The translations under genes were made by a program, and so were the position numbers. 64,000 nt of DNA, taken from the NCBI GenBank assembly GCA_021927905.1, contig BLLK01000038.1, forward strand, positions 1,240,001 through 1,304,000. Reading direction: 5' to 3'. Source of the stretch: Chaetoceros tenuissimus (taxonomy: Eukaryota > Bacillariophyta > Thalassiosirophyceae > Chaetocerotales > Chaetocerotaceae). The notes beneath the pieces are model-generated. The model worked only from the letters and a program-made list of their open reading frames with translations, was not told where the DNA came from and ran no database searches. Numbering within the stretch: position 1 is the stretch's first letter; the number at the start of each line of letters is the position of its first letter. Below are positions 1 through 64,000 of the stretch, piece by piece.

Positions 1-1160
1 CTTTTCTTTTCAAAAAAGCTTTGCTTGAAATTTCGAAATCTTTTGAAAGAAAATATGCATTTGCTGCATCAGTGAGAAACTCGATTTGCTGGTCTCTACG
101 AGAAGGATAAAGATCCATAGCCCGTGATGCGGCACCGTTATGAATGAAACATCAAGAAAGCCACTTTTATAAAGGAGCTCCTCTAACATTTCTTCATTTT
201 TTACTTGAAGTAAGATCTTTTCTGCTTCTTCACAATTCCCAGGACAACCCATAATTCCAATTGAAGATATCGTCACCAGTTAGATATTCTTGTACTGATT
301 CTAAAAAGACATTTGCTTTATCAAATTCTTGCTTCAAAATTAATGCTGATGCCATGCATTGTCGTCCAGGGACTGTATCTCTATCATAATTTCCTGATCT
401 TTCAAAAAAATTCAATGGCATCTTCTTTGAAACCCTCCTGTGTTCTGACCATTGATTTGGCAGCTATCTCGTGAGATGAAGTACTATTAGGAACATCTCT
501 CAAAGCAAGTTGTGCTTGCTCCACTTGCCCCATTTGAATATGATACAAGGCAAGATTGACCTTAGCTTCAGGAATCTCTAGAGACGATAATACTTCAAAG
601 GTTTTTTCATTTTCACCCTCGGAGAAAACAATTGTGTTTCAAAAGGTGCTCTTTTTGAAAAGAATCCTTGTCAATATTCATAGCTTTCAATTCTTTGCAC
701 GCCGCATACCCACCTTCGAGTCGAAAACAAATTGCTGCTTTCAAGTTCGTAACAAAAAGACTATCCTGGTTCTCCTTCTCGTATTCCTCAATATTGCTTA
801 AAGCAAAATCAAAGCAGCCTTGTTCATAGTAACAAAGAGCAAGATACACGTACAAAGCTTTATTGGTATCATCTTCGCCGAGGAGATCTTTATAGATGGA
901 AGTTGCTTCTTCAAATTTACCACTTTTGAACAAGTAAGAAGCATGAGATAATTTGTTTTGAATAAGAGTTGATTCAGGCTCTGCTAATAGATTCTCTTCT
1001 CCAAAAAGATGGAGATTCAACCTTTGCTTTAATCCCAAATCTTGACCTTTATATTCATGCAACAAATTTCTTGCTTCATCAAAGTGATTCAAGTGATAGT
1101 AGCAACAGGCGAGATACAGTTGGAATTCCCCAGTCCTGTTTGACTTTAGTAGATCCACTT
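1..1160 (-). pseudogene. IFT56: Broken IFT56 (TTC26/DYF-13) copy 1, running off the left edge
   Basis: IFT56 is a tetratricopeptide subunit of the IFT-B complex that moves cargo along flagella. Seen here on the minus strand: TPR-type segments nearly identical to the copy at 13442-15039, including the family signature DTVPGRQCMAS (about 380-350) followed by GDDIFNWNYG (about 280-250). The frame is lost at least three times: a 5-base loss near 630 just after LLKHN, seven A at 404-410 where six would keep the frame, and a loss near 245 that removes the segment after NYGLS. Homology with the other copy stops near 1160, so the N-terminus is missing; the C-terminus may continue outside the window. 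The family call rests on remembered human TTC26 segments and is strong. Pseudogene status is inferred from the separate breaks. Confidence 0.78.
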
Positions 1161-1221
1161 TACATATTTTGGCTGAAATCTTCCGTATCCAAAATGGAAA
1201 TGGAGAGAGAGAGAGGTTCAT

Positions 1222-2090
1222 ACATTCAATGAATATGTCAACCCAGTCCTAATGCACTGTGGAATACAACTGCATGCAATGCAACACACAGGTTACATGC
1301 AAGGCACCCTAGTAAAGTTTCTGCAGAATCTCTTCATGTGGTCTGGAATAACTTCTGCTCTTTCATTGATCGTAATATTGGCAAAAGTGAAGTTGGAGTC
1401 CTTGTTGCTTGGAACAGCAAAGGATGTGATTTGGATTGGATGTACAAGGTTGCTCAAGCACCTAGATCCATTTTATCCTTTCCATCTAAGCTAAAGTTCT
1501 TTTTAGATCCACTACGTATTATGAAATATTATAAAGGATGTAGACTGCATCCAAGCAGACCTAGTTGTTCATGGATGTTACATTGTTGTGACATCTTTAA
1601 AGGAAGAAAATCCACACTGGAAATTGTATACAAAAAGAAATAATGGAAGAAGAAGAATGCAGATTCATCTTGGAATAGCATTGGTCAGATGCGGGATTGA
1701 ACTTTACTGGAAAAATCCATCGGATCCAAATTGAAGACCTAAGTGGGTTAACAAAAATACTCTCCCTTGCAATTGTAAGCACTGCTTTTTCTGCAGACTT
1801 GGGCACACTACATGTATTTTCCATGATAGGTCAAAACTTAATTATGAATCTAAAAATGGAAAAAAGAAATGAGTCCCAGTTCATTGTACATAATGTGAGG
1901 CTATCAACAAGTATAGTTCCTACTCTAAACAATGCATGAAAGATCTACAACCTCCATTATCCAAACTGCCATTTGAAGAAAGGAGAAAACATTGTAAGTC
2001 ATCATGTTTGGGGTGTCTATCTTGCTGAAAGCCTATTTGTGAGGATTGCTGGGAAAAGTGGTCAAAAAATCACAAAAGTCATAGGCCTGT
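1222..2090 (+). pseudogene. Decayed transposon-type ORF: exonuclease-like segment plus Cys-rich tail
   Basis: No intact gene. One frame (about 1338-1500) reads GVLVAWNSKGCDLDWM and then FFLDPLRIMKYYKGC, which resembles the second motif region of a DEDD/DnaQ-type exonuclease. Further on, other frames carry cysteine-rich stretches: CNCKHCFFCRLGHTTC near 1768-1815, and near 1930-2090 a C-terminal C..C-type segment ending KPICEDCWEKW, interrupted by a TGA at about 2031. From memory, similar exonuclease-like and Cys-rich segments flank piggyBac-type transposases in diatoms, which would make this a remnant lacking the DDE core. That assignment is an inference and fairly weak. The right end abuts the palindromic element at 2091. 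Confidence 0.4.
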
Positions 2091-3532
2091 AGCTACGCGG
2101 GCAAAAAACTCGTCCGGACGAGTTTTTTTCCGGGTCTTTGAAAAAATTTGGAAGCAAGTGCACTACTAACGGATAATGCAAATCTCTATGTACAATTGAA
2201 AAAAAAATGTTGTAGAAATACAAAAGTATTAGACAAATCCGGCTTGAGCCCTCATGTTGCAATATGCAACATTCCCCCCTTCTCATGTTGCAATTTGCAA
2301 CATGAGATGCCTACGGGCATTCCTACGTGAAAACCATATGGGAGCACAAAAGTCACAGAAAATACACGATAAAAATAGAAATAACTAGTAGAAATAATGC
2401 TAATAATACGTCTAGTGCAAAATGATTTGATACATGTTTTGGTGCACATTTTGATAGAACATGGTCAAATATATGTGTCTGAAGTGTTGAGTGTCTTCCA
2501 TTCACTCATATACATCACATAGTCTCATGTTATGTATGCAAAAAAAGAGGGGGGAGAACTCATCATGCACACATTATTAACGATAGGTTATTGATCCTGA
2601 ATGCTTTGCAGCCACTCAATTGAAATTCCAGACACAAAGATACGACTCAATGAGAAAAATGTTGTCTTGGAGCACCTAATATTACTACAATCTAGTCTGG
2701 TAAAGCATCAAAATGAGAGTATATATACTTTATTTAGTATTTGTTTAAGACATAGGTTGTGTGTTTCAAGTCTGAAAAGTACCTATGTAACACTTTATTT
2801 GTTGCCAAAGTAGGCATAAATCGTGAATTTCCCCCTTTTTGGCCATATGTAAGATGTGACTATCCAACATATGTGTGTGAACTGAGGACGCAGAATACTG
2901 CAAACATGTGTGGTAGAGTAGATGCAATGTTAGTGTGAAGCAAAACACATGTAAAATCCTTTCTTACAACAAGTATACTATAGCATCATTTTTGTTAGTG
3001 TTTTGTACTATGATTTTTCTTCAAAATGTGTCTTTCAGTATGGTTTTCTTGTAGAAACGCTCGTAGGGCTCCATGTTGCAATTTGCAACATGAGAGGCCA
3101 AAACCCCGCAAAAAACCTCATGCCGGATATGTCTTCTACTAGTATAAAGATAAATATTTTGTATGGGATGGATATTGTTTTCATGGATTCTTCGACCACT
3201 AATGAAATCGTCCGAGTTTGAGATTTCTGGTATGAGTAAGTACGAGGAAATCACGTAGAAAATAGCCCAAAAATCAACAAATATCAAATGGCTTAGTAGT
3301 GCAATAAACGTGCTACAAAGTCTGTTGAGCAGCCTAATATGATTGTCTAGAGTATATACAAGACTTGTACAATGGCAGTTTCATTGAAAATGATGTATGT
3401 TGAGGTCTAATTGGGGTTTATTTAGACTTGTATGAAAATGAGTCTTTTCTGAATTTTGCACAAAGAAGCTACCAAAAACTCGTCCGGACGAGTTTTCCAC
3501 GCAGACGAGTTTTCCACCCGCGTAGTGTAGCT
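2091..3532. mobile_element. Non-autonomous foldback-type element with palindromic ends, about 1.44 kb
   Basis: The two ends are inverted copies of each other. The left end begins AGCTACGCGGGC and runs into the perfect palindrome AACTCGTCCGGACGAGTT (2107-2124). The right end, read inverted, begins AGCTACACTACGCGGGTGG, has a half-site GACGAGTTTTCCAC, and then the same palindrome (3477-3494). A second palindrome, ATGTTGCAATTTGCAACAT, lies at 2285-2303 and 3073-3091, with a variant (AATATGC centre) at 2254-2272. There is no convincing ORF longer than about 88 codons inside, and no clear target-site duplication was found. A MITE or foldback element is the best reading. Confidence 0.6.
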
Positions 3533-3889
3533 CAAAAGACTAAATTTCATATATTTGTATTTCAATCATATTTCAACAAATATACCTAGTCGAACATTTC
3601 TTTGTGATAGATATGCTCCATTTATGTAGTTAAGGAATATAGTGCAAGTGGAATCACTCAAATTGATCAAATATTGATTAATTTAGGATATTTGCTGTAA
3701 ATGGAGCAGTTTGGAACAGCTGGGCAGAAGAGGGTTAACTACAAAAATAATTATAAAAGATATGCATAGATATCCAACTTCAGACCTGTCTACTTAGTTA
3801 GATAGATGAAATTTTCATAAGTTGAGCAGTCAAATTTTGATTGCAAAAGTAAACCCTCCAAGATCTATTATATTTTTTGAACTTGAAAA
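3533..3889. other. Intergenic, no gene seen
   Basis: AT-rich DNA between the foldback element and the dispersed repeat. No open frame of note, RNA gene or clear repeat was recognised. Confidence 0.5.
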
Positions 3890-4125
3890 CACACCACCAA
3901 GACCCCAATGCTACACCCCCTCTATAAGGGGTCTTCAAAAGGAAAGACTATATAATTTGTCATAAAAAGTAAGTCCAGCATCCAGAAACAAAAACATATA
4001 AGCGAGAAACAAAAACAATCTAGGTTTTATTTCATTGCCAGATTGCTTGAATATTAAAGTCCAAGCAATACGTATTCATCCGGTTTGAATAAATTGTACC
4101 GGCTACAAGGAGTTGGGGAAATTAC
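3890..4125 (+). repeat. Dispersed repeat, copy 1 (about 235 bp)
   Basis: This segment recurs in inverted orientation at about 42240-42495. Shared blocks, in order, are CCAATGCTACACCCCCT, a short CCCC..GGGG hairpin, GGAAAGACTA.ATAATTTGT, the block ATTGCTTGAATA.TAAAGTCC, and AGGAGTTGGGGAAAT. The middle is diverged but similar in length. No coding capacity. It lies just downstream of the tandem-repeat gene. It may be a short non-autonomous element; no target duplication was identified. Confidence 0.6.
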
Positions 4126-4181
4126 AATTAATAAAATCAGAGGGACTGAGATCTAGTAATCATAAAAATGACTTATGCTAA

Positions 4182-6089
4182 CTAGATATGAAAGTATGTT
4201 CTCAATTCATCAGAAACCCCTGTCTCGATTGATGACATGCCTGCACTAGAACTCCAACCGCTTGACCCAACATCACTATCATCGGAGTCTTCAGAGCCAA
4301 AGTCAGAAGAAATCTTCCCTTCATGATTTCCGACTGTGGTGCAATTACTTTGCTCGAAGTCTCCCTGGACATGTGAGCTCTCGTTGCCAGTCTTGGTCAA
4401 TCTAGAGAGAAGGTATGTTCTCAATTCATCAGAAACCCCTGTCTCGATTGATGACATGCCTGCACTAGAACTCCAACCGCTTGACCCGACATCACTATCA
4501 CCGGAGTCTTCAGAGCCAAAGTCAGAAGAAATCTTCCCTTCATGATTTCCGACTGTGGTGCAATTACTTTGCTCGAAGTCTCCCTGGACATGTGAGCTCT
4601 CGTTGCCAGTCTTGGTCAATCTAGAGAGAAGGTATGTTCTCAATTCATCAGAAACCCCTGTCTCGATTGATGACATGCCTGCACTAGAACTCCAACCGCT
4701 TGACCCAACATCACTATCACCGGAGTCTTCAGAGCCAAAGTCAGAAGAAATCTTCCCTTCATGATTTCCGACTGTAGTGCAATTACTTTGCTCGAAGTCT
4801 CCCTGGACATGTGAGCTCTCGTTGCCAGTCTTGGTCAATCTAGAGAGAAGGTATGTTCTCAATTCATCAGAAACCCCTGTCTCGATTGATGACATGCCTG
4901 CACTAGAACTCCAACCGCTTGACCCGACATCACTATCACCGGAGTCTTCAGAGCCAAAGTCAGAAGAAATCTTCCCTTCATGATTTCCGACTGTAGTGCA
5001 ATTACTTTGCTCGAAGTCTCCCTGGACATGTGAGTTCTCGTTGCCAGTCTTGGTCAATCTAGAGAGAAGGTATGTTCTCAATTCATCAGAAACCCCTGTC
5101 TCGATTGATGACATGCCTGCACTAGAACTCCAACCGCTTGACCCAACATCACTATCATCGGAGTCTTCAGAGCCAAAGTCAGAAGAAATCTTCCCTTCAT
5201 GATTTCCGACTGTAGTGCAATTACTTTGCTCGAAGTCTCCCTGGACATGTGAGTTCTCGTTGCCAGTCTTGGTCAATCTAGAGAGAAGGTATGTTCTCAA
5301 TTCATCAGAAACCCCTGTCTCGATTGATGACATGCCTGCACTAGAACTCCAACCGCTTGACCCAACATCACTATCATCGGAGTCTTCAGAGCCAAAGTCA
5401 GAAGAAATCTTCCCTTCATGATTTCCGACTGTAGTGCAATTACTTTGCTCGAAGTCTCCCTGGACATGTGAGCTCTCGTTGCCAGTCTTGGTCAATCTAG
5501 AGAGAAGGTATGTTCTCAATTCATCAGAAACCCCTGTCTCGATTGATGACATGCCTGCACTAGAACTCCAACCGCTTGACCCGACATCACTATCACCGGA
5601 GTCTTCAGAGCCAAAGTCAGAAGAAATCTTCCCTTCATGATTTCCGACTGTAGTGCAATTACTTTGCTCGAAGTCTCCCTGGACATGTGAGCTCTCGTTG
5701 CCAGTCTTGGTCAATCTAGAGAGAAGGTGTGTCTCTATCTTTGCAAGAGCTCCAGTGTTTATAAGTCTTTTTTCGTCTCTCAGGCGGAAATAAATCTTGT
5801 ACGGCTGTAGACTTTTCCAATGCTTATTAAAGACATAAATTTTTTTCTTTTTGTCAGTTCCACAAGATATCACCAGGAGAAGAGCTGTTGTAGTAGTTAT
5901 TCCTATCAGTAGTTTCATTTGAGCAGAATTGTGAGGTGACCCATTGAATTTAAGGTAAACTATATAATCCCCTTTGATTTCTCTAGGAATATTGGAAAAT
6001 AATTCACCATTCGCAATATAATTTAGAGCCATATCTTTTGCGAGCTGTAACAAATTTTCCAAAGGTAAATAAAATTTTATATTTCTCAT
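4182..6089 (-). CDS. Membrane-anchored protein with seven 73-residue Ser/Asp/Glu-rich repeats
   Basis: The function and family are not recognised. The first ATG in this frame is at 6089, giving about 635 residues; an upstream in-frame TTG at 6140 is not needed. The first ~125 residues are ordinary sequence with one hydrophobic segment (LLIGITTTTALLLVISCG). The rest is seven almost identical 73-residue units, each containing SRLTKTGNE, a possible N-glycosylation site NCT, a strongly acidic serine-rich stretch (DFGSEDS.DSDVGSS) and ETGVSDEL. The units differ at only a few sites (ESS/ENS, SGD/SDD). If the hydrophobic segment is a membrane anchor, the acidic repeats could face outward, as in adhesins or mineral-binding proteins, but nothing here tests that. 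Downstream of, and in the same direction as, the EF-hand-like gene at 6191-6937. Confidence 0.7.
   Translation of the reverse strand: MRNIKFYLPLENLLQLAKDMALNYIANGELFSNIPREIKGDYIVYLKFNGSPHNSAQMKLLIGITTTTALLLVISCGTDKKKKIYVFNKHWKSLQPYKIYFRLRDEKRLINTGALAKIETHLLSRLTKTGNESSHVQGDFEQSNCTTVGNHEGKISSDFGSEDSGDSDVGSSGWSSSAGMSSIETGVSDELRTYLLSRLTKTGNESSHVQGDFEQSNCTTVGNHEGKISSDFGSEDSDDSDVGSSGWSSSAGMSSIETGVSDELRTYLLSRLTKTGNENSHVQGDFEQSNCTTVGNHEGKISSDFGSEDSDDSDVGSSGWSSSAGMSSIETGVSDELRTYLLSRLTKTGNENSHVQGDFEQSNCTTVGNHEGKISSDFGSEDSGDSDVGSSGWSSSAGMSSIETGVSDELRTYLLSRLTKTGNESSHVQGDFEQSNCTTVGNHEGKISSDFGSEDSGDSDVGSSGWSSSAGMSSIETGVSDELRTYLLSRLTKTGNESSHVQGDFEQSNCTTVGNHEGKISSDFGSEDSGDSDVGSSGWSSSAGMSSIETGVSDELRTYLLSRLTKTGNESSHVQGDFEQSNCTTVGNHEGKISSDFGSEDSDDSDVGSSGWSSSAGMSSIETGVSDELRTYFHI
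4194..5726 (-). repeat. Seven-unit 219-bp tandem repeat inside the gene
   Basis: The period is exactly 219 bp (unit starts at 4194, 4413, 4632, 4851, 5070, 5289, 5508), a multiple of three, so unit gain or loss keeps the frame. Units are nearly identical at DNA level including silent sites, which points to recent expansion or homogenisation. The antisense strand of each unit is also open for 68-69 codons, a by-product of composition. Confidence 0.95.
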
Positions 6090-6190
6090 TTTGATTATCC
6101 CTCTCCACTCTTGACATTTTGCATTTGGATATCTTTTCAAAACATATTCAGGGCATACTGTTTATTCACGAAAAAAAAAAGGAATTAGAA

Positions 6191-6937
6191 TCATAAAGCC
6201 AATCTAGCAATGTCTATAATTTTCTCTTTTTCATCTCGAAACTTACAATCATCAATGATCATGTTTATGAAGCTATCCACATGATTGAGCTTAACAGGAT
6301 GCTTCATTTCTAGCAAAACATTTTCCCGAACAAGTTCTCTTTGAACTTTTTCTCTAAGTCCTTCTAATGCTGGTAAAAGAGATAGGTTTAAAAACCCGTC
6401 TTCTCTGTCACTATCTTCTGCAAAATCAATAGCTGTCATGTTTTTCAGATTTGCCATGTTAAAACTCAATTCTATTGTCACTTCAGATGCTGAAGTATAT
6501 CTATTAGATCCATTATCAGCGAAACTCAAAATGTTTATTTCGTCAAATGTTACCACGCAAAAAAGGTAGAGAAATTCTTTCAATTTCCATTCATCGTATG
6601 TTTCTCTTGTCTTTAATGGAATGCCATTGAAACAGGACTGAAGACAGTCATTCTGTACGATACCATTGTGCATACAGCTTTCGGAGCATATCGTTTCTTT
6701 ATAATCCACAGCAAAAGTAAGAAATAATCTTTCAAATACATCTACATCAAAATGGGGAGGAAAGGAGAAAAGCTGGACGTATGAAATGTACTCGGATTTT
6801 GAGAGAAAGTTGTCAGAGTTCGTATCTGCATCTTGCAGCGGTCGAATGCATTTATTAGAGTAATCTCTGACATCGCCAATGTATGCCATTGTATGGTGAC
6901 GGAAAATCAGTTGGAAATAGAGAAAGAGTTTCAACAT
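6191..6937 (-). CDS. Secreted or membrane EF-hand-like protein, family unknown
   Basis: An ATG at 6937 gives 248 residues. The N-terminus (LKLFLYFQLIFRHHTMA) is hydrophobic enough for a signal peptide or anchor. Residues about 37-48 read DADTNSDNFLSKSEY, a good match to an EF-hand calcium loop (D-x-D-x-S-x-x-x-L-x-x-x-E). A Cys-rich stretch follows (CSESCMHNGIVQNDCLQSC). No paralogue is visible in the window. A calcium-binding role is inferred from the single loop only. Confidence 0.6.
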   Translation of the reverse strand: MLKLFLYFQLIFRHHTMAYIGDVRDYSNKCIRPLQDADTNSDNFLSKSEYISYVQLFSFPPHFDVDVFERLFLTFAVDYKETICSESCMHNGIVQNDCLQSCFNGIPLKTRETYDEWKLKEFLYLFCVVTFDEINILSFADNGSNRYTSASEVTIELSFNMANLKNMTAIDFAEDSDREDGFLNLSLLPALEGLREKVQRELVRENVLLEMKHPVKLNHVDSFINMIIDDCKFRDEKEKIIDIARLAL

Positions 6938-7625
6938 ACTTGATTAGAATTTGCTATGTATATTTACAAATGATTTAAGAATCTATTTTGATTTTTTATA
7001 CAGGTGCCTGTGTTGTTGTTGTTGTTGAGTGTTGTTGTGTTGTGTTTACCAAGAAGACGAGGTGTGTGTGTGACTCAGAAGATTGTGTTCTGGCAGACGG
7101 AGTTGAAAGCTGTCATCTGGCTGTCACACGTGACACCATTGAGATATCTACTAAATTTCCGTTGTAATTTATGACTCAGAAGGCTAGACGGAGTTGAACG
7201 CTTTCACGCTGTTCACACCATTGAGAAAGATGAGAAAGTGCCTGAATTTCTGCACATTCTACATCCTTGTGATTTTTATCTTAGCAAAGTTCAGTGGTAA
7301 ATAATGGATGTTTTAAGATAAGATATCAAAGATCTTCCTTTTTTACTAAAGTTTCTCGGGGAAAGAGATGGTGGAATCTGTTTATCCATTTATTATTTGG
7401 TGACACTATTTTACTTGTTGGCGTTCTTTCATAATGTCATTTTTGCAATTGTTTTCTATTTTTGCTTCTGAGTACAGCAACTGCTTCTTCAAATGTATTC
7501 CCCTGAAAAGCGATAATGGTAAAACAAACCATTGTATTTTTTCTATTAGATTTGAACCCACATAGATTTGTTTTCCCCTCCCAATTGTTAGATTGCATCT
7601 CCTGATATTTACATTACTTTCCCGA
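6938..7625. other. Intergenic with GTT-rich microsatellite
   Basis: A GTTGTT-rich simple repeat occupies about 7009-7050, and AGAAGNNAGACGGAGTTGAA is partly repeated near 7090 and 7175. A 102-codon frame at 7406-7714 on the minus strand overlaps the next gene and shows no recognisable domain; it could be a second exon of that gene but no junction was established. Confidence 0.4.
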
Positions 7626-8081
7626 TCATCCTGAAAGATTCTTTTTCTTGTTTTTGAACTTCCTTGCATTTCTCTTTGCGATTCGTCTAGATAGCTCCCT
7701 TTTCCTTGCTGCATTAGCTCTGCTTTGAATGTACAATAATTTTCCTAGTAGTTCTTCTTCTCTATTTTGAAATTGACTCAATATTTCTTCCACATTTTTC
7801 ATTTCTTCTGGTATTATATTTTGGATGTGTTCTACAATAACATCTCTAATATCTTCTTCCTTTGAAATTGCGTATTTTTCCTTTGATACAATGGTCTGTA
7901 TTGGCAATAGTTCTTCTTCAACTTTGTCATAGAAATGTTGCTCAGAAGTAGAGCAGCAGCAATCTTCTACATCCAAACAGAAATTTATTTCGTCTTCAAG
8001 TGGTTGGAAAAAATTGCTGCCGCAGCCCCCCATGCTTCGAATGACCTTCACGGCATTCTTTATCTTTTTCAAAAGATTCAT
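7626..8081 (-). CDS. Small charged protein, unknown function
   Basis: The ATG at 8081 gives about 151 residues. The N-terminal half is acidic with a Cys cluster (CLDVEDCCC). A likely helix rich in E and K follows, and the C-terminal end is strongly basic (ARKRELSRRIAKRNARKF), like a nuclear-localisation or nucleic-acid-binding tail. The basic part lacks a leucine zipper after it, so a bZIP call is not supported. No neighbour suggests a role. Confidence 0.4.
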   Translation of the reverse strand: MNLLKKIKNAVKVIRSMGGCGSNFFQPLEDEINFCLDVEDCCCSTSEQHFYDKVEEELLPIQTIVSKEKYAISKEEDIRDVIVEHIQNIIPEEMKNVEEILSQFQNREEELLGKLLYIQSRANAARKRELSRRIAKRNARKFKNKKKNLSG

Positions 8082-8141
8082 CAAGATGTCTGTACTCTAA
8101 ATGCGACTGATGCTCGAGTCCTCAAGAAGAAGTTGATTTGA

Positions 8142-8987
8142 GATGTGTTTGGTGGGAGTTGCTGTTAATTGTGTGTTGCAAACTCAGTTTGCACTAAGTT
8201 TGCACACAAGAATGAAATTGTGCACTTGGAGTTCCCAGTTTTTTAGTCTGTTATGGAAAAGGTCATGCGTGCGCCTCAGAACACTTTTTCGCGGTCACCT
8301 CCGGGTGAGCAAGACAGGTGTCTTGGCTTTCTAGGATAATAAAGAAAAAGAGAAAAGGAGATTGCTTTCGTTTTTATTGAAAACACGGCTCAAAAGAAAA
8401 GTGTGAACTTTTTCTTTTAATTAAGTTATGATGAGATAGATACTAAACATATTTTCCGGACTTCTAGTTACCTTTAGAATGCTTTTGCTCATCGTTATGT
8501 TATGTTTTCGATAGATGAGCGGGAAAGCTGAGCTTCTTCGTGACTTGTCATGTATATGTGTGGGAGGAGAAAAGAGACGACAGTGAAAAGGAAAAGAGAC
8601 GAGGTACAAATTTATTCATTTTGATCCATACTCGCTTGTTCATTTTCTGCCACTAATGCTAGGCTACCAACGAATACCAATCGATACGGTTATTTGCTAA
8701 TGCTACACTATATCACTCCTATTAGCTGCTTGCTACAAAAAAAAAGATAAAATCATATTTGTGATCGAGGCCAAATTTATTTGCGAAGTTTTCAACATGT
8801 ATTATTTTATTATCCAATTAGTCATTTCATGTCTTCAATGCATTGGAAAGAGATATTGAGATATCAAACAAAAATGAGATGGTACACAAAGCGCTTTCAG
8901 AATAAATGATTATTCAAAAAGTTGGAGTAGTTTAGAACCACGATGAAAATACAAATACCTTTGACTCAAATTTGGAGCAATCTCCTT
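8142..8987. other. Intergenic, nothing recognised
   Basis: AT-rich spacer between two unknown genes. Only short frames without domains were seen; there is no clear TIR or RNA gene. Confidence 0.4.
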
Positions 8988-10250
8988 TTAGACCTCAGTA
9001 TCACCGCAAGGATTAAAATCATCTGTTGCGAATCCTTTCATATCTTGAGAATTTTCGGAAGAGTGTATAAGTAAATCATCAGTAACTTTGCCAGTCATCA
9101 ATCGAGAGAGACCACCGACCCACTCTTCATCTGCTGAGCGATCCCGAAGATCTTGAGCAAAATTCAACATCGGAACAGCAAATGGATCACCAATACTCAT
9201 ATTGAATTCAACGTTGCTCTCGGATTTTCCTAATGAACTCACAACAGATTCATTACTATTAGAGAGGATGCATATTTCTTCTAGATCCTTAGGTGAAGAT
9301 GTCAATTTCGATTTTTGTACATCATTGACATTGATCTGTTCATGATCTTCTCTTGAAAAGAATGGGAATGCAGCTTTTTCTACTTTTCCTGTGTAGTACA
9401 TTTCACGCTCCATTGTCGAAAAGACAGGGAAAGCACCTTCGTCCCTTTCTTTGCTATGATGAATGTTTTCAATTTCTACCTTTCTTCGTTTGCTCAAAAA
9501 GTACCCAACGATGACTAAAACAAAAAAGACGGAACATACAATTAGTGGGTTTCTTAGCTTGTTGTTATCTTCATCACATGATCCACGAACACGAGAACAA
9601 ACAATGACATCCGAAGTAAGTGAGGTTGTCGGTGCAAGCGTATAGTTTTCCTCAGACCATGTCAAAGACAAGCTTTTGATCGGAAATGGAGGCCACTCCT
9701 TATTTTCATTCTCATTTTTGATCATATTTTTGGCTTGGACTGAAAAGTCAATATCACCAGTATCTTTTCTCCTTGAAGTAAAGTGAAGGTTATTGACAAA
9801 TGTTTGAATCTCTTTTCTGAGATCACTGGCTTTTGCAGGATGACTATTGAAGCCTACACGCATGCGGAAAATCTCCAACGTAGCAGAGCGGTAAAAAACG
9901 CCTCCGCTTTTTTCCCAAAATGAGCTTTTGATGTCAATGACAGAATCAAATTCCAATGTGCGAAAGCATGGAAAAGAATCTTCGACGTGCATGTGTTCAT
10001 TAATCCTGTGTGTCAGTCCGTCGATGAAATCAGTAATTGTGTCATCGTCTCTTGAGGAAGGAGGTGGTGTGAGTTGAAGATTGATACCTCCTAGATCCAA
10101 GATTGGGTTCGGAAATACTTGTACACAGTCATATTGATAGTCATTCGATCCAGAATCTGCTCCTTTTAGTGCATGGGTAAAATAATTAAGAAGAAGCAAG
10201 TAAATGTAAACTCCGAAAGTATTATTGATAGAGTATCTCGGCATGTTCAT
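8988..10250 (-). CDS. Type I single-pass membrane protein, unknown function
   Basis: 420 residues from the ATG at 10250. The first ~30 residues look like a signal peptide (GVYIYLLLLNYFTHALKG). Residues about 31-230 form a predicted luminal or extracellular domain with Cys residues and no recognised family. A clear transmembrane segment follows (IVCSVFFVLVIVGYFLS, roughly 237-253) with a KRRK stop-transfer signal. The ~165-residue cytoplasmic tail is Ser/Asp/Glu-rich and ends in an acidic segment. The layout suits a receptor or sorting protein, but this is topology only. Confidence 0.65.
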   Translation of the reverse strand: MNMPRYSINNTFGVYIYLLLLNYFTHALKGADSGSNDYQYDCVQVFPNPILDLGGINLQLTPPPSSRDDDTITDFIDGLTHRINEHMHVEDSFPCFRTLEFDSVIDIKSSFWEKSGGVFYRSATLEIFRMRVGFNSHPAKASDLRKEIQTFVNNLHFTSRRKDTGDIDFSVQAKNMIKNENENKEWPPFPIKSLSLTWSEENYTLAPTTSLTSDVIVCSRVRGSCDEDNNKLRNPLIVCSVFFVLVIVGYFLSKRRKVEIENIHHSKERDEGAFPVFSTMEREMYYTGKVEKAAFPFFSREDHEQINVNDVQKSKLTSSPKDLEEICILSNSNESVVSSLGKSESNVEFNMSIGDPFAVPMLNFAQDLRDRSADEEWVGGLSRLMTGKVTDDLLIHSSENSQDMKGFATDDFNPCGDTEV

Positions 10251-11889
10251 TGTGATGTAGATTTGATGACCCTACTCAGTAATGAAAGATGGAAAGATTA
10301 ATAAGGTTTGAACTTTATCGTAGTGACCTGGAAGCAGTGAATAATGAAATGTATCTATTAGATAAGGATTATGAATGAAGTAGTCTAGATAGCCCGTAAT
10401 CAAAGGAGTCTTCCTCTTTTTTGTTCGATTGATGGAAAGCACAGTCAACGTTGAATTTCACAAGAGTGAAATTTTTAATCATGCAGGGCCAGTTCCGGCA
10501 AATCTTTCATTTTTCGGGAAAAATAGGATGGAACTGTCGTAGTAAGATGGAAACGAAAGTCAGTCCCACAAAAACTTAAAACGATAAAACAGAGATAAAA
10601 CCTCAAAGACGTCTCTGATAACGTATGCAATTTTTGGAACCTTCCCTACCCCCTTTAGGCTTCCCTTTGAAATTAAATATGTTTTGAAGCAAAGAATCAT
10701 CTCACCCTCATGTATTTTGGACAACAACAAAAATATATTTTTTTTTGATGCTATCATGTACAATTTATCTATCTTTGCAATCACTTCAACGAACAGCATG
10801 TGGAAATATTTTTCTGATTTTGAAGTGAAATGATGACTGATGATTTGATCTATGAAATTGTTGCCTCTAGCTTTGTTTCTTAAAATATTGACTGTTCATC
10901 CCTCGGGTGCCAAGGGACCATCCTCTTCTGTCATGCTGCTGCAATGTTTGTCCTGTATGAATTGAAGTGGAGATTGATCCACTGGTCTCTTCTCCATCAT
11001 CCCATATTTGTAGTGGTATCACTCTAGAAGCAGGTAATACCACTGCCAGTTTGTTCATCATCATCTGTTTCGTCATCTGTTTCATCACCAATGCTGGCTA
11101 CTAGCTCTGGTAATTTGTCATCATCAGAATCAAGGTCAGAGCCACTGTTGTCTTCATCCTCCTCTTCACCCCCTTCATTAGAAGTACGTGGATGATTGTT
11201 GTTTGTTGAGGATGACATAATCGTGAATATGATTTATGTTGGTGTAGGGCGGTAAGAAGCAAGAAAGTGATAGCTAGGATGAAGCATGACGGTATGGGGG
11301 AGTTTAATTCTGCTCTATGGTGAGTCAATACAAACTATAGTATTGAAATCAGAGTATGAATTATGTAACCAAAGTTGGAAATATGTTACATTCTCCAAGA
11401 TCTCCTAACTATACCAGCGTGGTGGAATGTAAAAATTCATGCCTTTTGGGTACAAAAACTGTACCCAGTACCCCCTTTTGAGGAGTAATAATAGTACCCA
11501 AAGATAGGAGATGTACACATGATTTCTAGGTCTTGTAAGATGGTTCTTATTTTCCACTATGTACAGCTCTTCCCCTTTTCTATTTTTCCTGAAAAATGAC
11601 AGATTTGCTTAAATCTAAGATTTTACACCATGACCCAAGCAAAAATTGTTAATACATTATTTGGTAGTCCAATCTGCAGTGTAGCTTCTGTAAGTGAAAT
11701 GTTACCTGACATAGTGACATGATCAATAGATTGAATCAGACTTATATTTGAGTATCTATTTCAACCTTTTTGCAACAAATGTACCTCAATCCAATGACAT
11801 CTTTCATTGTAATTCTTGCAGGATGGCTATATTACTCTCCCAAAGTAAACCCTCAAAAGCTCTTTTCCTGGTGAATATAGCTTAATTCT
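10251..11889. other. Intergenic with small acidic ORFs
   Basis: Several short minus-strand frames lie here: 10560-10799 (79 codons, no domain), and 11024-11218 followed in another frame by 10867-11091. The second pair begins with an ATG and encodes a strongly acidic stretch (DSDDDKLPEL, DETDDETDDDEQT) before the frame changes. Acidic N-termini of this kind occur in transposase-type proteins, but no transposase domain is present. Near 11450-11505 the sequence GGGTACAAAAACTGTACCC is a short inverted repeat, with further TACCC repeats. Confidence 0.3.
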
Positions 11890-12258
11890 TCAGACAGCAT
11901 TCTTCACAATTGCAACAGCCAATATCTGCTTTTCCTGTCGATCTCTCTGATTCACTTCACTCTTCATCAACTTCTCCTCTTCGTGTAACAACACATTGCC
12001 AACATCTATGTGTGGGTCTGAGTCATCTGAAGTTTCTCTGGAAATATGTTTTTGGCTTATTGAAAGTCTTGTAGATCGCTGCGTACCCATTGGCGAGGAA
12101 TCATGCTTCTTCTCTACTCCACCTGAATCCAAAATGATACCAACAGCAGAGCCTTCGGAACATGTATCAGTGCTTGGTTCCATAGTCAAAGTGTTCATGG
12201 TAGATTCTGAATCAGTGTAGATGCTAGTAGTAGTAGAAGGATGCTCACAGACAGCCAT
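11890..12258 (-). CDS. Hypothetical Ser/Thr-rich small protein
   Basis: The ATG at 12258 gives 122 residues; an upstream GTG at 12288 is less likely. Composition is Ser/Thr-rich with a charged C-terminal helix (EEEKLMKSEVNQRDRQEKQ). No domain or paralogue was recognised. It may not be a real gene, or may be the N-terminal part of a decayed element shared with the acidic frames to its left. Confidence 0.25.
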   Translation of the reverse strand: MAVCEHPSTTTSIYTDSESTMNTLTMEPSTDTCSEGSAVGIILDSGGVEKKHDSSPMGTQRSTRLSISQKHISRETSDDSDPHIDVGNVLLHEEEKLMKSEVNQRDRQEKQILAVAIVKNAV

Positions 12259-12288
12259 TTTTCCAAAGGGAAGAAGAGGGAAAGCCAC

Positions 12289-12818
12289 AAGATAAAGATG
12301 AAAAAGCTAAATGAAAAAGTTTGAAGAACTCTAGTCTCCAATCAACAACTCGATGTAATTACAAGGGTGATTGCCTGCCTGGCAAATTAGAGAAAATAAG
12401 ATAATTTACTTAAGCACTACTGGCGGAAAAGGCTTATTTTGACAGCAGATTGAGACAATGTAAGGCAAGACTGGACCATGTCAATTTTGTGTAGTAAGCT
12501 GTAAACTTTTTTTGAAAAACAGACTGACTTTGACTGGTGCTGGTATCATAACCAAAGTATGTTTTTATATTTCGTATCATAGGTTTTTGAGACGAGAATT
12601 TCCAACATTTCTTTTTTGGAAAGACTTTGACTGGCTGTCGTTGATTGCAACAAAGAAAAGGTTGGACAGGAAACAGCAGAAATGCAACACTTTCATTCAA
12701 TCATCAATTTTAATGCACTTACCATATCCATTTCTGGACATCACATAGACTTTTTCATAGACTGATATTCTTCAAAAATAAAACCTTACCTTTTTAGAAT
12801 TAATCACAAGTCACAAAG
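12289..12818. other. Intergenic, upstream region of IMP3
   Basis: No supported gene. The last ~60 bases upstream of the IMP3 start are AT-rich. The frames at 12434-12748 on both strands overlap each other and show no domain. Confidence 0.35.
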
Positions 12819-13364
12819 ATGAGAGAGCTAAAGCATCACGAGAAAAAGCTGCTACATAAAGTATCCCTCTATTCATGGAAAGGAGAAGAAAACATCAAAG
12901 TGGCCAAAATCATGAGACGTTATCATATTCAAAAGAGAGAAGATTACGCAGCCTATAACAAAATTTGCGGAAGCATTCAAAGTCTGTCTGCAAAAATCAA
13001 GACATTGAAACCAGATGATCCTTTTAGAATTGCCATGACTGATCAACTTTTGGATAAAATGTTCAATATGGGATTAATTACCACCAAGAAATCATTGCAA
13101 AAGGCAGAGGAAATCACTACATCTGCTATATGTAGAAGGAGGTTACCGGTTGTAATGGTGAGAATGAAGATGGCACAAACTATAAGGGCTGCTTGCACCT
13201 TTGTTGAGCAAGGACAAGTTCGTGTAGGGCCAAACGTAGTCACAGACCCCGCCTTTTTGGTCACTAGAAATATGGAAGATTTCGTCACATGGGTCGACAG
13301 TTCCAAGGTTCGCAAAACTGTTCAACGGTACAATGATAAATTGGATGACTTCGAGCTACTGTAA
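12819..13364 (+). CDS. IMP3: U3 snoRNP protein IMP3
   Basis: 181 residues, close to the ~184 of human IMP3. It starts MRELKHHEKKLLHKVSLY, the conserved IMP3 N-terminus. The S4-type RNA-binding region lies in the C-terminal third (about 108-165: RRLPVVMVRM, then FVEQGQVRVGPNVVTDPAFL), and the end (DDFELL) is typical. IMP3 joins U3 snoRNA, MPP10 and IMP4 in the nucleolar small-subunit processome for 18S rRNA maturation. Single exon, convergent with the IFT56 pseudogene 78 bases away. One of the most secure calls in the window; frame and length are intact. Confidence 0.95.
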   Translation: MRELKHHEKKLLHKVSLYSWKGEENIKVAKIMRRYHIQKREDYAAYNKICGSIQSLSAKIKTLKPDDPFRIAMTDQLLDKMFNMGLITTKKSLQKAEEITTSAICRRRLPVVMVRMKMAQTIRAACTFVEQGQVRVGPNVVTDPAFLVTRNMEDFVTWVDSSKVRKTVQRYNDKLDDFELL

Positions 13365-13441
13365 TTTTATAGGGTGATGTAATGATATAAAAGAGAATGC
13401 TACTTTGATTAGAAGAGTTGGATTATGATAATACTCCTGAT

Positions 13442-15039
13442 TTAGAGTTGTAGACTATCAAACCATTCATACAAAGGAGGCAGAATTGCACTACGTTCTT
13501 TTGGCTGAAGATGGCTTTGTAGTTTGTTCAACAATGATTTAATGTGAGAAGAATATTTACTTGGAACCTCTTTGTTGACATAGGTTTGTAGTGCAGCCAA
13601 CGTTGAACTCTTTATGCCCAAATAATAGTCACCATCTTGATCAAGTTCTTTTAATTTCAAAAAAGCTTTGCTTGCAATTTCGAAATCTTTTGAAAGAAAA
13701 CATTTGTTTGCTACATCAGTGAGAAACTCGATTTGTTGGTCTCTACGAGAAGGATAAAGATCCATAGCCCGTGATGCGTCACCGGTATGGATGAAACAAC
13801 AAGAAAGCCACTTTTTATACAGGAGCTCCTCTAACAATTCTTCATCTTTTACTTGAAGTAAGATCTTTTCTGCTTCTTCACAATTCCAGATGCTGCAAGA
13901 GACAATCCATAATTCCAATTGAAGATATCGTCACCAGTCAGATAGTCTTGTACTGATTCTAGAAAGACATTCGCTTTATCAAATTCTTTCTTCAAAATTA
14001 ATGCTGATGCCATGCACTGTCGTCCAGGAACTGTATCTCTATCATAATTTCCTGCTTGCTCAAACAAATCAATAGCTTCCTCTTTGAAACCCTCCTGTGC
14101 TCTGACCATCGCTTTGACAGCTAATTTGTGAGGTGAAAAAAAATTCAATGGCATCTTCTTTGAAACCCTCCTGTGTTCTGACCATTGATTTGGCAGCTAT
14201 CTCGTGAGATGAAGTACTATTAGGAATATCTCTTAGAGCAAGTTGTGCTTGCTCCACTTGCCCCATTTGAATATGATACAAGGCAAGATTGACCTTAGCT
14301 TCAGGAATCTTTAGAGATGAAAATACTTCAAATGTCTTCTCATTTTCACCCTCGGAGAAACAATAAGATTGTGTTTCAACAGGTGCTCTTTTTGAAAAGA
14401 ATCCTTGTCAATATTCATAGCTTTCAATTCTTTGCACGCCGCATACCCACCTTCGAGTCGAAAACAAATTGCTGCTTTCAAGTTCGTAACAAAAAGACTA
14501 TCCTGGTTCTCCTTCTCGTATTCCTCAATATTGCTTAAAGCAAAATCAAAGCAGCCTTGTTCGTAGTAACAAAGAGCAAGATACACGTACAAAGCTTTAT
14601 TGGTATCATCTTCGCCGAGGAGATCTTTATAGATGGAAGTTGCTTCTTCAAATTTACCACTTTTGAACAAGTAAGAAGCATGAGATAATTTGTTTTGAAT
14701 AAGAGTTGATTCAGGCTCTGCTAATAGATTCTCTTCTCCGAAAAGATGGAGATTCAACCTTTGCTTTAATCCCGAATCTGGACCTTTATATTCTTGCAAC
14801 AAATTTCTTGCTTCATCGAAGCGATTCAAGTGAAAGTAGCAACAGGCGAGATACAGTTGGAATTCCCCAGTCCTATTTGACTTGTTTAGTAGATCCGCTA
14901 CCTCTTCGAATTTTCTCGAATGAAAAAGACAGTAGACCTTCCATTTCAATACTTCTTCCTTTTCAATCGACGATATGTGAGGGAGCTTCAAAATCTTGCG
15001 TTTGGAGAAGAGTTTCAAATTTTTCAAAGTCTGAAACAA
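13442..15039 (-). pseudogene. IFT56: Broken IFT56 (TTC26/DYF-13) copy 2, nearly full length
   Basis: TPR protein of the IFT-B complex; the span (~1.6 kb) fits most of the ~550-residue family. The order of segments matches human TTC26: YVYLALCYYEQGCFD, HNLIV, DTVPGRQCMAS, GDDIFNWNYG, then the C-terminal TPRs. The frame breaks several times: near 14985-15000 (the N-terminal KFETLLQTQDFEA reads in another frame), at 14358-14360 (three A where four give IVFSEGENE), at 14136-14143 (A8), and near 13881-13887 (one base short in ASGNCEEAEK). Between 14090 and 14200 about 66 bp is duplicated in diverged form (SMVRTQEGFKEDAI / AMVRAQEGFKEEAI), a recombination scar. An acceptor-like TTTCAG at about 15033 suggests a first exon upstream. 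With these breaks it cannot encode a full subunit unless the consensus is wrong. Confidence 0.8.
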
Positions 15040-16773
15040 TAATGGTTTCGTAAACTATATGAGTCTCAGGAGAATTGAAATTGTATTACGAATGAGCGAA
15101 GTGTTTGCTCTCAGTGAAAAAAAATCAAATTTAGAAATGTAGGCAAACTGATTTCAGTTTGGAGTTGCGACTTCCGATTAGAATTGGAGAAACAAATGTA
15201 ATATTAGATTTACTGACTACATGTATCACTCTTTACATTTGTGCATTGATTTATCAAAGAAATTTTCACTTGGTACACCTTCTTCACAAAGAGCACACTA
15301 TAGAGAAGATTTTCCACTGTTTCTACATTCTTCGTGACTACAGGTGAGCTCTCCTCCATGATTCAACACTTCTCCCCTTTTAGGAGAAAGAGTAGCACCA
15401 CTGTGACTAATGGGCACAGGTTTACCTCTTTTTTCGAAATCCCGGTCTATTTTGAGTGTTGACAAGATCCCATGCGCTTGTTTCGCTATCTAGCATCACT
15501 ATCGTATATTTCAACGTTGGATTGCACTTCCTTCAATGGTATGATCAAGAACTTTTGAATTTCACCCCAGTAAATCATCCGACTATTGTCCCTCATTCAT
15601 CTATTCCCTTTTCAGTCGGCATTAATCCCTTTTATGATGGCCAGTCACTTGCTGTTCCCAGTGTCAATTTACCAAATAAACCAAAATCATACCAATTCCC
15701 AAACAAAGACCAATATAAAGGCAACTGAATTCCTTCTGAGTATCCCAACAATATCGAGCATGATTCGATTCACAAGCACTACTAAAGAAGTATTTAGAGC
15801 GCAAGAATAGGATAGTAACCAAAAATAGTACTGGCCGCAGCCCCTATAGAATGATCCAAAGTTTCTCTATAGTAACAATCCTTAGCAATACTCTTCTCCT
15901 TGTTAATTCTTGTAAAACTAGCTAGCTAGGTGGAAGATGGATCAAATAGTACCATTTCCATTCAAACAACACTCAAACCTGGTAGCTTTTTAGTAGTAAG
16001 AACGAAAGAACTGCACGAAGCAAGTGAAAGGAACTGCTGTTGAATGATATCAATCTGCCCTTTTTGTTCCCTTTTCCTCACTTCTCAACCGCAAATATCC
16101 TTTCAGATCATTGAAGTTTCGTCAGCCAGATCCTTTGCATATCCACGAATCACGATTTGATGATTCTTCTTCCTCATTCTCCTCACTGATGATTATGATT
16201 CAGTTCAACTCCGAGCAGTCAAAAAGTTGCATACAGCTTTTCCAATCAAAAGTTGCATATACAGCTTTCGTCAAAGCTGTCTCTAAAATGACATTTCTGA
16301 AAATCCTTTCTTTGAAGTGGGAATGATATTTTAATGATGTTCATTTGAATGCAAAGGAGTTTTAGGATATATCTGAGAGGAATTAGACGAATGTTTGATT
16401 GCTTGGTTGGAGCTATTCAAATTCTTTCGAATATGGCGCTGAAAAAGTAAGCTCATCATCAGCAGATCATTACAATAATCATTCAAAAGTATTATGATTC
16501 CGTTCTTCCTATCATTCTTCAACATCTGGAGTTTGGAGCAGATGCATCATGTTAATCAGTCTATTCCCTGATTTTTAAATAGGCTAAGGTCCTGTAAGCT
16601 ACCACGTCATTGAACATTTAGCATTCGCCACGTCAATGGATCCCTTTATCACCACCAATAGACAGTTTTTTCTTGTCGAAGCATCGGCGTTTCACACCAA
16701 AACACCATTGCTTGACAAAACAACCGGGTATCACTATTTTTCATTCATCATATTTTACTTCAAGCAGACAAGA
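15040..16773. other. Upstream region of zfA, shared with the zfD and zfC loci
   Basis: No gene. From about 15590 rightward this DNA matches, inverted, the region 47349-48560 upstream of zfD, and more weakly 26720-27660 upstream of zfC. It holds the junction repeat at 15601-15690 and, near 16220-16265, two copies of GTTGCATA(TA)CAGCTTT, part of the conserved upstream block of the CCCH genes. Confidence 0.6.
15601..15690 (+). repeat. Junction repeat JR-1
   Basis: About 90 bp: CTATTCCCTTTTCAGTCGGC, TTAATCCCTTTTATGATGGC, then CAGTGTCAATTTACC and AAATAAACCAAAATC. Related copies occur at 24672, 26722, 30811, 44588 (inverted), 44928 (inverted) and 48448 (inverted), always beside a CCCH gene unit. 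Confidence 0.8.
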
Positions 16774-18543
16774 ATGATTGTGAGAAGAGAAATATGCAAA
16801 GCTGCACTCAGTGGTGAGGAGTGCCCACTAGGAAGTCGTTGCAAGTTTGCTCATTCCAGAAAAGAATTGGACTTGACGACCATTCTGGAAAGATTGGATG
16901 CCGGCATCGTTGATGATGTAAATGTTTTTCGTTCTACGCTATGCTTCGATCAAATTGCTACAGGATCTTGGTAAGTAAAGGTATTGCTTATTCTATTCTT
17001 ATCTTCATCATTGGCTGCTTTGAATCACATCATAACAATTGCGTCTTTTGTATCTTTGGTGACAGTCCCTACCAAAGCAAGTGCAACTGTATTCACGATC
17101 CTCGAATGATAGCAATGTCTTCACCAGCATGGCTGCCGAAACAAATGAAGAAATGTGATAGTTTCTCGACAGACATTCACGTGGACTGGAATCACTTTGC
17201 GAAGCAGAACATTGTGAACTATGGTGTCAATCTACCTTACAGACAACAAAAGAGATTGTTTCGTGGCGTAGAGTCGTTCTATTCTATCGCTTCTGGTGTA
17301 GACGCTGTAAAGGATATCAAGAACACCTTTGCATCAAGTAATGCTAGTACTAATGCTGAGCTCTTGAGACTTGAAGTCGCTCTTGCTATGATGAAGAAGA
17401 GGGACAACTGCTATGTACCCTACAAGTACAAACCAACCCATGCTATCATGGATCGACTATGCGCAGTGATCAATGAATGTGCTTTCGAGATCTTACCTGG
17501 TCGAGAACCTGGCTCTTCGTTGATCCTCAAGGAAATACCATTCGTGAAGTATGACTCTCACAATGCTCGACATGTTTCAGTGCATGAGGTAGCCTTCGCT
17601 CCATATGGATATTCTAGATGCTATCAAGATATTCCTCTACCAATGTTGCTATTCAATCTAGATGCAAAGAAGGTGCTTCGTCCTGCTACTAGGAGGATGA
17701 TAATAGCCTATGAAAACGCGAAGAAGGATGAAGTCCAGCAATTGACAAGGCAAACTATTCAAGAAAGGCGCAATCGTCGTCGTATATCTCCGTTTGTTCC
17801 TGTACCAACAAAACGCTTTGATAAGCTCATCGAAGACATGCGCAAGGTAGGCAAATGCCATTACCCTGTACTTTACTCACAGGATCGTGAGATGCATGAC
17901 ATGATTATCGATGCGATTGCCTTGAGAATTGATATGCTTCTCGGTAAGGAGCTTGATGCGAGAGAGAAGACTCGTGCTCTTGAGCAGAAGTTCACATCCT
18001 TGATGCGCTTTTACAAGGACTCAGTGAATGCCTGGCCACTCTGTGATGGTCGAGGAAATATGTTTATTGATCAGCATACTGAAGTGTACGATGTCGAGAC
18101 TATCTATAGGCCATATATTTCGACTACTGATCAGTCTGATGCTGAGAGAGGACAAGGAAAGCTCCTTCATCATTACAGAGAGGGTATTCTTTCAAGTTTT
18201 TTTTGACAACTTGGATGCTGTCGATGACGAGTTTGAAACTGTGTACCCATTACTTTTTGGAAAGAAAAGGCCATATGATCCCTCGGCTACTGCTACTTCA
18301 TCTTCAGAAGAACAGAAACCTTCGAAAGTGGTAGACGAGGATTCGATTGACAATACAATCGACTTGTTTCCTGTCCCTGATTTGACTCGCGTCTTCGAAG
18401 ATCTTGAGAAGGATTGGGAGCCAGTTGTAGCGAAATTTCAGGGGGAACGAGAAGAAAATGCCGATGCTAGACTACTAGGGGACACTCTCACGACATTAAA
18501 TACTTGGGGATTGAAGAGTACAATAATAAATACAGTAGGATAA
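16774..18543 (+). pseudogene. zfA: two-CCCH-finger protein, one intron, frameshifted near the 3' end
   Basis: Exon 1 is 16774-16970, the intron 16971-17065 (GTAAGT..GACAG, 95 bp), exon 2 from 17066. Splicing completes the second finger: finger 1 is C-x8-C-x5-C-x3-H (CKAALSGEECPLGSRCKFAH) and finger 2 becomes C-x8-C-x5-C-x3-H only when the exons join (..GS-C-PYQSKCNCIH). The rest is a ~400-residue domain not recognised (HVDWNH, QNIVNYGVNLPY, YGYSRC, KCHYPVLYSQDREMHDM). CCCH pairs usually bind RNA. Eight T at 18197-18204, against seven in zfB and zfC, shift the frame at GILSSFF; the normal C-terminus continues in the next frame to 18543. The ATG at 16774 is chosen because all four paralogues align from it. 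Downstream flank 18544-18885 is shared, inverted, with the zfD locus. Confidence 0.75.
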
Positions 18544-19019
18544 CTAATAGGTTTATGTAATTGCTATTTTCATCAACTTTTTTATTGCTCGCTTGGTTGT
18601 CAGCAGTAACTTTCATCCTGTATAAACAGTTGAACCTTCAAGGTCGTTTCGCTCCATTCTATTACTATGCTGGAAAACTTTTGAACTCTCTTCCTTTCCT
18701 TCTTTTCGAACCTTGCATACGTAACCTTCCTTTCATTATTATGTCCCTTCCTTTCGTCATTTTATGTCCCAGAATACAATAAATAGCACATTCCTCTGGC
18801 AACGACTTCAACAATCGTTGATCTTCCTTGCGTACGTGGCAAAGGCAACAAGAGTTTACCTTTTTACTTCTGACTGCTAATCCGAATCCAATGCCACGAC
18901 AAATTATAGTAAGATTAGATCTGCAAATTCTGATCAGGAGCGGAAGTTTTTCCTCCTGCGACATATGATGACGCAACCGATGATGCCAAGATTATATAGC
19001 AAGATATTGGGCTGCAATC
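18544..19019. other. Spacer between zfA and rhomboid 1
   Basis: No gene. The left ~340 bp is repeated in inverted orientation at 45250-45590 downstream of zfD. Confidence 0.5.
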
Positions 19020-20928
19020 CTAACTACTGTGCCCAAGACGCCGACCTTGCCCCTCAAAGGGAATGATACTCATTACTTTCTGCGCCTTTTGTAATTTTGA
19101 AACTATTGAATCCGATAAATTTACAAGGAACCCAAATACTTTGCCAAAGTGCCCACTCATACTCCCTTCCTTGTTTGATAAATAACTACCTAGATAGATG
19201 AAGTCTATAAAAATGCTCATTGTGCTGAAGAAATAGAACACGAGAAAGAAAAAGATCCCATTCCTTGTAACCCTCATTGCCCGTAGTGATCTCCGCATGA
19301 TGAGAATATAAGATAAAAGCACAGCTTGTGAGCATTGATGTATGAATAGACAACACACTGTAGATTTGACTATGACATCAACATGCTGACTTTTGTCACG
19401 GATTGCACGGTATGAACATAAAACTAAAAATGAGACCAAGACATGACCAATCACTGCACTCTCGAATACATTGTAGAAATAGCAATACGTGATGGTAGAT
19501 ATCCATACTCCTACTTGCACTCCCTTGAAAATTATGCCCAACTTTTGACTAGAATGACTATGTTCTTCAACTTCTGATATTGTTTCAGTGGTAGGAAGGA
19601 TACTATAGGCTATATTTCTACTTGCAATCAATCTCTTTGTGTATTTCAAATACACAATGATGACCAACGGTATCAACACCTGTGGCGAATAAAATACTTC
19701 TCTCGGTAGAACATTCCAATGCAACAAAAAGCCGCACATTATACCTGCAAGATGCCCAATAAAACTTACACGTGGCATAATCATTTGAGCTACGAATAGC
19801 TGTACTATCGGACCGATATTGAACCGAATCTTGAAGCCTATATCCAATTCATGCGTATTGAAACATGCATCGGGAAAGAATGGAATAGGACAAGTAGATT
19901 GTCTCTCCAATGAGGATATCACCATCCACGCAAACAAAACGGCACTATACCCAACTGTTTTGGTATGCTGTAGTGCTTGATTTCCAGTGTAATAAATTTG
20001 CAGTCTTACTAAGCCCATCATTACGATTGTTGTCAAAGGTATCAAACATATATTGTAAAAAAAGAAAAGGAATGGATCCATACATAATCTCAATCTCCGA
20101 TCCTAATGCGTACAGACTCATCATGTTGAATCCAATGTGCAACAAGTCAAAGTGAGCAGTGGCACCTGAGAACGATCTCCATAGTTCTCCATCATGTACA
20201 ATCTTTTGATACTCTTTGCAAACAGCCATTGGATCAACTCGATGATTCCAGTAGATGAATGCAAGTCCAAGATTGATGGCAATCAGAGTGGCAGTTGCTG
20301 GCTTGAAAAGAATTTCTAGATTCGGATTACCTCGTATTCTTGTATGAAGCCATTGCAAAGGATCAAAAGAATCTTTCGCTGGACATGATATTGAGATTTG
20401 AAAGTCGATGGTTTCAGATCCTTTGGTTACATCTACATGTTGTATTCCAGTCGGAGGGAATATTTCATTTTGTTCTTTACTCGTAGTATGCTTTGTTGTG
20501 ATACATGAGACTGCTTGAATATCTTGAGATTTGAAGCACCATAGGTCGGACGACTTGTCGAAATATAGAACCGAGTGGTGAGTATATGAATACGATGCTT
20601 GCATGATTTCATCATTCATTCGATGTATGGAAGGGATGCCTCCTTGTGTCAATGTCTTAAATGCAAAGTCACCTTTCTTGCCTTCTGTTGATCTTGCATT
20701 CGTATTTGCAATAAATTCATTATTTCTAGATCGTCTATAAATGCCATATATATGTGATGGGAAGAACAAAGAAGCTGCATGGGAGGTTGATGCTACTGGT
20801 CCTACGAAACAAAATCCACTAGAATGAGACCAGTGAAGGAGATATAGGAAGGAGCTGATGAATGGAACACAAAAGAGAATGAGTCCAAGTTTCAATAAAG
20901 GCAAAGCAAATGCAAACATGCGCTTCAT
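19020..20928 (-). pseudogene. Rhomboid-family intramembrane serine protease, copy 1, frameshifted
   Basis: Rhomboids cut substrates inside the membrane with a Ser-His pair. Seen: a signal or first TM at the N-terminus, a ~200-residue luminal stretch, then WRSFSGATAHFDLLHIGFN (the HxxxN helix), GSEIEIMYGS, the serine motif GYSAVLFAW and the histidine motif SFIGHLAGIMCGF, followed by more membrane segments: a complete catalytic core. The reading frame changes inside a run of seven A (20057-20063 on the plus strand; T7 in the gene), so the N-terminal part (19945-20928) and the catalytic part (19020-20093) lie in different frames. The same A7 is in copy 2, so the change predates the duplication, is a shared run-length error, or marks recoding. 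Transcribed toward zfA. Confidence 0.75.
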
Positions 20929-22547
20929 CTAAATGTGTGCCAGTGTGGACATGGAAAGTCTTATTCATTGAAATTAGATCTTCGTAAATCACACTTGATA
21001 TGATATGATATATAATATGAAATGTGTCTTGCTTTTTGTGTTTTGCTTTTTTGCGCTCGATGTTTGCCATCGTCATTGTGATGTCTATGATGTCATTTGG
21101 CTTTGCTAACAATGACGTAGAGACGACTCGCAGATCAGACTTTGCATACGTACCCTACTGACTCTCAGACTGCCTACTCGACACGATTCTCAAAGCCTGT
21201 GATGAAATTGAACATCTTGCATCTTGATGACGACGAATACATTTCTAGATTTCATCTACGTATCTCGCTTGATCTGTTGTGATGCACACTGTAATATAAT
21301 GATGATTTTGAATATGGCTGGTTGCATTCGAAGCAAAAGAAGAAGTGTTGAAGACGACATTGCTGCCTAATGACAATTCTTTGAAGAAGTATAGCTACTT
21401 TTTACTCCATTACATACAAACAATCATCTCGTACGTATAAAGAAGAATGAGGGAGTGGCTACTTTTACAGAACTTACGTCAAGAAGTAGTAACGTAATAG
21501 AGCCAATATCATTGTGAATGATGTTGAAGAGTCCTCTAATACTATTAATATTTAAAGAATATTTTTGTCCTACTTCATAGTTTTCCATTTTTAGGCTCAT
21601 CGGGACAATGGATTCGATTCTACTACTACGAGTAGTTTCTTGTTTCCTCCACTCTCACTCGTGAAAAAGATACAAGAATAGACTAAGACCGTCATGACGA
21701 GCATACCTTCATCGTTGATTTTGAAAGGGCAAAGTTGCTTTCTTGAACAGGAAATCAAAAGCCAAGATGGATTGGTAAGAGTGCTGGATAGAAGAAGAGA
21801 AAAGAGAGTCAATTTCATATCTGAATCTAGCCAACTACGGTATCTTTCATTTTTTCCCTCGTTCTCCATTCTTGCCTTCTCACTTCATGTAGAGCTATGA
21901 ATCGTTCGAAATTTCAATATCTTCCGGTCAAAAAGCTGCATACAGCTTTCCAAAAAAATGACATTTCGGACAATCCTTTTGTAAACGGAAGAATCTTTCA
22001 TGGCTTGCAATCAGGGATATCTATGGCAGTCATCATCTCTTATATGTGTGAATGCATGGACGAGTGCTTTCCTAATGGTGCTAGCTAGAACAAGTCCATG
22101 ATGGTGCGTCATAACATAACTCATTGGAAATTGCAAATAATGATTCGCTGATTGTTCCTCTTTTCACTTTTTCCATACAGGCTTCTCATTCTTCAACAGT
22201 GATCATTCTCTTCCTGGTGCCTTCTTCTTCAAATCCATCTGCTGTCTCCTGTCTTCTGTCTTTGAACATAGAAAGCTCTTAGTCCGTGTTATTACAATTC
22301 AAAATTACAGAGTAGATTCTGTAAGACTATTCATACTTCTAAAATGACAGGAAGTACGTCATGATCTTGAAGTGGACTGCAACAAAAAAGTCAACTCCAT
22401 CTGCTGCTCCCGAATAATTTCATAGTGATATCCGAAGCATTGTAAAAAGAACCAGATTCTGGCTGTATATTTCGACGTCTACAAAAACATTTATTACTCA
22501 TCGCATTTTTCATACTAATCAACCAAAGAACGAATCAACGCAAAACC
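20929..22547. other. Intergenic between rhomboid 1 and zfB, partly duplicated
   Basis: No supported gene. From about 21848 onward the sequence is nearly identical to 27815-28518 upstream of zfC, including short frames at 21897-22088 and 27789-28052 whose conservation only reflects the recent duplication. The part before 21848 is unique except for a ~60-bp piece (21070-21120) resembling 25880-25940. Confidence 0.5.
21932..21949. promoter_or_regulatory. Conserved dyad upstream of zfB
   Basis: AAAGCTGCATACAGCTTT is a perfect 7-bp inverted repeat around CATA, followed by a conserved ATGACATTT. Diverged versions occur upstream of zfA (near 16225-16265) and zfD (inverted, near 47860-47900). It could be a protein-binding site or part of a small repeat; function is inferred. 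Confidence 0.35.
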
Positions 22548-24290
22548 ATGATTGTAAAGACGGAAATGTGCAAGCATATACTCAGGAGTGGTAGTTGCCC
22601 ACTCGGATATCGTTGTATGTATGCACATGCTAGAAAAGAATTGCAATTGACAACCATTTATGAAAGATTCGATGCTGGTCGCATTGATGATATCAATACT
22701 TTTCGTTCAACGCTATGCTTTGATTATGTTGCTACGGGAGCATGGTAAGTTCTTCATACAGGTCATTGATTTCTTTCATAACTTATTTCATTATGCTCGC
22801 ATGATCATGATCTGTATTATTGCATAATTTGACTAAAACATCATTGCTTTTGTCTTCATGATGGTGACAGTCCCTTCAACAACAATAGATGCGCTTGTAT
22901 TCATGACCATCGGATGAAAGCATTGGCAGAACCAGCATGGCTGCCAAAGCTGACCAAGGGTATCAAGAGCATCTCGACAGAGATTCATGTAGATTGGAAC
23001 CATTATGCCAAACAGAACATCGTGAACTATGGCGTGAATCTACCTTACACACAGGCTAGAAGCTTGTTTGGTAGCGTAGATGCGTTCTACTCTATTGTCA
23101 CTGGTCAAGACGCTGTAAAGGATCTCCAGGCCTCAGCATCAAGAAGTGGTACACTAGGCAGTGCCGGGTACTCAGTGTGGAGTGGTAATCGTACTACTCC
23201 TGAACTCGTGAGACTTGAAGTCGCTTTTGCTATGATGAAGAAGAGAACCAGCTACTTTGAGCCCTATCAGTACAACCCGAACCATTTCCTCATGGATCGA
23301 CTATGCGCAGTGATCAATGAATGTGCATTCGAGATCTTACCTGGTCAAGAACCTGGCTCTTCATTGAAGATCAAGGAAATACCATTCGCGAAGTATGACG
23401 CTCACAATGGCCGTCACGTTTCGGTGCATGAGGTAGCCTTTGCTCCATATGGATATTCTAGATGCTTTGAAGATATTCCTCTACCAATGCTGCTATTCAA
23501 TCTAGATGCAAAGAAGGTGCTTCGTCCTGCTACTTGGAAGGACAAAATGCAATATGAGAATGCGAAGAAGGATGAAGTCCAGCAATTGACAAGGCAAACT
23601 ATTCAAGAAAGATACAGTCATCATACAGCAAGCTTTGTTCCTGTACCAACAAAACGCTATGACAAGCTCATTGAAGACATGCGCAAGGTAGGCAAATGCC
23701 ATTACCCTGTACTCTACTCACAGGATCGTGAGATGCATGACATGATTATCGATGCGATTACCTTGAGAATTGATATGCTTCTCGGTAAGGAGCTTGATGC
23801 GAGAGAGAAGACTCGTGCTCTTGAGCAGAAGTTCACATCCTTGATGCGCTTTTACAAGGACTCAGTGAATGCCTGGCCGCTTTGTGATGGTCGAGGAAAT
23901 ATGTTTACTGATCAACATACTGAAGTGTACGATGTCGAGACTATCTATAGGCCATATATTTCGACTACTGATCAGTCTGATGCTGAGAGAGGACAAGGAA
24001 AGCTCCTTCATCATTACAGAGAGGGTATTCTTTCAAGTTTTTTTGACAACTTGGATGCTGTCGATGACGAGTTTGAAACATGTCCCTACACGCGTCGTGG
24101 AAACAACAGAGGAAGGCTTTATGAATCATTGGCTACCTCTACAAGAGTCGAAGAAGGAGCTTGGACCGGAGGGAAAGGGGGAAGTAAGATTGACTCATCC
24201 ATAGAGATGCCAGCAATGCCTCCTAATTTTTCTCGTTTCTTTGAAGATCTTGAGAAGAATTGGGACCCAGTTGTAATGAAATACGGATGA
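22548..24290 (+). CDS. zfB: intact two-CCCH-finger protein
   Basis: The only family member here with an undisturbed frame. Exon 1 22548-22744, intron 22745-22870 (126 bp, GTAAGT..GACAG), exon 2 22871-24290; 538 residues. Finger 1 is CKHILRSGSCPLGYRCMYAH; finger 2 (C-x8-C-x6-C-x3-H) is completed by splicing after ATGA, giving C-PFNNNR-C-ACI-H. The conserved body follows, with HVDWNHYAKQNIVNYG near the start and a Cys/His-containing segment KCHYPVLYSQDREMHDM. The C-terminus after FDNLDAVDDEFET differs from zfA, zfC and zfD (CPYTRRGNNRG..GGKGG.. instead of VYPLLFGKKRPYD) before converging again on FFEDLEK.WDPVV. RNA binding is inferred from the finger pair; the main domain is unknown to me. Confidence 0.8.
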
Positions 24291-24719
24291 TAAGAAGAGA
24301 TTGGCGATAGGGGTCATTTCTCTGGCTGCATTCGCACGTTTCTGATTGATAAGGTGATTTTGCGATTGGGGGGACTATATGTTATTACTATATATTACTT
24401 ATTTATTTCTAATTGCTATAATGAGGCACTTTTGATTTAATGAATGACGATATTTCAATTTTGTGTGTTTGGTAGTTTATACAATGTCGCATTCGTATCT
24501 TTACATATGAGCCTTATTACTTGATTTGAGTGATTCTCATGCATTTCCGTAGAAATTGATTTCATTGAGCTTCCTCTTTTTCTTTTGAGTACATGAGTTC
24601 GAATGCTACTTTTACGAATTTCATTGCATTTTGATTGTATCAAGTTGACCCAAGTCAATCACCATCGTAGTCTATTCCCTTTTCAGTCGGCTTTAATCCC
24701 TTTTGAAAAGATCAAAAAA
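24291..24719. other. zfB downstream flank
   Basis: No gene. It is homologous to 30420-30850 downstream of zfC (shared GGGGGACTATRTG, ATGTTTCATG-like and CAATCACCATCGTA-like blocks). This homology is important for recognising the conversion tract in zfC. Confidence 0.55.
24672..24704 (+). repeat. Junction repeat JR-2 (partial)
   Basis: CTATTCCCTTTTCAGTCGGC followed by TTTAATCCCTTTT, then an abrupt change into the truncated end of rhomboid copy 2 at about 24720. Confidence 0.75.
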
Positions 24720-25788
24720 GAAACATGCATCGGGAAAGAATGGAATAGGACAAGTAGATTGTCTCTCCAATGAGGATATCACCATCCACGCAAACAAAAC
24801 GGCACTATACCCAACTGTTTTGGTATGCTGTAGTGCTTGATTTCCAGTGTAATAAATTTGCAGTCTTACTAAGCCCATCATTACGATTGTTGTCAAAGGT
24901 ATCAAACATATATTGTAAAAAAAGAAAAGGAATGGATCCATACATAATCTCAATCTCCGATCCTAATGCGTACAGACTCATCATGTTGAATCCAATGTGC
25001 AACAAGTCAAAGTGAGCAGTGGCACCTGAGAACGATCTCCATAGTTCTCCATCATGTACAATCTTTTGATACTCTTTGCAAACAGCCATTGGATCAACTC
25101 GATGATTCCAGTAGATGAATGCAAGTCCAAGATTGATGGCAATCAGAGTGGCAGTTGCTGGCTTGAAAAGAATTTCTAGATTCGGATTACCTCGTATTCT
25201 TGTATGAAGCCATTGCAAAGGATCAAAAGAATCTTTCGCTGGACATGATATTGAGATTTGAAAGTCGATGGTTTCAGATCCTTTGGTTACATCTACATGT
25301 TGTGTTCTAGTCGGAGGGAATATTTCATTTTGTTCTTTACTCGTAGTATGCTTTGTTGTGACACATGAGACTGCTTGAATATCTTGAGATTTGAAACACC
25401 ATAGGTCGGACGACTTGTCGAAATATAGAACCGAGTGGTGAGTATATGAATATGATGCTTGCATGATTTCATCATTCATTCGATGTATGGAAGGGATGCC
25501 TCCTTGTGTCAATGTCTTAAATGCAAAGTCACCTTTCTTGCCTTCTGTTAATCTTGCATTCGTATTTGCAATAAATTCATTATTTCTAGATCGTCTATAA
25601 ATGCCATATATATGTGATGGGAAGGATGTAGAAGCTGCATGGGAGGTTGATGCTGCTGGTCCTACGAAACAAAATCCACTAGAATGAGACCAGTGAAGGA
25701 GATATAGGAAGGAGCTGATGAATGGAACACAAAAGAGAATGAGTCCAAGTTTCAATAAAGGCAAAGCAAATGCAAACATGCGCTTCAT
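24720..25788 (-). pseudogene. Truncated rhomboid protease, copy 2
   Basis: Almost identical (a handful of differences) to 19860-20928 of copy 1, including the shared A7 run (24917-24923). It contains the N-terminal part, the HIGFN helix and the serine motif GYSAVLFAW, but homology ends at 24720, so the histidine motif GHLAG and the downstream membrane segments are absent. It therefore lacks half of the catalytic dyad and should be inactive. The break lies ~16 bp from junction repeat JR-2. Confidence 0.85.
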
Positions 25789-26721
25789 CTAAATGTGTGC
25801 CAGTGTGGACATGGAAAGTCTTATTCATTGAAATTGGATCTTCCTAATAAATCACACTTGCGTTTTTTGTTTTGTGCCACGATGGTCTGTCATAGTCATT
25901 GTGATGTCTATGATGTCATTTGGCCTTTCCCAAACAATGACATGCTATTGACCGCACTGCAACAACCCACATCGAGCAAGAAGAACCCATCTCGGCATTC
26001 TTAGCTATGTTTACTTTTACGAACTTACTACTCATATAGTTGAGCTTTTAATTTCATTGATCAGTATACTGAAGTTCAAAATGTTAGGGCCACCAGTCTA
26101 CTATCTGTAGTAGGCAGGCCATATATTTCCACTTGTTTTATCTGCCGAGACAGTACGTACAAGGAAGGCTCCTTCTTCATCATGATTGTTACAGAGAGGG
26201 GGATGATGCTGTAGATCGATCATGGAATTGGAAAAGGACCGTTTTGTTATCATTTTGCTCCTAATTTGTACTTATTCGTTCATGAGCAAAGGAAGAAATG
26301 AAGTTTCGAAACGAGTAAACAAAAAGAAAAAGATGATTGCTTCTTCGATATGTTGGTATTGCCTCCTGATTTGACTGATATTGTCTAGTACTGATTTGGA
26401 ATTTGACTGATAGTAGTATTATATTGAATATGCATTTACTCATGAGATTTTCTCCTCCGTCCTATATTATTATATTCAAAAATCCCCCAAGCATTTGCGT
26501 AGTAAAAATGACTCAATTTCGAATAGTAATATATGAGTGATAAGATATTAGGAGGTTCAATTTTGTTTAGCTATGATCTGAATACTGACGAGATTGTTCT
26601 ATGTGCTTGTTGGTTCATAATCGAGAAACGCCGTACTTGTACCAAGTAGAATCGAAACGAAAATATTTCATCTTGCAACTTCACTTATTTACATGGTCCT
26701 AGATCAAGAATCATCATTTAT

Positions 26722-26810
26722 CTAATCCCTTTTTCAGTCGGCTTTAATCCCTTTTATGATGGCCAGTCACTTGTTGTTCCCAGTGTCAATTTACCGAATA
26801 CATCAAAATC
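26722..26810 (+). repeat. Junction repeat JR-3
   Basis: Near full-length copy: CTAATCCCTTTTTCAGTCGG, then TATGATGGCCAGTCACTTG and CAGTGTCAATTTACCG. Confidence 0.8.
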
Positions 26811-27895
26811 GTTCTGTTCCAACAATTTCCAAAAACAACTTGCTTTGAATACCTAGCAATATTGCCGAACATCATGATTCACAACAAGCACTTCTAGTAC
26901 TGAAGAAGTATTCAGAATGAATGAATAGCAGCCAAAAAATAGTACCACCCTAATAGAGTGAGCCAAGTTGTTTCTTCATATAGCGGCGGCAGCACAAAAT
27001 CCATTCGCAGAAGATTGAAAATCTGACGATCCTTAGCCTTTTCATTGCTAATGATTCTTCGTCATTCTCACTGATAAATGAAAATGCACAGGAATGGTTC
27101 AACTCCGAGCAGCAGAAGGTTGCATACAGCTTTTCGGCAGAAAGGTGGTAATTCATACAGACCTCTATGTATCGTAACTTCTAGCAGTAGATCTTGCTGA
27201 GTCTTGAATCAATCACTTTTTCTTTTTTCCTTCGTTCTCATTCTAGCCTTCTCACTTCCAACCAATCGTTCTTGAATCGCTGCCTCTATGAATGTATACT
27301 ATATCTATTAATTCACGATTCTTCTCATTCTTACGTACTTACATAATACACAAGGATCATTTAATTAAAAAATGCATACAGCTTTTCCAAAATGAAATCG
27401 AAGTTGTGATTGTATAAAGTTTTGTCTCCAAATGACATTTTGGAAAATCCTTTTGGAAGTGGTGGAATTTATTTTCAATGCTCATTGACATTATTGAATG
27501 TTGTGCAATTGAGGATATGACAGAGAAATTAGTGGAATGGCAAAGCTATTCAAATTCCTTCATAACATGGCGCTGAAAGAGTAAGATCGTCATCAAATCA
27601 TTACACAAATGATTGAAGAATACATTTTAGATTCCATTCTACACTTAGTCTTGATAGGTTGGAGATTCTAACCTTCTGAACCTGACTGTTCACTGTTTCT
27701 ATAACATATGAGGAAGGCCCTGTTAGTTACGTAACCCACACGAACTTGAACTTGAACTATTACATCACTGACATTAGAGGAGGTTCCTTTGGATCAAATA
27801 TCAAAAGAAGCATTTTTTCCCCTCGTTCTCCATTCTTGCCTTCTCACTTCGTGTAGAGCTATGAATCGTTCGAAATTTCAATATCTTCCGGTCAA

Positions 27896-27913
27896 AAAGC
27901 TGCATACAGCTTT
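27896..27913. promoter_or_regulatory. Conserved dyad upstream of zfC
   Basis: Same AAAGCTGCATACAGCTTT inverted repeat as upstream of zfB, at the same distance from the CCCH start. Confidence 0.35.
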
Positions 27914-28518
27914 CCAGAAAAATGACATTTCGGACAATCCTTTTGTAAACGGAAGAATCTTTCATGGCTTGCAATCAGGGATATCTATGGCAGTCATCAT
28001 CTCTTATATGTGTGAATGCATGGACGAGTGCTTTCCTAATGGTGCTAGCTAGAACAAGTCCATGATGGTGCGTCATAACATAACTCATTGGAAATTGCAA
28101 ATAATGATTCGCTGATTGTTCCTCTTTTCACTTTTTCCATACAGGCTTCTCATTCTTCAACAGTGATCATTCTCTTCCTGGTGCCTTCTTCTTCAAATCC
28201 ATCTGCTGTCTCCTGTCTCCTGTCTTCTGTCTTTGAACATAGAAAGCTCTTAGTCCGTGTTATTACAATTCAAAATTACAGAGTAGATTCTGTAAGACTA
28301 TTCATACTTCTAAAATGACAGGAAGTACGTCATGATCTTGAAGTGGACTGCAACAAAAAAGTCAACTCCATCTGCTGCTCCCGAATAATTTCATAGTGAT
28401 ATCCGAAGCATTGTAAAAAGAACCAGATTCTGGCTGTATATTTCGACGTCTACAAAAACATTTATTACTCATCGCATTTTTCATACTAATCAACCAAAGA
28501 ACGAATCAACGCAAAACC

Positions 28519-30262
28519 ATGATTGTAAAGACGGAAATGCGCAAGCATATACTCAGGAGTGGTAGTTGCCCACTCGGATATCGTTGTATGTATGCACATG
28601 CTAGAAAAGAATTGCAATTGACAACCATTTATGAAAGATTCGATGCTGGTCGCATTGATGATATCAATACTTTTCGTTCAACGCTATGCTTTGATTATGT
28701 TGCTACGGGAGCATGGTAAGTTCTTCATACAGGTCATTGATTTCTTTCATAACTTATTTCATTATGCTCGTATGATCATGACCTGTATTATTGCATAATT
28801 TGACTAAAACATCATTGCTTTTGTCTTCATGATGGTGACAGTCCCTTCAACAACAATAGATGCGCTTGTATTCATGACCATCGGATGAAAGCATTGGCAG
28901 AACCAGCATGGCTGCCAAAGCTGACCAAGGGTATCAAGAGCATCTCGACAGAGATTCATGTAGATTGGAACCATTATGCCAAACAGAACATCGTGAACTA
29001 TGGCGTGAATCTACCTTACACACAGGCTAGAAGCTTGTTTGGTAGCGTAGATGCGTTCTACTCTATTGTCACTGGTCAAGACGCTGTAAAGGATCTCCAG
29101 GCCTCAGCATCAAGAAGTACACTAGGCGGCGCCGGGTACTCAGTGTGGAGTGGTAATCGTACTATTCCTGAACTCGTGAGACTTGAAGTTGCTCTTGCTA
29201 TGATGAAGAAGAGGGACAAATGCTATGTACCCTACAAGTACAAACCAACCCATGCTATCATGGATCGACTATGCGCAGTGATCAATGAATGTGCTTTCGA
29301 GATCTTACCTGGTCAAGAACCTGGCTCTTCATTGAAGATCAAGGAAATACCATTCGCGAAGTATGACACTTACAATGCTCGACATGTTTCAGTGCATGAG
29401 GTAGCCTTTGCTCCATATGGATATTCTAGATGCTATGAAGATATTCCTCTACCAATGTTGCTATTCAATCTAGATGCAAAGAAGGTGCTTAGTCCTGCTA
29501 CTAGGAGGATGATAATAGCCTATGAAAACGCGAAGAAGGATGAAGTCCAGCAATTGACAAGGCAAACTATTCAAGAAAGGTGCAATCGTCGTCGTATATC
29601 TCCGTTTGTTCCTGTACCAACAAAACGCTTTGATAAGCTCATCGAAGACATGCGCAAGGTAGGCAAATGCCATTACCCTGTACTTTACTCACAGGATCGT
29701 GAGATGCATGACATGATTATCGATGCGATTGCCTTGAGAATTGATATGATTCTCGGCAAGGAGCCTGATGCGAGAGAGAAGACTCGTGCTCTTGAGCAGA
29801 AGTTCACATCCTTGATGCGCTTTTACAAGGACTCAGTGAATGCCTGGCCGCTTTGTGATGGTCAAGGAAATATGTTTATTGATCAGCATACTGAAGTGTA
29901 CGATGTCGAGACTATCTATAGGCCATATATTTCCACTACTGATCAGTCTGATGCTGAGAGAGGACAAGGAAAGCTCCTTCATCATTACAGAGAGGGTATT
30001 CTTTCAAGTTTTTTTGACAACTTGGATGCTGTCGATGATGATTTTGAAACTGTGTACCCATTACTTTTTTGGAAAGAAAAGGCCATATGACACTTCGGCT
30101 ACTGCTACTTCATCTTCAGAAGAACAGAAACCTTTGAAAGTGGTAGACGAGGATTCAATTGACAATACAATCGACTTGTTTCCTGTCCCTGATTTGACTC
30201 GCGTCTTCGAAGATCTTGAGAAGGATTGGGGTCCAGTTGTAGCGAAATTTCAGGGGGAATGA
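28519..30262 (+). pseudogene. zfC: chimeric CCCH gene with lost finger Cys and a frameshift
   Basis: Exon 1 28519-28715, intron 28716-28841 (126 bp, almost identical to the zfB intron), exon 2 from 28842. The first ~220 codons are zfB-like (SRSTLGGAGYSVWSGNRT), then the body and C-terminus become zfA/zfD-like (CYVPYKYKPTHAIM, RRMIIAYENAKKDE, VYPLLF), while the 3' flank is zfB-like again. The first Cys of finger 1 is replaced by Arg (MRKHILRSG where zfB has MCKHILRSG). Six T at 30065-30070, against five in zfA, shift the frame, so the ORF stops at 30090; the usual C-terminus lies in another frame to 30262. Either defect alone would weaken the protein, and together they suggest decay. Confidence 0.75.
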
Positions 30263-31857
30263 GAAGAAAATGACAACGATGCTAGACTACTAGGGGACAC
30301 TCTCACGACATTAAATACTTGGGGATTGACGAGTACAAAAATAAATACAGTGGGATAACTAACAGATTTATGTAATTGCTATTTTTGTCAACTATGTTAT
30401 TGCTCGCTTGGAAGAGAATGACGATGGGTTGTCATTCTTCTTCTACGTTGGCATGTTTCTTCTTGATAAGATGATTTGTTTTTGTATTGGGGGACTATGT
30501 GTGTGTTACTACTGTATATTTCTTCATTATTTCTCATTGATCTAAAATAAGGCTCTTTTGATTTATTTAAATAATGTTTCATGTTTGTTTGTTTATTTCT
30601 TGGTTTATCAAGTGGGCCTTTCATAGTATCTTTGAAATCTACAATCTGAACTTTCTTACTCGATTTGACTTTCGATGTTTCGCATTCCTTTTTGGATGAA
30701 ATTGATATAGCTTCTTGATTCTTTTGACTACATTTGTTGGAATATGGCTGTTACGAATTGCATTTGAGTGATTTTCATAATAGTTTACCCGAGTAAATCA
30801 CCATCGTAATCTATTCCCTTTTCAGTCGGCTTTAATCCCTTCAAAACACTTGTTGTTCCCAGTGTCAATTTACCGAATAAACCAAAATCGGTTAGATATA
30901 CATCTCCCAAAGACAACAATGAATTTTTTTCATCGCTGAAGCTATCTTGTACAGATGTATTCAAAAATTGATATCCTTCATACTAGAGCTAATAGTACCC
31001 CTCGTTATTTTTCGTGTTGCATGTGTCCGTCGTCGAGCTTCTTTCATCAGGCTACTACTAGTAGACTAGTAGCTAGCTAGCAGTACGCTACTATATTATT
31101 AGCTGTTGTTGATAAAGATTAAGATATACCCAAATAGAGGCATCATACCATCTATACAGTATTCTGCTGAGCATAATCAAGCGCACTAAAAAGTGATTCA
31201 ACTGATAGTTCATTGTTGGATGAACTACATCTGCTTCATGTTCATCCAAGAAGAAGCGAAAAAAGACAGCAGGCACGTATTGGGATTGTCCTTTACGTAT
31301 TGGGATTGAGTTTGTACGTACGATTGATGAGGATGATTCATCTCTATTTTATTACGTATTAGATTTCTAAGTGAGACACCCAATTCCTGCTTACGTCAGT
31401 AACGGGATGGAGAAAACAGATAATAAAAAACGAAAACTTTGGATCGTCATCACAAAAACCTGACTGCGTCACAGAAGCAGTAGCATCATGCAGGGGCTAA
31501 GCATGAATAATCGGAGTCGAGTCGACATACTCCTCCAAACGTCCCACAGCAGCCACTGGAAGCTGCGAACTTTTCCATAATGACCATCATGTCGAAGCAA
31601 CAACTGATTAGACCACTTTGCCGATTCTACCTCATGGTAAGTATTTTTGTTCAAGTATTCTGAATGTTTGATAAGCAGAGAGAAAGTGATGCTATCAGAG
31701 GCAGGAGGAGATTTCATTAGCTTTTTAATTCTTTTCTTGAGCAAAAGCTGTTGAGAATTTCTTCGATCATGGCAGATCACGCTTCTATTCTCCCAACTTC
31801 TCATCTTACGTAGTAACTAATTCTTGTTCTATTACATTCTTCAACAACAATCATAGG
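30263..31857. other. Intergenic between zfC and makorin-like copy 1
   Basis: No supported gene. The left part is the zfB-type downstream flank, then junction repeat JR-4. The sequence near 31060-31080 is rich in CTAGTAG/CTAGCTAG. The first exon of the makorin-like gene should lie near the right end but was not identified. Confidence 0.45.
30811..30891 (+). repeat. Junction repeat JR-4
   Basis: CTATTCCCTTTTCAGTCGGC, a short deletion after TTAATCCCTTC, then CAGTGTCAATTTACCG and AATAAACCAAAATCGG. Confidence 0.8.
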
Positions 31858-33016
31858 GAAAATGCAGATATACTGACGAGGTATGCACCTTTTCTCATCG
31901 CTCTGGTGAAGGCGACGAGACCATTGAAGAAGCTCGGAAAAATATTCATTGTCCTTTCCATGAGAATAAGGAGAAACGATATCTAAGATGTAGACATCAA
32001 TCCAATTGCTGGTTTTCACATGGCGCTGAAGAAGAAGAAGAAGGAGAGGAGGAACTGTCTGCGGATCTAGTTTGCACTGTGATTGCTTCTGCATCACCAG
32101 GCTCCAAGGATGACAGAAGAATGAGATACAAACAGCAGACGTAGACAAGCATGAGGACGACCATCAACATGAACTAGATGCTTCTGTGGAATGTCCTCTC
32201 TGTCTCTTAAAGGTAATCGAGAAAGGACAAAGATTCGCTCTATTCTCAGACTGTGACCATACATGCTGTTACTGTTGTGCAAGAAAATGGCACAGGAATA
32301 AACATCGAAGAGATGCAATCTTGGCCAGACCTGCTGAAGCACAGAAACATGTACATCAGCCAGGGAATAAGCCGTTGATGCGACATTCTTGCCCTATGTG
32401 TAGACAGCTTTCGAAGAATCTATACCCATCGAAGCACTACCTCAAGGGTGAAGAGAAGAAAGCATACATTGCAACGTACATTGATGAGCAGAATAAGCGC
32501 CAGTGTCATTACTATGCTTCTGGGACTTGTCCTTTCGGCGATGAGTGCAACTTTCAGCATGTTGACGAAAACGGAAATGATCTTTTTGAGCTACATAATT
32601 CCAGGCTCAAAGCAAGACTAGAGTTGCTCAAAGAATTGGATGCCGATCCTATTCCTCTTGAAAATTCGTTTGCGCAAGAGAATCCAAGTATATGGTGGGA
32701 CTGGGACGCAACAGATGACGATGATGATATTGATGATGAATCTGTATACGGCACATCTATGCATGTATCCTCTGATGCAGGTGCTGCTGAATGGAGTCTA
32801 GCAAACGAGAATCCGTTTAGTACTTATTTTAATGAAAATGAAGAGGAAGCATTTCATCACAGTACTAACACTATTAGTGGAATGAATGGAAATCACGAGG
32901 ATTGTAATGTATTTGCAAGCGTCATGGCACAGTACCATGAGGAGCTTGCAGCAAGAGACAATTCACCAAGTGATGAGATGGAGAGAAGTCATGCTTTGAG
33001 CTTTTTACGTGACTAG
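31858..33016 (+). pseudogene. Makorin-like RING/CCCH protein, copy 1, frameshifted
   Basis: Makorins are RING E3 ubiquitin ligases with CCCH fingers. After an acceptor CATAG at 31853-31857 the frame reads KCRYTDEVCTFSH and later CRHQSNCWFSH (CCCH halves), then a C3HC4 RING (CPLC..., CDHTCCYCCARKWHRN, CPMC) and a C-terminal finger QCHYYASGTCPFGDECNFQH followed by VDENGNDLFELHN. One base is missing near 32110-32118 compared with copy 2, so the finger part and the RING part are in different frames; without an ATG before the RING the latter could not start on its own. The C-terminal ~100 residues are acidic and end in HALSFLRD. The first exon was not located. Confidence 0.7.
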
Positions 33017-33254
33017 TAATATAAGCGTCACTCCTTTGATAATGAGGGATAGAGGCTACGAAAATACGAAAATACGAAAATGAAAAGTGGTGAGGGAAAA
33101 TGGGTACAAATTTATATACTTTTATACAAAGTTTATAAAAATGCTATTTAGAAGTACAATATCTAGATACCTCTGACCTTTAACAGTAGTACCCCAAGTC
33201 AAAAGTTGAATAGGTCAAATTATATATGTTTGAATGACCATTTGCGCTAAATTA

Positions 33255-34358
33255 CTAGCGCACCGCGATCATTTTACTCGAGACGCCTATGTTAAACTCC
33301 GTTTCGTTTAATCGTTTTCGAAAGCATTCATGTAATACAACATGTTCACATGGTCTTCCATCATCTTTACTAGAATATCGCATTACACTTTCTACATCTC
33401 TCTGTTTGATAATTTCATCTTGTAGCTGATATTTGCATTCCCCATCAAAATAAAGATTAGCCTTGTAAATTGTTAGTCCCCCAAAACAACTTCTCACATT
33501 CACAATTTCTCCCGGCTGGCTTTTCCCCATTTGCCGAAAGTATTGAAACATGGCTTCCTGCGAAAACCCAGTATTAGGTTTGTCATTCGTCCTTACAAAA
33601 TGCTCTGTTTCACCTTTATACGGTTGAGGAAAGAGTCTCTTTTCCAGTATAGTCATAAATGTATCTGGTAGCAAGACAGTCGCAAATGTATCGTAATATT
33701 TTGCATATTTCTTCTTGACAATTCCATTGGCACAAATGGCAGAAATTTTTTTATTTCCTTTGAGAATCTCAATATTTTCCATAATCACACTTGTACGCGG
33801 CCATCGTTTCAAGTCGAAATCTGCCACAATGACAACTCCATCATATCTATTCTGTTGCATTCGAAAATGATCCGTCATGATTTGTCTTTGAATATCTCTC
33901 AAATATGATAGTTTTTCGATTCTATTCATTTTTTCTTGAAGTTTTATACCTAGTTCTTCTTCAGATTTGAATATGATGGGTGCACATGTTTGACTGTGTT
34001 GTAAAATTTTTTTTCGAAGGTCAAGCTTGGACAAAATGAATATTCCTATAGAGTGGGCACATGCAAGTTCTACAATCTGTTCATTTATAGAATCTGTGCC
34101 ACCGTCAGATGCTAATGCTAACAACCATGCATTTGTAACCAACTCGTGAGCACCGGGCAATGAAAGTCCAACATTGCCTAAACTATAATTTCCATTACTA
34201 AATTGAAGACTTGGCTTTGAAGTAGTGATACTATCTATGCAAAAGAGTTGTAACATTAACATGGCTGCTCCAATAAATAATAGACACGCATACGTCGATC
34301 GACGCCATTTTCTTTTTATAGGTCTGATGTTTCTACTGCGATGAATCGTACTTTCCAT
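33255..34358 (-). CDS. Type II membrane glycosyltransferase-like protein (paralogue 1)
   Basis: 367 residues from the ATG at 34358. A short basic N-terminal tail is followed by one TM (CLLFIGAAMLMLQLFCI), the layout of a Golgi glycosyltransferase. Conserved with the paralogue at 50772-51986: VTNAWLLALA, CAPI, VVIVADFDLKRWP (a DxD-like acidic site), YYDTFATVLLPD, VRSCFGGLTIYKA and RPCEHVVLHEC. The last two resemble the SCWGG..F and late acidic/His motifs of CAP59/alpha-1,3-mannosyltransferase (GT69-type) enzymes, but this is motif-level similarity from memory. Divergent from COQ2 (~380 bp between starts). Confidence 0.5.
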   Translation of the reverse strand: MESTIHRSRNIRPIKRKWRRSTYACLLFIGAAMLMLQLFCIDSITTSKPSLQFSNGNYSLGNVGLSLPGAHELVTNAWLLALASDGGTDSINEQIVELACAHSIGIFILSKLDLRKKILQHSQTCAPIIFKSEEELGIKLQEKMNRIEKLSYLRDIQRQIMTDHFRMQQNRYDGVVIVADFDLKRWPRTSVIMENIEILKGNKKISAICANGIVKKKYAKYYDTFATVLLPDTFMTILEKRLFPQPYKGETEHFVRTNDKPNTGFSQEAMFQYFRQMGKSQPGEIVNVRSCFGGLTIYKANLYFDGECKYQLQDEIIKQRDVESVMRYSSKDDGRPCEHVVLHECFRKRLNETEFNIGVSSKMIAVR

Positions 34359-34741
34359 CTCTTACCATGACCGATACTTTTGAGGAAATGGGATAAGAAA
34401 AGTGAGAGTGACTTCAGTACAAGCTTCACTTTTAGAATCACAACAATGAGATGGCGAAAGATCAAAGATGATGATAGATAATAAAATAGATAATCGCGAA
34501 AAAAGAAGCAAGCACGCAAATATGAACGGGTGGTGAGCAGACGACAAGGTCCATTGAATAACGGCTTTTTGGTACCGTTAAAAACAACGACGAGTGAGCA
34601 TGTGAGCATAGTTCATCATATTGTATTTTACATTTTACATAGTTCATTGAAGATAGAGGAGCAGCTCACTACACCAGCCAACACAATACCTTACTTACTT
34701 AATTCAATTGAAACTTAAGTGAAAATCAGAATAGCAAGAAA

Positions 34742-35935
34742 ATGATCACAATCATTACTCCATCACGGATTCTATCGAGGAGAGGAGGCTTCGTGACAAA
34801 AAATAGAAACGTGTTTGCAAACATTCAAGCCTTTTCGTCCAAACCTAAAGATGACTCTTCCAGTTCCCCAAAAGAAAATAACTTCAAACATGCAAATATT
34901 CGAAAAGAAGAACCAGTCATTGACAATGTTATTTCATCATCAACAGCATCTTATTTGAAATCTCTACCACCAGATGTGCAACTTTATGCACAATTGGCTA
35001 GATTGGATAAACCTATTGGAACAATGTTACTTCTATGGCCGTGTTTATGGAGTACAGCCATGGCATCAGGTGCATCCATTATCAATACTCCTGTAGAGAA
35101 TATCTCATTGGATATGATATCTTCTACTACAACGACATTTAGCAGTGTAGCTGGTGATCCGAAATTATTAGCTTTATTTGCTACAGGATCGTTTCTGATG
35201 CGTGGAGCGGGTTGCTGTATTAATGATATGTGGGATTGTAAATTCGACAAGAAAGTTGAACGTACTGCTACACGACCATTAGCATCGGGTGCATTATCCT
35301 ATAAACAAGCAACTGCATTTTTAGGATTGCAATTGACAGGAGGCTTGGGGGTTTTGCTGAGTTTTCCAAGGGAACATTTGGAGTATTGTTTTTGGTTAGG
35401 TAGTGCAAGTTTACTTCTTGTGGCTGCATATCCATTGATGAAACGTTATACTAATTGGCCGCAACTTGTTCTGGGAATGACCTTTAATTGGGGCGCTCTC
35501 ATGGGATGGGCAGCAACTCATGGGACATTAGATGCTCTGGATGGACTGAGTGTTGTGTTGCCATTGTATGGAGGTAGTATAGCTTGGACACTGGTTTATG
35601 ATACACTTTATGCACATCAAGATAAAAAAGACGATGCAAAACTCGGTTTAAAATCGACAGCATTGTATTTTGGTGAGAATACCAAACCTATACTATGTGG
35701 CTTTTCAGCTTTGGCTGCTGGAAATTGGCTATTAGCTGGATATAACGTTGGCTATACCGACCCTTATTTCTATATTGGCTGTAGTGTTGCTGGATCTCAT
35801 TTATTCTGGCAAGTTTTGAGTGCAGATCTTAATAATCCAAAAAATCTTGCAGAGCGGTTCAAGAGCAATTCCACAGTTGGTGCAATTATGTTTGTATCGT
35901 GTATGGTGGGAAATTACGGCGCTCTTTTACAATAA
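34742..35935 (+). CDS. COQ2: 4-hydroxybenzoate polyprenyltransferase (COQ2, UbiA family)
   Basis: 397 residues. COQ2 attaches the polyprenyl tail to 4-hydroxybenzoate in ubiquinone synthesis at the mitochondrial inner membrane. Seen: a Ser/Arg-rich N-terminal extension of ~75 residues suited to mitochondrial import, then PDVQLYAQLARLDKPIGTML, the first aspartate motif NDMWDCKFDKKVERT (N about 161) with RPLASG, and the second YDTLYAHQDKKDDAKLGLKS (about 286-305). Multiple hydrophobic segments fit UbiA. Single exon and intact. High confidence; other UbiA enzymes are less likely because of the LDKPIG and RPLASG motifs. Confidence 0.93.
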   Translation: MITIITPSRILSRRGGFVTKNRNVFANIQAFSSKPKDDSSSSPKENNFKHANIRKEEPVIDNVISSSTASYLKSLPPDVQLYAQLARLDKPIGTMLLLWPCLWSTAMASGASIINTPVENISLDMISSTTTTFSSVAGDPKLLALFATGSFLMRGAGCCINDMWDCKFDKKVERTATRPLASGALSYKQATAFLGLQLTGGLGVLLSFPREHLEYCFWLGSASLLLVAAYPLMKRYTNWPQLVLGMTFNWGALMGWAATHGTLDALDGLSVVLPLYGGSIAWTLVYDTLYAHQDKKDDAKLGLKSTALYFGENTKPILCGFSALAAGNWLLAGYNVGYTDPYFYIGCSVAGSHLFWQVLSADLNNPKNLAERFKSNSTVGAIMFVSCMVGNYGALLQ

Positions 35936-36017
35936 CATTTACTGTAAAAAAGAACTTTGCAATTACTCAGATGCATATTTAAGTAATTGTCTACCTACAG
36001 TATTTCGACCTTCTAAC

Positions 36018-36530
36018 CTATGCTTTCGCATTTCTTTCCCTTTCTTCTCTTCGTCGCTCCAAAGCACCAGCATCTGGTTCACCTCTTTGAACTTCGAATT
36101 CTCCACTTGTAGCTTTAGCAATTGCTTCTACGGCTTCGTCCGATGTCAATTTATGCTTGGTCCAGTATTTTCCTTCAATGTGCAATACTGGGATATCCCA
36201 TTTATACTTATCATATATATCCTCCTTTCCTTCATCGGTAATATCAATTGCTTCAAGAGAATGAGGGCATTCTTCTCGTAAAGACTTTAGCACATCGGAC
36301 ACTTTATCACATAGAGTACATCCTTCTTTAGTATATAGCTGGACCATTGGTGCATTAGTTGCACCAGTTGAGTCTTGATATATCAGTCCAGTTACGGATT
36401 GTCCAGATCTTTCCATATGTAGTGATCGGAGTCCAAGTCTAGAAATGTTTTGTGTAAATGGCTGAACGAATGCTCTGCTTTTCGCAACTGAGCCAAGAAG
36501 AAGCATGCTTTTCAAACCGGTGTACTTCAT
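36018..36530 (-). CDS. Glutaredoxin-like (DUF836-type) protein
   Basis: 170 residues with a ~60-residue N-terminal extension that could be an organelle-targeting sequence. The domain begins MVQLYTKEGCTLCDK (Cys71 and Cys74, a CxxC in a thioredoxin fold), continues LEAIDITDEGKEDIYDKYKWDIPVLHIEG (cis-proline strand IPVL) and ends in a helix. This is the pattern of the small glutaredoxin-like family related to human C5orf63. Divergent from the NifS/SCLY-like gene (~290 bp between starts), so a shared promoter region for two sulfur/redox genes is possible. Confidence 0.82.
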   Translation of the reverse strand: MKYTGLKSMLLLGSVAKSRAFVQPFTQNISRLGLRSLHMERSGQSVTGLIYQDSTGATNAPMVQLYTKEGCTLCDKVSDVLKSLREECPHSLEAIDITDEGKEDIYDKYKWDIPVLHIEGKYWTKHKLTSDEAVEAIAKATSGEFEVQRGEPDAGALERRREERERNAKA

Positions 36531-36816
36531 TATGTAAATCCAATATCAAATGCTTTTGGCTTATGAGAGTAACTATTTTTGGTGTTTTTGATTTTGTTTA
36601 ATTTGTTTTAGATGGCAATAGCAACACACTACACACTCATGCGTATTTACTATAGAAAGATGAGGCTTTAACGGAATCATAACTGTACATCAAATGCCCA
36701 TAAATCCACGACATGTTGGTACTAGATAATAAAAACATAACATCACTTCATCTTGCATCACCTTTCACATCTGCGGCACAAGGAAACATCATCCAACCTT
36801 TTTCTCCTAAATAAGG

Positions 36817-38274
36817 ATGAGAAGACTTCAACTTGCAACTCTGTCTCTTTTAGCAAAACGTCTTACTCCTTCAGACGCTTTTCCAGTTTCCTCTTTTGCC
36901 ACAAACGCTTGCAAAAGATCTCATTATTCTTTCTTTCGCAAAATAAATCTATGCCATTCAAAATCATCTAGATTATATTCTTCAGGGACAAAAGAAGATG
37001 AAAAATGTATTTACTTGGACTATAACGGCACAACACCTATAGATAAACGAGTTGTCGAAGCTATGATGCCATATCTCACACACCACTTTGGCAACCCATC
37101 CTCATCCCATTTCTACGGTGATGAACCAAAAAAGGCTATATCAAAAGCTCGGAAATCGATATTAGGTCTAATGTTTTCCAACAAGGAATATATAGAATCT
37201 TTGGAACATCAAAATGAAATTATATTCACAAGTTGTGGCACAGAAGCTGATCATTTGGCAATTCATCTCGCGATAGAAAGTCACAAGGCCAAGTTTGAAA
37301 ACAGTGGAAGTATTCCTCATATAATCACTTCGAATGTAGAACATCCAGCAGTAGAAGAATATCTCAAAGCTCTGGAACAGGAAGGTAAGATTCAAGTTAC
37401 TTATGTTCCTGTGAATACAGAGGGAATGGTTTCAAAAGAGGACATGATAAAAGTTATTGATGAAAAGAAAGATGATACGATATTAGTGACGCTTATGTTG
37501 GCCAATAATGAATCTGGTGCTTTGCAACCTGTTAGAGAAGTCGCTGACTATTGCAATGAGCTCGGTATATTGTTTCATACTGATGCTGCTCAAGCTGTAG
37601 GAAAAGTATCTTTGGCAATGGATGAATGTGAGGTGGGATTAGGTAGTCATGTCGACATGGTCACTATTGTTGGACATAAATTTGGTGCTCCAAAGGGTAT
37701 AGGATGTCTTTATGTTCGCAGAGGCTCATTTCAGAAAAACGATGATATGGTTCAACCAAGTAGATTCATGCTGTTGGGAGGAGGACAGGAAGGTGGTAGA
37801 CGTGCAGGCACTGAAAATGTTCCATATATTGTAGCCCTTGGAACTGCTGCCGATATCATGACCGAGCAAAAAGATGGAAATTTTCAATGGCAAGTGAATG
37901 CCCGTCATATGGAAGAGATGAGAAAGCGACTCCATAGAAACCTTGTGGCTGGACTTGGTGCAGACATCGTCCGAGAAAACGGGCCGTGCCTTTATAGTGA
38001 TCGATTACCCAATACTCTGAGTGTAGGTCTAAAAGGTATCAATTCTGGAGATTTGCTCTTGAACATTGGACAGCAAGTGGCTTGTGCAGCAGGTAGTGCT
38101 TGTCATGCAAGCGGGGGAGGAGTATCAGCAATCTTGAAGGCAATGTCGGTACCTATGGAATATGCTAGAGGTACCCTCAGATTAAGTCTTGGCCCTACAA
38201 CATCAAGAGAGGACATTGATAAAGCCAGTGAAATTATTATCGATGAAGCTAAGCGTCAGCTAGATATTCAATAA
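36817..38274 (+). CDS. Selenocysteine lyase / cysteine desulfurase-like PLP enzyme
   Basis: 485 residues, class V aminotransferase fold. YLDYNGTTPID starts the domain after a ~65-residue extension rich in Ser/Lys/Arg, probably a targeting peptide. The PLP lysine is in TIVGHKFGAPKG (Lys about 288), with HTDAAQAVGK upstream. The catalytic-loop Cys is in AAGSACHASGGG (about 429). GGGQEGGRRAGTEN and ARGTLRLSLGPTTSRED match SCLY more than the ISCS/NFS1 form, since LANNESGALQPV and HASGGGVS are SCLY-like. It releases Se or S from selenocysteine or cysteine; which substrate cannot be told from sequence. Convergent with the next gene, 40 bp apart. Confidence 0.85.
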   Translation: MRRLQLATLSLLAKRLTPSDAFPVSSFATNACKRSHYSFFRKINLCHSKSSRLYSSGTKEDEKCIYLDYNGTTPIDKRVVEAMMPYLTHHFGNPSSSHFYGDEPKKAISKARKSILGLMFSNKEYIESLEHQNEIIFTSCGTEADHLAIHLAIESHKAKFENSGSIPHIITSNVEHPAVEEYLKALEQEGKIQVTYVPVNTEGMVSKEDMIKVIDEKKDDTILVTLMLANNESGALQPVREVADYCNELGILFHTDAAQAVGKVSLAMDECEVGLGSHVDMVTIVGHKFGAPKGIGCLYVRRGSFQKNDDMVQPSRFMLLGGGQEGGRRAGTENVPYIVALGTAADIMTEQKDGNFQWQVNARHMEEMRKRLHRNLVAGLGADIVRENGPCLYSDRLPNTLSVGLKGINSGDLLLNIGQQVACAAGSACHASGGGVSAILKAMSVPMEYARGTLRLSLGPTTSREDIDKASEIIIDEAKRQLDIQ

Positions 38275-38314
38275 TCCTAAATATGCCAAAAGAAGTAGAA
38301 GTCGAAACAATACT

Positions 38315-39646
38315 TTATTTTTCATCTATTTGTAGAGTCTTGCTTACATGTCGAGCGACGTCAATACCAGATATCACTGCACTTTCAAAACCAGGAGTAT
38401 ATGATGACATCATATCTCCAGCTTGATATAGCATCAATTCATCGTCTTTCAGGAAAGTATCCCCATCTTTCTCACATTTTGTGGGGGCCAAAGTCGAGCT
38501 TCCAGAATCATATGGTACTCCAGAGAGTATCTGTCTAGTTGGAGAATCCTCGTCAAGGTGTCGATGACAGGGTAAGGCCGAACCCCATCGTTGCGCGTCT
38601 GTATATATTATCTCTGGTAGTGAAAGCAATGCTTCTTCACCTAAGATTCCATCCTTTGAAATTATTTCTTTCGCAAAAGCATTTGGCAAATCCTTCCCGG
38701 GAACTTGAGATAGGTAATCAGGGGATTGTGGTATGAAATCACCAGACTTTGCATCTTGCATAGGAACTTCCTTTATTTTCTGCATAGCATATTCTGGAGT
38801 AGAAACAATTGTCCAGCATTCCTCCATTCCATCTTGATCCATTCCAGGCTTGGCATTAGATCTAGCAGCAAACCATATAGTGTGATTGTCAAAAGTAGCT
38901 GCATCAAATGGTATTCTGGATTCTGACTCGAATGCTATCATTGCAGTCATTAAAGGTACTCTTGCTCCAACTCGTTCACGAACTCGTTTTCCAAATGATT
39001 CTGGTACACCAGCAGATGCCCTATGCCATTTACCAAAGCTACTACTTACATCTGTCAGTATCACCGCATCATATCCCAAGTCATTTCCAAGGACAAGTCT
39101 ACTATTTCCCATCTTTACAATATCCTCGGGTGTATCATGGAACGCGCATGTACCCGTAGTCCCATACAGTTTCCATTTATTCGTATCATCGTCTCTTTCC
39201 ATTTCGGCAACTCTGGTTCCAGTAAAAACCTTTTTGCAAGATCCATTCATCTTTTCCACCATGATTTGCGTTATACTTTCCATTCCATTACAGCCTACAT
39301 AAAAAGGAGGCGAACCAGGCAATCCAAAGAAATCATTTCTATCATCATCACTTGCTGCGATGAAATTTCCATGCCACTCTTTGACGATCCCCATATCAAG
39401 CCATTCTTTTATCTTTTCTTTCACTAAAGGTGTATCTGCTCGAAAGAATTGACAACCATGATCAAATCTCATCACACTCTTTCCATCTTCTGATATTATT
39501 TTTCTGGAACTTGTTCTACCGCCTACACCTCTTCGTCCCTGATCAAATAGATGTATTGTTATATCTTTTTTCTTTGCTAATTCACTTAATATTGTGGAGC
39601 CAGTGATACCACCACCAATGATTGCGACACATTTTCTAGATGACAT
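38315..39646 (-). CDS. FAD-dependent amine oxidase/renalase-like oxidoreductase
   Basis: 443 residues. The N-terminus carries an ADP-binding Rossmann motif (VAIIGGGITGSTILSELAK) and the GG-type segment GVGGRTSSRK, then FDHGCQFFRADTPLV. Near the C-terminus, QAGDMMSSYTPGFESAVISG fits the FAD-closing motif of this family. No signal peptide. Substrate unknown; renalase-like and plant-type amine oxidases both remain possible. Intact, single exon. Confidence 0.8.
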   Translation of the reverse strand: MSSRKCVAIIGGGITGSTILSELAKKKDITIHLFDQGRRGVGGRTSSRKIISEDGKSVMRFDHGCQFFRADTPLVKEKIKEWLDMGIVKEWHGNFIAASDDDRNDFFGLPGSPPFYVGCNGMESITQIMVEKMNGSCKKVFTGTRVAEMERDDDTNKWKLYGTTGTCAFHDTPEDIVKMGNSRLVLGNDLGYDAVILTDVSSSFGKWHRASAGVPESFGKRVRERVGARVPLMTAMIAFESESRIPFDAATFDNHTIWFAARSNAKPGMDQDGMEECWTIVSTPEYAMQKIKEVPMQDAKSGDFIPQSPDYLSQVPGKDLPNAFAKEIISKDGILGEEALLSLPEIIYTDAQRWGSALPCHRHLDEDSPTRQILSGVPYDSGSSTLAPTKCEKDGDTFLKDDELMLYQAGDMMSSYTPGFESAVISGIDVARHVSKTLQIDEK

Positions 39647-40059
39647 GATATATTATTTTTTAGCAGGAAGTCGAAACACAGCTGGTATTGCAAATATGCG
39701 AAAATATTTCAGTCAAACTACATGCACACTTAATCAAGAAGGGAAATTGAGTGGTTTAGTTTTGTGGAGAGAAAACTAGAAGTAGAAGTCAAGTTGAGAA
39801 CAAGAGGTAAGGGTTGAGAAGAAGTTATCTGCCGGACGTCGTCTGACGTAGCAAAAATAAGCTGTTTAGATTAATGAGAGTTATAAAGAAAGTTATTCAT
39901 CGGTTATCACTAAAATGAGGAAGGCGGGAAAAAATGACACACAAATTATTCCGCCATTCCGCCTAGGAGAATAAGGTCTAATGTCTAATACTAGGATTGA
40001 ATGAATGAAGTAAACGTAACTCCAATCACATACGCTCATAAGGACAGGGATTGCACAGC

Positions 40060-40575
40060 ATGAACATTTCGCTATCTCAAAAGAATCCAGAAGAAGAAGT
40101 CACGGCTAGAGATAGGGTGATTCCACACAGCATACAGAAGGAGAAGAACCCTCAAGATGCAGATGTGACACCATCGCCATCAATTGCTAACAAGTTTCCT
40201 TCAGAAAAGAGCAACTCCTCTGCTTCTCTCAAAGCAATGAAAAAGAAATGTCATGAAATCACAAAATTGCAGAAATTGATACAAGCAGAAGATGATAAAA
40301 TTGCACAGTTGGAAAACGAACTTGTACTAGCTCAACAAAAGGAAGATGACATTATGAAGAGGATACATGAGCTAGAGAAACAAAGTAGAATGATGGAACA
40401 GCAAGAATTATCGGATGATGAAGCTTCACTTGTTTCCAGAAGAGCGTGTGATAGCTCTATAGATCGTGAACAGCTTTTTTTGCAATTGGCTTCGAGAGAT
40501 AGAGCTATCAAAGCAATGGAAGATGCTCTTGCTGAAAACTTGAAGAAGATGCAAGAAATTGAAATTACAAAGTGA
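40060..40575 (+). CDS. Small coiled-coil protein
   Basis: 171 residues from the ATG at 40060. After a polar N-terminus, two long heptad-like helices are seen (residues about 65-110 and 135-170: KLQKLIQAEDDKIAQLENEL, then FLQLASRDRAIKAMEDALAE). No catalytic domain. Likely a structural or adaptor protein; family unknown. Convergent with PIG-T, ~100 bp apart. Confidence 0.6.
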   Translation: MNISLSQKNPEEEVTARDRVIPHSIQKEKNPQDADVTPSPSIANKFPSEKSNSSASLKAMKKKCHEITKLQKLIQAEDDKIAQLENELVLAQQKEDDIMKRIHELEKQSRMMEQQELSDDEASLVSRRACDSSIDREQLFLQLASRDRAIKAMEDALAENLKKMQEIEITK

Positions 40576-40673
40576 AGCTTTCGTATGACAAAAGTAGGGG
40601 AATGGCAGTGACCAGGGCCAGTGTATTCATTTGTTTTCATGTACAGTATAACTCATAAGTAAAAAATATCCTT

Positions 40674-42187
40674 CTATTCTACTTTATCTTTGTTGGTGCT
40701 AGATGACGGTGGCGGTGAAACCTTTTTCCGCTTTAATAACTTCTCTTTCAAGTTCACCATCTTGGCTTTCAACTTTTGCTTCAGCGTTGGTGTTTCAATA
40801 CCATTGAATTTATCTCTCATCTTTTCTCTACTTTTTCGAATAGTGATGTTGATCGTAGACCCTATGATCAATGCGAAAAATGTACATGTTATACTCATGA
40901 CATTGAAAGGCATACTCAAATCTGGAACGGGTGGCATAATTAGTAAGGAATTGGAATATACCGTCAAGATAGGATTCACATTGAAACTATCAGTGCTATC
41001 AGCATTCATGCATGACAATGAAGCAATGGAAGGAAGTACATCAATGCCACGATTGGGATCTGCTGGAAACTCTTCAAAGGATAAAAATCGGTAGTCCATT
41101 TCAATGTTTATAATGGATTTTCGTTCCATAAGGGTAGTAAATGACAAAGTACTTGATCCATCTTCGCTAATCTCAAGATGATAATCAAGTTCATTGAGGG
41201 GTATGTCGCCATGTGTGGATGATATTTTGATGCTATGATAGAGGGGATGAATCACATTCGTATATGTGTCGACGATACTCACTTGGACGGGATGATTTTT
41301 GGACAAGGTATCATATCTCCCACCTTTACTTGAGTCATCAATTGTCCTTTGTGAGAAACTCCCTGAATGCGATTGACACTCTTTTGTATTTGAAACTCAG
41401 GACTTGTGTCTTTGTGTCGTACGGTCAATTCATGATTCATATTCCATCCTTTTTCTTTGAGATTATATATTGTTTCGTCCTTTATGATTTTACTCGAAGT
41501 AGTCAAGGGACAACTTTCCAACAAATCAACTTCGTCATATAAGATATTGGCCAAGGTGACATTTTGATTTTCATTCAGCAATCTACTAAAATGCAACACT
41601 TTTTCTGTATTTATTCCACCTTGTTCCTTTGAAGCCGATATCCATGATGCCCGATTGGTAATTGACATTTCATTCAAATGAGGTGGTACAACTGAGAAAA
41701 CACCTAATACATCCCTGCATGGAGATGTCGATACGATTTGTCTCTGTAGAGTATTGGAATGACAAAGAGAGTATGCATCTTTTACCAACATTACTATAAA
41801 AGATCCGTCAGGTTGACTGAGGGCTTTTATTCGATTACCAAAGAAATCTTTTTCAACATTTTCGCACAATACATTTTTAAATGATAGAAGCTTTATCAGG
41901 TCGTGTGATATATCTTTATTAGTATTGGATTCTTGCTTGTATTGAATCGATGTACCAACTGGTAAATTATAACCATGTACATTATTACTGGAAGATTCGC
42001 TGATGCCAATTGATAAATATGTCAGGTTATACCGCTCTAGAGTTTGACGAAGAATCATATCCGTTCTATATTGAGGTTGAGGAGATGAATATTCTTTCCA
42101 TTTTGACTCTGTCTTGATGAGTGCTGAATATATATTTGCACCTGATGTTGAAATGGTGAGAGACTCGTCGTGGATGGAAACGTCATT
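40674..42187 (-). pseudogene. PIGT: GPI transamidase subunit PIG-T, frameshifted and lacking a clear start
   Basis: PIG-T (yeast Gpi16) is a lumenal/TM subunit of the ER complex that adds GPI anchors. The C-terminal part has the family hallmarks: DTYTNVIHPLYHS, FPADPNRGIDVLPS, YSNSLLIMPPVPDLSMPFNV and the terminal TM. The N-terminal part reads DESLTISTSGANI..ILRQTLERYNLTYLS, aligning with the start of mature PIG-T. Two oddities: the halves lie in different frames (a run of five A in the gene near 41295; six would give PCPKNHPVQ), and the open frame ends upstream at a TAA (42188-42190) with no ATG or signal peptide. A dispersed repeat begins about 50 bp upstream. A first exon further upstream, or disruption, are both possible. 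Confidence 0.75.
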
Positions 42188-42239
42188 TTATGGTTACTAT
42201 GTATGGTATCTCTGTGCCTCTGTTCTGATCAAGCGGTGA

Positions 42240-42495
42240 TTTCCCCAACTCCTAGCTCGTACAATTCATTAAAACCCGATGAATAAGTATTGCTAGGACT
42301 TTAGTATTCAAGCAATGAGGCACAATAACATAAAAACTTACTATGGTATGCGATGTTGTTTTGTTACTTCTCTTGGTACGAAACAAAAACTCCTTTTCGT
42401 ATACTTACTACTTATCACAAATTATCTAGTCTTTCCTCATGAAGATCCCCCTTTCGATAGGGGGTGTAGCATTGGCTTTCTTTGGAAAAATTTGA
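42240..42495 (-). repeat. Dispersed repeat, copy 2
   Basis: Inverted copy of the repeat at 3890-4125, with the same order of blocks (CCAATGCTACACCCCCT, GGAAAGACTA, ATTGCTTGAATACTAAAGTC, AGGAGTTGGGGAAAT). It sits directly upstream of the PIG-T open frame. Confidence 0.6.
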
Positions 42496-42777
42496 CATGC
42501 TCAAACAAATGAAAATGAGAATACAACAGAATATAAGAAGGTTTTGACTTATTTATGCGTGTTTTTATATTATTTTAGTTAAAATTTTAAAATTATGAAT
42601 CTCCAAATTGAACAGTAGTTATCTATAACATGTTCCTATTTGAAGATAGTGCAATTATCTGCGATCATGCCATACAAGAAGACATGCTCTACACCCCTTG
42701 ATTTTATATACAGTTTTCCCCTTACACTCTTCTGTACTTCTATTCCTCGTATGTCAAAAGGAGTGACGCATTATCTA

Positions 42778-43954
42778 CTAGTCACGTAAGAAGCTCAATG
42801 TATAATTTCTTTCCATTTCATCATTTCCTGAAGTGTCTGCCGCTGCAAGCTCTTGATTATACTGTGCCATGACGCTTGCAAAGATATTATTATCCTCGCT
42901 GCTTTGATTCAGTGTACTATTATCAGTACTTTGATGGAATCTTTCCTCTTGATTTTGATTAAAAAAAGTAAAAGGATTCTCATTGGCAAGATTCCTTTCT
43001 GCAAAATCACCGGACACAGGCATAGGCATATTGTATGCAGGTGCATCATCATCAGATTCCTCGTCATCTGATGCCCCCCAATCCCATGGTAGTGCATTTT
43101 CTCGTGCAACAAATCGGAAATTTTGGAAATGTTCAATAGGAAAAGGGCCGGCATCTCGATCATCAGCAGCATCGTCCATTCGTTTGAGAAAATCTCGTTT
43201 TGCCTTGAGCCGCGCATTATGTAGCTCGAAAAGATCATTTCCGTTCTCATCAACATGCTGAAAGTTGCATTCATCACCGAATGGACAATTTCCAGCTGCA
43301 TAATGCTGACACTGATCCTTACTCTGCTCACTAATGTACTTTGCAATGTATGCTTTCTTCTCTTCGCCCTTGAGGTAGTTCTTACAAGGGTAAAGGTTCT
43401 CCGAAAGCTTTCGACAATAAGGACAGTGATGTTGCATCAACGGCACATGGGATGGTTTACGGACATGATCCTTCGCTTCAGCCGGTCTGGCCAAGATTGC
43501 CTTCCTTCTATGTTTATTCCTGTGCCATTTTCTTGCACAGCGGTAACAGCACGTATGCTCGCAGTGTGAGAAGAGAGCGAATCGTTGGCCTCTTTCGACT
43601 GGCTTCTGAAGACAGAGAGCGCAGGTCACAGAGGCATCTTGTTGATGTTGTTGGTCTTCCTGCTCGTCTACTGTTTGAATTTTCTCATCATTCTTGTCCT
43701 CGTCCTTGGAGCCTGCTGATGCTGAAGGAATCACAGTGCAGACGAGGTCCTCAGAGAGTTCGTCGTCATCCTCTTCTTCAACGGTATCGTGTGAAAACCA
43801 GCAAGTGGACTGGTGTCTGCATCTTAGCCATGGCTTCTCCTTATTCGCATGGAAAGGGCAAGGAATCTTTTTGCGAGCTTGTTCGATGGTCTCGTCACCT
43901 TCAGATCGATGAGAAAAAGTGCATACATCTTCAGTATACTTGCATTTCCCCTAT
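42778..43954 (-). CDS. Makorin-like RING/CCCH ubiquitin ligase, copy 2 (main exon)
   Basis: One open frame from the acceptor CATAG at 43955-43959 to the stop at 42778, about 391 codons, so this copy is intact apart from its unlocated first exon. In order: KCKYTEDVCTFSH and CRHQSTCWFSH (CCCH halves), an acidic linker, the RING C3HC4 (CALCLQKPVERG, CEHTCCYRCARKWHRN, CPYCRK), a CCCH finger QCQHYAAGNCPFGDECNFQH, and an acidic tail ending YTLSFLRD. The CCCH-CCCH-RING-CCCH order is that of makorins. No ATG precedes the first finger within the exon, and the in-frame TAG just before GGGAAATGC shows that splicing is required. An E3 role in RNA-linked regulation is a family inference. Confidence 0.8.
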
Positions 43955-44587
43955 GAATAATTATCAAGAGAGAAAAGAGAAGTTAGTCAGTAATAGCAGA
44001 GATTTAGAGAATGAAAAAGGGCTGCATGATGACTAAAGGGAAGTAGAGTTGTGTTGGCTCCTCCTCAAAGCCATCAAGAAGTGATGGAGTGAACTAACTA
44101 GTTTGCCTTATTGGTCAGCGCTGCCAAGATATTGTACGTACCATTAGAAAAAATCTGCAGAGAGGTCTATTTAGTTGTACCTTTGACATGTTCAGGATTT
44201 GATTTATAGGAATATGATGGTTATTTATGAAAGTTCGAGCCTGTGTTCTAGTTGCATTCAAGGTAGATAAATAGAGACAAGGTACATTTAGATTCGGACT
44301 ATGGCGCTGTAAGAGAAGAAACGCGAGAAGTTTTGGTTTCCAGCTGCTCAGCTGCTTTTGCCCCTACCTTAATTGTTTCTGAATTGTATGTAAGTACGTA
44401 TGCTTAGGCCATTTATGACAACAAAAGAGAATGTAGGGTGTCTGCATTAGAGATTCTCAAACACGGAAATTTCTTTTTACTTTAGAAATTTGCGAGGTTA
44501 GAGGTATTTGCCGTGTTTGCGTTCAAGAAATTTCAATTGCAAAACTATGTAAGCTTGAGGATGGCTTCTTTCGTGTAGATATTTCTT

Positions 44588-44620
44588 GGATTTCGTTGAA
44601 AGCCAACTGAGAAGGGAATA
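44588..44620 (-). repeat. Junction repeat JR-5 (diverged, partial)
   Basis: Inverted and diverged core: CTATTCCCTTCTCAGTTGGC when read on the minus strand. Confidence 0.5.
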
Positions 44621-44927
44621 GGTGAATATGAAAGAAGATAAACGATGATTGGCTCCGTAGTCTGTAGTAGTGAGTTTGTATCATATTTTCTGATCACGGC
44701 ACCACGAAGAAACACAGTTTCATGATGGATTCTTCTTTTGTGCAACTCACTCTAGCAGGCAGTTGATACAAATAGATACTACTAATACTAGCCAGCTAAA
44801 AGGAGTTACTATTGATCTGTAGGACTACCTTGATAATATTAGCTAGGAATACTACACAGCGAAACATGACTGCGTTGTTGTTGCCGGACTAATACTTTGA
44901 TGATGATACCATAAACTGATTTTGTTT

Positions 44928-45007
44928 TCTTCGGTAAATTGACACTGGGAACAACAAGAATTTCGCCTTCTTTCAAGGGATTAAAAGCCGACTGCTAGGG
45001 GAATGAA
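44928..45007 (-). repeat. Junction repeat JR-6
   Basis: Inverted copy with GGTAAATTGACACTGGGAAC and AGGGATTAAAAGCCGACTG on the plus strand; it lies downstream of zfD. Confidence 0.7.
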
Positions 45008-45688
45008 TAATGAAGACATCGATGATTTGCTTGTTTGGTTACAACAAAACAGCAGAGCATGAATATGACCGCAATCTACTCGCATCTGTAACGATCTTGC
45101 AGTGGTCTTGTATCTCCTGCTGATAACAAAAAGGAACTATTCCTCCTATGAAGAAAAGAAGAAAGGAAGAAACTATTATGAAAATCACTCAAATGCAACC
45201 ATAACACAATGATCAAAGAAACTCATCTATCGAGAAATTGATGACGCACACAAAAGTTTACTTCCGGAAGAAGTAAAAAGGTAAACTCTTGCCATGTACA
45301 AGTACACAAGGAAGATCAACGATCGTTGAAGTTGCCAGATGAAGGTGCTATTTATTGTTTATTTTACCACATAAAATGACGAAAGGAAGGGACACTTCAA
45401 CACACAACAAAAGAGAGGAAAGGAAGGTTAATGTTCTTGAAGAAAGAAAGATCAAAAGTTGTCCAAAATAATCAATGGTTGATGGAGCGAAACGACCTTG
45501 AAGGTTCAACAATTATACAGGATGAAAGTTACTGTTGAACCAAGCGAACAATAAAATAGTTGACAAAAATAGCAATTACATAAACCTATTAGTTATCCTA
45601 CTGTATCTGTTTTTGTACTCTTCAATCCCCAAGCATCCAATCTTGTGAGATTGTCCCCTAGTATTCTAGCATCGTCGTCATTTTCTTC

Positions 45689-47348
45689 TCACTCCCCCTG
45701 AAATTTTGCTACAACTGGACCCCAATCCTTCTCAAGATCTTCAAAGACGCAAGTCAAATCGGGTACCGAAAACAAGTCGATTGTATTGTCAATTGAATCC
45801 TCGTCTGCCCCTTTCAAAGGATCCTGTTCTTCTGAAGATGGAGTAGCCGAGGGATCATATGGCCTTTTCTTTCCAAAAAGTAATGGGTACACAGTTTCAA
45901 ACTCGTCATCTACAGCATCCAAGTTGTCAAGAAAACTTGAAAGAATACCCTCTCTGTAATGATGAAGGAGCTTTCCTTGTCCTCTTTCAGCATCAGACTG
46001 ATCAGTAGTGGAAATATATGGCCTATAGATAGTCTCGACATCGTAAACTTCAGTATGCTGATCAATAAACATATTTCCTTGACCATCACAAAGCGGCCAG
46101 GCATTCACTGAGTCCTTGTAAAAGCGCATCAAGGACGTGAACTTTTGCTCAAGATCACTAGTCTTCTCTCTCGCATCATATTCCTTACCGAGAAGCATAT
46201 CAATTCTCAAGGCAATGGCATCGACAATCATGTCATGCATCTCACGATCCTGTGAGTAGAGTACAGGGTAATGGCATTTGCCTACCTTGTGCATGTCCTC
46301 AATGAGCTTGTCAAAGCGTTTTGTTGGTACAGGAACAAACGGAGATATACGACGACGATTGCGCATTTCTTGAATAGTTTGCCTTGTCAATTGCTGGACT
46401 TCATCCTTCTTCGCGTTTTCATAGCATATGATCATCCTCTTAGTAGCAGGACGAAGCACCTTCTTTGTATCTTGATTGAATAGCAACATTGGAAGAGGAA
46501 TGTCTTCATATGATCTAGAATATCCATATGGAGCAAAGGCTACCTCATGCACTGAAACATGGCATCTATTGTGAGCGTCATAGCTAGCAAATGGTATTTC
46601 CTTGAGCTTCAAAGAACCAGGTTCTTCACCAGGTAAGACCTCGAATGCACATTCATTGATCACTGCGCATAATCGATCCATGAGGAAATGGTTTGGGTTG
46701 TACATGTAGGGTACATAGCAGTTGGCCCTTTTCATCATCATAGCAAGAGTGACTTCAAGTCTCAAGAGCTCAGCATTCAGATTAGCACTATTTTGAGGTA
46801 GACTTGACATCCTTTACAGCGTCTGCACCAGAGACAATAGAATAGAACAACTCTACGCTACAAAACAATCTCTTTTGTTGTCTGTAAGGTAGATTCACAC
46901 CATAGTTCACCATGTTCTGCTTCGCAAAGTGATTCCAGTCCACATGTATGTCGAGATACTATCACAATTCTTCATTTGTTTCGGCAGCCATGCTGGTGAA
47001 GACATTGCGATCATTCGAGGGTCATGAATGCAGTTGCACTTGCTTCCGAAAGGACTGTCACCAATGATACAAAAGATTCATTGGTAAGATGTGAGTCAAA
47101 GCAGCCAATGATGAAGATGATAAGAATAGAATTCTTAAGAACACTACTTACCAAGATCCTGTAGCAATTTGATCGAAGCATAGCATAGAACGAAAAACAT
47201 TTACATCATCAACGATGCCGGCATCCAATCTTTCCAGAATGGTCGTCAAGTGCAATTCTTTTCTAGAATGTGCAAACGTGCAACGACTTCCTAGAGGGCA
47301 CTCTTCGCCACTGAGTGCAGCTTTGCACATTTCTCTTCTGACAATCAT
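45689..47348 (-). pseudogene. zfD: CCCH-finger gene in the inverted arm, broken early in exon 2
   Basis: Exon 1 47348-47152, intron 47151-47055 (97 bp, GTAAGT..GACAG), exon 2 from 47054. Both fingers are intact after splicing (CKAALSGEECPLGSRCTFAH; CFDQIATGS-C-PFGSKCNCIH) and closest to zfA. Soon after, a 4-base loss near 46945-46950 (in HVDWNH) throws the frame into a TGA near 46907. The standard frame is regained near 46800, from where the body and C-terminus are open to 45689 (1122 bp). Internal initiation at the 46810 ATG would give a finger-less protein of 373 residues. Whether that is made is unknown. Confidence 0.75.
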
Positions 47349-48447
47349 TATCCTTTGCTTGAAGTAAAATATGATGAATGAAAAATAGTGTTACCCCGTT
47401 GATTATGTCAACAGTAGTAGATGTGCGTGTATTGTCCAAATACGTGCCTCTGGAAAACTGTTGTCTAAAAAAGATCCAAGAAGGGATCCATTGACGTGGT
47501 GAATGCTTATGTTCAATGACGTGGTAGCTTACAGGACCTTAGCATATCAGCATATTTACAATTACAGGGAATAGTCGATTAGATGGTAGTAGCTGCTCCA
47601 AACTCCAGACTGTGAAGAATCATGATAGGAAGAACGGAATCATAATTACTTTCGAATGATTATTGTAATTATCTGCTGATGATGAGCTTACTTTTTCAGC
47701 GCCATATTCGAAGGAATTAAATAGCTTTGCCATTCTACTAATTTCTCTCATAGGTATATCCTCAAACTCCTTTGCATTCAAATGAATATGATTAACATCG
47801 TTCCCACTTCAAAGGAAGGATTCTTTTCAGAAATGTCATTTTAGAGACAGCTTTGACGAAAGCTGTATGCAACTTTTGATTGGAAAAGTTGTATGCAACT
47901 TTTTGACTGCTTGGAGTTGCACATGATTAATCCGTGAGAATGTGAGAATGAAGAAGAAGAGAATCGATTCGTGAATGGAATGTAAAGGATCTGGCTGATC
48001 AAAGGAAATTTGTAGTTGAGAAGTGGAATGAGGAATGAGAGAAAGTGTGGAACAGGGAACAAAAAGGGCAGATTGATATCATTCAACAGTTCCTTTCACT
48101 TGCTTCGTGCAGTTTCGTTCTTACTACTAAAAATCTATCAGGTTTGAGTGTTTGAATGGAAATGGTACTACTTCAGTTGATCCTCCATGCATCTTCTAAT
48201 ACTACTAGCTAGTTTGGTCCGCTAGTTTGAATGAATGTGAAGAGTATTGCTAAGGATTGTTACTATTGAAAAACTTGGGATCATTCTATAGGGGCCGCAG
48301 CCAGTATTATTTCTTGTTACTATTCATTCTTTCGAAGAAATTCTTCTTTAGTAGTGCTTGTGAATCGAATCATCATGCTCGATATTGTTGGGATACTCAG
48401 AAGGAATTCAGCTGCCTTGCATTGGTCATTGTTTGGGAATTGGAACG

Positions 48448-48526
48448 ATTTTGGTGTATTCGGTAAATTGACACTGGGAACAACAAGCGACTGGCCAGGG
48501 ATTAAAGCCGACTGAAAAGGGATTAG
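48448..48526 (-). repeat. Junction repeat JR-7
   Basis: Inverted copy: GGTAAATTGACACTGGGAAC, then GGGATTAAAGCCGACTGAAA on the plus strand; placed upstream of zfD as JR-1 is upstream of zfA. Confidence 0.75.
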
Positions 48527-48639
48527 ATAATGGTGGACGATAGTCGAGGATGATCTTCGGGTGAAATATTCAAAAGTATTTTCTTGATCTACCATGTAAA
48601 TAAGTGAAGTTGCAAGATTAAATATTTTCGTTTCGATTC

Positions 48640-48840
48640 TACTTGGTACAAGTACGGTGTTTCCAGATTATGAACCAACAAGCACATAGAACAATCTCGT
48701 CAGTATTCAGATAGCTAAACGAAATTGAACCTCCTATCTTATCACTCATATATTACTAATCGAAATCGAGTCATTTTTACTACGCAAATGCTTGGGGATT
48801 TTTGAATATAATAATATAGGACGAAGGAGAAAAACTCACG
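48640..48840 (+). repeat. Spacer repeat, copy a
   Basis: Shares AGATAGCTAAA.GAAATTG, CACCTCCTATCT-like blocks and AAATGCTTGGGGATTTTTGA with 49215-49410 (same strand) and, inverted, 26450-26690. Non-coding. Confidence 0.6.
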
Positions 48841-49009
48841 AGTAAATGCATATTCAATACAATACTACTATCAATCAAATCACATATCAGTATAGGCAAT
48901 ATCAGCCAAATCAGGAGGCAATACCAACACATCGAAGAAACAATCTTTTTCTTTCGAAACAAGCGCATGGGATATTGTCAACACTCAAAATAGACCGGGA
49001 TTTCGTTTT

Positions 49010-49190
49010 TGTTATGAACTGAAAGCGGCAATTTGTTTTCAAATCGAAGTGGGTATGTGGCGTGTGAAGAATTAAAGGAATAAGGATTCTTTTCAAAAAA
49101 GAGCGCCTCCTGAAACACAATCTTATTGTTTTTTCCTAAGGTGAAAATGAAAAAACCTTTGAAGTATTTTCGTCTCTAAAGATTCTTTTG
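49010..49190 (+). pseudogene. IFT56: IFT56 fragment (copy 3)
   Basis: About 180 bp matching the middle of IFT56 on the plus strand: the segment before and after LLKHNLIVFS, continuing GENEKTFEVFSSLK. Here the run before TCC keeps the frame, but the following GAG codon is TAA. It shows what the local ancestral frame was, and that this copy is independently broken. It lies in the inverted arm, in the orientation expected from the left arm. Confidence 0.75.
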
Positions 49191-49214
49191 ATGCTACCAT
49201 GTTAAGAAGTGTAG

Positions 49215-49410
49215 ATCCAAGTTGAGTAAGAATCAATGCATTCGGTAAAAGTAAGGCATTTTATAGACTGGGAAGCAAGCGTGTGGAACAAAGTCGTTAG
49301 CATTCAAATAGCTAAAGAAAATTGCACCTCCTATCTACACTCGCATAGCTATTTATAATTGAGTCATTCTTGCTACGAAAATGCTTGGGGATTTTTGAGT
49401 ATAATAAAAT
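49215..49410 (+). repeat. Spacer repeat, copy b
   Basis: Diverged direct copy of 48640-48840 ending in AAATGCTTGGGGATTTTTGA; it separates the IFT56 and rhomboid fragments. Confidence 0.6.
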
Positions 49411-49514
49411 ATGAATGGGGAGATAAAGTCATGATTAAATGCAGATTCAAATTATACTAAAAGAATGTGGTAACTAAGAATACCTATCAAATGTCAAATC
49501 AGTAATTAATAACA

Positions 49515-49785
49515 GCATGTTGATATCATACTAGTCAAATCTACAGTGTATTACATATTCATTATCAATGCTCACAAGCTATAATTTATAATAAATGTTG
49601 ATCATGCGAAAAATATCGGTTCAAATAAAGGTTACAAGCTATTGGAATATGCTTCTCGTCTTCTATTTCTTCAGCACGATGAGAATTTGTTTAATCTTTT
49701 TTTGTCTTGGTAGTTATATATCAAAAAATAAAGGGAGTGTGAGCGGGCCCTTTGGCAAATTATATAGGTACCTAGTATATTCATC
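49515..49785 (+). pseudogene. Rhomboid protease 3'-end fragment (copy 3)
   Basis: About 270 bp matching the last membrane segments of rhomboid copy 1: VFYFFSTMRICLIFFCLGSY then SKNKGSVSGPFGK, against VFYFFSTMSIFIDFIYLGSY and SNKEGSMSGHFGK in copy 1. DNA-level similarity starts at CATGTTGAT, near 49517. It has no catalytic motifs and is a remnant. The part retained is the one missing from copy 2. Confidence 0.75.
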
Positions 49786-50072
49786 TAGGTAGTGTCAAGA
49801 TTGAAAAGTGCAAACAAAGTATAGTATAGTTTTAAACAATAGGGAGTCGAGCGTCGTCTGTGTATTTGGGGGTCTTCAATTGTTAGAAATGTCGTCGAAA
49901 ATGCTATTGGTGTCTTGACACCAATGATTGCGTCATCGAATGTCGTACATACGATGATGATGCGAACACACAAATCAAAAGTGTATAAATCAACTTCTTC
50001 ATGGTACCATGGTACTTTTACAATCAGAGCTAATCCTAACTATTCATTACTCCTCAGATCATAAATTCAAGT

Positions 50073-50741
50073 ATGTTACAGAACTGCAAGTTAACTTATT
50101 TCAACATTCCTGGAAGAGGCGAAGCGATAAGACTGGCCCTAACTCTCGGTGGTATTTCATTTACAGATGAAAGAATCCAGTTTTCAGATTGGAGAGAGAC
50201 CATCAAGCCCACTACACCATATGGATCCCTCCCGGTACTGGTACTTTCTAATGGCTCTGCTGTAGCTCAGCAGCGAGCTATTCTGCGCTTTGTAGGCAAG
50301 GAAACTTCTCTCTATTCCAGCGATTCCTTCGAAGCAGCAAAGGTTGATGAAATGATGGATGCTTGTGAAGATATAATTAGCAAGACCTTCTCTGTAGGAA
50401 GCGGTCTTGAAAAGGAAGAAAAGGAAGCAGCGAGAATGGAAGCTTGTAAAGAGGGGGGAGTCACCTATGAGATGCTTAAGAAAATTGATACAGTGATTTC
50501 CTCGAATAAAGGTGAATATATTGTTGGTGATCACTTGACTATTGCAGATTTGTTTTTATTTCAAAATACAAGCAACTTAATTAGTGGGCTATATGATGGT
50601 GTTCCCTCAAATGCTCTTGATTCCTTTCCTGCTATAGCTAATATCAGGAAGAAAGTTCGAAACAATCCTGAGATTTGCAAATATTATGATGGCTTAGTCG
50701 ATTCTATCAACGTTCCAGATGCATACAAAGTACAGCATTAA
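50073..50741 (+). CDS. Glutathione S-transferase, sigma-like
   Basis: 222 residues, the normal length. The N-terminal thioredoxin-like domain has LTYFNIPGRGEAIRLAL with the catalytic-type Tyr about residue 9, and GSLPVLVLSNGSAVAQQRAILRF (cis-Pro and the glutathione-contacting Ser/Gln region). The C-terminal helical domain has GDHLTIADLFLF. It conjugates glutathione to electrophiles in the cytosol. Sigma class fits best (YFNIPGRGE), though alpha/mu-like relatives cannot be excluded. Intact, single exon. Confidence 0.88.
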   Translation: MLQNCKLTYFNIPGRGEAIRLALTLGGISFTDERIQFSDWRETIKPTTPYGSLPVLVLSNGSAVAQQRAILRFVGKETSLYSSDSFEAAKVDEMMDACEDIISKTFSVGSGLEKEEKEAARMEACKEGGVTYEMLKKIDTVISSNKGEYIVGDHLTIADLFLFQNTSNLISGLYDGVPSNALDSFPAIANIRKKVRNNPEICKYYDGLVDSINVPDAYKVQH

Positions 50742-50771
50742 AATGACATTCAAAGTACATACTAATTAGAT

Positions 50772-51986
50772 TTATTGTAAAAATGCCCCCCTATGATCAT
50801 TTCCTGTCCAGAGAGCAACCAGATGCCGACTAATACCTATACGAAAATCTTCCAGCTGTTCTCTTAGACATTCATGTAATAGGACATGCTCACATGGTCG
50901 TTTGTCTTTGATATTTGAGAATCTCATGATTGTTGCTTTATCTCGCTTTGTGAGTATGTCATGATTTATTTGGTATCGACATTTCGGTTCTAAGTATGAG
51001 CGAGCTTTGTAAATTGTCATTCCTCCAAAACAAGAGCGTACAGGTTCAATCCCATCTTGATGTGATGAACCCATATTTTTAAAAAGAGCAATTCGTCTTT
51101 GTCTAGTTTCTTCTTGGAGTCTTTCTTCATCTGTAAAGTTATTCTGCTTATGAAATCTTGTTTTCATCAAACGTTTATTGAAATGAAACATATCATTTCC
51201 TACTGTGATTTTGCTTTCATCACTCTTGCCGAATAGCCTCTTATCATTTTGTAAAATAAATACGTCAGGTAGGAGAATGGTAGCGTAGGTATCATAGTAC
51301 TTTTGCTCTTGTTTGCTACCAGCTCCGTTTGTGCATACAGCATCATACCTCCCAGCATTCATGGTCAACCCTTTCATTTGTTTATTAACATTAGAAAGAG
51401 CAGGCCACTTTGTCATATCAAAATCAGCAATGATAATTGTTCCTTTTTCAATATCCATATCCTTGTTTGTATAGAATTCATTTGAAATCATATTTCTTTG
51501 TAGATCTCTGAGTAGAGTCAGTCTGGCCACTCTTTTCATAGAGCGAGGAAACTTAATTTGTAATTCTCTTTCGCTTTTCAAGACTATAGGTGCACATTCT
51601 GAGAAAGACGTATAGATTGAATTTTGGTCATTTAAAAGAGAGTCCTCTCGTTCGAAATGAATTTTCTCTTTGCTCAGCACAAATATTCCGATATTGTATT
51701 TGCAGCTGACTTTAATCATGTCCTTCCGACGCTTTTTAATAGCCCTATCATCCTCTGCAAGAGCGAGAAGCCAGTTATTCGTAACCTTCCCACTACCACC
51801 TGTATTGAGTGAGAAATCTTGTGGAATAGATAATTCTTCTGGCATGTCTATGAATCCGCTATATTCAAAGAGACTCAGAAATACAAGAACATACACAATG
51901 ATTCCACAAAAGAGAAATGAGTACGCTTGACGCTTCCGACAGACCAACTTTTCCCTCTGCTTCTTTGGAATAAGAATCATTGTCAT
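50772..51986 (-). CDS. Type II membrane glycosyltransferase-like protein (paralogue 2)
   Basis: 404 residues from the ATG at 51986 (an in-frame TTG lies 12 bases upstream). One TM near the N-terminus (FLFCGIIVYVLVFLSLF). It shares with 33255-34358: VTNNWLLALA, CAPIVLKSE, IIIADFDMTKWP, YYDTYATILLPD, VRSCFGGMTIYKA and RPCEHVLLHEC, with extra sequence between. Motif order suggests a GT69/CAP59-like glycosyltransferase, tentatively. It is not part of the inverted arms: both paralogues are on the minus strand. Confidence 0.5.
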   Translation of the reverse strand: MTMILIPKKQREKLVCRKRQAYSFLFCGIIVYVLVFLSLFEYSGFIDMPEELSIPQDFSLNTGGSGKVTNNWLLALAEDDRAIKKRRKDMIKVSCKYNIGIFVLSKEKIHFEREDSLLNDQNSIYTSFSECAPIVLKSERELQIKFPRSMKRVARLTLLRDLQRNMISNEFYTNKDMDIEKGTIIIADFDMTKWPALSNVNKQMKGLTMNAGRYDAVCTNGAGSKQEQKYYDTYATILLPDVFILQNDKRLFGKSDESKITVGNDMFHFNKRLMKTRFHKQNNFTDEERLQEETRQRRIALFKNMGSSHQDGIEPVRSCFGGMTIYKARSYLEPKCRYQINHDILTKRDKATIMRFSNIKDKRPCEHVLLHECLREQLEDFRIGISRHLVALWTGNDHRGAFLQ

Positions 51987-52420
51987 CACTTGATACAAAG
52001 AAAATGTTTATTTCAGCTATCCAAATAAATACTATTCTTTATCCCCATTCTCTCAGAAATAGCAAGCAAACAAAGGAGGACTGGAATTTATATGAGTTAC
52101 TCTTTAGTAGAATGTTTACTTCATAGTTTGAGAAAAAGTTTATCTCTCATTCATGATGAGGACATGATGATGAGAAGATGAGAAGTGAGAAGCTCTATTT
52201 CAGCGAAGATGATGACATCACATCGGACAAAAATATGCTAAATTAGATTTTTGTGTTATTCCATTTTTAGTTTCTTTCAATTTTCATTTTAATTTATTTT
52301 GAAGTGCGATTTAAAATTTTCACCCAGTAATAATTTATATTTTTTAATAACTTCATTAGACTATCTATCACTTTCATATTAAGACAAGAGATTAGAGAAA
52401 ATTGCTGTAGTACGTGTTCA
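51987..52420. other. Intergenic, nothing recognised
   Basis: AT-rich spacer; GATGATGAGAAGATGAGAAG-type simple sequence near 52160-52180. Confidence 0.4.
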
Positions 52421-53494
52421 TTACTCGTATAATCTCTCCACCATTTTCTCTTCAGATTGATCAATGTCAAGAGCTGGAACAATAATGTCATTCTGGTTGC
52501 TCTGTTCAATATCATCGTCTCTCACTATTATCCTAGGCAAACGAAATTCTTTCGGACCATGTTTCCACACACTAGACTTTACTCCTGCATTGCTGTGAAC
52601 ATTTCTGCTTCTCATCCTACTCAAACTGAAACGACTAAGGGTCGAAGATCTAGTATTAGTCTTCCAATTCTTCCCTTCCGACTCATAGTCATCATAAACT
52701 CGTTTCGGAAATTCCTTTCTCATGAAAAAAGCATCTTCCCCATCTTGATAATAACCTCGAATCACATCTACTACACCATAGCCCATACCTTCGCAATATA
52801 ATCGTCTCGCAGCAACATTACTAACACGAACATGCAACCCAACTCCATCGGCATGATGACCCTCATCCATATGAAAATGAAGCTGTTTCATCAACTGTGC
52901 AGCTAATCCTCTTCTTCGAAAAGTAGGCAAAACAGCTAGACTAGTAACATGTCCCAACATTTCAGTCTTGCGTTCATTCGCATAGTATTCCTGAAAGTAT
53001 TCATCTGAATCCATAACTTTGGAAGGCATTCTCTTTGACTTTTTCAAAGAAGAGGGAGGAGCAATTGCTGTTTCTTCCACTTTGCCAAGTACATATCCTA
53101 CAATTTCATTTTGGGGTTTGGAAGCATCATAGGTGTTGAATGGGTTATTGAATGCATCGTCTTCTCGATGTTTATCTTGTGGTTCTTCCACTACGTGTTC
53201 TGCTACAAGTGCAAGATCTGGCCATTGACGAAGGTGGTTGACGTAAAAATTACTCGAGTAGTTTTCAGGCAGGGTTGCTAGGTTGCATCTCTGGATGGAT
53301 GGTACATCTTGACGTGTCGCCAGTCGTAATTGAATACTTCCTTTGAGAGCCGGTATTGGAAATGATGATTTCGTAGATCCTACATTCATTGTAATTGTTG
53401 GTTCCGAGGTAGCAAGTGCTGATGATGACCTCAGGAGATAGAGGAAAATCAGTTTGCGTCTAGCTTGAAGTGCAGGCCTTATTGTTTTCAACAT
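52421..53494 (-). CDS. NAA10: NAA10-like N-terminal acetyltransferase (GNAT)
   Basis: 357 residues. The GNAT core matches ARD1/NAA10: IRLATRQDVPSIQRCNLATLPENY, then GHVTSLAVLPTFRRRGLAAQL with the acetyl-CoA loop RRRGLA (about 198-203), LHVRVSNVAARRLYCEGMGY, and GYYQDGEDAFFM. NAA10 acetylates nascent N-termini as part of NatA at the ribosome. It is longer than animal NAA10 (~235): an N-terminal extension of ~50, an insert of ~50 residues between the first strand region and the core, and a ~90-residue charged tail. The extension could instead target an organelle. Family strong, exact partner uncertain. Confidence 0.82.
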   Translation of the reverse strand: MLKTIRPALQARRKLIFLYLLRSSSALATSEPTITMNVGSTKSSFPIPALKGSIQLRLATRQDVPSIQRCNLATLPENYSSNFYVNHLRQWPDLALVAEHVVEEPQDKHREDDAFNNPFNTYDASKPQNEIVGYVLGKVEETAIAPPSSLKKSKRMPSKVMDSDEYFQEYYANERKTEMLGHVTSLAVLPTFRRRGLAAQLMKQLHFHMDEGHHADGVGLHVRVSNVAARRLYCEGMGYGVVDVIRGYYQDGEDAFFMRKEFPKRVYDDYESEGKNWKTNTRSSTLSRFSLSRMRSRNVHSNAGVKSSVWKHGPKEFRLPRIIVRDDDIEQSNQNDIIVPALDIDQSEEKMVERLYE

Positions 53495-53688
53495 GTTTAT
53501 ATAATTGGCTAGAGTAGAAGTTCAGTAAGAAGAGGAGAGTAGCTATAGCCGGGTTGTGTAGAGGTCGAGATGATGACTTTAGGCTGGTAGAGCTATATGT
53601 TGTTGAAAGAACAAATAGTAACAATGGCCAAGTAATGAATTAGACATGTATGTGTTGTTAGTTGTTGGCGAAGAAGAATGAACTGATA

Positions 53689-54635
53689 CACATTAAACCT
53701 CACCGGGGGAGCTACATGAAAATCTCTCCCCCCTATTCATTCCCACAAAACTGTAAGAAAAGGTTCTAGGATGCATAACCTGACATCTGAACGGATTCAT
53801 TCCACCTTTCAAAAAGTGTTTGAGAAAAAAAAGATTGTCTTTTTCTCTATTACACTCTCGCGTAAAAGTAGTAAGTAATTCTTATTTACATTGATTGTAC
53901 TCCACCAACACACTATTATAGATAATACTAGTTCAGAAAGCATACAAAGACTAAAAGAACAAACATATAAAAGTTCTGCTCTACGAACTTATCTTGTAGT
54001 GTGAAAGAGTGCATTTCAAAACATGATGCAGACAAGAGCAATGAAAGAAAAGAAGAAAACTGTTTTGGTAATTTTCTAAAAAACACCAAGTGTTACAATA
54101 TCATATTGGTTTAATAATAGTACGCAAATGTATACTTAATTCAATTTTGATGATTTCAGCAATACACAAAACGTTTGGAGGTACATGTATCAATGTCACC
54201 AAGAAAACGAAGTAAAAACCCACAAAGAAAACTATGTAAGCATAAAGCGCAGTGATCGCGGACCTCTTGGAATACCACCTTTACTTGATTGTAGCTGATT
54301 CATAGGTGGAGTTGGGGGAAGATGACAAGTAGTAGAGATTCACTTAGGAAACATTCCTCCGCCGGCCGGCCACTCAATGTGGTCACAAGCCATTCCCCGT
54401 CTTCTTTACGTTGTATGTATTCTAGAAACAACAAAAATATAACAAGAAAGATAGAAGTCACCATACGCTTTGGTGGAATGTTTATTGGTTATCAACTTTT
54501 TATGTTACTTCCAGCAGAGAGAGAGACGTGTGTGTTCGTTGCTTCTTCTTCTCCGCATTTGAATTTTTGTGGGAATGAGTAGAGGGGTGGTAAAATTCAG
54601 ACTTTCATGTGACTCCCCCGGTGAGGTTTAATGTG
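53689..54635. mobile_element. Non-autonomous Tc1/mariner-type element, 947 bp
   Basis: The ends are inverted repeats: CACATTAAACCTCACCGGGG at 53689 and its reverse complement ending at 54635. The similarity continues inward for ~65 bp with gaps (GGGAG..ACATGAAA.TCT, CCCCT..TCATTCCCACAAAA). TA flanks both sides (53687-53688 and 54636-54637), fitting a TA target duplication. No transposase; the 86-codon frame at 54322-54582 has no domain. Confidence 0.8.
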
Positions 54636-54734
54636 TATCGGTGACGTGAGCTTCTACGTTTTCTTATGAGAAAGTTTTGTAAGTGTCATGTGACATATCT
54701 AATAAGCTATTTTTGACAGCAGTCAATTTTCAGA

Positions 54735-55749
54735 CCCTTTCCTAGACGAGGGGGCCAAAAGTGGCCTTTTTCAGAAAAATCATAATATCACTTGTAATTG
54801 GTCAATTTTACTTATTCCAAGTACTCTATATTCCTGAACATATTGTTTCTAATGCTTGTGTAATTTTATAGCTTCGAAATTTAATTTTTTGTTGAGTTAT
54901 TACAACATTACTTTCCAATGTGTATTGACAGTAGTGTCAAAATGTCCTAGAAAAACGCAATACAAAAAGTTGCTATTTTTTGTTTGACCTTTACATTTCT
55001 TTGTTTAAAAGTCGAATCTATACTTTTGTTGATTTATTCTGCTTCTAAATGCTTTGTTTATTGGATATGAATCGAGAGATCTGGGCGAATCAGTGATTTG
55101 AAGCCGAAATGGCTCAAATTCCAAAATCCATGAAATTCATCGCCAAAATTGAGATTTTCAGAACCCGGGCGATCCATAGTATAGATTGAAACTGAGCATC
55201 CTATGGCATTGCATAAGCAAACCAAGATAGATACCCCTTCCTTATGTATTAATGGAGGAATGTGGATTGTTGTATTGCTTTCAGTCTTTATTTTTCGATC
55301 ATTTCACGCCATTTTCCAAAAGAGGTCCATTTCTACAAAATCTTCAGATTCAACATGTATTTTTACAACGTTTTTGTGGTACAATAAAGCTCAAAAGTCC
55401 CGGTTCTCTCGTTTTCCATTCGTTCTTCATACTATCAGCTTCCTATTGATATGCTGTTTATGTTCATTGAATTTATATTTCCTTTGATTTGCACATATCT
55501 TCATAGTCTTCTCCATAAATTCAATGAGAACCCTACAGCAAGTCAATACTGTATATTTTATCAAATACAATGCACAAAATCTTAATCCGAGCGCACCATC
55601 CATTCAAATAGGTACATAGTAGACTACTGATGAAATTTGGTGTAATTTTATTTGTTGGAAGTGATGGAATTGAGACGATGTGTTTGGTAATGTTGTGTGT
55701 GTTCTTTTTTTATCGCCAAAAAAGTGACGATCTCCCGTCTAGGAAAGGG
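54735..55749. mobile_element. Non-autonomous piggyBac-like element, 1015 bp
   Basis: Inverted ends CCCTTTCCTAGACGAGGG (from 54735) and CCCTTTCCTAGACGGGAG (inverted, ending at 55749). The right end is followed by TTAA (55750-55753), the piggyBac target; the left flank is CAGA, so one TTAA is mutated or the assignment is imperfect. Internal frames (e.g. 55203-55487, hydrophobic) show no transposase. It lies ~100 bp from the previous element. Confidence 0.6.
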
Positions 55750-55886
55750 TTAAAGGTATTTACACACCATTTTACATAATAGGAGCATTCTTATTGCAGT
55801 ACTTTTGAGAAAGCCGAGACTATTGCATATTTTAGAGTAAAGCTTACATATAAAGAAAGAGTCTCAGCATTTTTATAAATCTGTTC

Positions 55887-58810
55887 ATGGAGACAAATAA
55901 GGAAGCAAACACATCTTCAACTCCAGACGAAAGTACCAAAAGCAGTCCGAAACCATTTACACTTGCAGATCTGGAAAAGAAACTTGCTTCGGCAGACATC
56001 AACGCAGACACACTTACAGTAGACCCTAGCCAGTTTCTATCCATTAACTTGACATCTGCACAAGATATCCGAGCTAGGGGTACGGCCACATATCTGCGGA
56101 TAAAATGGCACATTTTTTCCTGATTTCAGATATCAAAATATATCCAATGGATATTAATGTATATATGCTTTATATAGTGTATTTAACTCATATTTTAGGC
56201 ATTGTAATCATCTACAAGACAATTGTTGCATCATAGAAGCACTCTATGTTCTAAAGTTTCTCTAACAAACCTATCTCCTACGATCTATGAGCTTGTCAGG
56301 ACTCACTTCACTTGCTCACAAGACGAAGCAGCAAACCATGATCGCAGATAGTATCACTGAATTGACTTTTTGTAAATTCGACAGCTTCTTGTTCATATTA
56401 ATAAACTATAAACTTCATCGTCGATCTTCTTGAGGTTAAGCTTGTTAATAATTTCTAATGCTCTAACACCAGATACAGCATTTATAGTTTGTACCAATGC
56501 TGTGCCAATGGTAGGCACGACAGATGTCGGGTCATGTAGGGGACGTCGGGTAGGCCGTTCAAGTAGGACGGATATATTTCGGATAAAGTGCCACTCAAAA
56601 CTGGATATGTGGCCGTACCCCTAATCCGAGCTTCTGTAGAAAAGCAAGATACCAGCAACTCTGGAAAGCAAGATCTAGATCCATCATTGCCAGTACCCGA
56701 CTCTCAAGAAGATTCTTCTTCCATTACTGAATTTTTATCGTCGCCAGAAGCACTTGAAACGGCAAACAGTGAATCAGAAGATATAGATATAGACTTTGAA
56801 CCTATACCCGTTGAGACGTCCCCTTATAACAAACCCATTCGACATCATAGCATTGAAGAAATTGATAACCAGAGTTTACTCAATCCAGACGATTATCAAC
56901 ACATTTTCGAAGACGAATATTTGGCTGATTTTTTCGATCAAGAATTGCAAGACACAAAGAAACAAGAACAAGAGTTGACACAAGCTCTCAATCAGTTGAA
57001 TTTAGATACAGACGAGACAACAGGGACTGATTCCATTCCTCAAGATAACACCAATCATCTCGTACAACAGTTCCACAGTGGTCTAGGTCAATCTCTCTAT
57101 TGTCTACCGTGTAACCCTGACAAAGAAGAGACATTTCAATATCAATTTGATAATAATATCGATTTCGGAATTGATCCGTCCGACATTCGTTTGAGAGAAC
57201 AAGCTGATTTTGATTTTGATAACGAATCTCTCAACGACGAGGATTTACAGGCTTTTTTGCAGCACGTCATGTTGAGTGAAAAGAACGACGCAAACATGGA
57301 TAGTCAAGATATACAACAAGAAGATGAACCCTTTTATCATGTCAGTCAGAGGCAAGAAGCACTTTCATTGGCGACACCTTTGGTAAATGCTTTTTATAAT
57401 GAAGGTACAGAACGACAATGCTTTGGTCACAAGGATAAAATATTTGGAGTGGCGTTTTCACCGTGTGGGCGGTTTTTTGCAACTGCGAGTGAAGATAGTA
57501 CAGTCAAAATTTGGAATGTGAAGCAGAATTCTCTTGTGAGTACCATATCGGGGAGTTCTGATCATGAATGTCTACGCGTTGCATGGGCTTCTAGCTCTTG
57601 GGGGTCAGGAAATGGTTCAAAGTTTGAACGAAAAGATGGGGATTTAATTTTAGCTACATCAGGATCAGATGGATATGCTAGGATTTTGCATTCTCTTGAT
57701 CAAGCAAAGTCATGGAAGGAACTTGCTGCTCTGGATCATTTGGAAGAAAAGAGAAAGAATAGTGTCAAACCGGAAAAACTAAACGTCATCGAGGAGGGAG
57801 ATGAAGAAAATGAGGAAGAGAAGTCAGCTCAAGAACAAAAGGAAGAAGTTCTTGGTACTGAGATTTATTCATTGCAGTTTATCGATAAATGGAGTGGTCT
57901 TCCTTCTCTAGAATCTGATGGAAGTGCATCCATTAGCGCAATCATGACTTCTTCTGAAGATTTTATTCATGTTTGGCAATACAATCCTTCCGCTCCCGAC
58001 CAAGAGGATACCACGAATGAGAAGGAAGAAAATGGAATAATCAATATTGAGAAAGTGATAGATATAAAATTCACACATCTTGAACACGGGTTTGGTGGTG
58101 TGTTTGTTCATGTCAATTCTAAGAATGAAGATCAAGGCCCCGATTGGTCAGATGCTCAATTGACCAATATTATTACGAAGACAAAGGCATTTGGAGGAGA
58201 TCGAAATCCAGATAACCTTGTATTTGTATTTGATGCTGTACAGTGTCCAGCAAATAATCTAGTCGGTGCAGCACTTTCTGATGGAACCTTGCGGTTGGTG
58301 AATGGTCGAGGAATTTGCGTCACTATTTTACAACTTCCAGGCTGCCAGAGTCATTTGACATCATTTACTTGGGATCAAAGTGGGTATAGATTAGCAAGCA
58401 CCGTTGCAACAGGTCATGTAGTACTATGGGATATTGATTATGGTGATGGTAGAGGAACAGTTCAACCAGTTTGTCGTGCAGTATTGGAGGGAGGGCATCA
58501 ATCTGGTCGACCTCTTTTTGGAGCTCGATACCTTGGTGGACCAAACGAAGACTTACTACTGTCTTGGGGTATTGATGGGAAATTATGTTTATGGGATTCA
58601 CTTTCTACTGGACAAATTGGAGCTCCTATTTGCGAGCTAGTATCGAAAGCTGATTATCCAATATTTGCTGTGGATACGTATGAAAGTAGTGCAGAGGCAA
58701 ACGAAAATAAGTCATCAATCTGCATTGCAGGTGGAAATGAAGGTGGATTTATTGGTATGCCTTGCTATCTGTATAATTACTCTTCAGAAGCAAAATTTTC
58801 CGAACAATGA
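55887..58810 (+). CDS. WD40-repeat protein interrupted by a spliceable hAT-type element
   Basis: Proposed structure: exon 1 55887-56079, intron 56080-56630 (551 bp, GTACGG..CCGAG), exon 2 56631-58810; 790 residues, with one frame kept across the junction (..AQDIRAR-ASVEKQD..). The N-terminal ~280 residues are acidic and low-complexity with a Gln/Asp-rich helix. The C-terminal half has WD40 blades: GHKDKIFGVAFSPCGRFFAT then DSTVKIWNV, a second blade with SGSDGYARIL, a blade with SEDFIHVWQY, SGYRLASTVATGHVVLWDI and GIDGKLCLWDS. Likely a scaffold in a multiprotein complex; orthology not recognised. If the element is not spliced out, the first frame would end at a TGA about 40 bases into the insert and the second would need another start. 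Confidence 0.75.
56075..56623. mobile_element. hAT-type MITE inside the WD40 gene, 549 bp
   Basis: A perfect 20-bp TIR, TAGGGGTACGGCCACATATC, at 56075-56094 and inverted at 56604-56623. Flanked by the 8-bp direct repeat ATCCGAGC (56067-56074 and 56624-56631), the hAT-type target duplication. Just inside each TIR is a related block CGGATAAA.TG.CAC in direct orientation. No transposase frame. The TIR holds a GT usable as a splice donor and the right duplication holds an AG. Confidence 0.9.
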
Positions 58811-59208
58811 TATCATAGTATTAGTATGGATCAGTCATGAACAGGGCTTAGTTTCATGATAAAATAAAGACCTTTCCACTTTTCACCTCCCATATTGTAT
58901 TACTGTAAACACATTACCTCGCCATTCTTCCCTCTTGTTGCGGAAGACATGAATATCGACAGTTTTTCTAACATGACAAATCTCCCATTTCAATATGATA
59001 TTTTTAATTTTTGAGTGCATACAGTACCTACGTACGTAGGTATGTACAGTGTTCAACTTCAACGTAAATTCCATATTTTTAGGAACCATTCCAGGCCATT
59101 CATTTTGCGAAAAAATAGGATCTCTTCTAATTCTATCTCCACCGTTTGCTTCTATGTGGTTTCAAACTCGAGACGATTTGAAAACTCATAATATCTATCT
59201 AAGTAAGC
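58811..59208. other. Intergenic with an 18-bp palindrome
   Basis: No gene. TACCTACGTACGTAGGTA at 59025-59042 is a perfect palindrome; this spacer otherwise shows nothing. Confidence 0.5.
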
Positions 59209-59946
59209 ATGGAGGAAGAAGAGCAACAGTGGATCGAAGACAGATCTGATGAGGAGGAAGATAACGAACAACCTTTAGGTTTTGATTTGTTCAATACAGA
59301 TAAGAAAGACCCTGTTGATGAGTTCAAAATTGAAATTGGTGATGAAACAATAACTTTACATGGAGTTAGATCGCGATATCCACACTTGCTTCAAAGCACA
59401 GGTATGACATTATGGGAAGGTAGCAAAAATCTCTGCAATTACATTTGTGAAAATCCATCCGTAGTTTATGGAAAAACAATTGTTGAGCTAGGAGCAGGGA
59501 TGGGTCTATGTGGAATGATTGCACATAAGAAAGGGGCGACTAAAGTCATTCTTACCGACGGTGATACGGATACTCTCCGAAATATGAGAAGTAACATTTC
59601 GTCAAATGTCGACGAAAAAGCTATCGCAAAAGAGGATGTCATTTGTAAACAATTACTATGGGGAAAGAATATAGAGTCCTTCAGATCCAAATGGACTGAT
59701 GATGGATTTGATATCGTGATGGGTGGTGATATAGCATATGCTCAGTCTTCATTACAAATCTTGTTTGAAACAGCAACTGGTCTACTTTCAAATGCCTCAA
59801 CTGCGTGTTTTATACTTTCCTTTTGTTTTCGGGGTGGAGTAAGTGTTGGAGATATAGAAGAGGCTTGCCAAAAGTTTAATCTTGATTTCGAAAAGATTGG
59901 AGAAGGTGAAAAGGAAGCAATTTATCTGATAAGGAGAAGGTTGTAG
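59209..59946 (+). CDS. METTL21-type (Methyltransf_16) protein lysine methyltransferase-like
   Basis: 245 residues. The SAM-binding motif I is TIVELGAGMGLCGMIA (about 90-105), followed by VILTDGD (acidic end of beta 2), and the post-motif DIVMGGDIAYAQ. The preceding GMTLWEGSKNLCNYI corresponds to the conserved W-E/D-a motif of the METTL21/FAM86 group. These enzymes methylate lysines on chaperones or elongation factors. Acidic N-terminus of ~40 residues; substrate not predictable. Intact, single exon. Confidence 0.85.
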   Translation: MEEEEQQWIEDRSDEEEDNEQPLGFDLFNTDKKDPVDEFKIEIGDETITLHGVRSRYPHLLQSTGMTLWEGSKNLCNYICENPSVVYGKTIVELGAGMGLCGMIAHKKGATKVILTDGDTDTLRNMRSNISSNVDEKAIAKEDVICKQLLWGKNIESFRSKWTDDGFDIVMGGDIAYAQSSLQILFETATGLLSNASTACFILSFCFRGGVSVGDIEEACQKFNLDFEKIGEGEKEAIYLIRRRL

Positions 59947-60113
59947 AGCTAGCTAGAGAAATGAAACTTCAAAACAAGAAAAAGTTTCTCCTACGACTAC
60001 GTACTTGCGACTTACGAACGTAGACTAAAATGAAAAATGAGTAAATTGTCATATTTTCATTGTTTTAGCACGTATGCGTCAGTTATCTACTATTTTAATA
60101 AAATGAATGAAAC

Positions 60114-60329
60114 TGATACAACGAAGGATTCAAAGTAATTAGATGGGAATTATGTTACTAATCGCTACCTAAAAGAATGTTTGTTCCGAATATAAAAGAG
60201 ACAGAATTCTTATCAGAATTCTGATGACGTAACGGAAGAAGAATAGAACCAAAGAATTCTGCCAATGCTAAACATAATCCATGTCAGGTCAGGATGCGTT
60301 ATCCTAACCGTTAGCTACTATCTGTAGCA
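60114..60329 (-). repeat. LTR (3' LTR of the Gypsy element)
   Basis: 216 bp, boundaries TG at 60114 and CA at 60329. It contains an inverted segment AGAATTCTTATCAGAATTCT near 60202-60221. Bounded on the element's upstream side by the purine run GAGGAGAAGAG. Confidence 0.85.
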
Positions 60330-60368
60330 CTCTTCTCCTCATGACTGACCAATACTGGACAGTCATCA

Positions 60369-62690
60369 CTATCTACGATATGGTCTTATTCTACGGATGT
60401 TCACTCTTTCCAAAATGCCTGGTCTGCGACGAATGGTAACATTTCCATTAACATGAACTTGCGTTATCTGAAACGGACCCTCAAATCTTATATCCAATTT
60501 GCTTGTAGTTCGATATGAATCTGCAATTACCAATACCCAATTTCCAACTTGATAATTATAATCAATTCGGTTATCATTTTCTCTTTGATTGCTTCTATCA
60601 ACTATTTCTTGCCTCCTAGCTCTGAGATTATTCAAATCAACAATGAAAGGTAAATTCAAAATCATATTCCTTTGAAACGCTAATGCTCCTGGAGATGCAT
60701 TCATCGTCGAATGTACCGCAGTTCTCAATGCATAAACAGTATTGGCAAGTAAAGTATCTATTGCTTGAGTTGCTTCTGCTACTGTCTGTGGTGGATGCTG
60801 ACGAAGTAAAGATCGAATTTGATTGAGCATTGTTTGATGCATTCGTTCACAAATACTATTACCCTGTGGATTTCTGGTAGTGATTTGTGCTGGTCTGATA
60901 TTAAACCTATTCAACATCTCCTGAAACTCTGATCCTGTAAATTCACCTCCTTGATCATGAATGCACTTAACCGGTCTAGGATACCTTGAAAGCCAATTAT
61001 TTTCAAACAACGTTGCTATATGATTTGCATGTTTGTTTTGAATACGTACTGCTTCGACAAGGTTAGTATCTTGATCCACCATTGTCAAGGCATGAAATTC
61101 CACTGTTACTCCTTGCACTTTGAACTTCCATGGTCCAATTAGATCTACTGCTACCGTATGCCAAGGATTCATAGTAACTGTTCTTGGAGGTAAATGTCCA
61201 TATTGAACACTAGCTGTCTTGTTTACTTGACATACTTCGCATTTAGAACAAATCTCTTTAATGGTTTCTGTAGCTCTGGGACTAAAGAAGTTTTCGTTGA
61301 AGGTTTTCTTCAATTTTTCTTCACCGCAATGATTAAGAGCATTATGATACCACCGCAAGATACGTACGGAATACTGCGTTGGTACAAATATCCTATTTTT
61401 GTACATCATGAGTTGCACTTGAGGATTCATCTGTCGTAAAGAGTAATCAGCTGGGCTTCTCTGTCTTAGTTGCGCTAATTGCATATCCTGTTGTTGTGCT
61501 AAGGCTATTCGAAGATCATCAAAAATTAAATCCTGAAAGAAAGATTCTTCCAAGTTTCTTTTTGTACTAGGACCATCACTCTTCTCCTCAAGAATCTTAC
61601 TGTCAACTTCCATACGTGAGAAATAATCTGCACAAGTATTGACTTTGCCCGGAATAAAATGTAATTGAGGTCCGAATTCCTCTATGTACATTCTCCAGCG
61701 TAGCATTTGTTGGGATGAGATATTCTTGTATGTAAGATTTTTATGATCAGTGTAAATGTGGATTTGAGCACCTAGAAGCATAGTACGGTAAGTTTTTAAT
61801 GTCTCGAAGATCGACAAAAATTCCTTTTCACCAGTAGGATAATTTCGTTGAGCTGCATTAAGCTTCTTTGAAAAGAAGGCCACTGGTCGAAGATTTCCAT
61901 CAGCATCATACTGAGCCAGTGTAGCTCCCAACTGATAGTCCGAGCTGTCGGTATAGATAAAAAAAGGTTGGTTATGATCAGGATAAAAAAGAAGAACGTC
62001 TTTCGCCATTGTTGCTTTAATTTGCTCAAACGCTTGCTGCTGTTCTGTGCCCCAGTGGAAGTTGTTTGTCTTTAAAAGATCTGTTAGCGGCTTCTGCAAA
62101 TGAGCTCTACGTTGCCACATATCTTTATAAAAATTTACAGCCCCTATGAAACTGCGTACTTGCTTCACATTTTTAGGAGGTTGCATGGCCAAAAGCGGTT
62201 TGATCTTCTTGGACCAAGGTTTTAGTCCACTTGGAGTTAACCAATGTCCGAGCCAATCAGTTTCTTGTACGGCCCATTCACACTTGAGTGGATTCATAGT
62301 GAATCCGTGATCCTGCAGCTTTTTAAGTATACGCTGAATCTTACCAACATGTTCGCTCCAATCATCGGAGAAGATACCAATATCATCGATGTAGATTTCA
62401 CAGTCCTCATCACGTAGCACATTTTCCATTATCTCTTGAGCAATGTCTGGAGATTCCAGAATCCCCATTGGCAGTCTGTTATACTTATACATACCAAATG
62501 GAGTAGTGATTGTGCATAAGTTTTTGCTTTCCTCATCCAACTCGAAGGTGTAATATTGCATCGAAATATCAAGCTTGGTAAAAAATTTGTACCCTTTTCT
62601 CCTTTCGAGAATATCTTTAATTCTTGGTAGCTCATACTGTTTTCGTTGCAAATTCTTATTTAGATACCGGAAATCGCTTACCCACAACAA
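60369..62690 (-). CDS. Gypsy pol fragment: partial RT, RNase H, integrase
   Basis: 773 codons open. It begins inside reverse transcriptase at LWVSDFRYLNK, with the catalytic YIDD at about 100-103 and LPMGILESPD before it. RNase H follows (FIYTDSSDYQLGA, IYTDHKNLTY), then an integrase zinc finger H-x4-H..C-x2-C (WYHNALNH, CSKCEVC), the DDE residues in VAVDLIGPW, IHDQGGEFTG and NPQGNSICERMH, and a C-terminal WVLVIADSYR..FEGPFQI (GPF module). The protease and the first RT fingers are absent: the frame is open only ~20 codons upstream, with gag ending 40 bp away. A deletion is the simplest reason, so this copy would need help to move. Confidence 0.9.
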   Translation of the reverse strand: MLWVSDFRYLNKNLQRKQYELPRIKDILERRKGYKFFTKLDISMQYYTFELDEESKNLCTITTPFGMYKYNRLPMGILESPDIAQEIMENVLRDEDCEIYIDDIGIFSDDWSEHVGKIQRILKKLQDHGFTMNPLKCEWAVQETDWLGHWLTPSGLKPWSKKIKPLLAMQPPKNVKQVRSFIGAVNFYKDMWQRRAHLQKPLTDLLKTNNFHWGTEQQQAFEQIKATMAKDVLLFYPDHNQPFFIYTDSSDYQLGATLAQYDADGNLRPVAFFSKKLNAAQRNYPTGEKEFLSIFETLKTYRTMLLGAQIHIYTDHKNLTYKNISSQQMLRWRMYIEEFGPQLHFIPGKVNTCADYFSRMEVDSKILEEKSDGPSTKRNLEESFFQDLIFDDLRIALAQQQDMQLAQLRQRSPADYSLRQMNPQVQLMMYKNRIFVPTQYSVRILRWYHNALNHCGEEKLKKTFNENFFSPRATETIKEICSKCEVCQVNKTASVQYGHLPPRTVTMNPWHTVAVDLIGPWKFKVQGVTVEFHALTMVDQDTNLVEAVRIQNKHANHIATLFENNWLSRYPRPVKCIHDQGGEFTGSEFQEMLNRFNIRPAQITTRNPQGNSICERMHQTMLNQIRSLLRQHPPQTVAEATQAIDTLLANTVYALRTAVHSTMNASPGALAFQRNMILNLPFIVDLNNLRARRQEIVDRSNQRENDNRIDYNYQVGNWVLVIADSYRTTSKLDIRFEGPFQITQVHVNGNVTIRRRPGILERVNIRRIRPYRR

Positions 62691-62730
62691 GTCCTCACGA
62701 AACGGCCTTAAGCCTATTTAATCGTAAACC

Positions 62731-63918
62731 TTAATTGAACGCACCATGATGTGCTCCCCAGACGTTGTTATTGTCCATGAGGAAGTGTTGTTCATTACTG
62801 CCATTCGAACCCTGCTGGTTTGAACCGTTTTCTGGATTGCTACGAGTATTAGCATTGTTATTATTTTGAGTTCCTTGATAATTGTAGTTCTGATTCTGAC
62901 CATGTCCTTGATTGTTACCGGAGTTATAGGACTGTCCTCCATTATTGTTGTGGTTGGAGTGGTTATGATGACCTCTTCCTCCACCGTTACCACGGCCTCT
63001 ACCGCCATAACCATTGCCACGGCCTCTTCCTCCTCGGCCTCTGCTACCAGTATCACCACGGAAATTGGCACTTCTTGGATTAAGAATGCAGTCCTCCCAT
63101 TCATGATTATTATGTGGAGGCTCATGTCTGGTACACTGGTTTCTGAAGCCACCAGTCTGACCGCGTCTGTTTCTTTTCTTACGCTGCTTGAACTTCTGAT
63201 TCTTCAGATCTTGATGACGAGCACGTTTCTTGGAAGTATCAGCATCTGCAGTACTCTTCTGGCGTTCCATGTACTCACTAATCTCATTGATAGACTTTTC
63301 ATGATACACAGCTCCTGAATTGGTGAAATTCAACTTCCATTGATATGGGAAGGAATCAAAAACAAGCTTCTTCTCAAGGTTATCATCAGGTCTTGGCGCT
63401 ACGATTCTCAAGAGTTCCTTGGCATATCCTACAAGAGTACAGAATCTCCCTACATGCTCCGCAACACTCTTGCTCTTTTCCTTTCTCACTTTATCAGAAC
63501 GCAGGTACTCTAGAAGAGCATCCCCTCCAGCACGCCCTCCGCAGAACCTAATCATCATAAGGTTCACTGCAACTTGAAACTTGTCTGCATTTGCTGCTGC
63601 CACTACATCTGCATGGGTGGAAACAGTATCAGTCCAGTAGTGTTGCGCTACCCCTTTAAGCACATCCTCAAAGTTCTTGAACTTTTCTAGGTCATCAAAG
63701 TTTAGCTTGCGGTTGCTGGCTGCGGAGATAAAGCGCTCACGTACATAGAGAAAGGCTTCCGCGTTTCCAGTGCTTCCACCTTCTCCATCAAAGGTTGGCA
63801 AACTCTCTTTGCAATAGGAACCATCAGCAAAATCTTGCTGAAGCTTGATAGTTACGAAGTCTGCGTAATCAAGGGCTGGCCACATTTTGATTGGTGTATT
63901 TGCATTAGAATCACTCAT
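62731..63918 (-). CDS. Gypsy gag
   Basis: 395 residues with a capsid-like helical region (about 60-220, with FDSFPYQWKLNF) and a Gly/Arg/Asn-rich RNA-binding tail (GRGGRGRGNGYGGRGRGN). The zinc knuckle is unusual: CTRHEPPHNNHEWEDC, i.e. C-x2-H-x6-H-x4-C, not C-x2-C-x4-H-x4-C. It ends GAHHGAFN just before the pol fragment. It starts only 19 bases from the LTR edge. Confidence 0.85.
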   Translation of the reverse strand: MSDSNANTPIKMWPALDYADFVTIKLQQDFADGSYCKESLPTFDGEGGSTGNAEAFLYVRERFISAASNRKLNFDDLEKFKNFEDVLKGVAQHYWTDTVSTHADVVAAANADKFQVAVNLMMIRFCGGRAGGDALLEYLRSDKVRKEKSKSVAEHVGRFCTLVGYAKELLRIVAPRPDDNLEKKLVFDSFPYQWKLNFTNSGAVYHEKSINEISEYMERQKSTADADTSKKRARHQDLKNQKFKQRKKRNRRGQTGGFRNQCTRHEPPHNNHEWEDCILNPRSANFRGDTGSRGRGGRGRGNGYGGRGRGNGGGRGHHNHSNHNNNGGQSYNSGNNQGHGQNQNYNYQGTQNNNNANTRSNPENGSNQQGSNGSNEQHFLMDNNNVWGAHHGAFN

Positions 63919-63937
63919 TGTGAATAGTAATTACTAG

Positions 63938-64000
63938 TGATACAACGAAGGATTCAAAGTAATTAGATGGGAATTATGTTACTAATCGCTACCTAAAAGA
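63938..64000 (-). repeat. LTR (5' LTR, partial at the window edge)
   Basis: 63 bases identical to the start of 60114-60329; the rest is outside the window. Confidence 0.9.

Follow-up and report, generated by a model that had tools for sequence, protein, structure and literature searches.

A WD40-repeat protein gene in the window (the 64,000-nucleotide stretch of the Chaetoceros tenuissimus genome analysed here) is interrupted by a transposable element, which raises the question of whether the element simply disrupts the gene or is removed from its transcripts as an intron. A preliminary description had proposed removal, classing the element as a candidate introner. Insertion of a young hAT element into a gene of a diatom is, as it stands, an ordinary event; the value of the case in the window is as a clean test of the route by which cut-and-paste elements might turn into introns. 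The gene and the parts of the element, with terminal inverted repeats abbreviated as TIRs, are these:

55887-58810, forward strand: WD40-repeat protein gene interrupted by the element (ATG at 55887, stop at 58808-58810; Pfam PF00400 match, coding score)
56067-56074, no strand: left copy of the 8-bp target duplication, ATCCGAGC (direct-repeat comparison)
56075-56623, forward strand: non-autonomous, MITE-like hAT element of 549 bp (TIRs, target duplication, family copies, hAT link)
56075-56094, forward strand: left TIR, TAGGGGTACGGCCACATATC (inverted-repeat comparison)
56198-56377, reverse strand: decayed trace of a hAT transposase C terminus (47% identity, 4 stops, E 8.9e-6)
56604-56623, reverse strand: right TIR (inverted-repeat comparison)
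56624-56631, no strand: right copy of the 8-bp target duplication, ATCCGAGC (direct-repeat comparison)

The two TIRs form a 20-bp pair with 100% complementarity, and both they and the duplication are perfect; together with the direct repeat, this confirmed the 549-bp element with perfect 20-bp TIRs and an 8-bp target duplication that had been described. The structure is not a product of chance, because an 8-bp duplication flanks 10 of the 11 TIR-bearing copies of the family, the exception being the copy on contig C58. As a separate observation, the 10-mer TAATCCGAGC of the right element junction (56622-56631) recurs about 1 kb upstream, at 55583-55592. The two matches in the window compare with 0.08 expected, at least two occurred in 3 of 100 shuffles, and the second occurrence is perhaps chance.

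A diatom as the source fits 63 light-harvesting matches, one of them identical to FCPI-7 of structure 6ly5, from Chaetoceros gracilis, at 149 of 167 positions. We searched the genome (41 Mb in 68 contigs, with the window on contig 27) and found that the element matches at least 22 places, itself included; TIR searches recovered 11 elements with at least one recognizable TIR. Four of these, with TAGGGGTACGG ends, make up a young subfamily: the window element, a copy on C33 that is 100% identical to it over all 549 bases, and copies on C54 and C48 that are each 97% identical, the C48 copy having an altered right end. The seven older copies comprise one with a TAGGGTTACGG end on C14 (85%) and six with TAGTGTTACGG-like ends (on C21, C32, C58 and C33:1.11 Mb and two on C34), of which the C33:1.11 Mb copy has a single recognizable TIR. 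The subfamilies differ at TIR position 6, which is G in the four young copies (GGGGTACGG) and T in the seven older ones where the end is recognizable (GGGTTACGG). Because the C33 copy is identical to the window element, the window insertion is recent. A sister subfamily of four 564-565-bp copies without the TIR donor (C21:631750, C32:436828, C34:2617178 and C58:581747) has also moved recently, since the last three are 99-100% identical to the C21 copy. A TIR-like 20-mer at C33:444129, with three mismatches, at one end only and within a predicted exon, was dropped as chance; a backwards control pattern gave one match too.

Ordinary hAT MITEs have TIRs and 8-bp target duplications, arise as internal deletion derivatives and lie mostly between genes, and the window element shows no essential difference from them except for the donor in the young-subfamily TIR. 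Its short C/TAGGG-like TIRs (TAGGGGTACGG...) and its 8-bp duplication are both hAT features; Ac/Ds elements have ends C/TAGGGATGAAA and an 8-bp duplication, according to a passage of PMC3260210. A relation to hAT transposases comes from a 1183-bp relative on C34 (974408-975590) with TIRs similar to those of the window element (23-nt inverted ends, 91% complementary), which encodes a 158-amino-acid frame matching Dimer_Tnp_hAT (E 2.7e-4, 21.1 bits against a cut-off of 21.4). Residues 69-154 of this piece are 48% identical to a protein that itself matches PF05699 at 36.4 bits. The window element itself keeps the decayed trace listed above, with three TGA and one TAG stops, for which Pfam gave no match on its own. 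Because the 1183-bp relative encodes a hAT piece of which the window element keeps a trace, the window element and its relatives are internally deleted hAT derivatives, and the hAT-type assignment of the preliminary description is thereby supported. A genome search for an autonomous element sharing these TIRs, including inspection of two longer transposase matches, found none, and the PF14372 profile gave no match, its control also matching nowhere.

Removing the element and one copy of the duplication leaves a frame of 799 codons from stop to stop, or 788 amino acids from the ATG at 55887. The PF00400 match lies at residues 285-317 of the host protein (P0002), and the insertion, at about residue 63, is well upstream of it, where there is no domain match. 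The description of an element in a WD40 coding region was therefore right in that this is a coding part of a WD40 gene, but the site is N-terminal and not in the propeller. The host frame downstream of the insertion is open over 56567-58807, and the intact 2.2-kb frame had been taken as what a working gene would show; because the insertion is recent, an open downstream frame is to be expected of a working and a non-working gene alike, and we do not count it as evidence. The assembly contains a single copy of the gene; no empty second haplotype of the insertion site was found in it, and no relatives of the gene were found in viral contigs and phages.

Without splicing, the reading from 55887 ends at 56121 within the element, giving a 78-residue peptide, and the first in-frame methionine downstream of the element, at 57269, lies before the WD40 match. 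Both points suit a plain recent disruption, in which the element is not usefully spliced and the gene makes either the short peptide or a protein started at 57269 that keeps the WD40 part; the disrupted allele would persist as a young or heterozygous one, or with a dispensable N terminus. The identical C33 copy likewise fits such an event. The same methionine could mark the start of a shorter gene with the element in its 5′-UTR or promoter and the upstream part noncoding, a reading that we consider highly improbable, as the segment 55887-56078 scores as coding (17.6 in frame versus -39.6 and -23.1 for the two alternative frames, which is the 89th percentile of predicted CDS windows, with the gene itself in the training set) and the frame open from 56567 is open before 57269 as well.

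Element, family, hAT link, recency and frames can be read from the DNA, and the place of the sister copies from gene models; any splicing, in contrast, we infer. The scores come from a simple gene finder trained on 282 kb of the genome (78 genes, 116 predicted introns), with the element removed from the training copy. This splice model is an ab initio one, circular in part, and it merges some adjacent genes; its 116 introns are themselves predicted, and the long ones include fusions. The sites considered are as follows, a slash in a splice-site motif marking the cut:

56080-56085, forward strand: candidate donor GTACGG within the left TIR (score 7.2, 45th percentile of the 116 predicted introns)
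56471-56472, forward strand: internal acceptor ACACCAG/A, strong and out of frame (score 6.0, 81st percentile; stop after 114 amino acids)
56621-56625, forward strand: branch-like CTAAT, to which the TIR end contributes CTA and the duplication AT; its distance to the AG is 15 nt for 56639 and 6 nt for 56630
56629-56630, forward strand: originally proposed acceptor CCGAG/C, weak (score -1.65, below all 116 predicted acceptors)
56638-56639, forward strand: better in-frame acceptor TGTAG/A, in host exon sequence immediately after the duplication (score 3.4, 9.5th percentile; CTAAT 15 nt away)

The donor that had been placed in the left TIR is credible by this model, and its position in the element's terminus (GGG/GTACGG, at TIR position 6) is Ds1-like; 56080 was also chosen by an intermediate ab initio model in which GC donors were allowed and the window gene was joined to its neighbour. 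The pairing of this donor with an acceptor in the right duplication, which had been said to fit the introner scheme, is credible for the donor but poorly supported for the acceptor, whose score falls below those of all 116 predicted introns. That low score is partly circular, the aversion to G at -3 being partly trained in: G at -3 occurs in 0 of 57 strong-donor introns of the trained set, and with a flat acceptor model it occurs in 30 of 167 predicted introns, at a position where base use is then near random and the control mostly noise. The branch region proposed before this acceptor is poorly supported too. In 61 strong-donor introns, strict CTRAY is missing at 3-9 nt, where 2.2 occurrences would be expected, and enriched at 15-29 nt, with 17 occurrences against about 4.8, and the pairing of acceptor 56630 with CTAAT, 6 nt apart, is disfavoured; the looser YTNAY, found 17 times at 3-9 nt against 17.6 expected, shows no clear spacing contrast.

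The cut 56080-56630 does keep the frame and add AR, as described, giving 790 amino acids, and it ranks 38th among the 63 possible single frame-keeping introns. A candidate intron ending at 56639 would instead give 787 amino acids, with SV replaced by R and a net loss of one codon. Acceptor 56639 bypasses the nearer GAG; in 13 of the 61 introns another AG likewise lies within 17 nt before the used one. Eight acceptors deeper in the host exon outscore it but delete at least 14 codons. At 560 nt the candidate intron is long beside the strong-donor introns, whose median is 83 nt and of which 1 of 61 reaches 500 nt (5 of all 116 do). The presence of a good donor and several frame-keeping acceptors argues against plain disruption, and the strong out-of-frame acceptor at 56472 argues for it.

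We placed the element in either orientation at 3000 positions drawn at random from predicted coding sequence, scoring a cut of the originally proposed type wherever an open frame coincided with the donor at TIR position 6 and with an AG inside the duplication or on its border, the acceptor score being ignored. Such a cut was possible in 706 of the 3000 insertions, so that an in-frame cut is not evidence as such, and the real site is nothing special. Its best nearly lossless cut (score 10.6) was equalled in 340 of the 3000 insertions within 6 nt and in 857 within 12 nt. When each family copy was placed 1000 times, with the threshold of 10.6 taken from the real site and the cut required within 12 nt, the four young copies allowed a cut in 31.3-34.1% of placements and all seven older copies in 2.6-7.1%. 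Noncoding 549-bp segments (40, with 250 placements each) reached 7.5% on average and 18.4% at most, and 20 shuffles of the window element gave 7.9%, with a maximum of 26.8%. By this model the young subfamily is unusually splice-prone, a gain due to the GTACGG donor at TIR position 6 together with the CCCCTA end, and the completed comparison of the older copies speaks slightly for a special donor. The CCCCTA end yields a TAG acceptor if the duplication begins with G, as it did 169 times when the window element was placed 1000 times; this CCCCTA/G acceptor is missing at the real site because the duplication there begins with A.

If the element were an introner in the sense first proposed, an efficiently removed intron (56080-56630) of an intron-making family, similar copies should occupy introns in other genes; a passage of PMC9860276 describes introners as families of at least four similar introns. 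By ab initio gene models, all 10 of the other TIR-bearing copies lie between predicted genes: five between divergent genes (C54, C48, C14, C32 and C33:1.11 Mb) and five between same-strand genes, where a missed intron is possible, as the model penalises long introns. When the flanks were joined across these 10 copies, no frame longer than 121 codons ran across the site. The predicted coding fraction is 0.632 (15 stretches of 10 kb), and a single coding copy among the 11 TIR-bearing ones is correspondingly improbable (P(≤1 of 11) = 3.3e-4), as if the element avoided coding DNA or coding insertions were lost; avoidance or removal of this kind would also be in keeping with plain disruption.

Six weaker matches without two TIRs could be placed on five stretches. 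Three are outside predicted genes (C48:133881, C54:2174639 and C21:605518), and three old fragments without recognized TIRs are in predicted introns (C13:447516, C14:413294 and C54:2172389; at L029 1517-1729, L032 1495-1635 and L031 1299-1464, respectively), the C13 fragment also touching a 44-nt predicted exon. If their introns are real, these three speak slightly for the introner reading and against a Ds1-like one. The C54 and C14 introns, however, are of 512 and 651 nt with weak donors (3.2 and 3.5), and because the frames preceding them terminate on their own 2 and 14 nt beyond the donor, each probably reflects the model's fusion of two neighbouring genes that flank the fragment. Mutual comparison of the 116 predicted introns gave similar pairs only within the window or within L022. 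Those in the window belong to predicted genes at 16774-18543, 22617-24290 and 28588-30262, which have introns in common (genes two and three agree at 98% over 126 nt, genes one and three at 94% over 125 nt) and are probably local duplicates.

What remains in favour of an introner is the correct in-frame arithmetic, the credible donor and a likeness to Aureococcus introners, which also have an 8-bp TSD and add a few in-frame residues (12 nt in the case of the Fig. 2F legend of PMC9860276). The Aureococcus introners are, in the passages of that paper, intron families with both splice sites, whereas the window family has one of 11 TIR-bearing copies in a gene and candidate splicing. Given the placement of the sister copies, the poor fit of acceptor and branch to predicted introns, and the frequency with which random insertions permit the same cut, we regard the candidate-introner claim as weak and the reading behind it as very unlikely. 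Among the matches listed, judged by titles and abstract openings, no paper on introners in diatoms was found.

A closer parallel is maize Ds/Ds1, which Dennis in 1988, Wessler in 1991 and Giroux in 1994 reportedly showed, on RNA, to act as an intron. That hAT elements with such ends are said to be spliced in maize is a further point against plain disruption. The likeness is one of features: the maize element works in a plant host with splicing reportedly seen on RNA, whereas the window element resides in a diatom and its splicing is what we infer. Like the window element, Ds/Ds1 is a non-autonomous hAT element of a few hundred bp with a TAGGG start to its TIRs, an 8-bp duplication and a donor near its end, as given in passages of PMC3260210 and PMC5432752. 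The same passages of PMC5432752 state that Ds1 supplies donors and acceptors near its ends; its donors lie 12, 22 or 33 bp from the terminus, as against TIR position 6 here.

Because the young-subfamily TIR contains the donor GG/GTACGG, we propose that transcripts of the gene are probably processed as with maize Ds1, owing to this donor. In part of them 56080 would be joined to the TAG that the host exon supplies at 56639, keeping the frame and putting R in place of SV, by way of the CTAAT branch across the border of TIR and duplication; others would use the internal CAG at 56472, with a frameshift, or stay unspliced and encode the 78-residue peptide. The element is thus possibly leakily spliced, by analogy with Ds1. 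Against this stand the length of the 560-nt intron for this host and the weakness of the 56639 acceptor, which would compete with the stronger internal one at 56472. In our judgement, which leans on the splice model, Ds1-like working is slightly likelier than plain disruption. To the full reading, in which a recent cut-and-paste insertion of an internally deleted hAT derivative, not placed in an introner family, has its transcripts processed in the Ds1 manner, we would give even chances, and plain disruption we hold to be a serious possibility at somewhat less than even.

The TIR donor is absent from the older copies and present in four near-identical young ones, one of which lies in an exon, so the case bears on whether a new TIR donor suffices for an element to be spliced. 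It is conceivable, though we think it unlikely, that this hAT subfamily is at the start of becoming an introner, the change at TIR position 6 having made the donor and the window copy being the first to be sited in an exon and spliced. Were that so, the young copies would be splice-tolerant in many coding sites, and wherever the duplication began with G the CCCCTA/G acceptor would add exactly 12 nt (4 codons) at any site, unless the TAG of the TIR fell in frame.

Two other elements came to light beside this family. A 1718-bp hAT element on C34 (L037 1623-3340) has ends TAGGTATTTGTC / TAGGTACTTGTC, an 8-bp TSD, CGAATAAG, and a 374-amino-acid frame matching the hAT piece. Within the window, at 53682-54642, an element-like structure with a 44-nt inverted repeat (ACTGATACACATTAAACCTCACCGGGGGAG..., 91% complementary), its outer ends about 960 bp apart and an additional 23-nt inverted pair directly inside, is probably another DNA transposon.
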